From Candidatus Omnitrophota bacterium (GTDB taxonomy: Bacteria; Omnitrophota; Koll11; Tantalellales; Tantalellaceae), in the NCBI GenBank assembly GCA_015231715.1, contig JADGBB010000002.1:2147-65937 (forward strand): a stretch of 63,791 nucleotides of DNA, read 5' to 3'. This document shows, piece by piece, positions 1 through 63,791 of this stretch. The notes below the pieces were generated by a model. That model searched no databases, was not told the origin of the DNA, and worked only from the letters and a program-made list of their open reading frames with translations. The first letter of the stretch is position 1. Every line of letters starts with the position of its first letter. The translations under genes were made by a program, and so were the position numbers.

Positions 1-702
1 TTCGGCATAGAAAAGCTTTTATCGGTTTGCGGCGGATCAATGGGCGGAATGCAGGCATTGGCTTGGGTTTGTAAGTATCCCGAGTGTGTCGCTTCTTGTA
101 TACCTATTGCGACGACATATAAGCATACAGCTCAGCAGATAGCTTTTGATGAGGTCGGAAGGCAGTCTATTATGGCTGATCCTGCTTGGAACGGCGGGGA
201 TTATTATTTCGGCAAGCATCCTTCTTCAGGTTTAGCAGTGGCAAGAATGGTAGGCCATATAACCTATATGAGCAGTTCTTCTATGGAAAAAAAGTTCGGC
301 AGAAAGCTTCAAAAAGAAAAGCTTGGATATGAGTTCACTTCGGAATTTGAAGTTGAAGGGTACCTTAGATACAGAGGAGATTCTTTCGTTAAAAGGTTTG
401 ACGCCAACTCATACCTGTATCTTACAAAAGCTATGGATTACTTTGATATTTCTAAAGGCGGAGAATTACATAAAGCTTTTAAAGATGTTGATGCAAGTTT
501 TCTTATTGTTGCTTTTACATCAGACTGGTTGTATCCTCCGGAGCAATCCAAGGAAATAGTTAAAGCTTTGAAAATGAACGGAATAGATGTTTCATATTGC
601 GAGATCACTTCTAATTACGGACATGACGCATTTTTAATAGAATTTAAGGAACAGACGAAGCTGATAAAGCATTTTATTCAAAGAATTTTCAATAAAATGT
701 AA
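1..702 (+). CDS. metX: Homoserine O-acetyltransferase MetX, C-terminal part (5' truncated by window edge)
   Basis: The frame is open from base 1, so the gene begins upstream of the window. The product is an alpha/beta-hydrolase acyltransferase that acylates homoserine for methionine synthesis in the cytoplasm. Visible hallmarks are the nucleophile elbow GGSMGGMQ at the left edge, the acid region [10 protein letters not shown] and the catalytic histidine in GHDAFLIE near the C-terminus, in the usual order for MetX. About 233 residues remain of a normal 360-380. Its TAA overlaps the ATG of metW (TAATG), the classical metX-metW pairing, so the two are translationally coupled. Acetyl versus succinyl specificity cannot be decided from the fragment. 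Confidence 0.93.
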
Positions 703-1337
703 TGGCGCAAACAATTTTAAAGATAAGGAATGTAATGGTAAATGATCTAGACCAATTAAAATATGACCACAGGATCATCGGAGGAATTGTTACTCCAAAA
801 AGTAAAGTTATGGACTTGGGCTGCGGCAAAGGCGAACTTTTAGAGTATTTAGTTAAACGCAAAGATGTACAGGGATATGGGATAGAGATAAACGAGCAGG
901 ATATATACAGCTGTGTTGAAAAAGGATTAAGTGTTTCGCAGAGCGATATTGACTCAGGTCTAGCGGATTATCCTGCTGAATTTTTTGATTTTGTAATAAT
1001 TAACCAGACAATGCAGCAGCTGCATCATCCCAAAAATGCTATTAAAGAAGCGCTTAGGGTCGGCAAAAACGCAATAATAGGCTTTCCTAATTTCTGTGTT
1101 CTTCCTGCCAGAATACAGCTGTTTTTTTACGGTAAAGTGCCTGTAATGCCTTCTCTCCCTTATGAATGGTACAATACACCGAATTTACATTTCTTAAGCA
1201 TAAAAGATTTTGAAAAATTTTGCCAAGACGAAGGTTTTGTGATTGAAGAAAAGTTTTTCATAACCGGCAGTAAAAAGATAGGTATGTTCCCTAATCTATT
1301 TGCAGAGAACGCGATATTTCACATTAAATCCAAGTGA
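702..1337 (+). CDS. metW: Methionine biosynthesis protein MetW (SAM methyltransferase fold)
   Basis: A 211-residue class I methyltransferase-fold protein with the SAM-binding motif I VMDLGCGKGELLEYL near residue 37 and the MetW-type stretch FVIINQTMQQLHHP. MetW is almost always encoded directly after metX; here its ATG overlaps the metX stop by one base. Known family role: it supports homoserine acyltransferase activity in methionine synthesis. The precise biochemical function is not visible in the sequence. Length is normal and the frame is intact. Confidence 0.92.
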   Translation: MAQTILKIRNVMVNDLDQLKYDHRIIGGIVTPKSKVMDLGCGKGELLEYLVKRKDVQGYGIEINEQDIYSCVEKGLSVSQSDIDSGLADYPAEFFDFVIINQTMQQLHHPKNAIKEALRVGKNAIIGFPNFCVLPARIQLFFYGKVPVMPSLPYEWYNTPNLHFLSIKDFEKFCQDEGFVIEEKFFITGSKKIGMFPNLFAENAIFHIKSK

Positions 1338-1378
1338 TCAAGTTCGGGTAAAATATGTGAGTGTGCTTTATTTCTATT

Positions 1379-4300
1379 ATGTCAATATTTCATGACGAAT
1401 ATAAAAAATTAAATACCGAACAACGGGAGGCTGTTGATAAAACAGAAGGTCCGTTATTAGTTATAGCCGGTCCCGGAACAGGGAAAACCCAGCTTTTATC
1501 CTTGCGATGCGCAAACATATTTCTTGAAAAAAAAATTCATCCTGAAAATATTCTTCTTTTAACTTTTACTAATGCCGCGGCTATGGCTATGCGTGAACGT
1601 TTATCAAAGTTCATGGGGGAGGCGGCTTATTCGGTTCAAGTGGAAACATTTCATAGCTTTGCTAATTCGGTCGTGCTTGAATCCGAAGAAGCCATAAGCT
1701 ATATAAAAAGCAAAATTGAACTTTCTGAAGTAGAAAATGCCCGCGCGATGAAATACATCCTTGATAATGTGAAAGGCGTAGAGGCCATGCGGCCTTTTGG
1801 CGACCCATATATCCACACAGTTGAAATAGCAAAAAAGATAGGCGAATTAAGAGCCGAAGGCATTACTCCGGAAGGACTTAAGTGTATTATCGCCGATATA
1901 GACGCAACGACTATTGAAATTGAAGACAAACATTTAAAAAGATTAAAATCTTTGGCGATCATTTATGATAATTATGAAAAATTAAAAACAGAAAGATCTG
2001 AACTTTTATTTGATGAAAGAGGCAGGCTTGATTTTGACGATATGATATTTATCGCGAATTTTGCCTTAAAAGATAATCCGGAACTGCTTAGAGCAACAAG
2101 GGCACAATACAAATATATCATGGTTGATGAATTTCAGGATACTAACATGGCTCAGCTTGATCTGCTTTTAAAAGTTGTTTGTCCTGAATCTAATAATTTG
2201 TGTTGTGTCGGGGATGACGATCAGTCCATATATCGTTTTCAGGGAGCTAATACAGCAAATTTCAAACTATTAAGAGAGAGGTTCACTTCTCTTTCTGAAA
2301 TTAATCTTAAAAAAAATTACAGGTCAAGTAGTTCAATAGTAGATCTATCTAATATATTGATAACTCATATACCTCAAGATGAAAGGGCGGCAGTTAAGGA
2401 GCTTTCCTCGGCGGTTAATATCGTAGATGGACACATAGCTTGTTTTGAACATTCAACTCTCGAGGAAGAACTCAGCAATATAGTTACTAATATAAAAAAT
2501 CAAGGGAAAGAAAAATTCAATGATATTGCTATTCTTCTTAGAAAACGCAATCAGATTGGGATAGTTGTGGAAGCTTTAATAAAAGCGGGAATACCTTATG
2601 CGACTGACGGTAAAGAAGATATTTCAGGAGAAAAACGAGTATTGGAAATGCTTGATATTTTAGAGTTTGCTAATCTTGATCTTTCCGGTGAGGAGGATAA
2701 GGATCTGGTTTTATACAAAATACTTTCTTCCGATTATCTCGGAATTGAACCTACGGATCTTGTAAAATTTGTTCTTCATTTAAGGCAAATAAAAAACAAG
2801 GCAAGATATGATAATGATATTGAAGGATATAAAAACATTAATTTTTATACTTACTTTTTTGATGTTTTCGACCCAAACTCTTCGAGTGATCCCAAAGAAA
2901 ATGAAACCGAATTATTGCCATTTATAAAGGAAAGGAAAATAGAATTTAAAAAACCTAACGCTTTGCATAAAGCCAGTTGGGCTTTGCACAGGGTTTTGTA
3001 TGATGCCGAGCGCAGGCCTGTACATGAAATATTAATGACGTATATAGAAGATGTTTCATTGTATGCGCATATACTGAAAACCTCTGATGAAGAAGTTTTA
3101 AAGCTGAGAGACTTAAGAACTCTTGTATCGTTCGTTAATATGATAAAAGAAGACGACACAGTTTTTCCGGGGATAGGATTAAAAAGTTTCATAAATAATC
3201 TTGAGTTAAGAAAAGATCAGAAAATGCCGCTTACAGGAAAACTTGCTACTTTAGATCAGAACGGAGTTAAAGTCATAACAGCGCATTCTTCCAAAGGATT
3301 AGAATTTGACACAGTGTTCGTTCCTTTTTGTCTTGATCGTAAAAGCTGGCCTAATCAGGGGAAGGCTGATGTTCTTCCTCTTCCGGGATTTGTTATGAAA
3401 ACAAGGCAGCAGGGCGCTGATGAAAATAAAAAGAAAATACTTAAACTTCACGATGAATTAAGGTTGTTCTATGTCGCTTCGACCAGGGCCAAACGAAATC
3501 TATATTATTCATATACTCCTACGGATAAAAATATAGTAAGCCCTTTTGTAGGATATGCAGGTACAAGCATTACTCAATTTAAAGTAGAAGACGAAAAAAA
3601 TTATTTACTTGAATACCTGAAAAAAAACATAACAAAGGATGATCTTTTGTATAATGTTGAAGAGCTCGCCGAACAGGTTAAAGGCTTGGTGCTTACTCCT
3701 ACAAAACTGAATACATATATAGCTTGCCATAGGAAATTCTTTTACAATTATGTTCTGTGTCTGCCCGGAAGAAAAAAACAGCAGCTGGTGTTCGGTAATT
3801 GTGTTCATAAGGCTTTGGAGGAAGTTTACGGAAAATTAATGAAAGAAGGGACTTTTCCTGATTTTGCTTTTTTTAAAAAAGTATTTTTTAATGAGCTTGA
3901 GTTCCAGGGGATAAGCGATGCGCTCAAAAATTGGTGTTCCGATAAGCTGAATACATTATCAGCATGGTATGAGAGGGAATCAAGAAAAGCCGTAACTCCT
4001 GTTTCACTTGAAGAAGATATCGATATATGGCTGAGTTCGGGAGTTAGATTTAAAGGTAAGTTCGATAAAGTTGAAAAAACAAGTTCCGGCGGATTTAAGG
4101 TTATTGATTACAAAACAGGAAAGCCGGATAAACATATAAAAAATATCGATCAAAAGGGGCCGATAGACTTGTCCAGTCATGAATGTGATGACTATTACAG
4201 GCAGCTGATAGCGTATAAGCTTGTATATGAAAAACATTTATCAAAGAAAAAATCTCCCGGTTTTGTTATCTCCGGAGAACTTCAGTTCGTTGAGCCTGTT

Positions 4301-4513
4301 TCAGTAGACATGAAAAGAAGAGGAATAGAAAAAGGGGATTTTCATGATATTGAGGTCACTTTTAATGAAAACATGGTCATTGAGTTGGAAAATGTGATAA
4401 ATAATGCATGGGCAAAAATCCAAAATCTGGAATTCGATAAACTCATCGAGAAAGATGAAGCAGAAAGGTGCCGCTGGTGCGATTATTCTTCTTTGTGCTG
4501 GCCGGTGAAATAG
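1379..4513 (+). CDS. UvrD/PcrA-like helicase fused to a C-terminal Fe-S PD-(D/E)XK nuclease
   Basis: A protein of about 1044 residues. The N-terminal two thirds is a superfamily 1A helicase: Q-motif LNTEQREAV, Walker A AGPGTGKTQ, Walker B DEFQDTN, motif III GDDDQSIYRFQGAN, motif V TAHSSKGLEFDTVF and motif VI YVASTRAKRNL. The last 270 residues carry a RecB/AddB/Cas4-type nuclease: YIACHRKFFYNY (first Cys), a catalytic VIDYKTGK, and a terminal CRWCDYSSLC (CX2CX5C), the layout of a four-cysteine 4Fe-4S nuclease. It therefore probably unwinds and resects DNA in recombination repair as one polypeptide. A GTG at 1361 is an alternative start; I prefer ATG 1379 because it directly precedes the helicase core. 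Neither has a strong ribosome site. Confidence 0.88.
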   Translation: MSIFHDEYKKLNTEQREAVDKTEGPLLVIAGPGTGKTQLLSLRCANIFLEKKIHPENILLLTFTNAAAMAMRERLSKFMGEAAYSVQVETFHSFANSVVLESEEAISYIKSKIELSEVENARAMKYILDNVKGVEAMRPFGDPYIHTVEIAKKIGELRAEGITPEGLKCIIADIDATTIEIEDKHLKRLKSLAIIYDNYEKLKTERSELLFDERGRLDFDDMIFIANFALKDNPELLRATRAQYKYIMVDEFQDTNMAQLDLLLKVVCPESNNLCCVGDDDQSIYRFQGANTANFKLLRERFTSLSEINLKKNYRSSSSIVDLSNILITHIPQDERAAVKELSSAVNIVDGHIACFEHSTLEEELSNIVTNIKNQGKEKFNDIAILLRKRNQIGIVVEALIKAGIPYATDGKEDISGEKRVLEMLDILEFANLDLSGEEDKDLVLYKILSSDYLGIEPTDLVKFVLHLRQIKNKARYDNDIEGYKNINFYTYFFDVFDPNSSSDPKENETELLPFIKERKIEFKKPNALHKASWALHRVLYDAERRPVHEILMTYIEDVSLYAHILKTSDEEVLKLRDLRTLVSFVNMIKEDDTVFPGIGLKSFINNLELRKDQKMPLTGKLATLDQNGVKVITAHSSKGLEFDTVFVPFCLDRKSWPNQGKADVLPLPGFVMKTRQQGADENKKKILKLHDELRLFYVASTRAKRNLYYSYTPTDKNIVSPFVGYAGTSITQFKVEDEKNYLLEYLKKNITKDDLLYNVEELAEQVKGLVLTPTKLNTYIACHRKFFYNYVLCLPGRKKQQLVFGNCVHKALEEVYGKLMKEGTFPDFAFFKKVFFNELEFQGISDALKNWCSDKLNTLSAWYERESRKAVTPVSLEEDIDIWLSSGVRFKGKFDKVEKTSSGGFKVIDYKTGKPDKHIKNIDQKGPIDLSSHECDDYYRQLIAYKLVYEKHLSKKKSPGFVISGELQFVEPVSVDMKRRGIEKGDFHDIEVTFNENMVIELENVINNAWAKIQNLEFDKLIEKDEAERCRWCDYSSLCWPVK

Positions 4514-4521
4514 GGGAGAAA

Positions 4522-5484
4522 ATGGAAAAAATATTTATTAAAGATCTTAAAGTTAAAAATGTAGTTAAAACGTATTTTATGATTACAAAAAAAACTCAAA
4601 AGCTTACTAAATACGACAAGCCCTATTTAGAGGTAACTTTGATGGATAGTTCCGGAAAAATTGAAGGTCGGGTATGGGATAATGCAGAAACAATAGGGAA
4701 CAAAGTCGACTCCGGTGATGTTGTTATGGTTACTGCTCAGGTAGAAGAATTCAGAGAAGAAAAACAATTAAAGATCGATAATATTGAAAAGATGGAAGAA
4801 AAAGATTTTAATTATGAGGATCTTATAAAAGTAGCAGAAGGTCTTGAAGAGATCGAAAAAAACATAAAGAGATCTTTAAGTGAAATAAAAGATCCATGGA
4901 TAAAAAAATTAGCGGACGAATTTTTAGATGATGAAACTTTTATGAAAGCTTTTAGAAACGCTGCCGGGGCTAAAAGCTGGCATAACGCTTATATAGGCGG
5001 GTTAATGGAGCACACGAACGAGGTAATGCAGATAGTGCTCAAGGTTGCTGAACTATATCCCGATGCTGATAGGGATCTGTTGATATTTGGTTCCTTTATG
5101 CATGATATAGGCAAGATATATGAATTAGATAGTAAAAAAATGGATTATACGGTAGAAGGAAGACTTATCGGGCATATATCAATCGGCTGCAGGATGCTGA
5201 ACGACAAAATAGCTTCTATAAAGGATTTTCCAAATGAACTTTCAATTCATATCCAACACATAATTTTAAGTCATCACGGAGAATATGAGCAGCAATCTCC
5301 GGTTCTGCCTCTAACTCTTGAAGCCAATGTGATCTATCAGGCAGATGATCTAGTGTCGCAGGCAAATGCAGTAAATGGGATCATTTCTTCCCAATCCGAC
5401 GGATCAAAAGAGTGGAGTAATTATGTGTCTATAAAAAATCGTAAGTATTTACTTAGAAAACAAAAAGATGTTACTCCGCTCTGA
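4522..5484 (+). CDS. yhaM: YhaM-type 3'-5' exoribonuclease (OB-fold plus HD domain)
   Basis: A 320-residue protein with an N-terminal OB-fold nucleic-acid-binding domain (about residues 1-85, including EGRVWDNAE and MVTAQVEEFRE) followed by an HD phosphohydrolase domain: HNAYIGGLMEHT, the metal-binding HD pair in FMHDIGKI, and SHHGEYEQQSP. This is the domain order of YhaM/Cbf1, which trims RNA and single-stranded DNA from the 3' end. The start at 4522 is set by a GGGGAG ribosome site placed over the stop of the helicase gene; an in-frame upstream start at 4468 lies inside that gene and is unlikely. Its 3' end overlaps the convergent gene by 14 bases. Confidence 0.85.
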   Translation: MEKIFIKDLKVKNVVKTYFMITKKTQKLTKYDKPYLEVTLMDSSGKIEGRVWDNAETIGNKVDSGDVVMVTAQVEEFREEKQLKIDNIEKMEEKDFNYEDLIKVAEGLEEIEKNIKRSLSEIKDPWIKKLADEFLDDETFMKAFRNAAGAKSWHNAYIGGLMEHTNEVMQIVLKVAELYPDADRDLLIFGSFMHDIGKIYELDSKKMDYTVEGRLIGHISIGCRMLNDKIASIKDFPNELSIHIQHIILSHHGEYEQQSPVLPLTLEANVIYQADDLVSQANAVNGIISSQSDGSKEWSNYVSIKNRKYLLRKQKDVTPL

Positions 5485-6379
5485 CATCATCGATATAAAA
5501 AGGGCCTGAATAGATAGGTTTTCTGTCGCTTTCGATTCTTATTCCTATTTTCCGTATATCTGTTTTAAAATCCATATCAACTAAAGTACGTTTCCAATCG
5601 CGGCTAGTTTCCGAAATATCAGAAGTAATTGTGTTCCATTTTCCCGGGATCAAGGGGATTGAATGGGACATTTCAACAAAACGCCAGCTGTCGCTTACCG
5701 TTAAGATAAATCTTCCGCGCAATCCCTTTGGGCAGTTATGCGGAACGAATACTTCAGCGATGAGACTATTGTAATTGCCTAGGTCAAAATAATGCGGGAG
5801 TTCGATATAAGCGGCAGTCCATTGTCCTCCCGGAAATGAACTATTGACCTTAAGGCTGTATTGGCCGTTAGCAGAGATGCCTTTGATCAACTGGATATCA
5901 GTTGCTACATGATCTTGTTTCTCTTCTGCCCAATTCGGTATCTCCCAACCGTCAATATCATTTTCAAAATCGGAAATAGTGTATGCATTCACATTTGTGA
6001 GAGTTTGCGTGGGAATAGCCGCTAAGTTTTCCATATCTATCAATACAGTATCGGTTTTTTCTGTTCCGTCTGATAAAGTGTTAATAACAGTAAAAAAAAC
6101 TTTGTTGTTCTGCAGAAATAAAAAAGCAAATATTAAAGACGCAATAATTATCGAAAGTAAGCAGATAATAATAATAAACGGAGCTTTGCTGACCCGGTCA
6201 TGATATACAATACTTGCCGGAGTATCAACAGGTAAAATTTCTTGTGGAATAACCGCGGGAATAACAGGGGAAATATTATCCGCAGGTTCAGTTTTAACCT
6301 TCTTTTTGAAATATGCTTTCGAAAGCATTCTATCTATTTCATCGTATGTTTCATTATCTTTCATTGTAATTTTCACCAT
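5471..6379 (-). CDS. Single-pass membrane protein with C-terminal carbohydrate-binding-like beta-sandwich
   Basis: About 300 residues: a charged, proline-rich cytoplasmic N-terminus of about 65 residues, one strongly hydrophobic segment near residues 68-91 (KAPFIIIICLLSIIIASL), then an outward-facing domain. Positive residues before the helix predict N-in topology. The distal domain begins ISDFENDIDGWEI and ends GPFYIDDVRAE; this start/end pattern is typical of galactose-binding-like jelly rolls such as CBM11/CBM30/CIA30, but I cannot assign a family firmly. An inner ATG at 6364 has a weak GGTG upstream and may be the true start. The gene diverges from the ParA-CBM48 gene across 137 bases, which suggests a joint function in glycan handling (inference). 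Confidence 0.7.
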   Translation of the reverse strand: MVKITMKDNETYDEIDRMLSKAYFKKKVKTEPADNISPVIPAVIPQEILPVDTPASIVYHDRVSKAPFIIIICLLSIIIASLIFAFLFLQNNKVFFTVINTLSDGTEKTDTVLIDMENLAAIPTQTLTNVNAYTISDFENDIDGWEIPNWAEEKQDHVATDIQLIKGISANGQYSLKVNSSFPGGQWTAAYIELPHYFDLGNYNSLIAEVFVPHNCPKGLRGRFILTVSDSWRFVEMSHSIPLIPGKWNTITSDISETSRDWKRTLVDMDFKTDIRKIGIRIESDRKPIYSGPFYIDDVRAE

Positions 6380-6434
6380 TAGCTATTTAACTAATAAACA
6401 TATTACACTAAAATAAAAAACAAATCAACTTTAC

Positions 6435-6462
6435 TTGTTTTTGAAAACTTATATGATATACT
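6435..6462 (+). promoter_or_regulatory. Candidate sigma70-type promoter of the ParA-CBM48 gene
   Basis: TTGTTT at 6435-6440, a 16-base spacer and a good -10 box TATACT at 6457-6462 lie in the divergent intergenic region, about 55 bases before the ATG. The -35 is weak, so this is a by-eye call. Confidence 0.4.
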
Positions 6463-6516
6463 GTTTTTATAATAAAAAATTGTTTCGTTTAACCTGAAAA
6501 AACTAGGGAGGTATAA

Positions 6517-7560
6517 ATGAAAATCATATCTGTTGTAAACCAAAAAGGCGGATGTGGTAAAACAACTCTTGCAGTTAATATGGCTGCGGCTTTGGCTAAG
6601 TTAGGATACGAAACACTTTTGATAGATTTAGATCCCCAGGCTCATGCAACTTATGCTTTGGGATACACAAAAAACAGCAAGATCACTAAAACGGCATATG
6701 ATCTTTTTGCTCCACTAAGCGATGGAGAGCAAATTAGTTATGAAGACATGATCATAAATGACCGTACAAAATTATCTTTTATTCCGTCAAATATGATGTT
6801 AAGTACAGCCGAAATTAGTTTAGGGGATATTTCCGGTGCAGCATCTATTTTAAATGACCATTTAGCTAATGAATTTTTTTCCAAATATGATTATATTCTA
6901 GTCGATTCACCTCCAAGTTTTGGTTTTTTGACTTTGAATTCAATATACTCTTCAAATCTTATATTAGTGCCCGTGGACATTAGTTATTTTTCATTTAATG
7001 GTGTAAACAGCATATACAGAGTTACCAGCTTATTAGAAAAAGAAACCGGGAAAAAGCCGGACCTACATTTTATGCTTAATATTTTCGACGGCAGATCAAA
7101 ATTTTCTAGAGAGTTTGTTAAAGTAGCCGAAGAAAAATTGGGCAAGTATCTTTTTGATACAAAAATTCGATCAAGTGTAAGATTAAGAGAGGCAGCCCAG
7201 GAAGGGAAAACTATATTCGAACATGATTCTAAATCATCTTCTGCGTTAGATTTTTATAATGCAACTTGTGAGCTGGTGAATATTGATTCAAAAGAAGTCG
7301 ATACGATCATAAAAGAGTTTTTCTTAAATGCTCCCTCCGCAGGTTCTGTATATGTTTTGGGGGACTTTAACGGATGGAAAAGGACAGAGGCTAATAAATT
7401 ATCAAGGCTTGAAGACGGGAAATGGTCGGCACATTATCATTTGCCCAAAGGAAGATATAGATATAAATATCTAGTTGACGGTAATTGGGTGCACGATCCG
7501 AACAATGAAAGGGCAGAGCCGAATATTTTTGGAAGTGTTGATTCTATAGCTGAGTTTTAA
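6517..7560 (+). CDS. ParA/Soj-family ATPase fused to a C-terminal AMPK-beta/CBM48 glycogen-binding domain
   Basis: 347 residues. Residues 1-250 are a ParA/MinD-type ATPase: deviant Walker A NQKGGCGKTT with signature Lys10 and Lys15, switch I region LIDLDPQAHATYAL, and Walker B YILVDSPPS. Residues 267-347 form an early-set/CBM48 glycogen-binding domain like that of AMPK beta: VYVLGDFNGWKR (Trp287), YRYKYLVDG (Lys317) and NWVHDPNNE (Trp324), which align with the aromatic and lysine residues that hold glucan chains in AMPK beta. No ParB partner is adjacent. The fusion suggests an ATPase that positions glucan or glycogen granules on the nucleoid, as McdA does for carboxysomes; that is inference. 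The CBM48 could instead be a protein-interaction module. A strong GGGAGG ribosome site precedes the ATG. Confidence 0.9.
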   Translation: MKIISVVNQKGGCGKTTLAVNMAAALAKLGYETLLIDLDPQAHATYALGYTKNSKITKTAYDLFAPLSDGEQISYEDMIINDRTKLSFIPSNMMLSTAEISLGDISGAASILNDHLANEFFSKYDYILVDSPPSFGFLTLNSIYSSNLILVPVDISYFSFNGVNSIYRVTSLLEKETGKKPDLHFMLNIFDGRSKFSREFVKVAEEKLGKYLFDTKIRSSVRLREAAQEGKTIFEHDSKSSSALDFYNATCELVNIDSKEVDTIIKEFFLNAPSAGSVYVLGDFNGWKRTEANKLSRLEDGKWSAHYHLPKGRYRYKYLVDGNWVHDPNNERAEPNIFGSVDSIAEF

Positions 7561-7585
7561 GTTGTAATTATATTTTAAAAATATG

Positions 7586-7613
7586 GGGCGGGTTATAAAC
7601 CCGCCCTTTTTTT
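7586..7613 (+). terminator. Rho-independent terminator after the ParA-CBM48 gene
   Basis: A perfect 9-bp GC-rich stem (GGGCGGGTT/AACCCGCCC) with a 3-base loop is followed by seven T. It ends the parA-like transcript and separates it from the GH130 gene. Confidence 0.92.
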
Positions 7614-7642
7614 ATTCTGCCGCAGCTTAATGTTAAAAATTC

Positions 7643-7671
7643 TTGCTTTCCACACAAATTTGTAGTTTAAT
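7643..7671 (+). promoter_or_regulatory. Candidate promoter for the GH130 gene
   Basis: TTGCTT at 7643-7648, a 17-base spacer and TTTAAT at 7666-7671 lie between the preceding terminator and the GH130 start codon. Both boxes are imperfect; it is supported mainly by its position after a terminator. Confidence 0.35.
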
Positions 7672-7719
7672 ACATTTCTTGTTTATAGTTTTAATAAAAA
7701 CCAACGAAAGGAAATTAAA

Positions 7720-8667
7720 ATGAGCCAACCAATTCTTTATCCAAAAAACAAGCAGGACATTGTAGTTCGCTATGCAGGTAACCCTATTTTGACAAGGGAT
7801 GATGTGCCTTATGCAGCTAAAGGAGTTTATAATTCCGGTTGTATTAAAACTAAAGATGGTAAATATGTTATGCTGTGCAGAGTGGAAACGCCTTCAATGA
7901 AACAGTTCATATGGCCTGCTGATTCACAGGACGGTATAAATTTTAAATTTAGACCGGAACCGATAAAAATGCCTGATACAGATGAGTTCAAAGAATATAC
8001 AACCGGTATGTATTATGATCCGCGCGTTACTGAAATCGAGGGAAAATATTATGTAGTTTTCGCCTGTCATAGCGGTCATTCCTGCAGATTAGGTTTATTA
8101 GAATCACCGGATATGAAGAGTTTTAGTTTTAAAGGATTTATTTCAGAGACAGACAACAGGAACGGCGCGTTATTCCCAGAAAAAATTAACGGTTATTACT
8201 GCAGGTTGGACCGTCCAAATACCGGCGATGGAAGAGCATATATGTGGGTGTCTTATTCTCCGGATCTTGTTCATTGGGGGCAATCAAAATATGTAGCTTA
8301 CGCACAAGACGAATGGGGATGGAAAAAGAATGGTCCTGGGGCTGCTCCGATCAAAACAGATAAGGGCTGGTTAGTTATATATCATGCCGTTAATGTTCAA
8401 TGTGCGGCGCAGTATATTTATCACATAGGTGTAATGCTGTTAGATCTTAAAGATCCGTCAAAGGTTATAGCCAGAGCTAAGGCCCCGATACTTTCACCGA
8501 CAATGAATTATGAACTTAACGGTTTGACATATGCGGTAGTGTTTTCCGCAGGAGCGGTCGTTGAGCCTAACGGGGAAGTGAAGATATATTACGGCGGAGC
8601 AGATACGGTTCAATGTTTGGCGACAGCTAAGCTTGATGATCTTATTGATGCTTGTTTTAATAGATAG
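7720..8667 (+). CDS. Glycoside hydrolase family 130 protein (probable beta-mannoside phosphorylase)
   Basis: A 315-residue five-bladed beta-propeller protein of the GH130 type. Family marks are NPILTRDDVP near residue 21, the acid-bearing YDPRVTEIEGKYYV around residue 108, GPGAAPIKTDKGWLVIYH, and the terminal blade motif IYYGGADT. Characterised GH130 enzymes phosphorolyse beta-1,4-mannooligosaccharides, mannosyl-glucose or mannosyl-GlcNAc; some hydrolyse beta-1,2-mannosides. No signal peptide is seen, so it should act in the cytoplasm. It is flanked by terminators on both sides and is therefore probably monocistronic. AAAGGAAATT supplies the ribosome site. Substrate cannot be told from sequence alone. 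Confidence 0.87.
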   Translation: MSQPILYPKNKQDIVVRYAGNPILTRDDVPYAAKGVYNSGCIKTKDGKYVMLCRVETPSMKQFIWPADSQDGINFKFRPEPIKMPDTDEFKEYTTGMYYDPRVTEIEGKYYVVFACHSGHSCRLGLLESPDMKSFSFKGFISETDNRNGALFPEKINGYYCRLDRPNTGDGRAYMWVSYSPDLVHWGQSKYVAYAQDEWGWKKNGPGAAPIKTDKGWLVIYHAVNVQCAAQYIYHIGVMLLDLKDPSKVIARAKAPILSPTMNYELNGLTYAVVFSAGAVVEPNGEVKIYYGGADTVQCLATAKLDDLIDACFNR

Positions 8668-8696
8668 TGTTTTTGAATTAATATGAATAGTTAAAG

Positions 8697-8741
8697 CGGA
8701 TAGCGTATAGTGTTAAAACTAGCCGCTATCCGTTTTTATTT
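8697..8741 (+). terminator. Rho-independent terminator after the GH130 gene
   Basis: CGGATAGCG (8697-8705) pairs perfectly with CGCTATCCG (8724-8732); the 18-base interval can form a small inner TAGT/ACTA stem. A TTTTTATTT tract follows. Confidence 0.8.
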
Positions 8742-8768
8742 ATAATCCATTTTATTTAACGGAGATGA

Positions 8769-9278
8769 ATGGCTAAAAGACGTGACGGGTGGGGATCAAG
8801 ACTTGGCGTTATTATGGCAGTTGCAGGCTCTGCTGTTGGATTAGGGAATTTTTTAAGGTTTCCGGTTCAGGCGGCGCAGAACGGCGGAGGCGCATTTATG
8901 ATCCCTTATTTTATCGCGCTTGTCCTTGTAGGTATCCCGATAATGTGGGTTGAATGGTCGATAGGCAGATACGGCGGAGGGTATGGCCATTCGAGCGCTC
9001 CGGGAGTATTTGATTCTGTTTGGAAGAAAAACCGTTTTATAAAATATTTCGGTGTAGTTGGGATATTTGGCCCAATGGTAATTATGGTCTACTACACCTA
9101 CATTGAGTCTTGGACGCTTGCATATAGTTTTTTTTGCTTTAGTTCAAAAATATTCAGGAATAAAAGATCAGGTTTCAATGGAGAATTTTCTTTCAGCTTT
9201 TCAAGGGTTAAAGAAAAACGAATATTTTTCCAGCATACAAACCGCATATACATTTTTTCTTATAACTTTTGCTATTAA
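8769..9278 (+). CDS. LeuT-like sodium:amino-acid symporter (NSS family), N-terminal part before a frameshift
   Basis: Residues 1-122 are the N-terminal third of a LeuT/MhsT-type neurotransmitter:sodium symporter: the unwound TM1 motif [21 protein letters not shown] with the sodium-site Ala and Asn positions kept, and TM2 [15 protein letters not shown]. The reading frame loses homology at the T8 run 9128-9135, after AYSFF, and the remaining residues to 9278 are out-of-frame noise. The continuation lies one frame over. Together the pieces rebuild a full-length transporter of about 518 residues. A GGAG ribosome site precedes the ATG. Expected role: sodium-driven uptake of small hydrophobic amino acids at the inner membrane. 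Confidence 0.85.
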
Positions 9279-10326
9279 TATCATAGTCCTTAAAAACGGA
9301 ATTAAAGGCGGTATAGAAAAGTTCTGCAAATTTGCTATGCCTACACTTTTTATTTTCGGTATAATTTTGGCTGTCAGGGTTTTGACATTGGGAACACCGG
9401 ATGCTTCTAAGCCCACATGGAACATAATGAACGGGTTAGGGTATTTATGGAATCCTGATTTTTCTAAATTATTATCCGCTAAAGTATGGCTTGCCGCAAC
9501 AGGTCAAATATTTTTTACTTTAAGTGTTGGGATAGGCGTAATCCTTACTTATGCAAGTTATCTGAAAAAAGGGGATGATGTTGCATTATCGGGCCTTACT
9601 GCGGTAAGCATGAATGAAACCGCTGAAGTTATTATAGGAGGCAGCATAATAATCCCTGCTGCATTTGTTTTCTTTGGGCCTTTGATGATCTCACAAATAG
9701 CTAATTCAGGAGCGTTTAATCTAGGATTTGTTACAATGCCTTTAATTTTTAATTATATGCCCCTTAGTGAAGTTTTGGGGTTTTTATGGTTTGCGCTTCT
9801 TTTTTTAGCCGGAGTTACATCAAGCGTCTCGTTGTCACAGCCGGCAATATCTTTTCTTGAAGATGAATTCGAACTGACCCACAATAAAGCTGTCGCAATT
9901 TTCGGCGGTGTTACTTTTTTATTGTGTCATGCCGCTATATTTTTTCTGGGTAACGGAGTGGTGGATGAACTCGACTTTTGGGGAGGGACTTTTTGTTTAG
10001 TTGTGTTTGCCGCTATTGAAGTAGTTTTATTCGGTTGGGTTTTCGGCATTGAAAAAGCTTGGGAAGAAGTTCATCATGGAGCAGATCTAAGGATCCCGAG
10101 ATTTTATAAGTTCATTATAAAATATGTAACCCCGATATTTCTGTTTATTATTTTAGGAACGTGGTTTTTTCAAGAATGGCTGCCGATAATCAGCATGAAA
10201 AATACACCGGAAGTAAATAAGTTTGCCGTAATGCTCACGCGAGCCGGGCTTTGCGGTCTTTTTTTACTTTTAGCAGTTCTTGTCAAAACAGCCTGGAAAA
10301 GAAGGAAAAAGGAGGGTGTCCGATGA
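9103..10326 (+). CDS. LeuT-like NSS symporter, C-terminal part after the frameshift
   Basis: Carries TM3 to TM12 of the same LeuT-like symporter. Homology begins directly after the T8 run ([12 protein letters not shown]) and includes TM6 [20 protein letters not shown], the loop [13 protein letters not shown], and TM8 [13 protein letters not shown], whose serines form the second sodium site in LeuT. The ATG at 9103 lies within the overlap and in out-of-frame sequence, with no ribosome site, so independent translation of this part is unlikely. It needs a +1 slip at 9128-9135, a one-base shorter T run, or transcript slippage. The stop overlaps the start of the small subunit gene (ATGA). Confidence 0.83.
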
Positions 10327-10427
10327 GGATAGCCGGTTATTTTTTTATGGGCGCTTCGTGGACACTAATTTTACTGCTTCTCTTGTACTGTTTTTATAAT
10401 GTCCTCAAAAAGAAAAATCTTGATTAA
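10323..10427 (+). CDS. MetS-like small subunit of NSS symporter (34 residues)
   Basis: ATG overlaps the symporter stop in ATGA, so translation is coupled. The peptide has one membrane helix (SWTLILLLLLYCFYNVL) and a basic C-terminal tail KKKNLD. This size, topology and position match the small accessory subunit of methionine/alanine NSS importers (MetS of the MetPS system). Its conservation argues that the upstream symporter is or recently was functional. It is too short for usual gene-finding thresholds. Confidence 0.72.
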   Translation: MRIAGYFFMGASWTLILLLLLYCFYNVLKKKNLD

Positions 10428-10440
10428 TATGTATTTTTTT

Positions 10441-10469
10441 TTGCTTTTTTAATATTAATGTTATATATT
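10441..10469 (+). promoter_or_regulatory. Candidate promoter for the PC4-like gene
   Basis: TTGCTT at 10441-10446, a 17-base spacer and TATATT at 10464-10469 lie about 30 bases before the ATG. The area is AT-rich, which raises the chance of coincidence. Confidence 0.42.
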
Positions 10470-10497
10470 ATACATAGTGTTAAAAGGGAGGTTTTTG

Positions 10498-10731
10498 ATG
10501 GAAAAAGATATTGCTTCTTTTGAAAAGAATAAATACCAGGATATTAGGGTGCGTGTTTCTGAATATCAGGGGAACGATGTCATTGATATCAGAGTATGGA
10601 CACAGCCGCCTCAAGGAGACGAGAAAGTTCCTACAGGAAAAGGTGTGAACATTAATGTTAAACTTTTTCCTAAGCTTAAAGAAGCTATCGATAAGCTGGG
10701 GGAAACAATTAAAGAAAACAACCTTATTTAA
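10498..10731 (+). CDS. PC4/p15-like single-stranded DNA-binding transcription cofactor
   Basis: A 77-residue protein matching the bacterial PC4 fold: an N-terminal acidic stretch, then IRVRVSEYQGNDVIDIRVW, the GKGVNINVKLFPKL turn and a C-terminal amphipathic helix LKEAIDKLGETI. Family members form dimers that bind single-stranded DNA or act as transcription cofactors. ATG 10498 is chosen because GGGAGG sits six bases upstream; a GTG at 10477 lies before that site and is not credible. It is followed by the PilZ gene with a 34-base gap. Confidence 0.8.
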   Translation: MEKDIASFEKNKYQDIRVRVSEYQGNDVIDIRVWTQPPQGDEKVPTGKGVNINVKLFPKLKEAIDKLGETIKENNLI

Positions 10732-10765
10732 TATTTGCTGAAAAGTTTATCAGATTGAGGTGATC

Positions 10766-11200
10766 ATGGAAAATGACCGAAGAAAATATATCAGGCATTT
10801 GCTTGTAAGTCCACTGGAGTATAAAGTGGAAGATGAGATACCTTTCAGCAAAACACATACTGTCGATATGGGTGAGGGGGGCTTGCTTTTTACAGCTAAA
10901 AATGATGTGCCTATTGGTTCGCAGATAGAAATTAAAATGCCTCTATACGAAAAAGTATTTAACATTAAAGCAAAAGTTGTGCACACAGCAAAAGATCCAG
11001 AAGATCAATTATTTAAAATCGGAGTTTCTTTTTCTTCATATTCAGATGCATTTAAAGTTAAACTTATAGAACAGATCTATCTTATCGAAGAGTACAGAGT
11101 ATTAAGATCATTGCAGCTAGGCCGCGACATATCTCTTCAAGAAGCTTCTGAAGAGTGGATAAAACGCTACTCAGAACGTTTCAAAAAACTCTACTGGTAA
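10766..11200 (+). CDS. PilZ-domain protein (probable c-di-GMP receptor)
   Basis: A 144-residue protein with the two c-di-GMP-contact motifs of PilZ: RRKYIR near residue 5 (RxxxR type) and DMGEGG near residue 37 (the D/NxSxxG motif with Gly in place of Ser). A beta-barrel follows and then a helical C-terminal extension of about 45 residues (LIEEYRVLRSLQLGRD...). A GAGG ribosome site sits five bases before ATG 10766; a GTG six bases earlier would overlap it. It may be a cytoplasmic effector linking c-di-GMP to pili or motility (inference). Confidence 0.83.
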   Translation: MENDRRKYIRHLLVSPLEYKVEDEIPFSKTHTVDMGEGGLLFTAKNDVPIGSQIEIKMPLYEKVFNIKAKVVHTAKDPEDQLFKIGVSFSSYSDAFKVKLIEQIYLIEEYRVLRSLQLGRDISLQEASEEWIKRYSERFKKLYW

Positions 11201-11227
11201 AACAATAAAAAAAATTAAATAAATTCA

Positions 11228-11253
11228 AAGGCGCATTTACTGCGCCTTTTTTT
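11228..11253 (+). terminator. Rho-independent terminator after the PilZ gene
   Basis: AAGGCGCA/TGCGCCTT stem with loop TTTAC and a T7 tail. Confidence 0.9.
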
Positions 11254-11260
11254 ATTTATA

Positions 11261-11362
11261 GTACCGAAAAATTTTCGGGTCCTGCCATCGTTCCAACTTT
11301 GTGTGTATTTTAAAAAAATACACACAAAGTTTCCACCATGTCACCCAAAAATTTTTTAGTAC
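11261..11362. repeat. Palindromic intergenic element, copy A
   Basis: Bounded by GTAC on both sides. Outer arms are AT-rich and pair (GTACCGAAAAATTTT... with ...AAAAATTTTTTAGTAC). Inside lie GGGTCCTGCC (11278-11287) and TGTCACCC (11339-11346), the reverse complements of the fixed blocks seen in copies B (29048-29139) and C (50742-50924). The centre is a perfect 16-bp stem (11296-11311 with 11315-11330) and a 3-base loop. Relative to B and C this copy is inverted. It lies in the gap between the PilZ gene and mraZ, which holds no credible gene. Confidence 0.85.
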
Positions 11363-11413
11363 ACGGATTTTTTGTGAACGCTCGTTAGTTTTTGAATTTT
11401 TCGCATCAAGCTA

Positions 11414-11615
11414 GGATGAGTCAGATATTCATTTTTTCTGGCTTTGGGGTTATAGGTATTTTTCTGTTCTTTTTTGACAATTACCATTCCCGATGTCGAA
11501 TGCTACGAAAAACAGCGAAGCTGTTTGGAGAAGCGTGAGTCATCGGGGTCAAAAAAGAACAGAAAAATGACGTTGTTTAACCCCGTGGCAGAAAAAAGGA
11601 ATATCTGACTCATCC
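11414..11615. repeat. Large nested palindrome upstream of mraZ
   Basis: A 202-base nested inverted repeat: GGATGAGTCAGATATTC (11414-11430) with its exact complement at 11599-11615; a perfect 20-bp inner stem (11459-11478 with 11548-11567); CCCGATG/CATCGGG (11489-11495 with 11541-11547); and an apical AACAGC-gaa-GCTGTT hairpin (11511-11525). The outer motif recurs as GGATGAGTAAGATATTC at 50696-50712 beside repeat copy C. No coding capacity was found. It ends 54 bases before the -35 box of mraZ. Confidence 0.85.
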
Positions 11616-11668
11616 GTTCTTGTCGAAATAAATCATTTATTTCCTTTTGAATCATTGTTAATTCTGTC

Positions 11669-11697
11669 TTGACAAAGAGAATAATTATATGTATACT
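11669..11697 (+). promoter_or_regulatory. Sigma70-type promoter of the mraZ/dcw cluster
   Basis: Perfect -35 TTGACA (11669-11674), 17-base spacer, -10 TATACT (11692-11697). The predicted start of transcription is near 11704, immediately before the MraZ operator. Confidence 0.88.
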
Positions 11698-11704
11698 TAC
11701 TACC

Positions 11705-11730
11705 AAGTGGAATAAAGTGGAGGGAAGTGG
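11705..11730 (+). promoter_or_regulatory. MraZ operator (three AAGTGG direct repeats)
   Basis: AAGTGG occurs at 11705-11710, 11715-11720 and 11725-11730, an exact 10-base period with 4-base spacers. This matches the AAAGTG-type tandem boxes bound by the ring-shaped MraZ repressor in other bacteria. The boxes run from the predicted transcription start to the GTG of mraZ and include its ribosome site, so bound MraZ should block its own cluster. Confidence 0.88.
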
Positions 11731-11731
11731 A

Positions 11732-12169
11732 GTGTTTTACGGAGAGTTTCTACATAATATCGATGCAAAAAACCGCATAATAATACCTTCAAAATTCAGG
11801 GAAGTTATTCAAGAAAAAGGGATAGAAAAACTTTATTTGACAAGAGGTTTTGATTCTTGTTTGTTTTTGTTTTCAGACGCGGAATGGAGAAACCAGGAAA
11901 ACAAATTTAAAGATATGCCATTCACTAAAAAAGATGTAAGAAAGTTTAAAAGAATGTTTTTTTCAGGAGCCGTAGAACTCGCTCCTGATAAGCAATGGAG
12001 AGTGTTGGTGCCTGACTATCTTAAAGAGTTTGCCGGACTTGACAGTGAGATAAAGATAGTCGGTGTTTCGGATAGAATAGAATTGTGGGACATTAAAAAA
12101 TGGAATGAATTCTACAATTCGTCCAAAGAATCTTTCGAAGATATAGCAGAAAATTTATTAGATATATAG
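11732..12169 (+). CDS. mraZ: Transcriptional regulator MraZ
   Basis: 145 residues starting with GTG. Family signatures are FYGEFLHNIDAKNRIIIPSKFRE at the N-terminus (first SpoVT/AbrB-like half) and the second half FSGAVELAPDKQWRVLVPDYL. It is the first gene of the division/cell-wall cluster and is expected to repress that cluster through the AAGTGG boxes directly upstream. GTG 11732 is chosen because the family begins with F-x-G-E-F; an earlier in-frame ATG at 11669 would lie on the -35 box. Confidence 0.95.
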   Translation: MFYGEFLHNIDAKNRIIIPSKFREVIQEKGIEKLYLTRGFDSCLFLFSDAEWRNQENKFKDMPFTKKDVRKFKRMFFSGAVELAPDKQWRVLVPDYLKEFAGLDSEIKIVGVSDRIELWDIKKWNEFYNSSKESFEDIAENLLDI

Positions 12170-12202
12170 GTTGAGGATAGACTCGATCAAGGAAGGAGCA
12201 TT

Positions 12203-12394
12203 ATGTACAGGCGTTATGCGGTAAAGTTCAACAAAAAACAGGTGGAATTTGTTAACTGTGTTAACATGGTCGAAAGAGTAAAAAAAGCACGGGCGCTGCC
12301 ATCGGGAATGAACCATCTAGGCTTGAAAAGATTTGTGGTTACTTCACAGGGAACAGGTAAAAATATTAAGTTCGTAGTAAAGAACTGCTCTTAA
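12203..12394 (+). CDS. Small basic protein of unknown function between mraZ and rsmH (63 residues)
   Basis: A complete short frame with a good GAAGGAGC ribosome site. The product is basic, has no membrane helix and resembles nothing I recognise; it contains KKQVEFVNCVNMVERVKKAR and a terminal KFVVKNCS. Its TAA abuts the ATG of rsmH (TAAATG), so rsmH translation is probably coupled to it. The tight spacing on both sides and strong ribosome site argue that it is real. Confidence 0.65.
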   Translation: MYRRYAVKFNKKQVEFVNCVNMVERVKKARALPSGMNHLGLKRFVVTSQGTGKNIKFVVKNCS

Positions 12395-13285
12395 ATGAAA
12401 CATTATCCGGTATTGCTAAATGAATCCATTGATCTTTTAGGGTTAAAACCCGGTAATATCGTTCTTGACGCAACTTTAGGGGCGGCAGGTCACTCAAAAA
12501 AGATAGTAGAACTGATCTCACCGGGCGGAAAGTTAATTGGTATAGATAAAGATCAGGAATCACTTAGTTCATCTTCTGAAGAATTATTGGCGCTTGGTTT
12601 TGACTGTAAATATTATTTCAAACAATCTGATTTTAAAAAAATAGGAGAAGTCTTGGATTCGTTCGGGATATCAAAAATAGATGCGGCTTTGTTTGATCTT
12701 GGGGTTTCATCAATGCAGTTGGATAATGCTTCAAGGGGATTTAGTATTAAGAATGATGGGCCCTTAGATATGAGAATGGATAATTCAAAAGAATTAACTG
12801 CCGAGTATGTAATAAACAGATATCCGCAGAGTGAATTGGAAAGAATATTAAAAGAATACGGAGAGGAAAGGCATGCAATGCTTATAGCCAGAAAAATCGT
12901 TGACGCTAGAAAAGAAGGAGATATTAAGACTACTTTTCAGCTCAGGGATATTATCCATAAAACGGTTGTAAGATATTACAAGGATCAAAAAATTCATCCA
13001 TGCACAAGGTCATTTCAAGCTGTACGAATCGAGGTTAACGATGAACTTACAGCTTGTTACACCGGTATTAACGACACTTTAATGAGTTTAAATAGTGGCG
13101 GCAGAATGGCAGTTATTTCATTCCATTCCTTGGAAGACCGTATGGTAAAGAATATATTTAAAGATTTTTCTAATAAAGATCTGGTTGAGATACTTACAAG
13201 AAAACCTATAACTCCGACTGACGAAGAAATATTTAAGAACACGAGATCGAGAAGCGCCAAATTAAGAGCAATAAGAAAAACTTAA
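12395..13285 (+). CDS. rsmH: 16S rRNA (cytosine-1402-N4)-methyltransferase RsmH
   Basis: 296 residues with the full RsmH/MraW pattern: HYPVLLNESIDLL, SAM motif DATLGAAGHSKKI, FDLGVSSMQLDNASRGFS, SFQAVRIEVNDEL and VISFHSLEDRMVK. It methylates N4 of C1402 in the ribosomal P site. Second conserved gene of the dcw cluster, as expected after mraZ. Start is set by contact with the upstream small gene. Confidence 0.96.
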   Translation: MKHYPVLLNESIDLLGLKPGNIVLDATLGAAGHSKKIVELISPGGKLIGIDKDQESLSSSSEELLALGFDCKYYFKQSDFKKIGEVLDSFGISKIDAALFDLGVSSMQLDNASRGFSIKNDGPLDMRMDNSKELTAEYVINRYPQSELERILKEYGEERHAMLIARKIVDARKEGDIKTTFQLRDIIHKTVVRYYKDQKIHPCTRSFQAVRIEVNDELTACYTGINDTLMSLNSGGRMAVISFHSLEDRMVKNIFKDFSNKDLVEILTRKPITPTDEEIFKNTRSRSAKLRAIRKT

Positions 13286-13297
13286 CGGAGGATACAA

Positions 13298-13663
13298 GTG
13301 AGTAAAAGATCAAGCATAGTTTTATTTTTTGCAATTATTCTTGTAGTTTCGATTGTCCGAGTTCATCAGAAAATTGAGGTGTTAAAATTAGGATACAGGA
13401 TACAAGAGGAACAAATGTTCATATCAAATATTTTGGAGAAAAACTCTAAGTTAATGTATGAGCTATCGATACTGGAATCTCCTAAAATGCTGATCAATAA
13501 TTTAGATTGTAAAGATATTATATTCAAAGGGGAAAGAAGCAAAATAAGCGACAACTGCATTATTGCTCTGGACGAACAAAGATTGGTAGACGCAGGAAGA
13601 CAACGTTCAGTTTTTGGACATTTCTTTAACACAATTGCAGAAGCCGGTAATTCAAACCGATAA
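13298..13663 (+). CDS. ftsL: FtsL-like cell-division protein
   Basis: A 121-residue bitopic protein beginning with GTG after GGAG. One N-terminal membrane helix (IVLFFAIILVVSIV) is followed by a helical, coiled-coil-like region (LGYRIQEEQMFISNILEKNSKL). FtsL is poorly conserved; the assignment rests on topology, length and the fixed place between rsmH and ftsI. It would form the divisome FtsQ-FtsL-FtsB subcomplex in the inner membrane. The C-terminal 45 residues are not recognisable. Confidence 0.75.
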   Translation: MSKRSSIVLFFAIILVVSIVRVHQKIEVLKLGYRIQEEQMFISNILEKNSKLMYELSILESPKMLINNLDCKDIIFKGERSKISDNCIIALDEQRLVDAGRQRSVFGHFFNTIAEAGNSNR

Positions 13664-13695
13664 TATCAGCTTAATATTCTTTATTTATATGTTTC

Positions 13696-13723
13696 TTGAC
13701 GTTAAGTATTCAAATATGATACT
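13696..13723 (+). promoter_or_regulatory. Candidate internal promoter just before ftsI
   Basis: TTGACG at 13696-13701, a 16-base spacer and GATACT at 13718-13723. The expected start of transcription (about 13730) is within three bases of the ftsI ATG. Confidence 0.5.
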
Positions 13724-13732
13724 TTTATTCCA

Positions 13733-15442
13733 ATGTATAGAGCCAGACAATATTTCGTTTTCATAATTATAATTTTAATATACTTTGGTTTAATTACCCG
13801 ATTAGCTGTGCTGCAGCTTTTTCAGAATGATTTTTATGCCGCTAAGGCAGATAGACAGCATGAACAGTATATTACAATAGAAGCTCAACGCGGCGTTATA
13901 TTTGACCGATATATGGAACCGTTGGCATTAAGTTTGATCTATTACAGTGTTTGTGCTGATCCAAGAAGAATAGATGATAAAGAAGGAACGGCCGCGATAC
14001 TTTCAGAAATATTAGATATTGAAAAGGAAACAATATTAAAACAGCTTCAAAAAGATAAATCTTTTGTTTGGATAAAAAGAAAGATCAGTGATGCCGCAAC
14101 AAGTGAAATTCAGGATAAAAAACTAAAAGGCATTTTCCTTCGTTCAGAGATCAAAAGAACTTATCCAAATGATGAGCTCGCCTCTCATGTTGTTGGTTTT
14201 GCCGGGATCGATAACGAGGGGCTAGAAGGTGTCGAATTAATGTTCAATAAAGAATTGATCGGACAGAAAGGTTATAGACATGTTTTGCGCGATGCAAGAT
14301 TTCGTTCAGTTCTTTCGCGAAATGAAGATTCTAAAATGCCGGTAAACGGGCATAACGTTGTTTTGACAATAGATTCGGTTATACAGGTCATCGTTGAAGG
14401 TGCTATTAAAAAGATCGGCGAAAAATACCATACAGAAAGTATTTCTTGTGTTGTTTTAGAGCCGGATACCGGAAAGATCCTGGCTATGGCAAATTATCCG
14501 AATTTCAAATTAAATGATTACGGAGATTCCCCGGAAGAAGCTAGAAAGAACCTTTGCGTCACGGATGTGTTTGAACCTGGAAGCGTTTTTAAAATAATAA
14601 CTTTTAGCGCCGCAATAAATGAATCCACAGTTAAAGAAGATGATGTTTTTGACTGTGAGATGGGTGAGTATAAAGTTGGAGGCAGGATCTTGCATGATTA
14701 TCATCCGTATGGCAAGCTTTCTGTGAAACAAATACTAGAGAAATCAAGCAACATAGGGACAGTAAAGATAGCACAAAAACTAGGTGCCGATAAAATATAT
14801 GAATATATAAAAACTTTTGGATTTGGGGAGCTTGCCGGTGTTGATCTTCCCGGTGAAGTTCAAGGGCTTTTGCGTCATCCCAAGGTTTGGTCTAAAAGCG
14901 ACATTACTACTATCCCTATCGGACAGGGTATAGCTGTAACTGCTATTCAACTTGCAAGCGCGGTATCAGTTGTTGCTAACGGTGGATTTCTTTTGAGGCC
15001 GAGTGTAATTGAAAAAATCAGTACAATTGAAGGAAAAGATATTTATCAATTTACTACTAATGTTCGAAGAAAAGTGATTAATACAAATACATGTGATATC
15101 ATTAAACAAATGATGGCTGATGTAGTCACTTCCGGTACCGGTAAAAACGCTGCTTCAAAAAAATATGAATTTTGCGGCAAAACAGGGACAGCCCAAAAAG
15201 TTAATCCTAACGGAGGGTATTTTGACAGCAAATATTACGCAACTTTTGTGGGATTTGCTCCTAAAGAAAAGCCTGTGATAACTATTGTTATTGCTGCAAA
15301 CGATCCTCATCCAGAACATTTTGGTGGTACTGTATGTGCACCGGCTTTTAAAGAGATAGCCGAGAAGAGTTTGGAATATTTGGGTGTTCCTCGAAGAGAC
15401 AGCGAAATGACAAAGGGAGAGAGTCAAAAAACGAAAGTGTAA
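13733..15442 (+). CDS. ftsI: Septal peptidoglycan transpeptidase FtsI (PBP3)
   Basis: 569 residues: an N-terminal membrane helix (YFVFIIIILIYFGLI), the dimerisation domain with RGVIFDRYMEPLA, then a transpeptidase with active-site SVFK (FEPGSVFKIITF), SSN (KSSNIGTVK) and KTGTAQK. It cross-links peptidoglycan at the septum. No ribosome-binding sequence precedes the ATG, which sits at the predicted transcript start of the promoter at 13696, so it could be translated as a leaderless message or from readthrough. Position after ftsL is canonical. A short charged tail ends the protein. Confidence 0.95.
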   Translation: MYRARQYFVFIIIILIYFGLITRLAVLQLFQNDFYAAKADRQHEQYITIEAQRGVIFDRYMEPLALSLIYYSVCADPRRIDDKEGTAAILSEILDIEKETILKQLQKDKSFVWIKRKISDAATSEIQDKKLKGIFLRSEIKRTYPNDELASHVVGFAGIDNEGLEGVELMFNKELIGQKGYRHVLRDARFRSVLSRNEDSKMPVNGHNVVLTIDSVIQVIVEGAIKKIGEKYHTESISCVVLEPDTGKILAMANYPNFKLNDYGDSPEEARKNLCVTDVFEPGSVFKIITFSAAINESTVKEDDVFDCEMGEYKVGGRILHDYHPYGKLSVKQILEKSSNIGTVKIAQKLGADKIYEYIKTFGFGELAGVDLPGEVQGLLRHPKVWSKSDITTIPIGQGIAVTAIQLASAVSVVANGGFLLRPSVIEKISTIEGKDIYQFTTNVRRKVINTNTCDIIKQMMADVVTSGTGKNAASKKYEFCGKTGTAQKVNPNGGYFDSKYYATFVGFAPKEKPVITIVIAANDPHPEHFGGTVCAPAFKEIAEKSLEYLGVPRRDSEMTKGESQKTKV

Positions 15443-15465
15443 AAAGGATAAACAAAAGTAAAAAA

Positions 15466-16929
15466 ATGAAAAATAAAAATATACTCATAGCATTAGAAGC
15501 AATAAAATTTGATCCAGAGCGGGTTAAAATAGATTCACGTAATGTTAAGAAAGGTGATCTGTTTATTGCTTTAAAAGGAACAACCGAAGATGGTCATATA
15601 TATGTACAAAATGCTTTAGATAAAGGAGCAATTAAGATTTTATGCGACACAAGAAATAAATTTTCGGCTGAAGCTTCAAAAAAAATCCCAGACAGGATCA
15701 TAAAATTCACTAATACAGGTGCTGTTCTTATAGAAATAATGGATGAGTTGTATCCTAAAATTTCCGAAAAAATTAATATCATTGGAGTTACCGGAACAAA
15801 CGGAAAAACAACAACTTGTTTCATGATTTATCAGCTATTAAAAATGATCGGCATACCTGCAGGCCTAATTACAACTGTTTTTAAAGACTTAAAAGGGAAC
15901 GGCGATCTTTTGCCTTCCGATATGACAACACCATCAATTATTGAGTTATATTCATCGATAAACACAATGATAAATAATGGCCTTAAAACTGCTGTTATCG
16001 AGGTTTCAAGTCATGCGCTTAGTCAGAAAAGACTTGGTAAATTAAAACTTGATGCCGCTGTATTTACGAATTTAACAAGAGATCATTTGGATTATCACGG
16101 AAGTATGGAAAATTATTTTAATGATAAAAAAAAGATTTTCACTTATTTGAAGGCTAAAGGAAAAAGTATTATAAATATTTCTGATCCCTTGCTGAAAAAA
16201 GATCTTAATAATAATAGAACCGGTACGATTTCATATAGTATAGGTCCCAGCGCTGATCTTAATGCAAAAAATATTTCTGCATTAAGCGATAATACGAAAT
16301 TTGATATTTTTGATAAGGGCAAGTTGTTAAAAAAATGTAAAATCATGTTTTCCGGAAAGCATAATGTTCTGAATGTTCTTGCGGCCATATCAGCCGTCGG
16401 GGCTATCGTGAATGATAAAACTAAATTGTTGCGATACATACAAAAATTAAAAGGCGTTCCGGGCAGGATGGAAACATTCAGAGCTAAAAAAGGCTTTTAT
16501 GTTTATGTTGATTATGCTCATACTCCCGATGCTTTAGAGAATGTTATATCTACGGTTAGAAATATAACTAAAGGCAGGGTTATAACGGTTTTTGGATGCG
16601 GCGGGGACAGAGACCCCGGGAAACGCCCGTTAATGGGCAAAATTGCTTCTTCTCTTTCGGATCTAGTTTATTTGACCAGTGATAATCCCAGATCAGAAAA
16701 CCCAAAGAGCATAATAAATGCCATACATGCCGGTATTAATAAGTCATGTTTATGCTATGTAGTAGAGGACAGAAAAAAAGCTATTTTACAAGCAATAGAT
16801 AACGCCAAAAAAGGCGATGCCGTATTGATAGCCGGTAAGGGGCATGAAAATTATCAAATTAAAGACGGCATTAAAAAACATTTTAGCGATAAAGAGGAAG
16901 TAATTAAGGCTATTAAATTATTAGGATAA
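15466..16929 (+). CDS. murE: UDP-MurNAc-tripeptide synthetase MurE
   Basis: 487-residue Mur ligase. P-loop TGTNGKTTTCFMIY, the Mur-type KLDAAVFTNLTRDHLDYHG, and the acceptor-selecting motif DNPRSENP, the form associated with meso-diaminopimelate. It therefore probably adds meso-DAP to UDP-MurNAc-L-Ala-D-Glu in the cytoplasm. Full length with a normal N-terminal substrate domain. Four bases separate its stop from murF. Confidence 0.95.
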   Translation: MKNKNILIALEAIKFDPERVKIDSRNVKKGDLFIALKGTTEDGHIYVQNALDKGAIKILCDTRNKFSAEASKKIPDRIIKFTNTGAVLIEIMDELYPKISEKINIIGVTGTNGKTTTCFMIYQLLKMIGIPAGLITTVFKDLKGNGDLLPSDMTTPSIIELYSSINTMINNGLKTAVIEVSSHALSQKRLGKLKLDAAVFTNLTRDHLDYHGSMENYFNDKKKIFTYLKAKGKSIINISDPLLKKDLNNNRTGTISYSIGPSADLNAKNISALSDNTKFDIFDKGKLLKKCKIMFSGKHNVLNVLAAISAVGAIVNDKTKLLRYIQKLKGVPGRMETFRAKKGFYVYVDYAHTPDALENVISTVRNITKGRVITVFGCGGDRDPGKRPLMGKIASSLSDLVYLTSDNPRSENPKSIINAIHAGINKSCLCYVVEDRKKAILQAIDNAKKGDAVLIAGKGHENYQIKDGIKKHFSDKEEVIKAIKLLG

Positions 16930-16933
16930 AATT

Positions 16934-18313
16934 ATGTTAAATTTAAATATTAGTGATATAGAAAAAATGAATAGTGTTCTAGCAGTATCCAAAGACAGGG
17001 CTTTGCCGTTTGCCGGTATTGATATTGACAGTAGAGTTCTTAAACCGGGTAATTTTTTTGTCGCTATTAAAGGTGTTGATAGAGACGGGAACGATCATCG
17101 AATGGCGGCCATAGAGGCAGGAGCAGCTGGAATAATTTCAGAGCTTGCGCCGAATGATATGATTACAAACACAAGCGCTTCATATATACAAGTAAGTGAA
17201 ATTGACATTTTCTTAAAAGAACTAATAAAGCTTATTCTTGAAAAATATACCGTTAAGATAATAGCGATAACCGGAACATGCGGGAAAACATCAGTTAAAG
17301 AATTTTTGGCCCAAATGCTTTCTCCTGAATTTGAAGTTTTAAAAAGCCCGGCATCTTATAATAACCTTTACGGCTTAGCTTTGACTTTGTGTTCAATAAA
17401 AAGATCTACAGAGATAGCAGTGCTCGAATGCGGAACAAATCATCCCGGAGAAATAAGTGTACTTTCAAACTTGATTAGGCCTCATACCGTAATACTTACA
17501 AATGTCGGAGAAGGGCATCTTGAGAATTTCAAGAATATCGCAGGGGTTATGAAAGAAAAGATCAGCATTGTTGAGGGGCTAAGAGAAGGGGGGACTTTAT
17601 TTTTTAACGGTGATCAGGACGAACTAAATATATTGAAACTAAACTCTAAAATTAAAGCTGTTTCGTTTGGGTTTACCGGTGCCTGTGATCACAAAATAAA
17701 TATTAAAAGTTATGCCGCTGACGGTGTAGCTTTTAGTTTGGATAATGAAGTTTATAGCACAAAACTCTCAGGAAAACATAATATTTACAATTTAGCGGCG
17801 GCAATGTCAGCGGCTAATTTTTACGGAGTTCATCTTGATGGATTGAAAGAAAAAATAAGAAAAATAGATTCAGTTAAATTGAGATTTGAAAAAACACTTG
17901 TTGATGATGTATATTTCATATTTGACTGCTATAATGCTAATCCTCTTTCTTTCAGAGCGGCGCTATCTTCATTGATGGAAGATAACTGTTCCGGAAGAAA
18001 AATGGTAGTGGCGGGTGATATGCTTGAGTTGGGCGAGGAAAGTGATATCCTTCATTTTAAAACAGGCAAAAATATTCATTTATCGGGCGCTGAATTTTTG
18101 TTTTCATACGGAGAAAAGGGAAAGGTGATCGCCCAAGGAGCGATCAGCTCCGGAATGAAAAAAGAAAATGTATTTTCATTTATGGATATAGATAAATTGG
18201 CATGCAAAATTAAACAGATCTCAAAAAAGGATGATGTTATTCTTGTGAAAGGTTCACGTAAATTAAAAATGGAGGGAATAAAAGAATGTTTTACTACTTC
18301 TTGTATCCGCTAA
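16934..18313 (+). CDS. murF: UDP-MurNAc-pentapeptide synthetase MurF
   Basis: 459-residue Mur ligase with P-loop ITGTCGKTSVKEFL, SYNNLYGLALTLC, the TNVGEGHLENF acceptor region and the MurF-type DCYNANPLSFRAAL. It adds D-Ala-D-Ala to the UDP-MurNAc-tripeptide. Its 3' end overlaps mraY by 28 bases, so coupling of the two is likely. Confidence 0.95.
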   Translation: MLNLNISDIEKMNSVLAVSKDRALPFAGIDIDSRVLKPGNFFVAIKGVDRDGNDHRMAAIEAGAAGIISELAPNDMITNTSASYIQVSEIDIFLKELIKLILEKYTVKIIAITGTCGKTSVKEFLAQMLSPEFEVLKSPASYNNLYGLALTLCSIKRSTEIAVLECGTNHPGEISVLSNLIRPHTVILTNVGEGHLENFKNIAGVMKEKISIVEGLREGGTLFFNGDQDELNILKLNSKIKAVSFGFTGACDHKINIKSYAADGVAFSLDNEVYSTKLSGKHNIYNLAAAMSAANFYGVHLDGLKEKIRKIDSVKLRFEKTLVDDVYFIFDCYNANPLSFRAALSSLMEDNCSGRKMVVAGDMLELGEESDILHFKTGKNIHLSGAEFLFSYGEKGKVIAQGAISSGMKKENVFSFMDIDKLACKIKQISKKDDVILVKGSRKLKMEGIKECFTTSCIR

Positions 18314-19374
18314 AAGATTTTTGGTTTGGGTATAATGTTTTTAAATATATTACTTTTAGGGCCAGCATGGCCGCAGTTACTTCTTTTATTATTTGCCTTT
18401 TGATAGGTCCTCTTCTGATTAAGTTATTGGCAAATTTCAAATTAGGGCAAATTGTCAGAAAAGAACATGTGGAAAAATTAAAAGACTTCCATAATTCTAA
18501 AGAAGGAACTCCTACTATGGGAGGGGTGTTGATCATTGCTTCGGTTGTGCTATCTTCTCTTTTGTGGTCGGATCTTAGCAACGGTTTTGTTCTTTTGATA
18601 TTATCAAGTATGGTATGGTTGGGGATGATAGGATTTTTAGATGATTATATTAAAATTAAAAATAAAAACTCTAAAGGTGTCGCTAAAAGATACAAGCTTT
18701 TGGGGCAGTGTGTTCTTGCCTTAATTATAGGAGCATTTGTTGTAAAAAATCCCGCTATCGGGAGTGAGCTTAATTTCCCATTTTTTAAAAATGTTATTAT
18801 AAATATCGGCTATTTTTATATCCCTTTTGTTTTGATTGTTATTGTAGGGTCTTCTAATGCAGTAAATCTTACTGACGGGCTTGACGGATTGGCTGTGGGG
18901 TGTACACTTTTTGTGGCAATAACATATGCGATCATGGCATATGTAACCGGAAATATTGTTCTGAGCGAGTACTTGCAAGTATTCTATCTCCCAGGATCCG
19001 GTGAAATTACTTGTGTATGTGCTGCATTGATAGGCGCTAGTTTGGGATTTCTTTGGTTTAATTGTCATCCTGCTACTGTTTTCATGGGGGACACAGGTTC
19101 TCTGTCTTTGGGCGGGACAATGGCTGTAATAAGCGTGCTTTTAAAAAAAGAATTTCTTCTTTTGATAGTCGGAGGAATTTTTGTTATTGAAACTTTGTCT
19201 GTTATAATACAGGTTTATTATTTTAAACGTACCGGGAAAAGAAAATTTTTAATGAGCCCGATACATCATCACTTTCAGCTAAAGGGGCTTCCTGAAACAA
19301 AGATAACTGTCAGATTTTGGATAGTGGCCGCTATTTTTGCACTTATCGGAATAGCCTCATTAAAGGTGCGTTAA
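18286..19374 (+). CDS. mraY: Phospho-MurNAc-pentapeptide transferase MraY
   Basis: 362-residue polytopic membrane enzyme that makes lipid I. Hallmarks: TPTMGG, FLDDYIKIKNKNSKG (catalytic DD), NAVNLTDGLDGLA, FMGDTGSLSLGG and the cytoplasmic PIHHHFQLKG. The start inside murF gives the standard N-terminus MFYYFLYPL; the stop overlaps the murD ATG in TAATG. Confidence 0.96.
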   Translation: MFYYFLYPLKDFWFGYNVFKYITFRASMAAVTSFIICLLIGPLLIKLLANFKLGQIVRKEHVEKLKDFHNSKEGTPTMGGVLIIASVVLSSLLWSDLSNGFVLLILSSMVWLGMIGFLDDYIKIKNKNSKGVAKRYKLLGQCVLALIIGAFVVKNPAIGSELNFPFFKNVIINIGYFYIPFVLIVIVGSSNAVNLTDGLDGLAVGCTLFVAITYAIMAYVTGNIVLSEYLQVFYLPGSGEITCVCAALIGASLGFLWFNCHPATVFMGDTGSLSLGGTMAVISVLLKKEFLLLIVGGIFVIETLSVIIQVYYFKRTGKRKFLMSPIHHHFQLKGLPETKITVRFWIVAAIFALIGIASLKVR

Positions 19375-20723
19375 TGACTAAATTTACTACGGAATCACTT
19401 AAAGGAAAAAATGTTTTGGTAATAGGACTCGGAGCCAGCGGATTTCATTCAGCTGAGTTCCTTATTAGATACGGAGCTAGAGTAAAAGTTACTGAGAGTG
19501 AAAAAAAACCTATCCATATAGAACGTAAAAAAATATTGGAGGATAAAGGGGTAAAAGTCGAATTGGGAGGACATACTAAAAGTTTTTTTAATTCAATCGA
19601 TTTGGCTGTAATATCTCCCGGGATTGACCCTCGAAATGTATTATCTTTATTTGAAGTTGAAATTCCTATTATCAGCGAACTAGAGTTGGGTGTATACGAA
19701 ATAGAGGAAAAATTTATCGCAATAACAGGGACTAACGGGAAAAGCACTGCCTGCCGGTTTGTGGAGCATGCTTTAAAAACTGCGGGAGTTAATGCTATTG
19801 CTTGCGGAAATATAGGCCTGCCTGTAACTGCAATAGAATGGACAAAAAAAGATTTAGTAGCTGTTATCGAGGTAAGTTCTTTTCAGCTTGAGTATTCATA
19901 TAATTTTAAGCCGCATGTGGCTATTTTATTGAATGTGACCGATGATCACTTTGAAAGGCATAACAATATCGAAGAATACAAAAAACAGAAATTTAAAATT
20001 TTCGCGGCTCAGGATGAAAATGATTGGGCAATAGTGCATGATTCATTGAGAAATGACCCGCTAGTCAGCACAATCAAGAGTAAAATAATTTTTTACAATT
20101 CAAATAGCATAGATTCAACATTTGATGTTGATAAATTAGGTTTTAACACATTTATGAAATTATTAAATAAAGTTTCACTGCCGCCGAGCATTAATAAAGA
20201 AAATATAATAGCCGGAGGTCTTAGTGCCATTATTTTAAATCTGTCTATGCAAAATGTTGTTAGTTCTTTAGCAACATTTACTCCTCTGTCACATAGAATG
20301 GAGCAAGTAGCCGATTTTGACGGCGTATTATACATCGATGATTCTAAAGCAACTAATATCGGATCATGTGAATATGCGCTGAATAGTCTTTTGGGAAATG
20401 TGATTTTGATAGCAGGAGGAGTAGATAAGGGCGGAGATTATAGTACTATTGTTCCCCTGATCGAGAAAAAGGTAAAAAAAGTTGTTGTACTAGGAGAAGC
20501 AGCTGGCAAAATTCAAAAAGCATTGACGGTCTGCGGTATTGAAATTTATTCCGCAAAAAACATGAGGGACGCTGTTTTGAATTCTTGCCGATCCGCTATA
20601 AAAGGTGATACAGTTTTATTGTCGCCGATGTGTTCAAGTTTTGATATGTATGAAAACTATAAAGAACGCGGAAAAGATTTTAAAAATGAAGTTTTAAAGT
20701 TGAAAACTGTGCATGATAAATAA
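19374..20723 (+). CDS. murD: UDP-MurNAc-L-alanine:D-glutamate ligase MurD
   Basis: 449 residues. N-terminal Rossmann-like VLVIGLGASGFHSA, P-loop TGTNGKSTACRF, SSFQLEYSYNFKPHVAILLNVTDDHFERH, and YIDDSKATNIGS. It adds D-glutamate to UDP-MurNAc-L-Ala. An upstream in-frame start at 19317 would lie inside mraY; ATG 19374 gives the family's normal N-terminus. Confidence 0.95.
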   Translation: MTKFTTESLKGKNVLVIGLGASGFHSAEFLIRYGARVKVTESEKKPIHIERKKILEDKGVKVELGGHTKSFFNSIDLAVISPGIDPRNVLSLFEVEIPIISELELGVYEIEEKFIAITGTNGKSTACRFVEHALKTAGVNAIACGNIGLPVTAIEWTKKDLVAVIEVSSFQLEYSYNFKPHVAILLNVTDDHFERHNNIEEYKKQKFKIFAAQDENDWAIVHDSLRNDPLVSTIKSKIIFYNSNSIDSTFDVDKLGFNTFMKLLNKVSLPPSINKENIIAGGLSAIILNLSMQNVVSSLATFTPLSHRMEQVADFDGVLYIDDSKATNIGSCEYALNSLLGNVILIAGGVDKGGDYSTIVPLIEKKVKKVVVLGEAAGKIQKALTVCGIEIYSAKNMRDAVLNSCRSAIKGDTVLLSPMCSSFDMYENYKERGKDFKNEVLKLKTVHDK

Positions 20724-21807
20724 TACCAAAATAATAATATTTTGCTCAGCTGCTCTTATATTGATAGGGATAATAATGATTTATTCTTCAAGTGCAGTAT
20801 ATGCTCACGCTATATGCGGCGATAGCATGTATTTTTTAAAAAAACATTTATTATATCTATCTATAGGATTAGTTGCTGTTCTTACTTCCATGCTGTTGCC
20901 TATAAAGATGATAAAAGATAATGCAAGGTTACTGCTTTTATTTTCAATATTCTTGCTTGTTTTGGTTTTGGTCCCAGGAGTCGGGTCAATGGGAGGCGGT
21001 GCAAGGCGCTGGATACGTATAGCCGGAATCGGTTTCCAACCGTCAGAATTCGCTAAAATTGCGCTGATAGTTTATTTGGCTGATTTTACAAGCCGGAAAA
21101 GATATAAAATGACTAGTTTTTTGCATGGGTTTATCCCTGCTTCCTTTGTTATAGCATTAATTGCGGGGCTAGTTTTGATTGAACCTGATCTAGGGACGGC
21201 GGTTTCTGTAATTATTATTGGGTTTTCTATTCTTTTTATTGCCGGGATAAATCTTAAATATATCTCATCAATTTGCCTTTTATTCGTACCTTTTCTTGCC
21301 TTTGCCATAATAAGCGCACCATACAGGCTTCAACGATTCATGACTTTTTTAAATCCTTCGGCTGACCCCCAAGGCAGTGGGTTTCAGTTGAATCAATCTT
21401 TTATAGCTTTAGGATCAGGAGGGCTATTTGGCTACGGATTGGGAAATTCAAGGCAAAAGCTTTTTTTCTTGCCTCAATCACATACAGATTTCATTTACTC
21501 CATAATAGGTGAGGAAACAGGATTTTTGGGGGCAATATTAGTGCTAGTTTTATTTTTACTGTTAGTACTGTATACTTTTAGATTATCGCTTAAGATCAAA
21601 GATCTGTTCGTTTCAAGAGTTGTATTCGGCATAGGAATGATGATTGCATTTGAATCGACTGTAAATATTGGTGTATCTTCCGGAGTTTTGCCGACTAAAG
21701 GGCTGCCGTTGCCTTTTATCAGCTATGGAGGAACATCTCTTATCGTTCATATGATCGCTATCGGTTTAATATTAAGCTTTTCACGTAATGCGGAGAGTGT
21801 TGTTTAA
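20713..21807 (+). CDS. ftsW: Septal peptidoglycan glycosyltransferase FtsW
   Basis: 364-residue SEDS protein with about ten membrane helices. Motifs: GIIMIYSSSAVYA, GGGARRWIRIAGIGFQPSEFAKI, the catalytic-loop region around EPDLGTA, SHTDFIYSIIGEETGFLG and GLPLPFISYGGTS. It polymerises septal glycan with FtsI. FtsW rather than RodA from cluster position; the RodA paralogue is at 40975. It overlaps murD by 11 bases. Confidence 0.93.
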   Translation: MINNTKIIIFCSAALILIGIIMIYSSSAVYAHAICGDSMYFLKKHLLYLSIGLVAVLTSMLLPIKMIKDNARLLLLFSIFLLVLVLVPGVGSMGGGARRWIRIAGIGFQPSEFAKIALIVYLADFTSRKRYKMTSFLHGFIPASFVIALIAGLVLIEPDLGTAVSVIIIGFSILFIAGINLKYISSICLLFVPFLAFAIISAPYRLQRFMTFLNPSADPQGSGFQLNQSFIALGSGGLFGYGLGNSRQKLFFLPQSHTDFIYSIIGEETGFLGAILVLVLFLLLVLYTFRLSLKIKDLFVSRVVFGIGMMIAFESTVNIGVSSGVLPTKGLPLPFISYGGTSLIVHMIAIGLILSFSRNAESVV

Positions 21808-21809
21808 AA

Positions 21810-22925
21810 ATGAAAAAAATAAATATTTTAGTTGCAGCCGGCGGAAGCGGGGGGCATATATTCCCGGGAATAAGTTTTTCCTCCTGTGCAAAAAAAAATA
21901 ACAATTGTAAGATCAGTTTTTTGGCCAGCAATAGATTATTAGATAAAAATTTAATTAACAGCTACGGGTTAAATGCTTATTTTTTATCTGCTAATCCCAT
22001 GCCTTTTAATCGCAATATTTTTAAGTGGATTACATTCTTTTGTAAAATAATATTTGATTTTTTCAAAGCCGCAGGCATACTAATTAAAGAAAAAATAAAT
22101 GTAGTTGTTTTATTCGGAGGATATTCTTCGGGAGCTGTGGCAGTGGCTGCATTTTTTTTACGTGTTCCGATAATTGTACATGAGCAAAACCTTGTTCCTG
22201 GAAGAGCGGTGAATATTATTTCTATGTTCGCTAAAAAGATCGCTTTGAGTTTTCCCGAAACTAAGAACGTTTTTAATGAAAGGATAGCTGCAAAAACAAT
22301 TTATACAGGTAACCCCTTGAGAGAATACAAACTTTATGCTGATGTGAAAATACCTTTAGCTGAATTAGGATTACAATCCGGCAAAAAAACTATTTTGATC
22401 ATGGGAGGAAGCCAGGGATCCACTTTTCTTAACGACAATTTTTCACATATCGCTAAAAAAATAAATGACAAGATGCCGGGCTGTTTTCAGTTTATTCATC
22501 TGACAGGGAAAAAAGATTTTGATACTGTAAGTGATTATTATGAAAACAACAAGATACCAAGTAAGGTTGTCTCATTTCTTGATAAAATAGAGTATGCTTA
22601 TGCTCTTGCGACTATTGCAGTTACCAGAGCCGGAGCGTCGGCACTTTTTGAGTTAGCTAAATTCAGGATACCCATGGTAGTTGTGCCGTATCCTAATCCA
22701 AAAAATAATCAAAGACATAATGCGGAGTATTTTAAAGATAAAGCCGGATGCGCTTATTTTGATGAAAAAAATATTGATACTGAAAAAGTTGTGGACTTTA
22801 TGTTAAAGGTGCTTAGCGATGAGGCGTTGAGAAATAGAATAAAATCTCAGTTGGGGGAGATTTCACAGCCGAATCCTGAAGAAAATTTGATGAACATAGT
22901 TAAATATCTTAAGGGAATTAAATGA
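21810..22925 (+). CDS. murG: MurG N-acetylglucosaminyltransferase
   Basis: 371-residue GT28 enzyme that makes lipid II at the inner face of the membrane. N-terminal AAGGSGGHIFPGI, then GGYSSGAVAVAA, VHEQNLVPGRAV, GGSQGSTFLND and the UDP-GlcNAc site AVTRAGASALFELAKFRIPMV. Complete; overlaps murC by four bases (ATGA). Confidence 0.95.
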   Translation: MKKINILVAAGGSGGHIFPGISFSSCAKKNNNCKISFLASNRLLDKNLINSYGLNAYFLSANPMPFNRNIFKWITFFCKIIFDFFKAAGILIKEKINVVVLFGGYSSGAVAVAAFFLRVPIIVHEQNLVPGRAVNIISMFAKKIALSFPETKNVFNERIAAKTIYTGNPLREYKLYADVKIPLAELGLQSGKKTILIMGGSQGSTFLNDNFSHIAKKINDKMPGCFQFIHLTGKKDFDTVSDYYENNKIPSKVVSFLDKIEYAYALATIAVTRAGASALFELAKFRIPMVVVPYPNPKNNQRHNAEYFKDKAGCAYFDEKNIDTEKVVDFMLKVLSDEALRNRIKSQLGEISQPNPEENLMNIVKYLKGIK

Positions 22926-24283
22926 AAATACATTTTATCGGTATAGGCGGAATAGGAATGAGCGGGTTGGCAAAATTGGCTTTATCAGACGGACACTGCG
23001 TTTCAGGGTCGGATCTATATCTAAATAACTTGACGGACGATCTTTCTTCTATGGGGGCTACTGTTTTCGAAGGGCATGGATCGGATAATTTGCCGCAGTA
23101 TACTGACCTCGTAGTATATTCATCATGTATTACAGATAAAAATCCTGAAAGAGAAAAAGCCTTTAACCTTAAAATTGATTTGGTGCCGAGAACTATGTAC
23201 CTAAAGGATAGAATATCTTTTTTCCCCGAATCTATTGGAGTTATCGGAACTCACGGAAAAACGACGACAACATCGTTAATAGCTCACATTTTTGAATTTG
23301 CAGGTTTCAAGCCTACAATATTTATAGGCGGAGAACTGCCTTCTATCGGAAGCAACGCAAAAAAGGGCACAAGTCATTTTTTTATTACGGAAGTAGACGA
23401 AAGTGACGGGCTTTTTAGAAATTTGTCATTAAAAACCGCTGTATTGAACAACATCGAACGCGAACACGTCGAGAATTTTCGTTCTTTCGAAAATGTTATT
23501 GATTCTTACGGCCAGTTCATATCGAACGTTCCGAAAGACGGGCTAATTGTTTACAACAAGGATGATTCCTTGCTTGAGAGCTTGGTATCTTCGCGTGGTG
23601 AGGCTAGAAAGATTGGGTATACACTTAAAGGAACAACTTTTGCCGATTATTATTGCGACAATTTTACGTACAAGAATAAAATAAGCTTTGACATCATTAA
23701 GGCGGGAGAACTTTTGGGTACCGTTAAAGCAGATCTTTTTGGTAAGCATAATGCCTATAATATTTTTGCGGCCGTTATTGTGGCATTAGAAAATAATATT
23801 AAAATTTCTGTTATAAATGAAACTTTAAAAACGTTCCGATTGCCTAAAAGAAGATTTGAATTTGTGGGTGAAAAAAAAGGCATAAAAATATATGAAGATT
23901 ATGCACACCATCCGACCGAAATTAGGTCTATTCTTGAAGCTGTAAAAGAAAATACTCTTACAGGACGGGTTATAGCAGTTTTCCAGCCGCATAGATACTC
24001 AAGAACTATAGATCTATTGGATCAATTTGCCGATTGTTTTATCTCTGCTGATATTCTTATTTTAACTGATATATATTCGGCATTTGAAAATACAGCCCAA
24101 AAAGTTGGAATTGAGCATATTTACAGCAAAATATCCTCGGAACAAAAAGATAAAGTTAAAATGATAAAATTGTTTGATATCCCCGAACATCTTAAAGATA
24201 TTGCGAAAAAGGAGGATATTATTCTTGTTATAGGGGCAGGGGACGTTAATAAAATTTCAAAAAAAATATTGGAAACAATATGA
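22922..24283 (+). CDS. murC: UDP-MurNAc:L-alanine ligase MurC
   Basis: 453-residue Mur ligase: Rossmann motif FIGIGGIGMSGLA, P-loop GTHGKTTTTSLIA, EVDESDGLF, NNIEREHVENF and the C-terminal YEDYAHHPTEIRSIL plus FQPHRYSRT. First Mur ligase of the pathway, adding L-alanine. Overlaps murG and murB by four bases each. Confidence 0.96.
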   Translation: MKIHFIGIGGIGMSGLAKLALSDGHCVSGSDLYLNNLTDDLSSMGATVFEGHGSDNLPQYTDLVVYSSCITDKNPEREKAFNLKIDLVPRTMYLKDRISFFPESIGVIGTHGKTTTTSLIAHIFEFAGFKPTIFIGGELPSIGSNAKKGTSHFFITEVDESDGLFRNLSLKTAVLNNIEREHVENFRSFENVIDSYGQFISNVPKDGLIVYNKDDSLLESLVSSRGEARKIGYTLKGTTFADYYCDNFTYKNKISFDIIKAGELLGTVKADLFGKHNAYNIFAAVIVALENNIKISVINETLKTFRLPKRRFEFVGEKKGIKIYEDYAHHPTEIRSILEAVKENTLTGRVIAVFQPHRYSRTIDLLDQFADCFISADILILTDIYSAFENTAQKVGIEHIYSKISSEQKDKVKMIKLFDIPEHLKDIAKKEDIILVIGAGDVNKISKKILETI

Positions 24284-25203
24284 CGATTAAAAAGGATTTT
24301 AATGAAAATCTTATTAAGTTTTCCGGCAAATATAACAGCGAGTTGATACCTAATGCCGACATGTCGAAATTTTCCACTATTCGATCAGGCGCTTGTATGG
24401 AGTTTGTTTGTATTCCTAAATCAGTTCCGGCACTTATTGCTATTGTAAAACTTCTGAATATTTACGGTAGAAAATATATTGTCATAGGGGGATGCAGTAA
24501 TACATTATTTGTTCCCGGGAACAGTAATATTGTAGGGATATCGCTGGCAGGGATAAAAAACTCTCCCTGTAAATTTTTGGATAAAGAGATAAGCGTTGCA
24601 GGCGGAGCAAGTATAGCTTCTGTTGTTTCTAAATTGATAAACAACGGTATATCTTCTATTGAAGGGCTGGTTGGGATACCCGGAACGATAGGAGGGGCGA
24701 TATCTAATAATGCCGGTTATAAATATGATATTGCATCAAAATTAAAAAGTATTATAATTCTTGATCGATCGGGTAATATTCGACCAGTTAATGTTAAAGA
24801 AATAGAATTTGGGTACAGATATAGTTCTCTGCCGAAAACATGGATAATTCTGGAAGCTACTTTTTCGGCAAACAAAAGCAGTTCTTCAAAAATAAAAAGT
24901 GAAGTTAAAAAAGACTTTGAACATAAATTCAATATACAGCCTTTGGCCGAGAGAACATTAGGTTCGGTATTTAAAAATCCCAAAGGAACACAGCTAAAAG
25001 CATGGGAGCTTATATCAAATAGCGGCCTTAGAGGCAAAGAAATAGGCGGAGCTAAAATCTCAGATAAACATTCTAATTTTATTGTGAACAAAAATAGCGC
25101 TTCGCCTGAAGACATAAGAGCGCTTATCCTTCATGCGCAGAAAGTAGTCCGTGAACAATTTAAAATCGAGCTTGAACCGGAAATAGAAATTGTCGAAATC
25201 TAA
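24280..25203 (+). CDS. murB: UDP-N-acetylenolpyruvoylglucosamine reductase MurB
   Basis: 307-residue FAD-dependent reductase. FAD-binding GGCSNTLF and GLVGIPGTIGGAISNNAGYK, then FGYRYSSL, the catalytic-serine region RTLGSVFKNP and the C-terminal GAKISDKHSNFIVN. It makes UDP-MurNAc for the MurC-F ligases encoded beside it. Confidence 0.95.
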   Translation: MTIKKDFNENLIKFSGKYNSELIPNADMSKFSTIRSGACMEFVCIPKSVPALIAIVKLLNIYGRKYIVIGGCSNTLFVPGNSNIVGISLAGIKNSPCKFLDKEISVAGGASIASVVSKLINNGISSIEGLVGIPGTIGGAISNNAGYKYDIASKLKSIIILDRSGNIRPVNVKEIEFGYRYSSLPKTWIILEATFSANKSSSSKIKSEVKKDFEHKFNIQPLAERTLGSVFKNPKGTQLKAWELISNSGLRGKEIGGAKISDKHSNFIVNKNSASPEDIRALILHAQKVVREQFKIELEPEIEIVEI

Positions 25204-25217
25204 TCGAAGTGAGGATT

Positions 25218-26144
25218 ATGAAAATTGATGAATTAAAAAAATACAAAATTGCTATTTTGGCCGGCGGTACTTCCAGTGAAAGGGAGATCAGTTTAAAAAC
25301 CGGACAAAGTATTTATGAATCATTAATCAATACAGGGTTAAATATTCAAATTATTGATGTAAAAGAATCCTCAGAAAGCTTTTTGGAAAATAATAATTTT
25401 GATGTGGCATTTATCGCTTTACACGGCGAGTTCGGAGAAGACGGAACAGTCCAGACGATATTGCGAAACAAAGGAATTAAGTTTACCGGCTCAGGACCAG
25501 TCTCCTCGAAATTAGCAATGGATAAGGAGCTATCCAAAGAAATTTTTATTAATAAAGGAATAGGAACACCTCCGTATATAGTTGTAGAAAAGTTTGATAG
25601 GTCGATCTTGAAAATTATTAAATTTCCGTGTGTCGTAAAACCTACTAAAGAAGGTTCAAGCATCGGGCTGGCATATGTAGAGAATGAACAGTCTCTCGAA
25701 CAAGCTATTCTTGAAGCAAAAAAATATTCTACTAGAATTTTAATTGAAGATTTTATTCCCGGCAGAGAACTTACGGCAGGAGTGCTTATCGGTAAGGCTA
25801 TGCCAGTAGTTGAAATTATACCGGAAGGCATTATGTATAATTTTGATTCCAAATATAAAAATAAATCGACTAAATATATTGTACCTGCTGTGCTTGAAAA
25901 TAAATATGAAACTGAAATAAAAAAGGTTGCAGTTAATGCCTATAATGCTTTAGGATGTTCTGGTGCCGCGAGAGTTGACATTAGATTTACAGATAAAGGC
26001 GGGATTTATGTTCTTGAGATAAATACAATACCCGGCTTTACAGAAAGAAGCCTGCTCCCTATGGCGGCCGCGTCTTCAGGTATAAGTTTCACCGATCTTT
26101 GTTTGACTCTACTTCTAGCGGCTTTCGAGAACGATACGAATTAA
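25218..26144 (+). CDS. ddl: D-alanine--D-alanine ligase
   Basis: 308-residue ATP-grasp enzyme: LAGGTSSEREISLKTG, ALHGEFGEDGTVQ, CVVKPTKEGSSIGLAYV, and the metal-site end ARVDIRFTDKGGIYVLEINTIPGFTERSL. It supplies D-Ala-D-Ala to MurF. A GTG at 25209 is in frame but overlaps the GAGG that would serve ATG 25218, so the ATG is preferred. Confidence 0.94.
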   Translation: MKIDELKKYKIAILAGGTSSEREISLKTGQSIYESLINTGLNIQIIDVKESSESFLENNNFDVAFIALHGEFGEDGTVQTILRNKGIKFTGSGPVSSKLAMDKELSKEIFINKGIGTPPYIVVEKFDRSILKIIKFPCVVKPTKEGSSIGLAYVENEQSLEQAILEAKKYSTRILIEDFIPGRELTAGVLIGKAMPVVEIIPEGIMYNFDSKYKNKSTKYIVPAVLENKYETEIKKVAVNAYNALGCSGAARVDIRFTDKGGIYVLEINTIPGFTERSLLPMAAASSGISFTDLCLTLLLAAFENDTN

Positions 26145-26154
26145 GGAGGATGTT

Positions 26155-26958
26155 TTGGCTAAACAGAAAAAAATTGCTAAAAATAAAAAAAACAGTAAGA
26201 ATTCCAGACTAATGGGAGCGGGGGGAGGAAAACCAAATAAAAAAGTTTTATTTGTTTTGTTGTCTTTGATAATTATATCTTCTGCTTTTTGGGGTTTAAG
26301 GATATACTTTTTAGAAAATACGATGTTCAGAATAAAAAAAGTTGATATTATCGGTAATCAGACACAGCTTGGTTCAAATACCATCGATTATATAAACAGC
26401 ATATATAAAGACAGGAATATTTTTTCAATAGACCTAAAACATGCTGCAGGTGCTATAGCGTTGAAACATCCTACAGCTAAAAATATTGAGATCAGAAAAA
26501 AATATCCGGATACGCTGCAAGTCAATATTCTGAACAGAACTCCGATAGCTTGTCTTAATAAATCCTTGGGGATTAATATTGACAGTGAAGGAATTATTAT
26601 TTTCGATAAAAGATTATCTGAAAAATTGGTAGATGTTGAAGGAGTATCTTTTGTGTTCAGAGCACCGGAGCCGGGTGAAAAATTGCGCACAAGGGAAGTT
26701 AATGTAGTTCTTGATATTTTAAGGTCATTAAAAGAAAACGGGATATCGCAGAATTATAAAACTACATCTATCGATGTAGGCGACTTGAAGAACATTAACA
26801 TGGTCACATCAGGACTCAATGTTAAATTAAAGCAGGATTCGCTGAACGAACAGATAATACTTCTTAGAAAAATACTTACTGATACTGAAGTTGATATAAA
26901 TGATATTAGCTATGTCGATCTAAGGTTTGAAAAGCCTGTGATCTCACCAAAAAGATGA
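26155..26958 (+). CDS. ftsQ: Cell-division protein FtsQ/DivIB (POTRA)
   Basis: 267 residues. A lysine-rich cytoplasmic tail, one membrane helix (VLFVLLSLIIISSAFWGL) and a POTRA-like domain beginning MFRIKKVDIIGNQTQ and containing IRKKYPDTLQVNILNRTPIACL, the FtsQ pattern. The start is TTG 26155, supported by AGGAGG five bases upstream. Scaffold of the divisome in the inner membrane. Position between ddl and ftsA is canonical. Confidence 0.9.
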   Translation: MAKQKKIAKNKKNSKNSRLMGAGGGKPNKKVLFVLLSLIIISSAFWGLRIYFLENTMFRIKKVDIIGNQTQLGSNTIDYINSIYKDRNIFSIDLKHAAGAIALKHPTAKNIEIRKKYPDTLQVNILNRTPIACLNKSLGINIDSEGIIIFDKRLSEKLVDVEGVSFVFRAPEPGEKLRTREVNVVLDILRSLKENGISQNYKTTSIDVGDLKNINMVTSGLNVKLKQDSLNEQIILLRKILTDTEVDINDISYVDLRFEKPVISPKR

Positions 26959-26959
26959 A

Positions 26960-28000
26960 ATGATAAACAAAAAACTTTTAATATTTAGTTTTGAAAATGA
27001 AGAAGCCAATATCATAACGGCATCATTGAAAAAAAACGGTGAATATTCTCCGGATTCCTTTGTGCACTCTACTGCACAAGGTTTTGAGAACGGTATTGTT
27101 ACGGACCTGTCCTTAGCTAGCGACTCAATTCAAAAAATATGCAATAAAATCAATGCGGAAGAAAAACAAAAGACCCATAAAATAGTTCTTGCCGTAAGTA
27201 CTTCATCCGTAAGTATAGTAGATTCGACTGCAACTGTATTAATTTCAAAATATGCCAGAGAAATAACGCGTCACGATATTGATCTATGTTTAAAATTAGG
27301 AGGGACAATAAAACTTCCTGATAATAAAGATATTTTTCATAAAATGATAGTCGATTTTAATGTTGATAATGATCGCGGAATAAGCAACCCTTTGGGGCTC
27401 GAGGCTGTAAAACTCGGGGTTAGAATGAAATTAATACTTGTCGATTCAACTTTAACAAAAAATCTTGAAAAAGCTGTATCACTGGGCGGGTATGACCTCA
27501 AAAAAATAATTCTTAATCCTTTAGCTACCTATTTAAGAGTATTTGAAAAAGGAAAAAAAACAGCTGATATTCTTGTGAATATGAATAAGTGTTCTTTGGA
27601 AATATCTATTTTTGATGCTAATGTTCTGGTTGAATATAAATATATCGAAAAAGTGGCCAGCGGTATATCCGGTAAATTTTCACTTATTCATCCCCAAGCT
27701 CTAGCAGAAGAGATCATGGCAATGAAAAATTTCAAGAAGGCAACATCAATTCATATAGTTGGTGATATTTTTGATAATGATATGGTCGCAACTCAAGTTG
27801 AGGAAATAACCGGTATTTATACTGTTTACGGCCGTTGCTTTGAGAGAGAACAAGAAGGCTTGCCCGAAGACCGTTTAAGATATATCTCTGCACTAGGCGC
27901 CATTGACTTTATAAATAAAGAAATAAAAGTTTCCAAACCGTCTTCTATTATTTCTGCTATGAAAATGAAGATCCTTGCTTTTTGTGACGAATATTTTTGA
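26960..28000 (+). CDS. ftsA: Divergent FtsA-like protein with degenerate ATP-binding motifs
   Basis: 346 residues, clearly shorter than the usual 400-430. Middle segments fit FtsA: KYAREITRHDIDLCLKL (1C domain), NPLGLEAVKLGVRMKLILVD, LKKIILNPLATYLRVF and the C-terminal amphipathic stretch SSIISAMKMKILAFCDEYF that would act as the membrane-targeting helix. The actin-fold phosphate loops are not standard: the N-terminus is LIFSFENEEANIITA where DIGTTKVKA is expected, and ILVNMNKCSLEISIFD replaces DIGGGTTDIA. ATP binding is therefore doubtful. The cluster ends here; ftsZ, the normal next gene, is absent. The intergenic stretch 28001-28205 holds no gene that I can see. Confidence 0.82.
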   Translation: MINKKLLIFSFENEEANIITASLKKNGEYSPDSFVHSTAQGFENGIVTDLSLASDSIQKICNKINAEEKQKTHKIVLAVSTSSVSIVDSTATVLISKYAREITRHDIDLCLKLGGTIKLPDNKDIFHKMIVDFNVDNDRGISNPLGLEAVKLGVRMKLILVDSTLTKNLEKAVSLGGYDLKKIILNPLATYLRVFEKGKKTADILVNMNKCSLEISIFDANVLVEYKYIEKVASGISGKFSLIHPQALAEEIMAMKNFKKATSIHIVGDIFDNDMVATQVEEITGIYTVYGRCFEREQEGLPEDRLRYISALGAIDFINKEIKVSKPSSIISAMKMKILAFCDEYF

Positions 28001-28205
28001 TAGAAAAAAATACCCAATCCAATAAAAAATTTTACATTTTGTAATTTCTAATATTCAACTTATATCTCATCCTTAGTTTGATTCTGCACAAACAGCTGTT
28101 TTATTCTTTCGTTAATACGATAGACTAGTATTTGACTTTACACATGATTTGTGTTAAAAATTTAACCTATAGTATATTAATATTAAATTATAAATCAGAG
28201 GATAT

Positions 28206-29000
28206 ATGCAGAAAATTGGGGTAATTGGTTGTGGTAATATGGGTTCGGCCATAATTGACGGGATAGTACGTAAAAAGGTTTTTAATTCCCATGATATTTA
28301 TGTTTATGATATCGATTCAACGAAAATTGACAATATTATACGAAAATATGGCATTAATGCCGGAGAATTAAATGAAATTGTAAATATTTCTGACATTGTT
28401 CTACTTGCGGTTAAACCTCAAGAATCAGGTAATATTTTTTTTGATATTAAGGTTTCACTGGACAGCACTAAGACTATAGTTTCAATAATGGCAGGGGTTA
28501 AGTTGTTTACAATGAATAAGGCCTTAGGTGAGAACATAGCTATAGTCAGAGCTATGCCAAATCTTGCTGCTGTGATCGGCGAAAGCATGACTTCTTATGC
28601 CTGTAACGATCATGTGAAAAATAAAGATATTATCAACAAACTATTCTCAGCTATTGGTTCGGCTAGAGAAGTTAAAGAAGAGCTATTAGACGCAGTAACA
28701 GCACTTTCAGGCAGCGGCCCGGCATACGTGTTCTTTTTAGCGGATGCTCTAATATCTGCGGGTATTAAGGCAGGCCTTTCAGAGGAAGATTCCTATGAAC
28801 TAGCAATAAAAACAATCGCAGGAGCCTCGAGCTACTTGGTAAGATCCGGGAAAAACCCATCAGACCTAGTAAAAGCCGTAGCCAGCAAAGGCGGCACAAC
28901 ACAAGCCGCCCTAAACCATTTTGAAGAAAAACAAGTAAAAAACACAATAATAGAAGCAATACAAAAAGCAAAAGAAAGATCAATAGAACTTTCGAAATAA
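28206..29000 (+). CDS. proC: Pyrroline-5-carboxylate reductase
   Basis: 264 residues. NADP-binding IGVIGCGNMGSAIIDGI, AVKPQESGNIF, IVRAMPNLAAVIGESMT, LSGSGPAYVFFLADALI and the C-terminal VASKGGTTQAALNHFEE are the ProC signatures. Last step of proline synthesis. The final 65 codons are strikingly T-poor and rich in A/C-ending codons compared with the first two thirds, although the protein stays fully family-like. AGAGGATAT precedes the ATG. Confidence 0.95.
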   Translation: MQKIGVIGCGNMGSAIIDGIVRKKVFNSHDIYVYDIDSTKIDNIIRKYGINAGELNEIVNISDIVLLAVKPQESGNIFFDIKVSLDSTKTIVSIMAGVKLFTMNKALGENIAIVRAMPNLAAVIGESMTSYACNDHVKNKDIINKLFSAIGSAREVKEELLDAVTALSGSGPAYVFFLADALISAGIKAGLSEEDSYELAIKTIAGASSYLVRSGKNPSDLVKAVASKGGTTQAALNHFEEKQVKNTIIEAIQKAKERSIELSK

Positions 29001-29047
29001 TTAATAGCATGTTTTATTCTAATTTTTATAAAACGTAGAGACGGCCT

Positions 29048-29139
29048 CTTGGAATTTTGTGGGTGACATGGTGAAAACTATTTGTGTTTTGAAAAAACAC
29101 AAATAGTTGTAACGATGGCAGGACCCGCAAAATTCCAAG
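29048..29139. repeat. Palindromic intergenic element, copy B
   Basis: Outer arms CTTGGAATTTTG and CAAAATTCCAAG pair; fixed blocks GGGTGACA (29061-29068) and GGCAGGACCC (29117-29126) are shared with copies A and C. The core is a perfect 15-bp stem (29076-29090 with 29094-29108) with loop GAA. Stem sequences differ from A and C but pairing is kept. No T tract follows, so it is not a simple terminator. It fills the gap between proC and yggT. Confidence 0.85.
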
Positions 29140-29184
29140 AACGCAAAGTAAATTTTTATTTCAATAAGATTTCAGGAGGATTAA

Positions 29185-29481
29185 ATGTTTATAATAGCTG
29201 AATTACTCAGAAGCCTTGCTCTTCTAATCTCATTAGTATTCAACATCGTATATTTCCTTCTAGTTATACGCATAATTTTATCCTGGGTAGGATCTGACAT
29301 ATACAACGACTTTGTAAGAACGATCTACATGATAACAGATCTTGTGTTACGCCCGTTCAGAAGATTACCTTTGCAGGTAGGCATGATAGACTTTTCTCCG
29401 GTTGTTGCTTTTATTGTGCTTAGTGTAGCCAAAAATTTATTTGTAAATATTTTATTACAGCTAGCGGCAAGGTGCGGTTAA
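29185..29481 (+). CDS. YggT-family membrane protein
   Basis: 98 residues with two hydrophobic halves flanking the diagnostic loop RIILSWVGSDIYNDFVRTIYMITDLVLRPFRRLP. YggT proteins are small integral membrane proteins, often beside proC and a YggU/DUF167 gene as here. Function is not firmly known (linked to osmotic or division phenotypes in some bacteria). GGAGG ribosome site. Confidence 0.88.
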   Translation: MFIIAELLRSLALLISLVFNIVYFLLVIRIILSWVGSDIYNDFVRTIYMITDLVLRPFRRLPLQVGMIDFSPVVAFIVLSVAKNLFVNILLQLAARCG

Positions 29482-29485
29482 TTAT

Positions 29486-29707
29486 ATGCGCATGACCGTT
29501 AAAGTTACGCCTAAATCTTCAAGAAGTGAATTGCATGAAGAAGAGGGTGCATTAAAAGCATATTTAAGAAGCGCACCTGATAAAGGCAAGGCCAACAAAG
29601 AACTAATTGAACTTATTTCAGACAAGTTTGATATACCAAAAAAAAATGTTAAAATTATTTCGGGGTTAACCTCAAAAACAAAGATTGTGGAGGTACTAGG
29701 GATATGA
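29486..29707 (+). CDS. DUF167/UPF0235 (YggU) protein
   Basis: 73 residues matching YggU: VKVTPKSSRSEL, LKAYLRSAPDKGKANKELIELIS and VKIISGLTSKTKIVEV. Small alpha/beta protein of unknown role, usually beside yggT. Its end overlaps mtnP by four bases (ATGA). Confidence 0.9.
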   Translation: MRMTVKVTPKSSRSELHEEEGALKAYLRSAPDKGKANKELIELISDKFDIPKKNVKIISGLTSKTKIVEVLGI

Positions 29708-30552
29708 ATATCATAGGGATTATCGGAGGCAGTGCTTTTTACAGCATGGATGATCTAGTAGTTAAAGAAAGAGTTAAATTGAAAACTCCTTATGGAGATC
29801 CTTCGGGAGAATATGTTATTGGTGAACTTTCCGGTAAAGAAGTTGTTTTCCTTCCTAGACACGGAATAAATCATCAATATTTGCCGAGTGATGTGAACTA
29901 TAGAGCAAATATATTCGGATTTAAAATGCTTGGCGTTAAACGCCTTTTATCAGTATCCGCTGTAGGAAGTCTGAAAGAAGAACTTAGGCCATTAGATATA
30001 GTTTTAGTCGATCAGTTCATTGACAGGACGAATCAGGCAAGGAAAATGACTTTTCTGGGAAATGGTGCCGTTGGGCATATTCCTTTTGCCGAACCGATTT
30101 GTACAGAACTTAGGACTGCTGTAAATAAAGCAACAAAAAAATTAGACGTTACTGTTCACAACGGTGGTACATATTTAAATATGGAAGGACCTGCTTTTAG
30201 TACGAAAGCAGAGTCATTGTTATATAAAAGCTGGGGAGTGGATGTTATAGGGATGACAAATTTAGCTGAAGCAAAATTATCCCGTGAAGCGGGTATCTGC
30301 TACTCGACGATAGCTATGGTTACTGATTATGATTGCTGGCGAGATGAAGGTGAATCAGTTACTACAGAAATGATCATTGCAAATTTAAATAAAAATGTAG
30401 AGAACGGTAAAATTATATTGAAGAACACAATTAACTCTCTTTCTGATGAGCGTTCATGTGAATGCGGGGAAACTTTAAAAAATGCATTTTTTACACCGCT
30501 TGAAACACTTTCAAAAGAAGTCGCAGAAACTATGAAAATGTTGATGAATTAA
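29704..30552 (+). CDS. mtnP: S-methyl-5'-thioadenosine phosphorylase (MTAP/PNP family)
   Basis: 282 residues: GIIGGSAFYSM, FLPRHGINHQYLPSDVNYRAN, LLSVSAVGSL, the phosphate/base site YLNMEGPAFSTKAES, GMTNLAEAKLSREAGICYSTIAMVTDYDCW. These are MTAP-type residues; closely related purine nucleoside phosphorylases cannot be fully excluded. It salvages methylthioadenosine to adenine and methylthioribose-1-phosphate. Confidence 0.9.
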   Translation: MNIIGIIGGSAFYSMDDLVVKERVKLKTPYGDPSGEYVIGELSGKEVVFLPRHGINHQYLPSDVNYRANIFGFKMLGVKRLLSVSAVGSLKEELRPLDIVLVDQFIDRTNQARKMTFLGNGAVGHIPFAEPICTELRTAVNKATKKLDVTVHNGGTYLNMEGPAFSTKAESLLYKSWGVDVIGMTNLAEAKLSREAGICYSTIAMVTDYDCWRDEGESVTTEMIIANLNKNVENGKIILKNTINSLSDERSCECGETLKNAFFTPLETLSKEVAETMKMLMN

Positions 30553-30564
30553 AAAAGGATAAAA

Positions 30565-33363
30565 ATGACAGACAATAAAGAACCAGAAAAAAGAAATTAT
30601 AAAAGCACATTGAATCTTCCTAAGACTGATTTTTCAATGAAGGCGGATCTTCCGAATAAAGAACCACTAATGATCGAAAAATGGGCAAAAGAAGATATAT
30701 ACAAAAAAATTTCTGAAAAAAGGAAAAACAGCGGGAAAAAATATATTCTGCATGACGGACCTCCCTATGCTAACGGGCATATACATGTCGGACATGTTTT
30801 GAATAAGATGCTCAAAGATATCTGTATTAAATACAAAACAATGCAGGGTTTTTATGCGCCTTATGTTCCGGGATGGGATTGTCACGGCCTGCCGGTTGAA
30901 CATCAGTTATTTAAAGAACTGGGTATTAATAAATATCAGATAGATCAAGTGGAATTCAGAAAAAAAGCATATGATTATGCATTGCGTTTTGTTGATATAC
31001 AAAAAGAAGAATTTAAGCGTCTTGGCATATTCGGAGAATGGGATAATCCTTATCTTACATTGACAAGTGACTATGAAGCTGACATCATTGAAAGTTTTGC
31101 AATGCTTTATGAAAAAGGATATATCTATAAAGGCCTCAAACCTGTTAATTGGTGTATTAGCTGTGAAACTGCGTTAGCAGAAGCCGAGGTAGAACATGCC
31201 GATAAAAATTCTCATTCCATATACGTAAAGTTCGCTTCGTTAAATGAAAAAGAAAAAGACACGTTTCTAATAATTTGGACAACCACTCCTTGGACATTGC
31301 CTGGTAACGTTGCGGTAGCTGTTCATCCCGAACTTGTATATGCACATATTGATACCGGTAAAGAAAAGTGGGTGCTTTTAGAAAAACTTGTAGAACCTTT
31401 AATGAAAAAGTTCGGTATAAAAGGGCACAAGAAATTGTGTACTCTTTCCGGAAAAGAAGTCATATCAAAATACCCGCATGTAAAACATCCGTTCATGGAT
31501 AGAAAATCGAAATTGGTAGAAGCTTTATATGTTACTGACACTGAAGGTACAGGGTGTGTTCATACTGCTCCCGGGCACGGGCAAGACGACTTCATGACAG
31601 GCAAGAAATATGATCTTCCGGTTATTGTTCCGGTTGATCATAAAGGTATTTTTACATCTGAAGCAGGAGAACTGGAAGGCGAACACATAATAAAGGCAAA
31701 TGATAAAATAATTTCAATATTGGAAGGGAATAATGCGCTTATTATTACAGAATTATTAACGCATTCATATCCCCATTGCTGGCGATGTAAAAAACCGATC
31801 ATATTCAGAGCTACCGAACAATGGTTTATGAATATTGACCATTTAGATTTAAGAGAAAGATTGCTCGAAAATATTAATAAAAATGTTAATTGGGTACCGG
31901 CATCCGGTGCGGAGCGCATAAGCTCAATGATAAAGAACCGCCCCGATTGGTGTTTATCCAGACAAAGATATTGGGGCGTGCCGATACCGGCATTTCAGTG
32001 TGATAAGTGCTTCACCACTTTTACCAGTCCCCAGATCATACATAAAGTAGCTGAATTAACAAGAAAGTCAAATGCCGATGTATGGTTTACCTCTCCAAAT
32101 GAGGTTTTTTTAGGTAATGATCAATCATGCGAAAAATGCGGCAATAAAACTTTTACAAAAGAGGGCGATATTCTTGATGTTTGGTTTGATTCTGGTGTCA
32201 GCCATAAAGCAGTACTTGAAGCGAGAGAAAACCTTCAAGCCCCTGCAGACCTTTATCTTGAAGGCTCTGACCAGCACAGGGGTTGGTTTCAGTCATCGCT
32301 TATAACTTCAGTAGGTATGAAAAACGAAGCACCTTATAAAAAAGTTTTGACTCATGGATTTGTTGTTGACGGCGCAGGTAAAAAAATGTCCAAATCTTTA
32401 GGCAATGTTATCCATCCTGAAAAAGTCATGAAAAAATACGGGGCTGATATTTTAAGACTGTGGGTGTCTTCAAGTGATTATGAGAACGATATCAAACTTT
32501 CGGATGAAATTCTTGAAAGATTGGCAGACGGATACCGCAAGATAAGAAATACGTTCAGATTTCTACATAGTAATTTATATGATTTCAACTTAGATGTAGA
32601 CTGTATTGATGAGAAAGAGCTATGTGAAACAGATAAATGGATATTAGCAAAATTAAGCAATTTGGTTGAAAATACACAGATGTGGTATGAGACAAGTAAT
32701 TTCCACAGAATATACAGAGCGGTTTACGATTTTTGTGTAATTGATGTAAGCTCGATTTATTTAGATGTTTCAAAAGATGTGCTGTATGTTTCAGCTGCGG
32801 CATCTCACGAACGCAGATCATCACAAACGGCGTTGTTTTACATACTAGATGTTTTAGCCCGCATTTTGGCGCCGATACTTTCATTTACTTCTGAAGAAAT
32901 ATGGTCTTACTACTCATTTAAAGATAAACCTGAAAGTGTTCATCTTGCACTATGGCCGTCATTGGTTTATAAAACCGAAGCCTGGAAGGATGAATCATTG
33001 TTGAACAATTGGGAAAAACTGATCGAATTACGCGATTTTGTTATGAAAGAACTTGAGATCAAAAGGGATGAAGGGCTTATAGGAAGTTCATTGGAAGCGA
33101 AAGTACTTTTTACGTCTAAAGACAAACATGTGCTGTCATTCTTAGAGACGAACATAAAATTATTACCGTCATTATTCAAAATATCTCAAGCTGAAACAAT
33201 ATCGTATAAAGATGGTATGAAATTATCAGAGACTTTATCTATAGCTATTAACGTTGTGACTGCAGAAGGAGATAAATGCCCTAGGTGTTGGATATATTCA
33301 AAAGAAATAGGCGCGGATAAAAATAATGTTGAATTGTGTCCCAGATGTTCGGAAGCGGTATGA
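30565..33363 (+). CDS. ileS: Isoleucyl-tRNA synthetase
   Basis: 932-residue class I synthetase. HIGH signature GPPYANGHIHVGHVLNK, GWDCHGLPVE, the editing (CP1) domain IIWTTTPWTLPGNVAV and GTGCVHTAPGHGQDDF, WCLSRQRYWGVPIP, KMSKS-type GKKMSKSLGNV and a C-terminal zinc pair CPRCWIYSKE...CPRC. The C-terminal zinc module indicates the bacterial form. The lspA start overlaps its stop. Confidence 0.97.
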   Translation: MTDNKEPEKRNYKSTLNLPKTDFSMKADLPNKEPLMIEKWAKEDIYKKISEKRKNSGKKYILHDGPPYANGHIHVGHVLNKMLKDICIKYKTMQGFYAPYVPGWDCHGLPVEHQLFKELGINKYQIDQVEFRKKAYDYALRFVDIQKEEFKRLGIFGEWDNPYLTLTSDYEADIIESFAMLYEKGYIYKGLKPVNWCISCETALAEAEVEHADKNSHSIYVKFASLNEKEKDTFLIIWTTTPWTLPGNVAVAVHPELVYAHIDTGKEKWVLLEKLVEPLMKKFGIKGHKKLCTLSGKEVISKYPHVKHPFMDRKSKLVEALYVTDTEGTGCVHTAPGHGQDDFMTGKKYDLPVIVPVDHKGIFTSEAGELEGEHIIKANDKIISILEGNNALIITELLTHSYPHCWRCKKPIIFRATEQWFMNIDHLDLRERLLENINKNVNWVPASGAERISSMIKNRPDWCLSRQRYWGVPIPAFQCDKCFTTFTSPQIIHKVAELTRKSNADVWFTSPNEVFLGNDQSCEKCGNKTFTKEGDILDVWFDSGVSHKAVLEARENLQAPADLYLEGSDQHRGWFQSSLITSVGMKNEAPYKKVLTHGFVVDGAGKKMSKSLGNVIHPEKVMKKYGADILRLWVSSSDYENDIKLSDEILERLADGYRKIRNTFRFLHSNLYDFNLDVDCIDEKELCETDKWILAKLSNLVENTQMWYETSNFHRIYRAVYDFCVIDVSSIYLDVSKDVLYVSAAASHERRSSQTALFYILDVLARILAPILSFTSEEIWSYYSFKDKPESVHLALWPSLVYKTEAWKDESLLNNWEKLIELRDFVMKELEIKRDEGLIGSSLEAKVLFTSKDKHVLSFLETNIKLLPSLFKISQAETISYKDGMKLSETLSIAINVVTAEGDKCPRCWIYSKEIGADKNNVELCPRCSEAV

Positions 33364-33821
33364 AACAAAAGATAAATATATGTATTTACTTATTAGCTAT
33401 GATTTTTGTTTTTGTCCTCATCGACAGAGCAACTAAGATATATATGTCGGAGCTGTTGTCTTTAGGCGGATCAGTAGTAGTAATAAAAAACTTTTTATCT
33501 CTAACATTAGTGCATAATCAAGGAATAGCTTTTGGCCTTTTAAAGCCATATAATGCTGTACTTTCGGGGTTTGTTCTGATTATTTTAATAACAGTTTTTA
33601 GTTTTACTGTACATGAATTCCGGAAGTTAAGTATTTTGGATAAAATTTCAAGTGCAATGATAATCGGCGGAGGAGCAAGTAATCTTTTTGACAGATTTTC
33701 TTACGGTCATGTGATCGATTTTATTGATTTTCATGTTTGGCCGGTTTTTAATTTTGCCGATATTTTTATTTGTACCGGTTTTTTGATAGTAAGCGTAAGA
33801 ATGTATCAAAAACAAATGTAA
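33360..33821 (+). CDS. lspA: Lipoprotein signal peptidase LspA
   Basis: 153-residue, four-helix inner-membrane aspartyl peptidase. Conserved VLIDRATKIYM, HNQGIAFGLL, GGGASNLFDRFSYGHVIDFIDF and FNFADIFI contain both catalytic aspartates. ATG 33360 overlaps the ileS stop (ATGA); an earlier in-frame start would sit inside ileS. Paired with lgt just downstream. Confidence 0.95.
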   Translation: MKQKINICIYLLAMIFVFVLIDRATKIYMSELLSLGGSVVVIKNFLSLTLVHNQGIAFGLLKPYNAVLSGFVLIILITVFSFTVHEFRKLSILDKISSAMIIGGGASNLFDRFSYGHVIDFIDFHVWPVFNFADIFICTGFLIVSVRMYQKQM

Positions 33822-33833
33822 TTTAAGGTAAAT

Positions 33834-34523
33834 ATGCATCCTGTAATTTGTGAGATCTTTGGATTGAAAATTTATACATATGGGCTTATGGTGGCCATTG
33901 CTTTTGCTGTTTGTTCTTTGTTAGCTATAAATGGTTCAGAAAAATACTCTATAAAAAAAAATATAATAGTGGATGCAATGATGGTTATTTTTATGGCAGG
34001 ATTGGTCGGTGCAAGACTTTTGTATGTAATCCAAAATATTGATATCTTTATTAAAAACCCAATTGAAATATTTGATATTAGATCAGGCGGTATGGCGATA
34101 CAGGGAAGCATGGTTCTTGTGTTTTTTTCCGGAATAATATTTGCTTCGAAAAAAAAGATAAGTTTTTTAAGGTTAGCCGATTATTTTGCACCGTATGTAG
34201 CTTTGGGGCAAGGGATAGGAAGAATAGGATGTTTTTTTAACGGTTGTTGTTATGGCCGTGAGGATTTGATAATACCTGTTCAGTTATTAGATGCCGGAAT
34301 TCTTTTTTTAATGTTTTTGCTTCTTTATTTCAAAAGACAACGTCCGCATGAAGATGGAATGATAATATTTCAATATTTTTTATTCTATTCATTATGCCGT
34401 TTTTTTGTAGAATTTTTAAGAATGGACATGCCTAAAGAATTATTGGGCTTGAATTTTGCACAGTTTATTAGTCTTGGTGTGATAGGATCTTTAGGAGTTT
34501 GGTGGTTTATCAGGAGAAAGTGA
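33834..34523 (+). CDS. lgt: Prolipoprotein diacylglyceryl transferase Lgt
   Basis: 229-residue polytopic protein, somewhat short for the family (about 260-290). Signatures: IFGLKIYTYGLMVAIAF, GARLLYV, GGMAIQGSMV, and the Lgt motif GQGIGRIGCFFNGCCYGR; the C-terminal CRFFVEFLRMDMP is also typical. It attaches diacylglycerol to lipobox cysteines before LspA cuts. Confidence 0.94.
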   Translation: MHPVICEIFGLKIYTYGLMVAIAFAVCSLLAINGSEKYSIKKNIIVDAMMVIFMAGLVGARLLYVIQNIDIFIKNPIEIFDIRSGGMAIQGSMVLVFFSGIIFASKKKISFLRLADYFAPYVALGQGIGRIGCFFNGCCYGREDLIIPVQLLDAGILFLMFLLLYFKRQRPHEDGMIIFQYFLFYSLCRFFVEFLRMDMPKELLGLNFAQFISLGVIGSLGVWWFIRRK

Positions 34524-34555
34524 ACGGGTAATGAATTTTATTACTGTGAGGCAAT

Positions 34556-35485
34556 ATGAAAGACGCTAACAATAAAACAGTTAAGTTTGAAATTGACGAC
34601 GAAATGGCAGGTATTCGTGTGGATAAATTTTTAGCTCGCAAATTTTCGGAAGATCACTCAAGAATGTACATAAGTGAACTTATAAAAAATGATCATTTAA
34701 AAGTTAACGGCAAACAATGTAAACCAAGCTATTCATTGCAGCCTGGTGACATAGTGGAATTATTTTTGCCTCAAGTTGAAATTGATTTTAACGGGGCTGA
34801 AAATATAGCATTGAATTTATTGTATGAAGATGAGGATATTATAGTAGTTAATAAGCCGGCAGGGATGGTTGTTCATCCCGGAGCAGGCAATAGAACAGGG
34901 ACTTTGGTTAATGCTCTGCTTCATCATTGTTCGGAATTAGCGGATACAGGCAACTCTGATAGGCCCGGGATAGTTCACAGGCTCGATAAGGACACTTCGG
35001 GTATTGTAATAATTGCGAAGAACGCAAAAGCGCTGAGGTCTTTATCTGACCAGTTTAAAAACCGGAAAGTGGAAAAAGTATATCTTGCGGTTGTAAAAGG
35101 TTATATAGAAGAAGATTCAAAAGAAATAAATTTTCCTATATCTAGGCATCCTAATACACGTACAAAGATGGCTGTGGATATAGACGGAGGAAAAGAGGCT
35201 AAAACTACATTTAAAGTTGTGGATAGATTCAGAGGATACACGCTGTTGAAAATTAAAATTGATACCGGGAGAACTCATCAAATAAGAGTACATATGAATC
35301 ATCTTGGTTTTCCTGTGGTAGGCGATAAAATATACGGAAGAAATACCGATATGGCGCGACAGGCATTGCATGCTTTTGAAATTGAGATCATACATCCGGG
35401 CACAAATAAAAAAATGAGATTTAAATCACCTATACCCGATGATATAATGAGGTTTATAAATGGACAAAATAATAAAGCCGATTAA
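34556..35485 (+). CDS. rluD: 23S rRNA pseudouridine synthase, RluD family
   Basis: 309 residues: N-terminal S4 domain (RVDKFLARKFSEDHSRMYISELIKND) and a RluA-family catalytic domain with the aspartate in HRLDKDTSGIVIIAKN, then GRTHQIRVHMNHLGFPVVGDKIYG. Targets in other bacteria are U1911/1915/1917 of 23S rRNA. It overlaps the aroA start by 26 bases. Confidence 0.92.
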   Translation: MKDANNKTVKFEIDDEMAGIRVDKFLARKFSEDHSRMYISELIKNDHLKVNGKQCKPSYSLQPGDIVELFLPQVEIDFNGAENIALNLLYEDEDIIVVNKPAGMVVHPGAGNRTGTLVNALLHHCSELADTGNSDRPGIVHRLDKDTSGIVIIAKNAKALRSLSDQFKNRKVEKVYLAVVKGYIEEDSKEINFPISRHPNTRTKMAVDIDGGKEAKTTFKVVDRFRGYTLLKIKIDTGRTHQIRVHMNHLGFPVVGDKIYGRNTDMARQALHAFEIEIIHPGTNKKMRFKSPIPDDIMRFINGQNNKAD

Positions 35486-36749
35486 AAAACTGGAAGGCAC
35501 AGTTAATCCACCTGCGGATAAAAGCATATCTCACAGGTCTATAATTTTTTCATCAATAGCAGAAGGGAAAAATAAAATTTATAATTTTCTTCGTGCGGAA
35601 GATTGTATGTGTACGCTGAATGCTTTTAAAAGTATGGGTGTAAGCATACATGATGACGGTAAAGTCATTACTATAGAAGGAAAAGGGTTAAGATCACTGA
35701 AGCTGCAAAAAAGTCCTATATACCTTGGGAATTCAGGCACAAGTATGCGTCTAATTCCGGGTGTTCTGGCAGGCCAGAACTTCACTACTATCCTTGAAGG
35801 CGATGAATCGCTTTCAAACCGTCCGATGAAACGAATAATTGAACCATTGCGTGAGATGGGAGTTATTATATCGTCTAATAATGATAAAATGACACCTCCT
35901 TTAAATATTGACGGAGCTTTATCCAAATTGAAACCTATAAAATATGTTTCCAAGATAGCATCAGCTCAAGTGAAATCATGTGTTTTATTAGCAGCATTAT
36001 ACGCAAATGGGAAAACAACTTTTTCTGAACCGTTTAGATCAAGGGATCATACCGAAAAGATGCTGGAATATTTTGAAGCAAATATTCAAATTAATGATAA
36101 TGTTGTTTCTGTTGAATCTCCTACAAAATTAATTTCTAAAGATATTTTTGTTCCTTCGGATATTTCAAGCGCTGCATTTTTTATGGTTGGTGGTTTGTTG
36201 TTTGAAGGGTCCAGGGTAACATTGAAGAATGTAGGGATCAATCCGACAAGAACCGGGATTATCGATGTATTAAAACGAATGGGGGCGTCACTGGAGATAA
36301 CTAATGTTAATAATACTTTGGAACCTGTTGCTGATATAATTGTTTCCTCATCCAATTTAAACGGAACAACGATAGAAGAAAGCGAAATACCTCTTTTGAT
36401 AGATGAGGTACCAATATTGACGGTAGCTGCTGCATTTGCTTCATCACCGACAATAATAAAAGGCATCAAGGAACTGAAAGTAAAAGAAACGGATCGCGCA
36501 CACAGTATGATAACGAATTTGTCTAAAATGGGTGTCGTTATAAAGGAAGAAAATGATCAACTTTATATCGAAGGCAGGGCGTCCAAACTCAAAGGCGGGG
36601 TATTTGAGAGTTTTGGCGATCATAGAACAGTTATGAGTATGGCTATAGCCGGATTAAAAGCAATTAATTCTTCAACAATTAAAGGTATTGATTGCATTAA
36701 CACATCTTATCCACAGTTTTTTGATGATCTGGATGCAATTAGTAAGTAA
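35460..36749 (+). CDS. aroA: 3-phosphoshikimate 1-carboxyvinyltransferase (EPSP synthase)
   Basis: 429 residues: PADKSISHRSIIFSSIAEG, LGNSGTSMRLIPGVLAGQ, DESLSNRPMKRII, SAQVKSCVLLAALYA, DEVPILTVAAAFA, KETDRAHSMITNL and FGDHRTVMSMAIAG. Sixth shikimate-pathway step. With aroQ (53160) it shows that aromatic synthesis genes are scattered here. Confidence 0.95.
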   Translation: MDKIIKPIKKLEGTVNPPADKSISHRSIIFSSIAEGKNKIYNFLRAEDCMCTLNAFKSMGVSIHDDGKVITIEGKGLRSLKLQKSPIYLGNSGTSMRLIPGVLAGQNFTTILEGDESLSNRPMKRIIEPLREMGVIISSNNDKMTPPLNIDGALSKLKPIKYVSKIASAQVKSCVLLAALYANGKTTFSEPFRSRDHTEKMLEYFEANIQINDNVVSVESPTKLISKDIFVPSDISSAAFFMVGGLLFEGSRVTLKNVGINPTRTGIIDVLKRMGASLEITNVNNTLEPVADIIVSSSNLNGTTIEESEIPLLIDEVPILTVAAAFASSPTIIKGIKELKVKETDRAHSMITNLSKMGVVIKEENDQLYIEGRASKLKGGVFESFGDHRTVMSMAIAGLKAINSSTIKGIDCINTSYPQFFDDLDAISK

Positions 36750-36797
36750 AAACACTTTTAAGTATGTACTCAAAACTAATTTTACTCACAAAAAACT

Positions 36798-36826
36798 TTG
36801 ACAAACCACATTTAATCTGATAACAT
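36798..36826 (+). promoter_or_regulatory. Candidate sigma70-type promoter of the rod-shape operon
   Basis: TTGACA at 36798-36803, a 17-base spacer and TAACAT at 36821-36826; about 45 bases before the mreB ATG, in the only gap between aroA and mreB. Confidence 0.6.
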
Positions 36827-36855
36827 TCAAAAAAGACTTCAATATAATAATATAA

Positions 36856-37932
<1,077 letters not shown>

Positions 37933-37953
37933 CAATAATCTCGAACTCTTAAT

Positions 37954-38742
37954 GTGTCTAAAATATTAACTCGTCATAGAAATAGACTGATATCGTTTAT
38001 CATCCTTAGCGCGCTTGCGCTTTTGATTTTTAACTCGCCTTTCTTTTACGTTATCAAAAATACATTTTTGTTTGTTGTTACTTCCCCTAAATTAATACAC
38101 TCAAATGTTAAGGGTTACATAATCAAACAAAAAGATCTTATTAACAAATATTCAGAAACGAAAAAGGATCTTTTAGATGCTATTTTGATCATTGATATGA
38201 TGCAGGATCTACGAGAAGAGAATAAGAGGCTTAAGGAACTGCTGGAATTTAAGGATAATTTTTCTTTTACTACAGTATTAGCTCAAGTTTTGGCACGAGA
38301 TCCTGATCCCTGGAAAGGGTCACTTATATTGTCGGCAGGTAAAAATAACGGGTTATCCGTTCAAGATGCAGTTTGTTCATCCAAGGGACTTATCGGTAAA
38401 ATTGTAGATGTTTCCGATAAACGAAGTACGGTAATTCTTCTTATGCATCCAAATTTTAGGACCGGTGGGATAGTCAAAAAGAACAGGATAAACGGGGTCA
38501 TTAGAGGAGACGGAACTAATACAGTCAAAATGATATATATCCCGTTGGATGCTGATGTTAAAGTCGGATCCGTTGTGACAACTTCTAATTTAAGCAGTTA
38601 TATACCAAAAGGAATTCGCATCGGTGTTATTGAAAAAGTAAGGATCAGCGAAACCGGTCTTTATAAGGTTGCAGATATTAAACCATTTGCGGATCTATAT
38701 AATGAAGAAGAAGTGTTGTGCGTTATCAAGGAGAATGAATAA
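37954..38742 (+). CDS. mreC: Rod-shape protein MreC
   Basis: 262 residues starting with GTG: N-terminal membrane helix (LISFIILSALALLIF), a coiled-coil region ending DMMQDLREENKRLKELLEF, and the MreC beta domain (VLARDPDPWKGSLILSAGKNNGL, IGKIVDVSDKRSTVILL). Periplasmic scaffold linking MreB to wall enzymes. Confidence 0.93.
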   Translation: MSKILTRHRNRLISFIILSALALLIFNSPFFYVIKNTFLFVVTSPKLIHSNVKGYIIKQKDLINKYSETKKDLLDAILIIDMMQDLREENKRLKELLEFKDNFSFTTVLAQVLARDPDPWKGSLILSAGKNNGLSVQDAVCSSKGLIGKIVDVSDKRSTVILLMHPNFRTGGIVKKNRINGVIRGDGTNTVKMIYIPLDADVKVGSVVTTSNLSSYIPKGIRIGVIEKVRISETGLYKVADIKPFADLYNEEEVLCVIKENE

Positions 38743-38747
38743 AAAAG

Positions 38748-39245
38748 ATGCATAAAAATTTTTGGATGATCTATTTCTATCTTACGATCGTTACGATCAT
38801 TCAGATCTTTCCTTGGAAATTTTCTGTATGGATGCCTGACGCAAGTCTGCTTTTTGTAGTGTTGACTCCTCTTGTTGTAATGATCAAACCCAGTTTGATG
38901 ATTGCGCTATATGCCGGTTTTTTAAGGTGTATATTTGATCCGCATATTTTTATATGGAATCTTTTTTTTCTGCCGGTGATCTGCTTTTCTGCATATCTAA
39001 TGTCAAAAATATTTTACAAACAAAGCTCTATCTTCCATATTTTTCTTGCCGGGATAAGTCTATATTTTTTTCTGGCTTTGCAGGGAATAGCGGTTGAAAA
39101 AATTGTCCCTAACATTGAATATGTTTACAATGTTTTCATACTAAGCTGGAGAGGGGTAACTACAACAATGATATTATCTCCTTTCTTTTTCAGGATCTTG
39201 TCTTATTTGTACCGAAATAAAGCAGATAAAAGAATTTTATTATGA
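38748..39245 (+). CDS. mreD: Rod-shape protein MreD
   Basis: 165-residue hydrophobic protein with about five membrane helices and no strong motif. Assignment rests on size, topology and its place between mreC and mrdA. Overlaps mrdA by four bases. Confidence 0.85.
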   Translation: MHKNFWMIYFYLTIVTIIQIFPWKFSVWMPDASLLFVVLTPLVVMIKPSLMIALYAGFLRCIFDPHIFIWNLFFLPVICFSAYLMSKIFYKQSSIFHIFLAGISLYFFLALQGIAVEKIVPNIEYVYNVFILSWRGVTTTMILSPFFFRILSYLYRNKADKRILL

Positions 39246-40960
39246 GACTGCAAATATTTTCGAAAATATTGATCTCTTTGCTGATCTTTTTATTAGCGGG
39301 ACTTTTGTACACGCAATCTTTCAAACACGATGAATACAAGCTTATGTCCGAACAAAATCGTTTGAGGGTTTTGCCTCTGGCGGCTCCCAGGGGCAGCATA
39401 TTCGATAGGAACGGTAAAGTTATTGCAAAAGATGATCTAAGTTTTAATCTTTCATTGATATACAGTCAGATGAAAGACAAAGAAAAGATTATTAAAGCAT
39501 TAGAAAATATATTATTAATGCCGGAAGAAAAAGCTGTAAAAAAAATTCAGGAATCCCGGCGCATGCCTTATTCTCCGGTTGTTATTGCAAATGATATAGG
39601 AACAGATGCGGTAATTAAATTTGAAGAGATAATTTCAGATTATCCCGGCCTTGTTGTAGAACCTTCAACAATAAGAAAATATACAAATGAACAGGCATTT
39701 TCGCATTTAGTCGGATATTTGGGGCTTATCAATAGAACTGAATTCAATAAGTTGAAACATTATGGATATAGAATAAATGATCTTGTGGGCAGAAGCGGAT
39801 TAGAATTACAGTATGATAATTATCTTAGAGGTGTATATGGAGGGAAACAGGTCGAAGTAGACAATATCGGACGAGAGATAGAGGTCATAGGATATAAAAA
39901 ACCCATACCCGGACGAAATATTTATCTTTCGATAGACGCTGATCTGCAGGAGTTTTGTTTTAATGAATTAAAAGATCGCAAAGGGGTAATAATTGCGCTT
40001 GATCCAAGATCCGGAGAGATATACGCCATGGTTTCATACCCGGCATATAACCCGTCTTATTTTATAGATTCTTCAAAAAATAAAATAGCGGTCGGGTTCA
40101 TATACGACAAAACATTGCCCATGATAAATAGAGCTATTTCAGGCCAGTATCCCCCCGGATCAATTTTTAAAATTGTAACATCAACGGCAGCTCTCGAAAC
40201 ACGTATGGCGGATAAAACAACAAGCTTTAATTGCTCGGGATATGTTACTCTCGGGAAGTTCAGATTTAATTGCTGGAAAAAAAGCGGCCATGGTACAGTG
40301 TCAATTGTTGAAGCAATTAAATATTCGTGTAATGTTTTCTTTTATAGGCTAGGTATGGTCACCGGGGATAAATATATAACTAAATATTCCGAAATCATGG
40401 GGCTTGGTAAAAAAACAGGATTAGTTTTGCCCGGGGAAGAAATTGGAAATGTTCCTTCTGAAAAATGGAAAAAGAAACGTTTCAATGAGCCTTGGTATAA
40501 AGGCGACACTCTGAATTTTTCTATAGGACAGGGCTATTTATTAGTTACGCCCATCCAATTAATTAGAATGTTTTCTTGTATTGCCAACAAAGGATTTCTT
40601 TTTCAGCCATATCTAGTTTTGAAAATAGATGATGTTAATGTGGCACATTCAAGTTTGACCCCAATTGGAATATCTAAAAATACAATAGCAATAATAACCG
40701 AAGGATTAATACAATGTGTCAACGGTGAACATGGTACAGGCATGCGGGCTAAATCTGTCAATATGACGATAGCAGGCAAAACCGGCACGGCACAAACAGG
40801 CAAAGCTAATAATCACGGCTGGTTTGCAGGTTTTGCTCCTAGTAAAGATCCTAAATTAGCAGTTTTGGTTCTTGATGAGTACGGAGAGGGCGGAGGATAT
40901 TTTGCCGCGGAAACCGGAGGAAAAGTTTTCGAAAAAGCTAGAGAGTTGGGACTAGTATAA
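39242..40960 (+). CDS. mrdA: Elongation transpeptidase MrdA (PBP2)
   Basis: 572 residues: N-terminal membrane helix, dimerisation motif RGSIFDRNGKVIA, GRSGLELQYDNYLRG, and a transpeptidase with SxxK in YPPGSIFKIVTS, SxN in KYSCNVFFYRLG and KTGTAQTG. Paired with RodA downstream, it cross-links lateral-wall peptidoglycan. It is the paralogue of FtsI at 13733. Confidence 0.95.
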   Translation: MRLQIFSKILISLLIFLLAGLLYTQSFKHDEYKLMSEQNRLRVLPLAAPRGSIFDRNGKVIAKDDLSFNLSLIYSQMKDKEKIIKALENILLMPEEKAVKKIQESRRMPYSPVVIANDIGTDAVIKFEEIISDYPGLVVEPSTIRKYTNEQAFSHLVGYLGLINRTEFNKLKHYGYRINDLVGRSGLELQYDNYLRGVYGGKQVEVDNIGREIEVIGYKKPIPGRNIYLSIDADLQEFCFNELKDRKGVIIALDPRSGEIYAMVSYPAYNPSYFIDSSKNKIAVGFIYDKTLPMINRAISGQYPPGSIFKIVTSTAALETRMADKTTSFNCSGYVTLGKFRFNCWKKSGHGTVSIVEAIKYSCNVFFYRLGMVTGDKYITKYSEIMGLGKKTGLVLPGEEIGNVPSEKWKKKRFNEPWYKGDTLNFSIGQGYLLVTPIQLIRMFSCIANKGFLFQPYLVLKIDDVNVAHSSLTPIGISKNTIAIITEGLIQCVNGEHGTGMRAKSVNMTIAGKTGTAQTGKANNHGWFAGFAPSKDPKLAVLVLDEYGEGGGYFAAETGGKVFEKARELGLV

Positions 40961-40974
40961 AATAGTGAGGCTTT

Positions 40975-42069
40975 ATGAAACCGGGATATGGAAGAATTGA
41001 TCTAGTTTTAATCGTGACTGTTTTAATGATAGCGGTTATGGGAATATTGGCGATATACAGCGCGACATATGTGAAGGGAGAAACTCCGGGTCATCTTAAT
41101 CCAACAGTAGTAAAACAAATAATCTGGGTTATTTTTGGATTACTTTTAATGTTAATCATTGCCAGTTTTGATTATATTCACATGCTAAACCTTTCTTATT
41201 TGGCTTATATTCTGACATTGCTGTTACTGCTATACTTAATGCTTTTTGGAGGAGAAAGATTCGGCGCAAAACGATGGATAGATCTGGGAGTGATATCAAT
41301 ACAGCCTTCGGAATTCGCCAAAATAACAGTAATTTTTGTTTTAGCGGGTTTTTTGGGAGCGAGAAAAGATAAGGTTGGAAGCTTGGATAATTACGTTTAT
41401 TCAGCTTTAATTGTTATGCCGGCTTTTTTGCTTATTTTTCTTCAGCCTGACCTGGGAACTAGTTTGGTTTTGATACCTATACTTTTTGCTATTCTTTTTG
41501 TCTGCGGCGAAAATATAAAATATATTCTTACAACTTTCATATTGGGATTATTAAGCGTTCCGATATTGTGGAACCTTCTTAAGGACTATCAAAAGAGCAG
41601 GCTCTTGGTGTTTATTAATCCGAACATTGACCCGCTGGGAGCAGGATATACGATCATACAATCACGTATCGCGATAGGATCAGGCGGAATATTCGGCAAA
41701 GGATGGCTCAACGGTACACAGAGTCAGCTTAAATTCCTTCCTGAAAGACATACTGACTTTATTTTTTCTGTTATCGGTGAAGAATGGGGTTTTATGGGCG
41801 GAGTGGTATTGCTGGGGCTTTTTTCGCTTCTGATATACAGGTCGTTAAAAATAATTGACGGAGTTGATGATATTTCCGGTAAAGCAGTTGTTACAGGAGC
41901 TGTTACTTTGATCGCGTTTCAGGTGCTTGTAAATATTGCTATGACTATCGGGCTAATGCCGGTTGTAGGATTGCCTTTACCAATGATAAGTTACGGAGGA
42001 TCTAATGCCTTGGCATTTTTAGTGTGTATGGGATTCATATTAAGCGTTAGCCGTGTAAGGAAAAGATAA
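40975..42069 (+). CDS. rodA: Peptidoglycan glycosyltransferase RodA
   Basis: 364-residue SEDS protein: GAKRWIDLGVISIQPSEFAKI, LQPDLGTSLVLIPI, RHTDFIFSVIGEEWGFMGG and GLPLPMISYGGSNA. About ten helices. Partner of MrdA; assigned RodA by operon context. Confidence 0.94.
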   Translation: MKPGYGRIDLVLIVTVLMIAVMGILAIYSATYVKGETPGHLNPTVVKQIIWVIFGLLLMLIIASFDYIHMLNLSYLAYILTLLLLLYLMLFGGERFGAKRWIDLGVISIQPSEFAKITVIFVLAGFLGARKDKVGSLDNYVYSALIVMPAFLLIFLQPDLGTSLVLIPILFAILFVCGENIKYILTTFILGLLSVPILWNLLKDYQKSRLLVFINPNIDPLGAGYTIIQSRIAIGSGGIFGKGWLNGTQSQLKFLPERHTDFIFSVIGEEWGFMGGVVLLGLFSLLIYRSLKIIDGVDDISGKAVVTGAVTLIAFQVLVNIAMTIGLMPVVGLPLPMISYGGSNALAFLVCMGFILSVSRVRKR

Positions 42070-42070
42070 A

Positions 42071-43804
42071 ATGACAAGTCTCACCGAATTATTAAAAAAT
42101 GTTTTTAAGCCTGGTCGATATATTGGAGAAGAAACTAATATATCAAAAAAGAAATTTACTCAGGATAAACTTAATATTGTTCTGGGGTATCCTGATATAT
42201 ATGAAGTCGGAATGAGTTATCTTGGGTTTAAAATTTTATATCATCTTTTGAACGAGCATGAAGATATCATTTGTGAAAGGGTATTTTCACCGTGGCCCGA
42301 CATGGAACTTGAACTAAGGAAGAACAATAAAAAACTATTTTCTTTAGAATCAAAAATTGATATCAATAAATTTGATATTCTGGGCGTGTCTTTGTCATAT
42401 GAGCTTACATATTCTAATGTTCTAAATCTTTTAGATCTTTCCGGTATTCCTGTTCTCTCGGCAGATAGGGGCGAAGAGTCTCCTATCGTTATGGCCGGAG
42501 GTGCTACCTCTTATAATCCAGAACCTATGAGCATGTTCATTGATGTTTTCTTTTTCGGAGATGCGGAAGAAGCACTGCCGGTATTATGTGAAAAAATATT
42601 GGAATTCAAAAATAAAAAATACAGCAGAAAACAAAAATTGGAAGCGATATCACAACTGACGGGAGTTTATGTCCCGTCTATGTATATACCGCAATACGAT
42701 AAAAATATTTTCGTAGGTCTTAAAAAAATTAACGATAAAGCGCCTGACAAAATATTTAAGAATACTATAAGCTCTTTAGAAAAAGCATATTATCCTACGA
42801 AGCAGATAGTTTCTTTGATCCGGACAGTACATGACAGAATGTCATTAGAAATAATGAGAGGATGTCCTCATGCCTGCAGGTTTTGTCAGGCATCAAGCAC
42901 AAGCGGTCCTGTTAGACTGCGATCAGTAGAAAAGCTGGTAGAATTGGCTGAAAAAACCTATAGAAGTACCGGATATTCTCAAATATCTTTATTGTCTCTT
43001 TCAAGTGCTAATTATCCGCATTTAAAAGAGCTGATACAAAGTATTAACCGAGCTTTGGGAAGGTTTGGAGTTGGTCTTAGCATTCCTTCATTGAGAGTAA
43101 CAGAAGCTTTTTACGATATGCCGGAATTGTTATCCGTCGTAAAGAAAGCGGGATTAACATTTGCACCCGAAACAGCCGATATTGAAACACAAAAAAACAT
43201 AGGAAAATATACAGACATTGAAGTTCTTTGTAAGTCTGCACGGCAAGCATATAAAAGCGGTTGGACAAATATTAAATTGTATTTCATGGTGGGGCTAGGA
43301 GGCAATATAGAAAATGAAACCGAAGGTATATGGGATTGGGCTAATAAAATATCGATGGAAAAAAGATCATTTTCGAAAAAACCCGGGGAGATCAAGCTTA
43401 GCATAAATCCGTTCATACCAAAACCGCATACTCCTTTTCAATGGAAAGGGATGGCCGATTATCAATCTATTTGCGATGTGAAAAAAAAATTGGTGGCAAG
43501 GTCTTCCAGAAGAATATATGTTGAGTTCAATGATATTGATAAAGCAGTGCTGGAGGCTGCATTATCCAGAGGAGAGAGATCTGTCGGCAATGCTATATAC
43601 ACAGCATGGCAGAGAGGTGCAAAAATGGATTCTTCCAGCGAATATTTTAATTTTGCTATATGGAAAAAAGCATTTGAGGATAACGGAAAAGACATATTCG
43701 CCCAAGCTGTTAAATCTTATTCAATTGACTCAATATTGCCTTGGAGTCATGTGAATGTGAATTTAAATATCGACGCGCTGAAAGAAGAATACTTAAAAAG
43801 CTAA
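42071..43804 (+). CDS. TIGR03960-like radical SAM protein with N-terminal B12-binding-like domain
   Basis: 577 residues. The N-terminal half resembles the B12-binding-fold radical SAM subgroup (GYPDIYEVGMSYLGFKILYHLLN, FDILGVSLSYELTYSNVLNLLDL, MAGGATSYNPEPM). The radical SAM cluster motif is MRGCPHACRFCQAS (CX3CX2C). Such proteins are often next to rodA or RNase G genes, as here, but usually have a DUF2344 partner or fusion domain, which is not present in this window. The reaction is unknown. It follows rodA by one base and is probably the last gene of the operon. Confidence 0.8.
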   Translation: MTSLTELLKNVFKPGRYIGEETNISKKKFTQDKLNIVLGYPDIYEVGMSYLGFKILYHLLNEHEDIICERVFSPWPDMELELRKNNKKLFSLESKIDINKFDILGVSLSYELTYSNVLNLLDLSGIPVLSADRGEESPIVMAGGATSYNPEPMSMFIDVFFFGDAEEALPVLCEKILEFKNKKYSRKQKLEAISQLTGVYVPSMYIPQYDKNIFVGLKKINDKAPDKIFKNTISSLEKAYYPTKQIVSLIRTVHDRMSLEIMRGCPHACRFCQASSTSGPVRLRSVEKLVELAEKTYRSTGYSQISLLSLSSANYPHLKELIQSINRALGRFGVGLSIPSLRVTEAFYDMPELLSVVKKAGLTFAPETADIETQKNIGKYTDIEVLCKSARQAYKSGWTNIKLYFMVGLGGNIENETEGIWDWANKISMEKRSFSKKPGEIKLSINPFIPKPHTPFQWKGMADYQSICDVKKKLVARSSRRIYVEFNDIDKAVLEAALSRGERSVGNAIYTAWQRGAKMDSSSEYFNFAIWKKAFEDNGKDIFAQAVKSYSIDSILPWSHVNVNLNIDALKEEYLKS

Positions 43805-43912
43805 TCTATCTATTTAAACAACCATTCCAGATCAACAAAAATTTGCCTTTATGACATCGTTAATGTAATCTTAATAAGTATAATACAGACATTGTATTAA
43901 TAAAGGAGCCTT

Positions 43913-44989
43913 ATGAATGCCCAATTGAAAGAATTATTGATAAAGATGGAAGCTAATAGAGCTTCGGACCTTCACATAACGGCTCATACACCTATGCATT
44001 ACCGCATTAAGGGGGAACTTGTCAAAGTAAACGAAACCTTGCTTAATCCTGAGGAAGTAAAAAATATCGTATTTTCTTTAATGAGCGATGTTCAAAAAGA
44101 AAGGTTTCATCAAGATATGGAACTTGATTTCTCTTTTTCAATAGAAAATGTCGCACGGTTTAGGGCAAATGTTTTTTTGCAGAGAGGATGTATCGGTTGT
44201 GCAATAAGATTTATACCGTATACAATTAAGACAATTCCTGAGTGCGGACTTCCGGAGAATGTAGTCAGATCTTTTTGTCAGCATTCCAGGGGCCTTATTT
44301 TGGTAACTGGCTCAACCGGATCAGGAAAATCAACTACTTTGGCCGCTATGGTGGATGAAATAAATACCACTTACAAAAAACATATTATCACAGTTGAAGA
44401 TCCGATAGAATTTGTACATAAAAACAAGTCATGCGTAATTGAACAAAGAGAAGTGCTGCATGATACTCCTTCGTTTTATTCCGCTTTGCGCCATGTATTA
44501 AGACAAGATCCGGATGTTATATTTATAGGAGAGCTTAGAGATATGGAGAGTATACAGCAAGCTTTGATAATAGCTGATACCGGGCACCTGGTTCTTGCTA
44601 CTCTACATACATCCGATTGTATTCAGTCAATTAACAGAATAATAGATGTGTTCCCGTCTCACCAACAGCCTCAAATAAGAACACAGTTATCCTTTATACT
44701 CATAGGTATTTTGTCTCAGCAGCTTTTACCTAGAAGCGATGACAAAACTATGGCACTTGCTTCGGAAATACTTGTAGTGACACCGCCTGTGCGCAATATG
44801 ATCAGAGACGAAAGGGTTCATCAGATATATTCTACAATACAGACATCGCAAAAAGTAGGTATGAAAACTATGAACCAGTCACTGGCAGAGCTTTATTTTA
44901 AAGAAGAGGTAACATACGATACGGTGCTGTCATATTCTTCTGATGTTGAAGAGCTGATCAAATTGATCGGACAGAAACCGACAAAATAG
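43913..44989 (+). CDS. pilT: Type IV pilus retraction ATPase PilT
   Basis: 358 residues: RASDLHITAHTPMHYRIKGEL, Walker A TGSTGSGKSTTLAAM, Asp box TVEDPIEFVHKNK, Walker B RQDPDVIFIGELRDMESI, His box TGHLVLATLHTSD and the PilT tail motifs VRNMIRDERVHQIYS and GMKTMNQSLAELY. These tails separate it from PilB. Drives pilus retraction. A TATAAT at 43879 may be the -10 of the operon promoter; I see no good -35. The gap 43805-43912 holds nothing else. Confidence 0.95.
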   Translation: MNAQLKELLIKMEANRASDLHITAHTPMHYRIKGELVKVNETLLNPEEVKNIVFSLMSDVQKERFHQDMELDFSFSIENVARFRANVFLQRGCIGCAIRFIPYTIKTIPECGLPENVVRSFCQHSRGLILVTGSTGSGKSTTLAAMVDEINTTYKKHIITVEDPIEFVHKNKSCVIEQREVLHDTPSFYSALRHVLRQDPDVIFIGELRDMESIQQALIIADTGHLVLATLHTSDCIQSINRIIDVFPSHQQPQIRTQLSFILIGILSQQLLPRSDDKTMALASEILVVTPPVRNMIRDERVHQIYSTIQTSQKVGMKTMNQSLAELYFKEEVTYDTVLSYSSDVEELIKLIGQKPTK

Positions 44990-45005
44990 AAGTAGGAGAT
45001 AGTCT

Positions 45006-45443
45006 ATGTTTAAAAGAAAAAAAGAAGAACGGCTCGGCGAGCTATTGGTTAAAAAAGGAGTTATATCAGAGAAACAGCTTGGCGAAGCTATTGAAAAACA
45101 TCAGCTTGAAGGTAAGCTGATCGGCCGGGCATTAGTAGATCTGGGATATGTTACGGATCATGATATAGTTGCTACTCTTGTAGTTCAATACGGCTTTCCG
45201 TATATCCAGCTTGAAAATTATGATATCAATGTTGAAGCGGTTAAATTAGTTCCTAAGCAGATAGCTGTACAATACAAGATAGTGCCTATGGATATAATAG
45301 GTAATATAATTTTGGTCGCTATGGAGAATCCGCTTAATTCTAAAGCAATAAATGCAGTTGAAGATGCAACATCAAAAACACTTAGATGTTTTATTTCAAC
45401 CTCAGGTTCAATTGAATTAAAATTAAATGAAATATACAAATAG
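45006..45443 (+). CDS. Stand-alone MshEN-type c-di-GMP-binding domain protein
   Basis: 145 residues with no ATPase domain. It contains both halves of the MshEN nucleotide-binding pattern: RLGELLVKKGVISEKQLGEA followed by EKHQ, and GRALVDLGYVTDHDIVATL followed by VVQ, spaced as in MshE, then the T2SSE_N-like module VPKQIAVQYKIVPMDIIGN. In MshE and some PilB proteins this domain binds c-di-GMP and regulates the extension motor. As a separate polypeptide it could gate either PilB paralogue downstream. AGTAGGAG is the ribosome site. Confidence 0.82.
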   Translation: MFKRKKEERLGELLVKKGVISEKQLGEAIEKHQLEGKLIGRALVDLGYVTDHDIVATLVVQYGFPYIQLENYDINVEAVKLVPKQIAVQYKIVPMDIIGNIILVAMENPLNSKAINAVEDATSKTLRCFISTSGSIELKLNEIYK

Positions 45444-45457
45444 CGGGATAAATAAGC

Positions 45458-47176
45458 ATGTTTAGCTTTGCAAATAAAATAATTGATTACCTTATACAAG
45501 AACATAAGCTGACTAAAGACCAGCTTTTGGAAGCCCAAAGTATCGTTACCGAAAAAGGCGGGGATCTTATTGATATCCTCCAGAAAATGGAGTATCTTCT
45601 CAAAGAGGATTACTTCAGCGCGGTTAGTGAAGTTTATAAAATTGTTCCTTTGGATGTTTCAAAATTGAAAATTGACCCTGAGGTTCTTAAAATAATTCCA
45701 AAACGCATATCAAAAACATACAACGTAATTCCAATATCCAGAATAGGGAAAAATTTAACCTTAGCTATTGTCGACCCTTCGAATATATTTACATTGGACG
45801 ATATTAAAGCTTTAACAAAGATGAATATTGTTACTGTGCTATCGACCGCTGAATCAATGGAACAAATTATCAACAAACATTATGAGCAATCCGCAGACCA
45901 GGCAATAAACGAGATGGTCGAAAATTTATCAGATGAAAAAATGGAGATGGTAGAAGACAAGAAAGAAGAGGATCAAGACACCGATATTTTCAGGGTTATA
46001 GAGGACACGCCCGTAATAAAGCTGACTAATACCATACTTATTCAGGGAGTGAAAGAAAAAGCTAGCGATATATTGATTGAGCCCATGGAAAACAATTTCA
46101 GGGTAAGGTATAGAATAGACGGCATACTGCATGTATATCACACTCCGCCTAAAAAATATTTTTCACCTCTTATCTCAAGAATGAAGATAATGGCTGAACT
46201 TGATATAGCAGAAAAACGTATTCCTCAAGACGGCCGTTTTAGAATAAAAGTTGAAGGGCGGCCGGTTGATTTCAGGGTGTCCATTCTTCCGTCAATATTG
46301 GGCGAAAAAGCCTGCCTTAGAATATTGGATAAAGAGCAGGTTATGGTGGATGTTAATAAACTGGGATATCATGAAAGAGATCTGGCCAGGATGCTTGAAG
46401 CTGCCGAAACACCTCATGGAATGATATTGGCATGCGGTCCGACCGGAAGCGGAAAAACTACGACTTTATACTCTTTGTTGAGCTATGTAGATAGCCCCGG
46501 GAAAAACCTTGTGACAGTAGAAGAGCCCGTTGAATATGAGCTTGCTGGAATAAATCAGGTTAATGTTCTTACCGAAATAGGGCTGACCTTTGCCGGTGCA
46601 TTAAGATCTATTTTAAGACAAGATCCTGACGTTATTTTAATAGGAGAGATCAGGGATTTTGAAACCGTTGATATTGCTATCAAGGCTGCCTTAACCGGAC
46701 ATTTAGTTTTTAGTACAATTCATACTAATACTTCAAGCGGATGTATAGTCAGGCTTATTAATATGGGAGTAGAACCGTTTTTGATCGCATCCTCGGTTGT
46801 TCTTATAATCGCACAAAGATTAACACGTAAACTTTGTCCTGACTGCAAGGAAGCATACACGCCTACATCTGAATTGGCTAAGAGATATAACCTATATGAT
46901 CAAGATGGAAATATTCCGGTGATATACAGACCAAAAGGCTGTCAAAGATGTTTTAATTCCGGATACAGAGGAAGATCGGCAATAATTGAATGTTTGAAAG
47001 TTACTCCTGCAATCAAAGAGCTTCTTTTTTCTAAAGCGGGTGAAATAGAGATCGAAAAGAAAGGCAGAGAGGAAGGAATGGTAACATTAAGACAGAATGG
47101 TATCGAAAAAGTTCTTCAAGGTATAACCTCTCTTGAAGAACTTCTCAGAGTTACGGCCGATGACAGGGAGATATAG
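45458..47176 (+). CDS. pilB: PilB/GspE-type extension ATPase, paralogue 1
   Basis: 572 residues: N-terminal MshEN/T2SSE_N-like region (about 1-145), an acidic linker near 150-175, then the motor: KASDILIEPMENN (His of the common ASDIHIEP is Leu), Walker A CGPTGSGKTTTLYSLL, Asp box TVEEPVEYELAGINQ, Walker B RQDPDVILIGEIRDFET, His box TGHLVFSTIHTN and a zinc-type CPDCKEAY...CQRC insert. Powers pilus assembly or secretion. Followed four bases later by a second, similar ATPase. Confidence 0.9.
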   Translation: MFSFANKIIDYLIQEHKLTKDQLLEAQSIVTEKGGDLIDILQKMEYLLKEDYFSAVSEVYKIVPLDVSKLKIDPEVLKIIPKRISKTYNVIPISRIGKNLTLAIVDPSNIFTLDDIKALTKMNIVTVLSTAESMEQIINKHYEQSADQAINEMVENLSDEKMEMVEDKKEEDQDTDIFRVIEDTPVIKLTNTILIQGVKEKASDILIEPMENNFRVRYRIDGILHVYHTPPKKYFSPLISRMKIMAELDIAEKRIPQDGRFRIKVEGRPVDFRVSILPSILGEKACLRILDKEQVMVDVNKLGYHERDLARMLEAAETPHGMILACGPTGSGKTTTLYSLLSYVDSPGKNLVTVEEPVEYELAGINQVNVLTEIGLTFAGALRSILRQDPDVILIGEIRDFETVDIAIKAALTGHLVFSTIHTNTSSGCIVRLINMGVEPFLIASSVVLIIAQRLTRKLCPDCKEAYTPTSELAKRYNLYDQDGNIPVIYRPKGCQRCFNSGYRGRSAIIECLKVTPAIKELLFSKAGEIEIEKKGREEGMVTLRQNGIEKVLQGITSLEELLRVTADDREI

Positions 47177-47180
47177 AATA

Positions 47181-48890
47181 ATGAACAAGCAATACTCGGA
47201 AAAAGTTGTAAATATACTGACGAGAAATAATATGCTGACTCTTGAAGCTAAAAAAACTTTACTTGAAAATCTTTCATCGGATGCAGATATAGTTAACTTG
47301 TTACTTTCTGAGCATGGTGTTTCGGACTTTGAAATCCTCGGATCATTAAGTTTAGAGCTCGATATACCTCCTGTTAATCTCAGCAGAATGGTAATAGAAG
47401 ACGCTACGCGCAGCGTTATCCCGCTGAAACTCCAAAAAAAATATAACGTAGTTCCTGTCAGTAAAATCTCCAATGCCATAACATTGGCAATAGTAGACCC
47501 TTTCGATATTCTTGCCTTTGATGATATAAAAACAATTACCGGCTGCGAAATTCATTTAATGCTAACATTGGAAAAACATTTGCATGATTTTTGGGGAATT
47601 AAAACTCCAAAGACTGATTCAGAGGCAAACGTTCTTGATGAAAGCTATGAAATAGATGACGCTGACGAAAACCTGGAGGTTGTTCAGGGAAAAGATCAAG
47701 ATGAGACAATGGATGTGACGTCGGAATCACAGACAGCGCCTATAGTAAAAATTGTTTCTGTTATTATAGCCGAGGCAATTAAAAAAAGAGCCAGTGACAT
47801 TCATATAGAGCCTCAAGAAAAAAAATTAAGAGTTCGATTTAGGATAGACGGAGAATTGTTTGAAGCATTTGAACTGCCTAAGACAAACCAGAATGCTGTA
47901 ATTGCAAGAATAAAAATTATGTCTTCACTTGATATAACGGAAAACCGCCTCCCACAAGACGGCAGGTTCCGTGTACGGGTCGAAGGAAGAGAGGTAGACT
48001 TTAGAGTGTCTGTTCTTCCCACGGCACACGGCAATAAAATAGTTATGAGAGCTCTTGATAAAAAGAATTTGTCAGTAGGGCTGGAATCTTTAGGGTTTTT
48101 GCCTAAAACATTAACTGATTTTGAAAAAGCACTGGAAAACCCTTTTGGTATTATACTTATTACAGGTCCGACCGGCAGCGGAAAATCAACCACTTTATAC
48201 TCTGTTCTAAATAAAATAAATAAACCAGAAATAAATGTGATAACCGTAGAAGATCCGGTAGAATATCAAATACCGGGCATAACTCAAGTTGCAGTTAGAC
48301 AAGAGATAGGCCTTAGCTTTTCGTCCGGGTTAAGGTCAATTTTAAGACAAACACCGGATGTTATCTTAATAGGAGAGATACGCGATTTTGAAACTGCTGA
48401 TATTGCCATAAAATCTTCACTTACCGGACATTTGGTTTTAAGTACTCTTCACACAAATGATGCTGTAGGCTCTATTACAAGGCTTATGAATATGAAAATA
48501 GAACCTTTCTTGATCGCTTCCAGCCTTGTGCTTACCTGTGCTCAAAGATTATTAAGGAAAAATTGTCCATCCTGCAGGGAAAAAATTGATATGCCTTTAG
48601 AGTTGAGAAAGAGTCTTGAAAATAAATATCCTGTTATCAAAGAATATAATGATTTTTATGAAGGCAGAGGATGCGGCAAATGCAACAATACAGGATATTA
48701 CGGACGTATGGCTACCCTTGAGACAATTTTGATCGATGACCAGCTCAGAAGGCTTATTACGGATAATGTCGGCGAATCAAAGATCCGAGAATATCTTAAT
48801 ACTATCGGTTTTAAAACTTTAAGAGAGAACGCTATGGTTAAATTTGCTATGGGCGACACAACTTTAGATGAAGTTTATAGAGTTACTTAA
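47181..48890 (+). CDS. PilB/GspE-type extension ATPase, paralogue 2
   Basis: 569 residues from ATG 47181 (a TTG at 47133 is in frame but lies in the upstream gene). Same order as paralogue 1: N-terminal T2SSE_N, acidic linker, RASDIHIEPQEKK, Walker A TGPTGSGKSTTLYSVL, TVEDPVEYQIPGITQ, Walker B RQTPDVILIGEIRDFET, TGHLVLSTLHTND and CPSCREK...CGKC. It has the canonical His in the ASDIHIEP box. Tandem copies suggest duplication and division of labour. Confidence 0.9.
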   Translation: MNKQYSEKVVNILTRNNMLTLEAKKTLLENLSSDADIVNLLLSEHGVSDFEILGSLSLELDIPPVNLSRMVIEDATRSVIPLKLQKKYNVVPVSKISNAITLAIVDPFDILAFDDIKTITGCEIHLMLTLEKHLHDFWGIKTPKTDSEANVLDESYEIDDADENLEVVQGKDQDETMDVTSESQTAPIVKIVSVIIAEAIKKRASDIHIEPQEKKLRVRFRIDGELFEAFELPKTNQNAVIARIKIMSSLDITENRLPQDGRFRVRVEGREVDFRVSVLPTAHGNKIVMRALDKKNLSVGLESLGFLPKTLTDFEKALENPFGIILITGPTGSGKSTTLYSVLNKINKPEINVITVEDPVEYQIPGITQVAVRQEIGLSFSSGLRSILRQTPDVILIGEIRDFETADIAIKSSLTGHLVLSTLHTNDAVGSITRLMNMKIEPFLIASSLVLTCAQRLLRKNCPSCREKIDMPLELRKSLENKYPVIKEYNDFYEGRGCGKCNNTGYYGRMATLETILIDDQLRRLITDNVGESKIREYLNTIGFKTLRENAMVKFAMGDTTLDEVYRVT

Positions 48891-48910
48891 AAGCTGACGG
48901 GAGTACTGAT

Positions 48911-50122
48911 ATGGCTAATTTTGTATATGTTGCTAAAGATATAGGCGGAAAGACAATAAAAGGGGATGTTGAAGCTCAAGATAAAGCTAATGCTTTAGAC
49001 CTTTTACGTAATAAAAATTTAATGGTTCTAAAGCTTGAAGAGACATCACAAAAAAAAGGATTCAGCTTATTCTCATCCAAGAAAAAGATCACTGTCGATG
49101 AAAAAGTAATTTTTTTTAGACAACTCGCTACTATGATAGATTCAGGTATCCCTGTTGTTATGTGTCTTGACATTCTGGTTGATCAATGCGAAAACCCTAC
49201 TTTTCAGTCGATAGTAGCAGATGTTAGGGATTCGGTTAATACCGGCTCCAATCTTTCGGATGCGATGAATAAAAATATCGCTGTATTTAGTTCTCTTATC
49301 GTTAATTTGATACGTGCGGGGGAATCTAGCGGTACATTAGATCAAATATTGGACAGAGTAGCTGTATATCTTGAAAAAACTAATATTTTGCAAAAAAAAA
49401 TTAATTCAGCAATGATGTATCCAGCCGTAATATCTTCAATGGCGATAGTGATCACACTGGTTCTTATTCTTAAAGTAATTCCTGTGTTTAAAGATATTTT
49501 TGCAGGGTTTGGAGCAAAACTTCCTGCACCTACGCAGTTTTTAATCAATTTTAGTGAAGCACTTCAAGCATATTTTTTATTTTTTGTTGCAGTCGGAGTT
49601 CTTTTGTTTGCTTTAGGTAAAGCATATTTCAATACCACAAAAGGCAAAAAAGTTCTTGATAACTTTAAACTTAATATGCTGATTTTTGGACCTTTATTAA
49701 GAAAAGTAGCAATTAGCAAATTCACACGAACTTTGAGCACTTTAGTTAAAAGCGGTGTTCCTATATTATCCTCATTGGAAATAGTAGCAAAAACAGCCGG
49801 TAACGTGGTGATAGAGGATGCTATCGTTAATGTTAGAGATAGTGTGCGTGACGGGGAAACGATATCAGCTCCTTTAGCAAGAAGCGGTATTTTCCCATCT
49901 ATGGTTACAAGGATGATATCAGTAGGAGAGAAAAGCGGACAGCTTGAAAAGATGCTAGGAAAAATTTCTGATTTTTATGATTCTCAAGTTGATGCTTCTG
50001 TAGACGGACTTACCAGCATGATAGAGCCGTTGATCATAGCTGTTCTGGGTATTGTAATCGGCAGTATAGTCATGTGTATGTTTATGCCTATATTTTCACT
50101 TTCAAGTGTTATCTCAATGTAA
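48911..50122 (+). CDS. pilC: Type IV pilus inner-membrane platform protein PilC/GspF
   Basis: 403 residues with two repeated GspF domains, each ending in membrane helices. N-terminal FVYVAKDIGGKTIKGDVEA, FFRQLATMIDSGIPVVMCLDIL, NLIRAGESSGTLDQIL; second half FTRTLSTLVKSGVPILSSLEIV and MISVGEKSGQLEKMLGKIS. Platform for the PilB/PilT motors. Confidence 0.94.
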   Translation: MANFVYVAKDIGGKTIKGDVEAQDKANALDLLRNKNLMVLKLEETSQKKGFSLFSSKKKITVDEKVIFFRQLATMIDSGIPVVMCLDILVDQCENPTFQSIVADVRDSVNTGSNLSDAMNKNIAVFSSLIVNLIRAGESSGTLDQILDRVAVYLEKTNILQKKINSAMMYPAVISSMAIVITLVLILKVIPVFKDIFAGFGAKLPAPTQFLINFSEALQAYFLFFVAVGVLLFALGKAYFNTTKGKKVLDNFKLNMLIFGPLLRKVAISKFTRTLSTLVKSGVPILSSLEIVAKTAGNVVIEDAIVNVRDSVRDGETISAPLARSGIFPSMVTRMISVGEKSGQLEKMLGKISDFYDSQVDASVDGLTSMIEPLIIAVLGIVIGSIVMCMFMPIFSLSSVISM

Positions 50123-50125
50123 TAA

Positions 50126-50178
50126 AAAAGCAAGAATGTTAGTCTTTAGTACAGTTAGTATTGCCAAAACTTGCTTTT
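50126..50178 (+). terminator. Possible attenuator hairpin between pilC and the pilin gene
   Basis: AAAAGCAAG (50126-50134) can pair with CTTGCTTTT (50170-50178) across a 35-base interval, ending in a short T run. It could reduce readthrough from the motor genes while the pilin gene has its own start. Long loop and weak T tail keep confidence low. Confidence 0.35.
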
Positions 50179-50247
50179 ATTAAAATGTCAGGTAAACTTG
50201 ATAACAGATTGGAATGAAAACACAAAGAAGAAAAGGAGGTGAGAACT

Positions 50248-50601
50248 ATGAAGATGAAAAAAATGCTAGGTAAAGGCGGTTTTACACTTGTTGAAATTAT
50301 GATAGTTGTAGCAATTATAGGTTTATTAGCAGCCGTCGCAATACCGAATTTTATGAAGGCTAGGACAACAGCTCAAATGAATGCTTGTAAGGCTAACTTA
50401 AAGCAGATCGATGGAGCTAAAACTCTTAGAGCATTAGACGGACTAGCAGATCCGGCAGCAGTATCAGATTTGGTTTCAGATTATATTAAAAGAGAACCAC
50501 ATTGTCCAACTGCACCGAATGATGCGTATGTTGTTGGAGATTATACAGCAGCGCCTACATGTCCGAATGTTGCAACTTATCCAGACCATACTATTGATTA
50601 G
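50248..50601 (+). CDS. Type IV major pilin-like protein
   Basis: 117 residues. A short basic leader ends MLGKGG, and prepilin peptidase would cut before FTLVEIMIVVAIIGLLAAVAIPNF, with the Glu5 of pilins present. The globular part is short and has two cysteines (PHCPTAP and PTCPNV) and a C-terminal HTID, a form common in PVC-type and Omnitrophota pseudopilins (ANLKQIDGAK after the helix). AAAAGGAGGTGAG is the strongest ribosome site in the window, fitting an abundant structural protein. ATG 50248 is preferred to GTG 50239, which overlaps that site. Confidence 0.92.
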   Translation: MKMKKMLGKGGFTLVEIMIVVAIIGLLAAVAIPNFMKARTTAQMNACKANLKQIDGAKTLRALDGLADPAAVSDLVSDYIKREPHCPTAPNDAYVVGDYTAAPTCPNVATYPDHTID

Positions 50602-50617
50602 TATTTGGTTGATAAGT

Positions 50618-50653
50618 AAAAAAAGAGATCGCATTTGCGGTCTCTTTTTTTTT
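50618..50653 (+). terminator. Rho-independent terminator after the pilin gene
   Basis: AGAGATCGC/GCGGTCTCT stem (one G-T pair) with loop ATTT, flanked by A and T runs. Confidence 0.9.
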
Positions 50654-50691
50654 GTATGTCATACTAACTCTATAAATCTAATCATACATAA

Positions 50692-50730
50692 GTACGGATG
50701 AGTAAGATATTCAAAGGATAACGACCGTAC
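50692..50730. repeat. Short inverted repeat with the GGATGAGT motif
   Basis: GTACGG (50692-50697) pairs with CCGTAC (50725-50730) around GGATGAGTAAGATATTC, nearly identical to the outer arm of the large palindrome at 11414-11615. It lies just before repeat copy C, mirroring the A neighbourhood. Confidence 0.65.
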
Positions 50731-50741
50731 TAAAAAAATGA

Positions 50742-50924
50742 GTACTTAAAAATTTTGGGGTGACACAGAAAAAAAGCAGCACATATTTTAAAATTTCCCG
50801 CCACACGGATAAAAATAATTTACACATCCATGAAGTGTCTCCACCTGTTTGATGAAAATAACAGGGAAATTTTCAAATATGTGATGATTTTTTTCTGGGG
50901 CAGGACCCGAAAATTTTTCGGTAC
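50742..50924. repeat. Palindromic intergenic element, copy C
   Basis: Bounded by GTAC on each side. Fixed blocks GGGTGACA (50758-50765) and GGCAGGACCC (50899-50908). The first inner stem CAGAAAAAAA/TTTTTTTCTG is continued by CACATATTT...AAATTTCCC pairing with GGGAAATTT...AAATATGTG (50780-50799 with 50864-50883). A longer apical region distinguishes it from A and B. The gap 50602-50959 contains only the terminator and these repeats. Confidence 0.83.
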
Positions 50925-50959
50925 GCTATTAAATTTCCATTTTAATTTTGTATTTGGCT

Positions 50960-51232
50960 TTACTTTCTGAAAAATTGTAAGAGGTGGATCGTGAAGACGC
51001 AGACTCCTATTATTATTCTGAAAGATATGCGGGTAATACCTGCAGGTGTAAGATTTGTTCCGGAGAATAATATAGTTATACCTTCTATAATCAGATAAAT
51101 ACCGGCTAAAAATGCGAACCAGTCGATTGTTGCGTCGGCAAATTTTGAATCAAAAGTTATGCAATTAGCGGTAAAAGTAATAATCATAACTATAGGCAAG
51201 GCAAAAAGTAATGTTCTTTTGCGAAGTTTCAT
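50960..51232 (-). CDS. Small hydrophobic membrane protein of unknown function
   Basis: 90 residues with three likely helices (LLFALPIVMIITFTA, WFAFLAGIYLIIEGITILF, IIIGVCVFTIHLLQFF). No family recognised. The start at 51232 is set by AAGGGGAATT just before ATG and by the basic N-terminus MKLRKR; a longer frame to 51304 lacks a ribosome site. It diverges from the patatin gene. Confidence 0.6.
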   Translation of the reverse strand: MKLRKRTLLFALPIVMIITFTANCITFDSKFADATIDWFAFLAGIYLIIEGITILFSGTNLTPAGITRISFRIIIGVCVFTIHLLQFFRK

Positions 51233-51352
51233 AATTCCCCTTTTATGTAAATAAACTTTTTGTATCATCCAGCTTGAAAATAGTTGATTTATGTCCGAAT
51301 TCAATTATACTATTATGGATATAAGTAATAATTAATCAACAAAAAAGTGATT

Positions 51353-52168
51353 ATGTTAAGAAGAAAAAATAGAAAAATTGTATTGGCTCTTGGGGGCGGT
51401 GCGGCTAGGGGTATTGTTAGTATCGGTATCCTTAAAGTTTTTGAAAAACTATACGGTCCCGGTAATTTGCCTTTTGATATGATTGTCGGTACAAGTATGG
51501 GTAGTCTTATAGGTGCGGCTTATGCTGCAGGGTTTACAATTGATCAGCTTGAGGAAAAAGCATTAAAATTTAATTGGAAGAACCTTTTAGATCCTGGTTT
51601 TCATCCTACGGGGCTATTAAAAGGAGAGCGATTAGAGGAAATGATCCATGAAATGGTTGGGGTCACAAGTTTTGAAAAATTAAATATACCTTTTGCGCTA
51701 ACAACCACTGATATAAATTCAGGACAAGAATATATTCATACTTCAGGAGATCTAATTAAGTTAATACGGGCCAGCTGTTCTTGGTCTGGTTTTTTCTCGG
51801 CTGTTAATATTAACGGACTTAATTTAGCCGACGGAGGGATCAGAAATTCTATTCCGACAAAGGCAGCTAAAAAATTAGGCTCAACTTTTATTGTTGCTGT
51901 CGATCCCGGGTTTTCAATTTCGTCAGCACCGATAGATAATGCGCTAAAGGCTTTAGTTCAGTCAGTGCAGATAATGGGAGAGGAGCTTAACACTTACCAG
52001 TCAGCACTAGCGGATGTTGTAATCAAACCTTTATTAAACAATGTAGATCAGTTTGATTTTGATAAATCGGCCGAGCTCATCAGGCACGGTGAAGCAACTG
52101 CTGTCGGCGCAGTTGACGCTATGGATAAAAAAATAAAGATCCATAAAAATTTTTATTTCTTGAATTAG
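51353..52168 (+). CDS. Patatin-like phospholipase (RssA type)
   Basis: 271 residues: oxyanion hole GGGAARGIVSIGIL, nucleophile serine in VGTSMGSLIGAAYAAG, and catalytic aspartate in LADGGIRNSIP. All three elements of the patatin Ser-Asp dyad are present. No signal peptide; probably a cytoplasmic or peripheral lipid hydrolase. GTG 51347 is an alternative start six bases earlier; no clear ribosome site for either. Confidence 0.9.
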   Translation: MLRRKNRKIVLALGGGAARGIVSIGILKVFEKLYGPGNLPFDMIVGTSMGSLIGAAYAAGFTIDQLEEKALKFNWKNLLDPGFHPTGLLKGERLEEMIHEMVGVTSFEKLNIPFALTTTDINSGQEYIHTSGDLIKLIRASCSWSGFFSAVNINGLNLADGGIRNSIPTKAAKKLGSTFIVAVDPGFSISSAPIDNALKALVQSVQIMGEELNTYQSALADVVIKPLLNNVDQFDFDKSAELIRHGEATAVGAVDAMDKKIKIHKNFYFLN

Positions 52169-52183
52169 AATAAAAGGAGCATT

Positions 52184-53158
52184 TTGAATAAAAAGCTTTC
52201 AACTATTATAAGATTGGTTATTAGTCTTGGGCTTTTGAGCTTTCTTGTTTATTTGATGAGAGGAGATCTAGGTCAAATTGCGGAAATATTGATCAGGTGT
52301 AATTACAATTACATCTTTCTTGCTATTTCATTATTCTTTGTTACATCATTTATGCTTTCATACAGGTTGAAAATAGTTTTTGAAGGCGAAAATCTTGCAA
52401 TTTCTTTTTGGGAATCTTTGCAATTAACTTTTATGGGATATTTTTTTAATAATTTTATGCCTTCTGCCGTAGGAGGAGATATAGTTAAAGCTCATCTATC
52501 GGTCAAGGATAAAGCTAATAGGATAAAATCATATGCCAGTGTAATGATGGACAGGATAATCGGGCTTTATTCGTTTGTATTGTTAGCAGCTTTTGCACTT
52601 TTGGTTGATAAAGGCACAATTAATATAAAATCGATAAAAATTGCCGTATTTGCTCTTGTTTTTGGAGGTATTTTAATCTTTGTTATAATTATCAACGAGA
52701 AAGTAGCGCATTTAGCAGAAAAATTTTTCCTGAAGATCAAAATGGGCAATATCGGTGAAAAATTGGATTCGGTTTATAAAATAATCCATGATTACAGAAA
52801 CAAACTTGATGTGGTTGGAAAGTCAGTGCTCGTATCACTTGTTTCACAAAGTATTTATTTTTACATGATTTATTTGTTTTTTAGATCATTGGATAGCAAT
52901 ATGCCAATAGGTATAGTTTTTTTAGTTATGCCGCTAGTTACTTTTATGGCTATGATACCTTCATTAGGGGGGCTTGGAGTAAGAGAGGGAGCGATTGTTG
53001 CCCTTTTTTCACCTATTTGTGGAAAAGAAAATGCATTTGCTGCCAGCATGCTGCTCCTTTTAGGTCTTTTTTTTATAAGTTTTGTAGGCGGGATAATATA
53101 TTTAAAGTGGGAAATATTCAATAAGAAACAAATTAATGAAGCAAATACGGAGAGTTAG
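52184..53158 (+). CDS. YbhN/UPF0104 flippase-like membrane protein
   Basis: 324 residues starting with TTG after AAAGGAGC, about eight membrane helices. Family marks: [36 protein letters not shown] and [17 protein letters not shown]. Related to the membrane part of lysylphosphatidylglycerol synthases; known members act in lipid or envelope transport, and the substrate here is unknown. Its end lies next to the aroQ start. Confidence 0.85.
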
Positions 53159-53159
53159 A

Positions 53160-53585
53160 ATGAAAACTATACTGATAGTTAATGGTCCTAATCTAGACAT
53201 TTTGGGTAAAAGAGAAAATAACATTTATGGTCAAGATACAATAGAAGATATTAATTTAGCAGTTAAAGAAAAAGCTGAAAAACTAGGTGTTAAATGTGAA
53301 TTTTTTCAATCAAATCATGAAGGTGATATAGTAGATATCATAAGAGATACGAAGGCTGACGGGATATTGATAAATCCTGCTGCATATACACATACAAGCA
53401 TAGCTATTCGCGACTCAATAGCTGCTAAAAATAAACCTACTGTTGAGGTTCATTTGTCTAATATTTATGCCCGCGAAGAATTTAGACATAAATCTTTAAT
53501 AGCCCCGGTAGTCTCCGGCCAAATAAGCGGATTTGGCAAATACAGTTATATTTTAGGTGTTAAAGCTTTGTTTTCGCTCATTTGA
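53160..53585 (+). CDS. aroQ: Type II 3-dehydroquinate dehydratase
   Basis: 141 residues: [18 protein letters not shown] with the active-site Tyr, [42 protein letters not shown] (catalytic His). Third shikimate step. ATG 53160 gives the family N-terminus; an earlier in-frame start is inside the preceding gene. First gene of an aroQ-pepP/Q-efp-accBC run seen in many bacteria. Confidence 0.95.
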
Positions 53586-53607
53586 TCATTTAATCTCTTC
53601 AAGGTAT

Positions 53608-54639
53608 ATGAAAAATACTCAAAACAAATTGAAAAAGATTATTACCAAAGCAGAGATAGATTGTCTTGTCTTAAGTAAAAATACAGATATTTTTTACCAT
53701 ACAGGATATAGGGCAGATAATGATTTTTTATTATGTTTGGCTAACGGGAAAAAATATTTTCTAACATCCCCATTAACTGAGCAAATGGCTAAAAAATCTG
53801 TTTCTCATCTTGATATAGAGGTTGTTAGCGGCAATGCGGGAATGAATTTTAAAAAAATAATAAAAGATAACAATTTAAAGAAAATTGGCTGTGATATATT
53901 TTCATTGTCCACAGCAAATAGCCGCCTGATCAAGCCGTCAACAATAATAGATATTTCCGGAGATCTTGCTTCTTTACGACTCGTAAAACAGCCTGATGAA
54001 ATTATAAAAATAAAAAAAGCAGCTAAACTGACAAAAAAAATATGGACTGATATGCAAAAAATATTCAATGAACCCTTCTCAGAGATCGAGATCGCAAGAC
54101 TCTTTGATATTGAGATACGCAGGGTTTCTGAGGGAAATTCTTTTCCTACAATATGTGCTTCAGGGCCTAATTCAGCGAATCCTCATGCTGTGCCTACAAA
54201 AAGATCTTTTAAAAATAACGATCTTTTGCTTGTAGATTTTGGGATCAAGATTGACGGCTATTGTTCTGACTTGACAAGAATAAAAGCCAAAGGTAGAATA
54301 AACCGCACATTGGACGAGATGCTTTTACACGTATCCAAATCTCAGGAAAAAACTTTAAATATTATTATGCCGGGCGTTCAAGTTAAAACTTTGTCACTGG
54401 CAGCATACGGATATTTGAAAAAAGCCGGTTTTGGTAAATATATACTTCATAGTTTAGGCCATGGGATAGGACTTGATGTTCATGAAAGTCCGGGAGTGCA
54501 TGAAAAAAGTTCGGTTATTTTAAAAGAAGGTATGATTATAACCATAGAGCCGGGACTTTATGTGAAAGGTCTTGGCGGTGTTCGAATAGAGGATATGGTT
54601 TTAGTGACAAAAAAAGGATGTGAGGTGCTAACGAAATGA
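53608..54639 (+). CDS. M24 family Xaa-Pro aminopeptidase/dipeptidase
   Basis: 343 residues. N-terminal creatinase-like domain (DCLVLSKNTDIFYHTGYRADN) and a pita-bread metallopeptidase with metal ligands in LVDFGIKIDGYCSDLTR, HSLGHGIGLDVHESPGV, TIEPGLYV and GGVRIEDMVLV. PepP versus PepQ cannot be decided. An earlier in-frame start at 53557 overlaps aroQ; ATG 53608 has AAGG upstream. Overlaps efp by four bases. Confidence 0.91.
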   Translation: MKNTQNKLKKIITKAEIDCLVLSKNTDIFYHTGYRADNDFLLCLANGKKYFLTSPLTEQMAKKSVSHLDIEVVSGNAGMNFKKIIKDNNLKKIGCDIFSLSTANSRLIKPSTIIDISGDLASLRLVKQPDEIIKIKKAAKLTKKIWTDMQKIFNEPFSEIEIARLFDIEIRRVSEGNSFPTICASGPNSANPHAVPTKRSFKNNDLLLVDFGIKIDGYCSDLTRIKAKGRINRTLDEMLLHVSKSQEKTLNIIMPGVQVKTLSLAAYGYLKKAGFGKYILHSLGHGIGLDVHESPGVHEKSSVILKEGMIITIEPGLYVKGLGGVRIEDMVLVTKKGCEVLTK

Positions 54640-55193
54640 TAGGTTCTAAACAGTTAAAGCAGGGTTTAATAATAAGGTTCAATAATATTTTGCATGAAGT
54701 TGTAGATGCCCAGCATCATAAACCCGGGAAAGGCGGAGCTTTTGTAAAGGCAAAGCTGCGGAACCTCACTAGCGGATCTATAATTTCAGAGACATTAAGA
54801 CCGGACGATTCTTTTGAACAAATATATATTGAGCAAAAAAATATGCAGTACCTTTATAAAGATGATATGGGTTACTGTTTTATGGATGAAGAATCATATG
54901 AGCAGATTCACATAAGAGAAGAAGTTGTCGGTAGTGTCGTTGAGTATTTAAAAGACAATATGACTATTGCAGTGAATATGCATGAGGGGGAGATACTTTC
55001 AATTGCCCCGCCTATTCATGTAGTTTTACAGGTTAAATCTACTGAGCCGGGAGCAAAGGGAAATACAGTATCGGGAACGACTAAACCGGCTATCATGGAA
55101 ACAGGTAAAGAGATCAAGGTACCATTATTTGTTAATGAGGGCGATCTAATTAAAATTGATACACGTACAGGGACGTACATTGAAAGGGCATAA
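54636..55193 (+). CDS. efp: Elongation factor P
   Basis: 185 residues with three beta-barrel domains. The tip loop HKPGKGGAF keeps the lysine that is modified in many bacteria; the C-terminal domain has KSTEPGAKGNTVSGTTKPAIMETG and FVNEGDLIKIDTRTGTYIER. It relieves ribosome stalling at polyproline. No EpmA/EpmB modifying gene is in the window. Confidence 0.96.
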   Translation: MIGSKQLKQGLIIRFNNILHEVVDAQHHKPGKGGAFVKAKLRNLTSGSIISETLRPDDSFEQIYIEQKNMQYLYKDDMGYCFMDEESYEQIHIREEVVGSVVEYLKDNMTIAVNMHEGEILSIAPPIHVVLQVKSTEPGAKGNTVSGTTKPAIMETGKEIKVPLFVNEGDLIKIDTRTGTYIERA

Positions 55194-55234
55194 TATAGTC
55201 GAAAGCAAGAACATCGAATTAAAAGGAGCTGAAA

Positions 55235-55678
55235 ATGAATATTAAAAAAATCCAAGAAATAGTTGAACTTATGACGGAGAATGACTTAGCTGAAGTTAAT
55301 ATTGAGGAAGAGGGAACAAAGGTACACATAAAGAAGAACGGAATGCAGTTTATGTCTCAGCCAATGATGCAGCCTATGCAATACGCGCAACCCCAAGCTA
55401 TGAAGCAGGAACAACCGTCTGCTGCTTCTGAAGCGCAAATTGCCGGGACACCTATAAAATCGCCTATGGTAGGGACTTTTTATTCGGCTCCTTCACCTGA
55501 TTCTGAACCTTATGTTAAAGTAGGCGATACAGTTAAAAAGGGTGATGTTTTATGTATCGTTGAAGCTATGAAGCTAATGAATGAGGTTAAATCAGAATTT
55601 TCCGGAAAAATAGTAAGTATTTTGGCTGAAAATGCCGAACCTATTGAGTTTGGACAGACACTTTTTATTATTCAATGA
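55235..55678 (+). CDS. accB: Biotin carboxyl carrier protein of acetyl-CoA carboxylase
   Basis: 147 residues: acidic N-terminal helix region, a Met/Gln/Ala/Pro-rich linker (residues about 45-70), and the biotinyl domain with biotin-accepting lysine in [22 protein letters not shown] ribosome site. Followed by accC, its partner. Confidence 0.96.
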
Positions 55679-55699
55679 ACATAACAAAAAAGAGATAAT

Positions 55700-57055
55700 A
55701 TGTTTTCAAAAATACTTATAGCCAATAGAGGCGAAATAGCAGTCAGGATAATAAGAGCGTGTAAGGAATTAGGAATAAAAACAGTAGCTGTTTATTCGCA
55801 AGCTGATGAATCATGTTTGCATGTAAAATTAGCGGATGAAGCTATTTGCATCGGTAAAAGATTACCGGCCGATAGTTACTTGAACATACCAAACATAATA
55901 AGCGCCGCGGAAATAACTGATGTTGAAGCCATCCATCCCGGGTACGGATTTTTAGCTGAAAATGCGCATTTTGCGGAGATTTGTGAATCTTGTAAAATTA
56001 CTTTTATCGGCCCGACACCTGATAACATGAGGTTGATGGGCGATAAAATGTCAGCTAAAACAACTATGATAAATGCAGGTGTACCGGTAACTCCCGGAAG
56101 CAAAACTGTCATCGAAAATAAAGAGCAGGCATTGGCTGAAGCCCAGCGTTTAAAATATCCAGTTATAATAAAAGCTTCCGCCGGAGGCGGCGGCAAGGGC
56201 ATGAGAGTGTGCCATAACGATGTTAGGCTGGTTGGAGCGCTTTTAACTGCCAAAAGTGAAGCTGAAGCGTCTTTTGGAAATGCTGACGTTTATATGGAAA
56301 AATATATCGAAGAACCCCGCCACGTTGAGATACAAATATTAGCGGATAATTACGGGAATGTTGTACATTTAGGAGAAAGGGACTGCTCAATTCAAAGACG
56401 TCATCAAAAACTTATCGAAGAATCACCCTCACCCGCTTTGACCGATAAAATGCGTAAAGCTATGGGCGAAGTAGCGGTTAAAGGTGCTAAAGCTGTAGGC
56501 TATAGGGGCGTAGGGACTATAGAATTTTTAGTTGACGGAAAAGATTTCTATTTTATGGAGATGAATACAAGAATTCAAGTTGAACATCCTGTAACAGAAA
56601 TGGTAACAGGTATCGATCTTGTAAAGGAACAGATTAAGGTTGCCGCGGGTGAAAAATTAACTTTTACGCAGGATGACATTAAATTTACAGGTGCCGCTAT
56701 TGAGTGCCGTATCAATGCAGAAGATCCGTCAAATAATTTTGCGCCTTCACCCGGTAAGATCGAAATGCTGCATTTGCCCGGAGGAAATAATGTTAGGGTG
56801 GATACTCATGTTTATTCAGGATATTCGATCCCGCCTTTTTATGATTCGATGATAGCTAAAATAATAACGCATGGAAAAACAAGAAAAGAAGCCATAGCAA
56901 CAATGCTTCGTGCCATAGAAGAAATTTCAACTGAACCGATCAAAACAACCGTGCCGTTTCATCGTCATGTATTGACGGATAGTGCTTTTCAGAAAGGTGA
57001 TTTCTCGACTCATTATGTAGAAAAGTTTTTTCCTTTGTTAGACAATAATAAATAG
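55700..57055 (+). CDS. accC: Biotin carboxylase of acetyl-CoA carboxylase
   Basis: 451-residue ATP-grasp enzyme: [34 protein letters not shown], the glycine loop [55 protein letters not shown]. First step of fatty-acid synthesis. The carboxyltransferase genes accA/accD are not in this window. Confidence 0.97.
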
Positions 57056-57063
57056 GGGATACA

Positions 57064-57639
57064 ATGCGTATATTTAAAATTTTATGGGCTTTAATAATCG
57101 TATTCTCTGTTTTGCCTGTCGGGATCTCTCTTTTGTACATATCTTTAGGATTGACAACTTTTGATAGTATAGAGTCTTTGGCTATACAATATGTAGAACC
57201 CGGTTACTATACTATTTATTGCTTGATCTCAGCTACTTTTTTGATCATGATTTCTATCTTGATATTTTTAAGATTGTCGAAAAAAATTAAAAAACAAAAA
57301 AACATTAAGATCATAGGTCAGGACGGAGAGATAAACCTTTCAACGCATGCACTCGAAGAGCTAATGAAAAAAATAGCTGCTAATTTCGGCCAGATAACAT
57401 CATCGGATTTCAAAGTGTCAGGAAGCCGTAAAGGGCTAAAAATAATCAGCAATGTAGCTATATCCGGAGCTCCTAATGTTTCGGAACTAATTCATGAAGT
57501 GCAGATGGAGTTAAGCAGTTATTTGCAATCCATACTCGGGGTTGATATGAAAATTTCGGTGGTAATGAACGTTTCAAAGATAACGCCTCCCTGTAATCCT
57601 CAAGAAAACCATCAGGAACTCGGGGAGAACCGTCAATGA
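57064..57639 (+). CDS. amaP: AmaP/Asp23-like alkaline-shock membrane protein
   Basis: 191 residues: two N-terminal membrane helices (LWALIIVFSVLPVGISLLY; YTIYCLISATFLIMISILIF) then an Asp23-like soluble domain (IKIIGQDGEINLSTHALEELM, ending MKISVVMNVSKITP). The layout is that of AmaP, membrane anchor of Asp23. An Asp23-family gene commonly follows accC. The role in this organism is unknown. Overlaps gmhA by four bases. Confidence 0.78.
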   Translation: MRIFKILWALIIVFSVLPVGISLLYISLGLTTFDSIESLAIQYVEPGYYTIYCLISATFLIMISILIFLRLSKKIKKQKNIKIIGQDGEINLSTHALEELMKKIAANFGQITSSDFKVSGSRKGLKIISNVAISGAPNVSELIHEVQMELSSYLQSILGVDMKISVVMNVSKITPPCNPQENHQELGENRQ

Positions 57640-58208
57640 GCACTGATCTTATTCGCTCAATTGCTCAGGAAAGCGCCCAAGCTAATAAAGATTTTTTTTC
57701 TGTTCGTGAAAATATCGATGCTCTTTCAACAGCTGCCGATCAAATGTCAAAAACTTTTACAGAGAACGGTAAAATTATAGTTTTCGGGAACGGAGGGAGT
57801 GCGGCTGATAGTGAGCATTTAGCCGCTGAACTTGTAGTGAGGTTTGAAAAAGAAAGAAAAGCTCTGCCTTGTATAGCCTTATCTGCTAATACATCTAATC
57901 TGACAGCTTGCGGGAATGATTATTCTTTTGATGATATTTTTTCAAGGCAAGTAGAAGCTCTGGCAGTGAAAGAAGATCTCATTTTTGCGATATCAACCAG
58001 CGGTAATTCTAAGAATGTTATTAAGGCAGTTAATACCGCCAAGAAAAAAGGATGTAAAGTCGTTGCTTTGACAGGCAAAGACGGGGGAGAGTTAATTAAA
58101 TTAGCTGATATTTCTATTAATGTTAAAAACAAAGTAACTGCACGGGTACAGGAAATTCATATACTTATCATTCATATTTTGTGCAAGATCGTAGAAGCTT
58201 CATTATGA
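57636..58208 (+). CDS. gmhA: Phosphoheptose isomerase GmhA (SIS domain)
   Basis: 190 residues: FGNGGSAADSEHLAAELVVRF, the GmhA-type CIALSANTSNLTACGNDYSFDDIFSRQ and ISTSGNSKNVIKAV. It converts sedoheptulose-7-phosphate to D-glycero-heptose-7-phosphate for LPS core. Overlap with hldC (four bases) supports a heptose module and a diderm envelope. Confidence 0.93.
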   Translation: MSTDLIRSIAQESAQANKDFFSVRENIDALSTAADQMSKTFTENGKIIVFGNGGSAADSEHLAAELVVRFEKERKALPCIALSANTSNLTACGNDYSFDDIFSRQVEALAVKEDLIFAISTSGNSKNVIKAVNTAKKKGCKVVALTGKDGGELIKLADISINVKNKVTARVQEIHILIIHILCKIVEASL

Positions 58209-58681
58209 ACCCAAAAATAAAAAAACAGCAGGAACTCAAAAAAATAATTGATGAGTTTAGAAGTAAAGGCAAAACAGTAGGTTTTACTAACGGCTGTTTT
58301 GATATTATTCATGTAGGGCATGTGCAGTATCTGGCAGACGCAAAAAATAATTGTGATATTCTTATTTTGGCGCTTAACAGCGATAGATCTGTTTCATCTA
58401 TTAAAGGACCGGAACGGCCTATTAATAAAGAAGGTTCACGGGCAGAGGTTGTTGCGGCCTTAGAAAGTATAGATTTTGTTACGATCTTTGATCAGGATAC
58501 GCCGTATGAAGTAATAAAGTTGTTAGTTCCTGATATACTGTTTAAAGGCGGGGACTGGCTTCCTCAAGACGTTGTCGGTAACGATATAGTCAGATCAAAT
58601 AACGGTAAAGTTATGATCATACCTTTTCGGCCGGGTTTTTCTACAACCAATATTTTAAAAAAAATACAAAAAGAGGGATAA
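58205..58681 (+). CDS. hldC: ADP-heptose synthesis nucleotidyltransferase (HldC/RfaE2 domain)
   Basis: 158 residues equal to the C-terminal cytidylyltransferase-fold half of HldE: VGFTNGCFDIIHVGHVQYLADAK (HxGH), LNSDRSVSSIKGPERPI and LFKGGDW with the C-terminal IPFRPGFSTTNIL. It activates heptose-1-phosphate. The kinase half is not fused; it must be encoded elsewhere or be the PfkB protein at 60385 (weak). Start is ATG 58205, overlapping gmhA. Confidence 0.88.
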   Translation: MNPKIKKQQELKKIIDEFRSKGKTVGFTNGCFDIIHVGHVQYLADAKNNCDILILALNSDRSVSSIKGPERPINKEGSRAEVVAALESIDFVTIFDQDTPYEVIKLLVPDILFKGGDWLPQDVVGNDIVRSNNGKVMIIPFRPGFSTTNILKKIQKEG

Positions 58682-59110
58682 ATGGATACAGGAGTATACA
58701 GAATAATTGATGCGAATTTAAATAGAGGTATGGAAGGAATTCGAGTTTGTGAGGATATAACAAGATTCACATTAGATGATCAGAAACTTACCGAAAAATT
58801 AAAAAATCTTAGGCATGAGATATTTTTTGCAATAAAAAAACTTAGAAATGAGCATTTGAAAGAATTAGTGCTTTCAAGAGATACTGATGCCGATGTAGGT
58901 AAAGTTACTAATAAAACTGAAAAAATACGTGAAAGTATAGTAGATCTTTTCCTTGCTAATTCTCAAAGAGGCAAAGAATCTTTGCGTGTTTTGGAAGAAG
59001 TGCTTAAACTTTTTGATTCTGATCTTTCTCAAGAGTTCAAAAATTTTAGATTTAAATTGTATGCCATAGAAAAAATAGCAGTTAAGGATATAGAAAAATT
59101 TACGGTTTAA
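58682..59110 (+). CDS. thiD2: Stand-alone ThiD2-like domain protein (thiamine pyrimidine kinase type)
   Basis: 142 residues, all helical, matching the ThiD2 domain often fused to the N-terminus of ThiE: GVYRIIDANLNRGMEGIRVCEDITRF, FAIKKLRNEHLKELVLSRDTDADVGK and ANSQRGKESLRVLEEVLKLF. ThiD2 has been described as an HMP-phosphate kinase. No ThiE domain follows; thiC comes next, which supports a thiamine role. It abuts hldC with no gap. Confidence 0.75.
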   Translation: MDTGVYRIIDANLNRGMEGIRVCEDITRFTLDDQKLTEKLKNLRHEIFFAIKKLRNEHLKELVLSRDTDADVGKVTNKTEKIRESIVDLFLANSQRGKESLRVLEEVLKLFDSDLSQEFKNFRFKLYAIEKIAVKDIEKFTV

Positions 59111-59122
59111 TAAAGGTGCCTA

Positions 59123-60376
59123 ATGATAAAAATGGATAAAAAAACTCTGCGTCTAGTGGCAAAAAATGAAGACGCGAGCCTGGAGTATATAGAAAAGGGT
59201 TTGCAGACAGGCGAAATAGTAATCCCAAAAAATTCGGTCCGTAATTTTGATAAGCCTTGCGGGATAGGAAAAGGCCTTAAAACTAAGGTTAATGCTAATA
59301 TCGGTATGTCTACTGATTCAGCTGATATTGCAGCCGAAATTAAAAAGTTGAAAATAGCAATTGATGCCGGTGCTGATGCTGTTATGGATCTATCCACGGG
59401 ACCTAAACTAAAAAAACTTCGCAAGGAAATTTTAGCGCTTTCTACTGTTCCTGTCGGGACGGTCCCAATGTATGAGATAGCATGTATCTCTAATAATATC
59501 AACTCTTTAAAAGCTCAAGACTTTTTGGATACATTGTCTAGACAAGGAGAAGAAGGAGTTGATTTTTTTACGGTTCATTCCGGTATTTCTCTTGAGCTAG
59601 TAAAAAAAATGAATAAGACTACACGTATTATGAACATAGTTAGCAGAGGCGGGGCTCTCTTAGCTTCTTGGATGCTGAAAAATAATAAAGAAAATCCGTT
59701 TTTGGAATATTATGATGAAGTAATTAAAATATTTCCAAAACATAATGTTACTTTGAGTTTAGGCGATAGTTTAAGGCCTGGTTCAATAGCAGATGCAACT
59801 GATAGATTCCAGGTTTCGGAACTTATAACTTTGGGTGAACAGCAGCAGTTGGCTTTTAAAAGAGGTGTTCAGGTTATGATAGAAGGTCCGGGGCATGTGC
59901 CTCTTGATGAAATTGAGATGAATGTTAAGCTTCAGAAATCACTTTGTCATAATGCTCCGTTCTATGTGCTTGGGCCTTTGGTTACTGATTCAGCTCCCGG
60001 ATATGATCATATTGTTTCTGCTATCGGCGGGGCTATAGCCGCCTCGCACGGTGCTGATTTCTTGTGCTATGTTACGCCGGCTGAACATATAAGACTTCCG
60101 GATGATGAAGACGTAAGAATTGGTGTAATAGCTTCAAAAATAGCCGCGCATGCTGCGGATATTGTTAAAGGAATACCATCTGCGAAGAAAAGAGATATTG
60201 CCATGTCTAAAGCTAGGGCTAAAAGAGATTGGAAAGCTCAGTTCGAACTTGCGATTGATCCGGTTCTTCCAAAAAAAGTAAGGACTTCAAGACAGCCTAA
60301 AACAGAAGATGTCTGCACTATGTGTTCGGAATTTTGTTCTATAAAAATAACAGAGGATGCTATTAAAAAAACTTAA
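59123..60376 (+). CDS. thiC: Phosphomethylpyrimidine synthase ThiC
   Basis: 417 residues: VNANIGMSTD, AGADAVMDLSTGPKLKKLRKEIL, VPVGTVPMYEIA, FFTVHSGISLELV, SLGDSLRPGSIADATD, MIEGPGHVPLDEIEMNV, and a C-terminal cluster motif CTMCSEFC. It rearranges aminoimidazole ribotide to HMP-phosphate. Length fits the short ThiC class. The paralogue BzaF (5-hydroxybenzimidazole synthase) is similar; the neighbouring ThiD2 favours ThiC. No TPP riboswitch was found upstream. Confidence 0.9.
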   Translation: MIKMDKKTLRLVAKNEDASLEYIEKGLQTGEIVIPKNSVRNFDKPCGIGKGLKTKVNANIGMSTDSADIAAEIKKLKIAIDAGADAVMDLSTGPKLKKLRKEILALSTVPVGTVPMYEIACISNNINSLKAQDFLDTLSRQGEEGVDFFTVHSGISLELVKKMNKTTRIMNIVSRGGALLASWMLKNNKENPFLEYYDEVIKIFPKHNVTLSLGDSLRPGSIADATDRFQVSELITLGEQQQLAFKRGVQVMIEGPGHVPLDEIEMNVKLQKSLCHNAPFYVLGPLVTDSAPGYDHIVSAIGGAIAASHGADFLCYVTPAEHIRLPDDEDVRIGVIASKIAAHAADIVKGIPSAKKRDIAMSKARAKRDWKAQFELAIDPVLPKKVRTSRQPKTEDVCTMCSEFCSIKITEDAIKKT

Positions 60377-60384
60377 GGAGTATG

Positions 60385-61284
60385 ATGGCTTTAACGATAA
60401 TTGGTTCAGTGGCTTATGATAATGTCGAAACTAAGTTTGGGAAAAAGAAAGACCTTTTAGGAGGGTCAGCTACTTTTGCTTCCGTTGCGGCGTCATTTTT
60501 TACTAAAGTGAATCTTATTAGTGTTGTAGGGACTGATTTTTCTAAAAAACATATCGATCTTTTTCATAAACATAAAATTAACACTGACGGTCTAGAGGTC
60601 AAGGATGGTAAGACTTTTAGATGGGACGGTAAATACCATGATGATCTTTGTCATCGAGATACTTTGGATGTGCAGCTGAATGTATTTAATGATTTTAAGC
60701 CGGCGATTCCAACTGTCGTAAAAAAACAGGATGATCTTTTTTTAGCTAATATTGATCCGGATCTACAGAGCCACATATTTAAATCAGTAAAACCTGAGGG
60801 ATTAGTATCTTGCGATACAATGGATCTATGGATAAATATTAAGAAAAAGCCGTTATTAGCTTTGATGAAAAAATTAGATATACTTTTTTTGAATGATGAA
60901 GAAGCTAGAATGCTTTCGGGCGAATTTAATTTGCTTGATGCCGCTAAATATATTCAGTCGAAAGGCGTAAAAATAGTTGTAATAAAAAAAGGGGAACACG
61001 GAGCACTGATGTTTCATGAAGGGCTTGAATTTATTGTGCCTCCGTTTTTAGTTAGTGATGTCAAAGACCCGACAGGGGCTGGGGATACGTTCGCGGGCGG
61101 AACTCTGGGGTACTTAGCAAGTAAGAAAAAAATCACTAATTCTGTCTTGAGAGAAGCGCTGGTGTATGGTAGTATACTTGCATCTTTTACTGTAGAGAAG
61201 TTTAGTATTGACGGGCTATTGGGGGCTAGTAAGAAGACTGTTGGGGATAGGGTTAAGGTTGTTTGTGGGCAGGTTGAGTTTTAG
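60385..61284 (+). CDS. PfkB/ribokinase-family sugar or nucleoside kinase
   Basis: 299 residues: N-terminal IIGSVAYDNVETKFG and LLGGSATFASVAAS, and the catalytic DPTGAGDTFAGGTLGYL with the anion hole and base Asp. Substrate not determinable. It lacks the specific N-terminal pattern of HldE kinases, so a heptose role is only possible. ATG 60385 lies four bases after AAGGAG; an ATG three bases earlier is too close to it. Last gene before the tRNA. Confidence 0.85.
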   Translation: MALTIIGSVAYDNVETKFGKKKDLLGGSATFASVAASFFTKVNLISVVGTDFSKKHIDLFHKHKINTDGLEVKDGKTFRWDGKYHDDLCHRDTLDVQLNVFNDFKPAIPTVVKKQDDLFLANIDPDLQSHIFKSVKPEGLVSCDTMDLWINIKKKPLLALMKKLDILFLNDEEARMLSGEFNLLDAAKYIQSKGVKIVVIKKGEHGALMFHEGLEFIVPPFLVSDVKDPTGAGDTFAGGTLGYLASKKKITNSVLREALVYGSILASFTVEKFSIDGLLGASKKTVGDRVKVVCGQVEF

Positions 61285-61300
61285 ATTTAGGTTTTAGAGG

Positions 61301-61374
61301 GCGAGCGTAGCTCAGTGGTAGAGCTCCAGCTTCCCAAGCTGGCTATGGGGGTTCGATTCCCCTCGCTCGCTCCA
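61301..61374 (+). tRNA. tRNA-Gly (anticodon CCC)
   Basis: Acceptor GCGAGCG pairs with CGCTCGC; D arm GCTC-AGTGGTA-GAGC; anticodon stem CCAGC/GCTGG with loop TTCCCAA (anticodon CCC, reads GGG); T arm GGGGG-TTCGATT-CCCCT; encoded CCA at 61372-61374. All arms fold. Confidence 0.95.
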
Positions 61375-61443
61375 AATAAAAAAATAGGGACAGATCAAGA
61401 ATGCGTTAGCTCGCTATGGTCTGTCCCTATTTTTTTATTTGGA
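61371..61443 (+). terminator. Perfect 24-bp inverted repeat/terminator directly after tRNA-Gly
   Basis: The 24 bases 61371-61394 (starting inside the tRNA 3' end, TCCAAATAAAA...GACAGA) are exactly complementary to 61420-61443, with a 25-base loop. The core TAGGGACAGA/TCTGTCCCTA followed by seven T acts as a strong terminator; the A/T ends make it bidirectional. Confidence 0.85.
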
Positions 61444-61497
61444 GACAACAATTCTTCGTCGAGTTAAATTTCTTGGGAATTGTTGTCGAATTTTTTT
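61444..61497 (+). repeat. Second hairpin with T tract
   Basis: GACAACAATTC (61444-61454) pairs exactly with GAATTGTTGTC (61477-61487), followed by GAATTTTTTT. It abuts the post-tRNA hairpin and looks like a back-up terminator or a repeat remnant. Confidence 0.7.
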
Positions 61498-61512
61498 CGT
61501 TGGGACGTGTGG

Positions 61513-61634
61513 GTGGAAACATCGCTTTGCTCGTTTCCCGGTGGAGAGAGAAGTTGAAAACATCGCTTTGCTTGTTTTCCGGTAGGACGTGGAGTTGGAA
61601 ACATTGCTTTGCTCGTTTTCTGGGTGAAGGGAAG
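61513..61634 (+). repeat. Three tandem ~41-bp hairpin repeats
   Basis: Units begin at 61513, 61553 and 61594. Each carries a 6-bp (5-6 in the third) stem around ATYGCTTTGCTY: GGAAAC/GTTTCC in unit 1, GAAAAC/GTTTTC in unit 2, GAAAC/GTTTT(C) in unit 3. Unit 2 changes both stem sides together. Spacers such as GTAGGACGTGGA are related to GTTGGGACGTGTGG before unit 1. The rest of 61635-61717 shows nothing I can name. Confidence 0.75.
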
Positions 61635-61717
61635 TAATAACGTAGTATTATTTAATAATAAAATTTCAAGTATGTTTTTTAATGCTCCTTACAAATCTAA
61701 GTTAGTCCATTAAATAT

Positions 61718-61747
61718 TTGCTTATTATTTAATCTCAGGCATACTAT
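61718..61747 (+). promoter_or_regulatory. Candidate promoter upstream of the riboswitch
   Basis: TTGCTT at 61718-61723, an 18-base spacer and TACTAT at 61742-61747, about 45-50 bases before the aptamer. Confidence 0.45.
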
Positions 61748-61796
61748 ATATGTAGGTATAAAGAAATATAAAGTTTGTTCTTTTTATTTTTATTGT

Positions 61797-61882
61797 AAAG
61801 GCAAAGTCTGTGTAAGCAGGCGGCGCAAAGCTTTAGAGGCGTAATCCTGGTAAAGGATCGCTTGTCAGCTGCCAAAGTTAGT
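61797..61882 (+). ncRNA. Cyclic-di-GMP-I (GEMM-I) type riboswitch aptamer
   Basis: The conserved GEMM-I order is present: GGCAAA (61800-61805); P2 GTCTG/CAGGC closed by a GTAA (GNRA) tetraloop; the central GGCGCAAAGC (61822-61831); a long P3 with GCG/CGC and ATCCT/AGGAT helices; and the closing GTCAGCTGCC near 61864-61873. It precedes a terminator and the adhesin gene. Ligand could be c-di-GMP or, in the GEMM-Ib variant, cGAMP; I cannot tell by eye. P1 looks weak. Confidence 0.78.
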
Positions 61883-61894
61883 GCCGGGATTTTT

Positions 61895-61933
61895 AAAGCC
61901 CGCAAGGCAGTAAAAGCTTTGCGGGCTTTTTTT
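61895..61933 (+). terminator. Riboswitch expression-platform terminator
   Basis: A 14-bp stem (61895-61908 with 61916-61929, one G-T pair), loop of seven, and T7 at 61927-61933. The segment 61913-61923 (AAAGCTTTGCG) is an exact 11-base complement of aptamer bases 61824-61834 (CGCAAAGCTTT). Aptamer core and terminator therefore compete, giving an antiterminator. Confidence 0.82.
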
Positions 61934-61947
61934 ATATAAAAATTATA

Positions 61948-63791
61948 ATGAGAAAGGTTATGAAAAAATTTATTAAAACTATATCACTATTAACATCCAT
62001 AACATTCGCATGGACGAGTATAGTTTATCCTTTGCCTCAGGATATAGAGATCGTTGCCGGTAGTGCTGAGGTTATGGTTGAAGGGTCTACGATGGTTATT
62101 AATGCCGCTGATGGAACTATCATCAATTATTCATCATTCGATATCGGCGCGGGTGAAAATGTTATTATCAATTTACCTGATGCTTCAAGTGAAATATTGA
62201 ATAGAGTTATTGGCGGAGATTTTACTACTATCGCAGGAAGTCTTCAATCAAACGGTATCTGTATCCTCATAAACGAATCAGGTATTTATATCGCGCCATC
62301 AGGAACTATAGATGCGGCAGGGCTTATACTTGCTACACGTGATATATCTAATCAAGATTTTGTAAATGGTGAACACATATTTAAAAAAATAAGTACTGAT
62401 GAATTTGATTCACTTATCAAAAATTCCGGAACAATAACATTAACCGAGGGCGGGTTCGGAGTGCTGGTATCAGGGGCTATTGAGAACGACGGCACCATTA
62501 TAGCGAATATCGGCCGAATAGAACTAGCCACAGGAGAAGCCGTACGAATAGACATAGCCGACGGCGGACTAATATCAGTAGCTATCGAGAAGTCACAAGC
62601 ACATGAAATTAGAGATAAAGACGGCAACAGAATAACCGACCAAATAAAAAACACCGGCAATATCCAAGCCGACGGCGGAATAGTAATGTTCAAAGCCGAG
62701 TCATTATCCGACATATTCGAAAAAGCAATAAACCTTGACGGCGTAGTGAGTGCGAACGCTTTCGATGAAGCAAGAGGACTAATAAAGATCGAATCGAATA
62801 ACTTAAGAGAATATGAAAACGAAATGGAATTCGACAGTACGGCAAGTGTAGAGTTTAAAGGCGAACTAAAAGCCGACACAGGCGAGATACATGTAGATGC
62901 GAATCACGGCGGTGTTTATAACACTGGAATAATAGATACCGAAACATTTAATGAACAAGGCTACACATTCAAAAATACCGGCACACTTTTAGGCGGAGAA
63001 TATTCTTATGACAATATCGACGGCGCAGCGCATTTAGCCGACGGCAGCCAGATCGGAGCGAATCAGTCAGATATCGGCAATTTGATAGTAGACGGTACGA
63101 TAACATTGCTTACCAATGTCACAATGACTGCCGACAGCAACAACGACGGTGCGGGTGTTTTTTATATGCAGAACGGGACAAGCATAATCGGTACAGAAGA
63201 CGGCGTGCCAAACGATCTAACGATAATAAGCGGTAATTCGGCGGCAGCGGGTGAAGGCATAGACGGCTTGAACGCGAGACTTGAAACAATAACCGATGTC
63301 GGTAAACTCGAACTAAAATCGTCGACCGGCTCAACTGCTGTATATGAATCTAAAGATCCTAGTAATGATACATGGGAGATGAGAGATTTTAGAATAGGAG
63401 CTAATACAAAAGTATTAAGGTTTACAGGCTCAGGTACAGGAGCAGATAACCCATACATGATATATGACGCTTACGGTTTACAAGCAATGCAGGGATATTT
63501 AGACAAATACTTTAAATTAGCCCAGGATATTGACGCGTCTACAACAGCCGGTTGGAATGACTATGCGGGCTTCGATTCAGTAGGCGCGCAAGGCACTGAA
63601 TTTACAGGCACATTAGACGGTAACAATAAAGAAATAACAAATTTATATATAAATAGACCCAATGAAGATTATGTAGGACTTTTCGGGTATACCGATACTG
63701 CCACGATAATTAACCTTGGGTTAACAGATAATGATATAACAGGAAGAGATTACACCGCGGGTATTGTCGCATACAACGATAATACGGATAT
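61948..63791 (+). CDS. Large filamentous-haemagglutinin-like adhesin with GLUG motif (3' truncated by window edge)
   Basis: The frame stays open from 61948 to the last base (614 codons) and continues beyond. A signal peptide is clear (MKKFIKTISLLTSITFAWTS), then a haemagglutination/TPS-like N-terminal domain: MVINAADGTIINYSSFDIGAGENVIINLP, ILNRVIGGD, INESGIYIAPSGTIDAAGLILATRDI. Repetitive beta-helix sequence follows, and the last part reads FTGTLDGNNKEITNLYI then YVGLFGYT...INLGLTDNDITG, a GLUG-type repeat. Expected to be secreted or surface-exposed. A second in-frame ATG at 61960 follows GAAAGG and may be the true start. Riboswitch and terminator lie immediately upstream. Codon use becomes rich in A/C-ending codons after about 62500. 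Confidence 0.88.
   Translation, partial: MRKVMKKFIKTISLLTSITFAWTSIVYPLPQDIEIVAGSAEVMVEGSTMVINAADGTIINYSSFDIGAGENVIINLPDASSEILNRVIGGDFTTIAGSLQSNGICILINESGIYIAPSGTIDAAGLILATRDISNQDFVNGEHIFKKISTDEFDSLIKNSGTITLTEGGFGVLVSGAIENDGTIIANIGRIELATGEAVRIDIADGGLISVAIEKSQAHEIRDKDGNRITDQIKNTGNIQADGGIVMFKAESLSDIFEKAINLDGVVSANAFDEARGLIKIESNNLREYENEMEFDSTASVEFKGELKADTGEIHVDANHGGVYNTGIIDTETFNEQGYTFKNTGTLLGGEYSYDNIDGAAHLADGSQIGANQSDIGNLIVDGTITLLTNVTMTADSNNDGAGVFYMQNGTSIIGTEDGVPNDLTIISGNSAAAGEGIDGLNARLETITDVGKLELKSSTGSTAVYESKDPSNDTWEMRDFRIGANTKVLRFTGSGTGADNPYMIYDAYGLQAMQGYLDKYFKLAQDIDASTTAGWNDYAGFDSVGAQGTEFTGTLDGNNKEITNLYINRPNEDYVGLFGYTDTATIINLGLTDNDITGRDYTAGIVAYNDNTD

Follow-up and report, generated by a model that had tools for sequence, protein, structure and literature searches.

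A ParA ATPase fused to a CBM48 domain, with an adjacent putative adaptor, in Omnitrophota: a candidate alpha-glucan positioning system

The Soj/ParA ATPases of ParABS systems are the nearest point of reference for the locus described here. According to PMC12462528, ParB binding by M. xanthus ParA depends on a pocket of L150, L152, L155 and L187, and the ParB docking residues compared here (L11, R13, L15, L18 and I19) are taken from the same text; substitution R238E in M. xanthus ParA is described as losing non-specific DNA binding. In McdA/McdB a ParA-type ATPase works with a cargo adaptor on a cargo other than DNA, and in the PhaM, PhaF, PhaH and AlgP systems a storage polymer is linked to DNA, granules of PHB or polyphosphate being tethered to the nucleoid. 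PhaM and PhaF tether PHB granules via histone-like DNA-binding domains, and according to the 2025 organelle-positioning review covering these systems (PMC13052382), none of PhaM, PhaF and PhaH is homologous to ParA and no ATPase is known there; the word glycogen does not occur in its text. In polysaccharide systems, BcsQ and further MinD/ParA proteins likewise link an ATPase of this type to carbohydrate. No paper on active positioning or inheritance of glycogen was found in the open-licence literature searched, and no description of a ParA-CBM48 fusion was apparent there, Omnitrophota included. Among the reserve materials of bacteria, glycogen is one of the most common.

The window analysed here, a stretch of 63,791 nucleotides from a Candidatus Omnitrophota bacterium, encodes such a fusion. 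It resembles Soj/ParA in its ATPase fold, deviant Walker A motif, DNA-binding basic positions and most of the ParB pocket, and its partner has an N-terminal amphipathic docking-like helix; it differs in usually having a Walker A cysteine and in its C-terminal CBM48, and in place of an adjacent ParB with CTPase and DNA-binding domains the scanned partners have no ParB domain. Unlike McdA, the fusion has a putative cargo-binding domain on the ATPase itself. The CBM48 belongs to the domain family of AMPK-beta, GlgB and the isoamylases and has their Trp-Lys-Trp signature, however here it is joined to a ParA ATPase and not to a kinase subunit or glycosidase. The fusion recurs across phyla with intact motifs, conserved glucan-contact residues and an adjacent motif-bearing partner, and this recurrent ATPase-adaptor pair, ParA-ParB-like in its docking parts yet not ParABS, is the strongest result of the analysis. 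The reading tentatively preferred, at somewhat below an even chance, is that two proteins make up a positioning system of the ParA type whose ATPase binds alpha-glucan.

The fusion protein and its conserved residues

The fusion gene (6517..7560, + strand; 347 aa) starts at an ATG with 'ggaggt' just ahead. It comprises a Soj-type ParA ATPase domain (6517..7290, +; residues 1-258), with the deviant Walker A KGGCGKT (6544..6564, +; residues 10-16) and Walker B D130-S131-P132-P133 (6904..6915, +), and a CBM48/AMPK-beta-type glycogen-binding domain (7318..7557, +; residues 268-347) holding W287, K317 and W324. Pfam assigns the N-terminal part to AAA_31 (residues 1-177, E=5.7e-46) and the C-terminal part to both AMPK1_CBM (PF16561, residues 276-334, E=1.7e-12, 47.8 bits against a cut-off of 26.8) and CBM_48 (PF02922, residues 268-336, E=1.9e-7, 31.7 bits against 22.4). 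The initial annotation had read this gene as a ParA fused to a CBM48/AMPK-beta domain; with both domains above their Pfam cut-offs, including the profile check on the C-terminal part, and with K10, K15, the Walker B residues, W287, K317 and W324 all at the positions it gave, that reading holds. The protein has the deviant Walker A with two lysines, the Walker B and the ParA fold that characterize the ParA/Soj family, and the fusion, with intact ATPase motifs, is confirmed as real. Its relatives L001 and L002 share 66% and 61% identity.

AMPK beta-1 structures 4yef, 1z0m and 1z0n align to the fusion CBM48 at E 4e-9 to 9e-9, pairing W287 and W324 with the two tryptophans and K317 with the lysine, residues that we take to be glucan contacts. 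AlphaFold2 predicted the full fusion at pLDDT 89.8 and pTM 0.85 from a 46-row alignment, with strands between residues 263 and 346; in this whole-protein model, the fold matches were all taken up by the ParA domain.

In an alignment of 81 fusions, K10, K15, D130, P133, W287, W303 and W324 are invariant, as are G11, G12, C13 and G14 of the Walker A. The loci of this set were picked partly by the peptide NQKGGCGK, so its invariant Walker A cysteine is biased; among the profile-found loci L123-L162 (L160 repeats L142), the cysteine is present in 39 of 40, the exceptions to the motif being L153, with Val, and L140, which reads GCAK. Beyond the clade, the motif was read in 13 ParAs, and there valine or threonine replaces the cysteine. 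Walker B P132 is kept in 80 of the 81, and position 131 is occupied by C 73 times and by S six times. On the CBM48 side, position 317 is K in 31, R in 35 and Q in 15, and position 342, presumably the AMPK Asn, is D or N and once S. The Trp...Trp pattern fits 39 of the 41 fusions of a further set; L158 falls outside the pattern while retaining both tryptophans, and L181 (genome G019) has no second CBM48 Trp.

The AMPK beta-1 alignment and the tryptophan pair found in 81/81 sustain the glucan-binding signature proposed initially, and these residues, together with the gene context, make a glucan-binding role of the CBM48 probable. It is possible that the CBM48 is instead an E-set domain that contacts protein or DNA and binds no glucan, the cargo being unrelated and set by the adaptor. 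The missing second Trp of L181 would fit such a domain, as would two observations given below, a clade member lacking CBM48 that keeps its partner and a carrier genome lacking GlgA and GlgP matches. Invariance of both glucan-facing tryptophans presumably exceeds what the fold needs, however, and the other CBM48 copies near fusions lie in GH13 enzymes or in a lone protein within a glucan cluster, leaving this alternative unlikely.

The DNA-binding basic positions are R193, R222 and R224 in the window and are basic in 81, 64 and 78 of the 81 fusions, respectively; R222 stands at the M. xanthus ParA R238 position, which is K/R in those 64. The pocket was compared through an alignment to 8ray, whose sequence and numbering suggest that it is the D60A variant of M. 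xanthus ParA. Residues L150, L152, L155 and L187 correspond to window F135, F137, L140 and L172, columns that are hydrophobic in every row of the family alignment, and with I100 these would form a hydrophobic ParB-docking pocket in the window. I100 is the counterpart of M. xanthus V116, at a position that is mostly Gln in the family (71/81), and L192 corresponds to a polar residue beside an alignment gap; that neither of these two is kept as hydrophobic in the family counts against the preferred two-protein reading.

The putative adaptor and its ParB-like peptide

Head to head with the fusion gene, across a divergent intergenic region of 137 bp (6380..6516, neither strand), lies the gene of a putative adaptor of 302 aa (5471..6379, - strand); L001 and L002 have a homologue at the corresponding position. 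In its AlphaFold2 model and fold matches, the protein has three parts. The first is a ParB-like amphipathic motif, YDEIDRMLSKAYFKKK (6299..6346, -; residues 12-27), predicted as a helix over residues 12-23, in which I15, R17, L19 and Y23 match the spacing of ParB L11, R13, L15 and I19, and A22 stands at the L18 position. A single membrane-spanning helix follows (6077..6178, -; AlphaFold2 helix residues 68-101) with basic residues on its N-terminal side, and then a predicted extracytoplasmic carbohydrate-binding-module-like domain (5477..5983, -; residues 133-301), modelled as a CBM27-like beta-sandwich of mannan-type CBM fold.

A motif-bearing partner adjoins the fusion in 67 of the 80 loci of the discovery set, where a few matches fall by chance in membrane helices, in 22 of 34 new loci on a stricter recount (a looser count, which took in 90 residues, ORFs of at least 70 aa and the discovery genomes, gave 28/39), and in all 13 relatives of one of these new loci (genome G181). 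The initial annotation had proposed a ParA without adaptor, the CBM48 alone loading the ATPase on glycogen. The ParB profile indeed matched none of the eight window proteins scanned, and a profile scan found no ParB domain in the cluster representatives or in ten partners and neighbours of relatives, so far in line with its remark that no ParB gene is nearby; however, a gene with a ParB-like N-terminal peptide stands head to head with the fusion in the window, and such a partner adjoins the ATPase in most loci. A CBM48 that replaces the adaptor is therefore highly improbable. Many adaptors have no Arg at the ParB R13 position, which is a point against ParB-like docking in the two-protein reading.

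Adaptor architecture varies between lineages. Those of the membrane type (clusters c1, c11 and c42) exceed the hydropathy threshold in 50 of 51 cases, including all three of the window's own cluster c42, whereas among 45 motif genes of the downstream type, 34 lack any hydrophobic segment that reaches it. Soluble adaptors were also considered as degenerate MinD-like domains, a reading that was dropped: of ten proteins only L023 gave a CbiA match, below threshold, and alignment A3 was too divergent (20% mean identity). One fusion-clade ParA (L168:7109-8713, -) has an acidic low-complexity tail in place of the CBM48 and retains a partner of 102 aa with an ISHIFL motif, suggesting that it is the ParA portion to which the peptide belongs and that the core system may not need the CBM48. 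The adaptors may be a fast-evolving family, soluble or membrane-bound, whose only common feature is a short ParB-like peptide that is probably activating. At L045:9074-11014 an adaptor with the motif IAHLYI and an NrfD-like membrane protein share one open frame that runs through masked sequence; the masking may have produced this join artificially.

Distribution and gene context

A protein search returned 3752 homologues at E<=1e-3, plain ParAs included, and among the matches listed 116 of 120 carry PF16561 (counted by eye). The best 80 of 572 loci match the window query from residue 1 to 336-347; most of their record titles name Omnitrophota or Omnitrophica, and rarer titles include Desulfobacterales/Desulfobacteraceae, Syntrophaceae, Deltaproteobacteria, Krumholzibacteriota, Eisenbacteria, Zixibacteria, Latescibacterota, Rokubacteria and Planctomycetales, among others. 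Profile surveys found the fusion in 109 of 146 Omnitrophota genomes (E<=1e-90) and, at E<=1e-105, in 56 of 78 sampled genomes of the phylum of the Krumholzibacteriota record, including Latescibacterota genome G006, in 7 of 79 of the phylum of the Rokubacteria record and in 5 of 118 of the phylum of the Desulfobacterales record. The Omnitrophota figure comprises 106 end-to-end matches and three cases read individually (G094, G046 and G019), whose provisional CBM-less status was dropped; their CBM48 lies behind a long linker, so they count as fusions. Having been found in 177 genomes over the four surveys, the fusion is not a chance product.

Each of eight genomes checked has at least one extra ParA match without CBM, and in seven of these eight one such ParA is followed by a gene starting with the canonical LG(K/R)GL.AL peptide (read by eye). 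In an unrooted ParA-domain tree (LG+G4), 15 plain ParAs split from the fusions with support 100, and two CBM-less proteins, L168 and L182, nest among the fusions and share KGGCGKT.

Glycogen gene clusters lie beside the fusion in three scattered lineages. At L123 a same-strand run of a debranching enzyme, a GT4/GT5-like glycosyltransferase, a GH57 and a 1441-aa protein joining glycogen synthase (PF05693) to phosphorylase (TIGR02094) leads into the ParA-CBM48 and its adaptor. At L135 the fusion is accompanied by a lone 125-aa CBM48 protein, two GT4, a GH57 branching-type enzyme (NF041133, 445 bits, below the cut-off of 1000), an alpha-glucan phosphorylase and a further GH57, and no motif partner was called downstream, which weighs against the two-protein reading. 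At L005 GH77, GH57-DUF3536, glycogen phosphorylase (TIGR02093, 1197 bits) and GT4 genes are convergent with it. A GH13 with its own AMPK1_CBM lies ~5.5 kb (L061) and ~3 kb (L072) from the fusion. Stand-alone CBM48 proteins of ~100-125 aa were also seen near fusions at L135:10467-10844 and L158:10666-11001, and Desulfobacterales genome G005 has four such matches.

Several observations run counter to a positioning role on alpha-glucan. The L123 cluster surrounds the fusion in none of 13 relatives of the same order (E<=1e-12; contigs down to 5 kb), so we do not propose it as a conserved operon; around the fusion, its relatives L198-L202 and L204 likewise gave no match to the arrangement of L005, and L203 none to that of L135, several of these contigs being short. 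Most remaining loci have no strong match with alpha-glucan queries beside the fusion, and seven such queries found nothing in the window ORFs at E<=1e-4. The single-contig genome G006 has two fusions and no GlgA or GlgP/phosphorylase match. GH57 presence anywhere in the genome is not associated with the fusion (65/109 against 20/37 fusion-less Omnitrophota).

In favour of an alpha-glucan context, a GH57 lies within 10 kb of the fusion in 33 of 109 Omnitrophota carriers, largely in one conserved arrangement, where ~0.9 would be expected by chance (random placement, 1.8-Mb genomes). Around 16 places of CBM48-less ParAs in eight genomes, there was no GH57, GT35, GT3, GH77 or debranching match and two weak GT4 matches, a control that tests those gene types only since its queries were drawn from fusion loci.

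Co-occurrence of the fusion with glycogen genes, which the initial annotation had proposed to survey, is weak in Omnitrophota and missing in another phylum. GlgA was matched in 102 of 109 fusion-carrying Omnitrophota (counted by hand) against 28 of 37 fusion-less ones, several of which are the smallest genomes (p=0.005), so glycogen genes are far from absent in all carriers; in the phylum of G007, GlgA is not tied to the fusion (45/56 against 15/22, p=0.37). Co-occurrence with GlgA was accordingly discarded as proof. Twelve of 18 fusion genomes without a GlgA match have a phosphorylase. The alpha-glucan link is plausible and, with most loci lacking a neighbouring glycogen gene and genome G006 having two fusions and no GlgA or GlgP match, unproven.

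The closest window neighbours are mannoside-themed, the next gene being a GH130 mannoside-phosphorylase-like gene (7720..8667, +; PF04041, E=1.7e-50) and not an alpha-glucan enzyme. Elsewhere, alginate-export-like outer-membrane beta-barrel genes (c3, assigned from one scanned representative; e.g., L077:4272-5678) are near the fusion in 29 of 81 loci, in Omnitrophota, small membrane proteins (c4) in 25, and polysaccharide glycosyltransferase-like genes follow downstream in L128 and L130 (read by eye). The AMPK-beta glycogen-binding domain is regarded as a sensor of glycogen state. These porin-like, membrane-protein and glycosyltransferase-like genes, the mannoside-themed window neighbours, the topology of the window adaptor with its CBM-like outer domain and the hydropathy of the membrane-type adaptors would suit glycogen-gated positioning at the envelope. 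In that alternative the membrane adaptor is cargo or handle, some structure of the envelope, for example a polysaccharide or a surface machine, is distributed by the ATPase, and the CBM48 senses glycogen state. The mostly soluble downstream-type motif genes and the glycogen-metabolic contexts of L123 and L135 speak against this alternative, which we consider less likely than not. It is nevertheless to be taken seriously as a competing explanation, most of all for the lineage of the window, given the membrane adaptor and mannoside-themed neighbours there, and the envelope-facing adaptor with its mannan-type fold and the GH130 gene count there against the two-protein glucan reading.

A Lys/Arg-rich histone-like protein (median K+R 28% against 13% for all ORFs) occurs in 38 of 81 loci, in one Omnitrophota clade (e.g., L054:2511-2939), and in 37 of these 38 it is downstream of the fusion on the same strand within ~1.1 kb; a representative has a C-terminal PF16325 (U32_C-like) match below cut-off. 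No such gene lies beside the fusion in the window. This protein may parallel PhaM/PhaF. Farther along the window, positions 8769-10326 hold one gene, presumably sodium:neurotransmitter-symporter-like, as two overlapping ORFs (169 and 407 aa), which points to a frameshift, either in the gene itself or in its sequencing. Beyond it come a small PC4-like protein (10477-10731) and a PilZ-domain gene (10760-11200), and these separate the region of the fusion from a cluster of cell-wall genes (read by eye).

A proposed mechanism and its meaning

Under the two-protein reading, ATP-bound ParA-CBM48 dimers would bind nucleoid DNA through the ParA domain, and the two CBM48 of the dimer, on linkers of variable length, would hold alpha-glucan, that is, glycogen and the enzymes on it. 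The adaptor would be anchored in the inner membrane in the window's lineage, with its CBM-like domain outside, and be mostly soluble in the remaining lineages. DNA binding, docking, glucan binding and positioning by the pair are inferred from these features, and it is a sensible, though unproven, guess that the cargo moved is glycogen. It is possible, with a probability put at roughly a third, that an undescribed ParA-based system, found in three of every four Omnitrophota sampled and here and there in several other phyla, actively positions and segregates glycogen or links it with the envelope, with the ATPase itself as the glucan hook. Because the glucan-binding domain is part of the ParA and the peptide on the neighbouring protein is short, glycogen positioning would be testable with purified parts, and the ParB-like docking peptide on adaptors of differing architecture suggests a sequence handle for ParA cargos.
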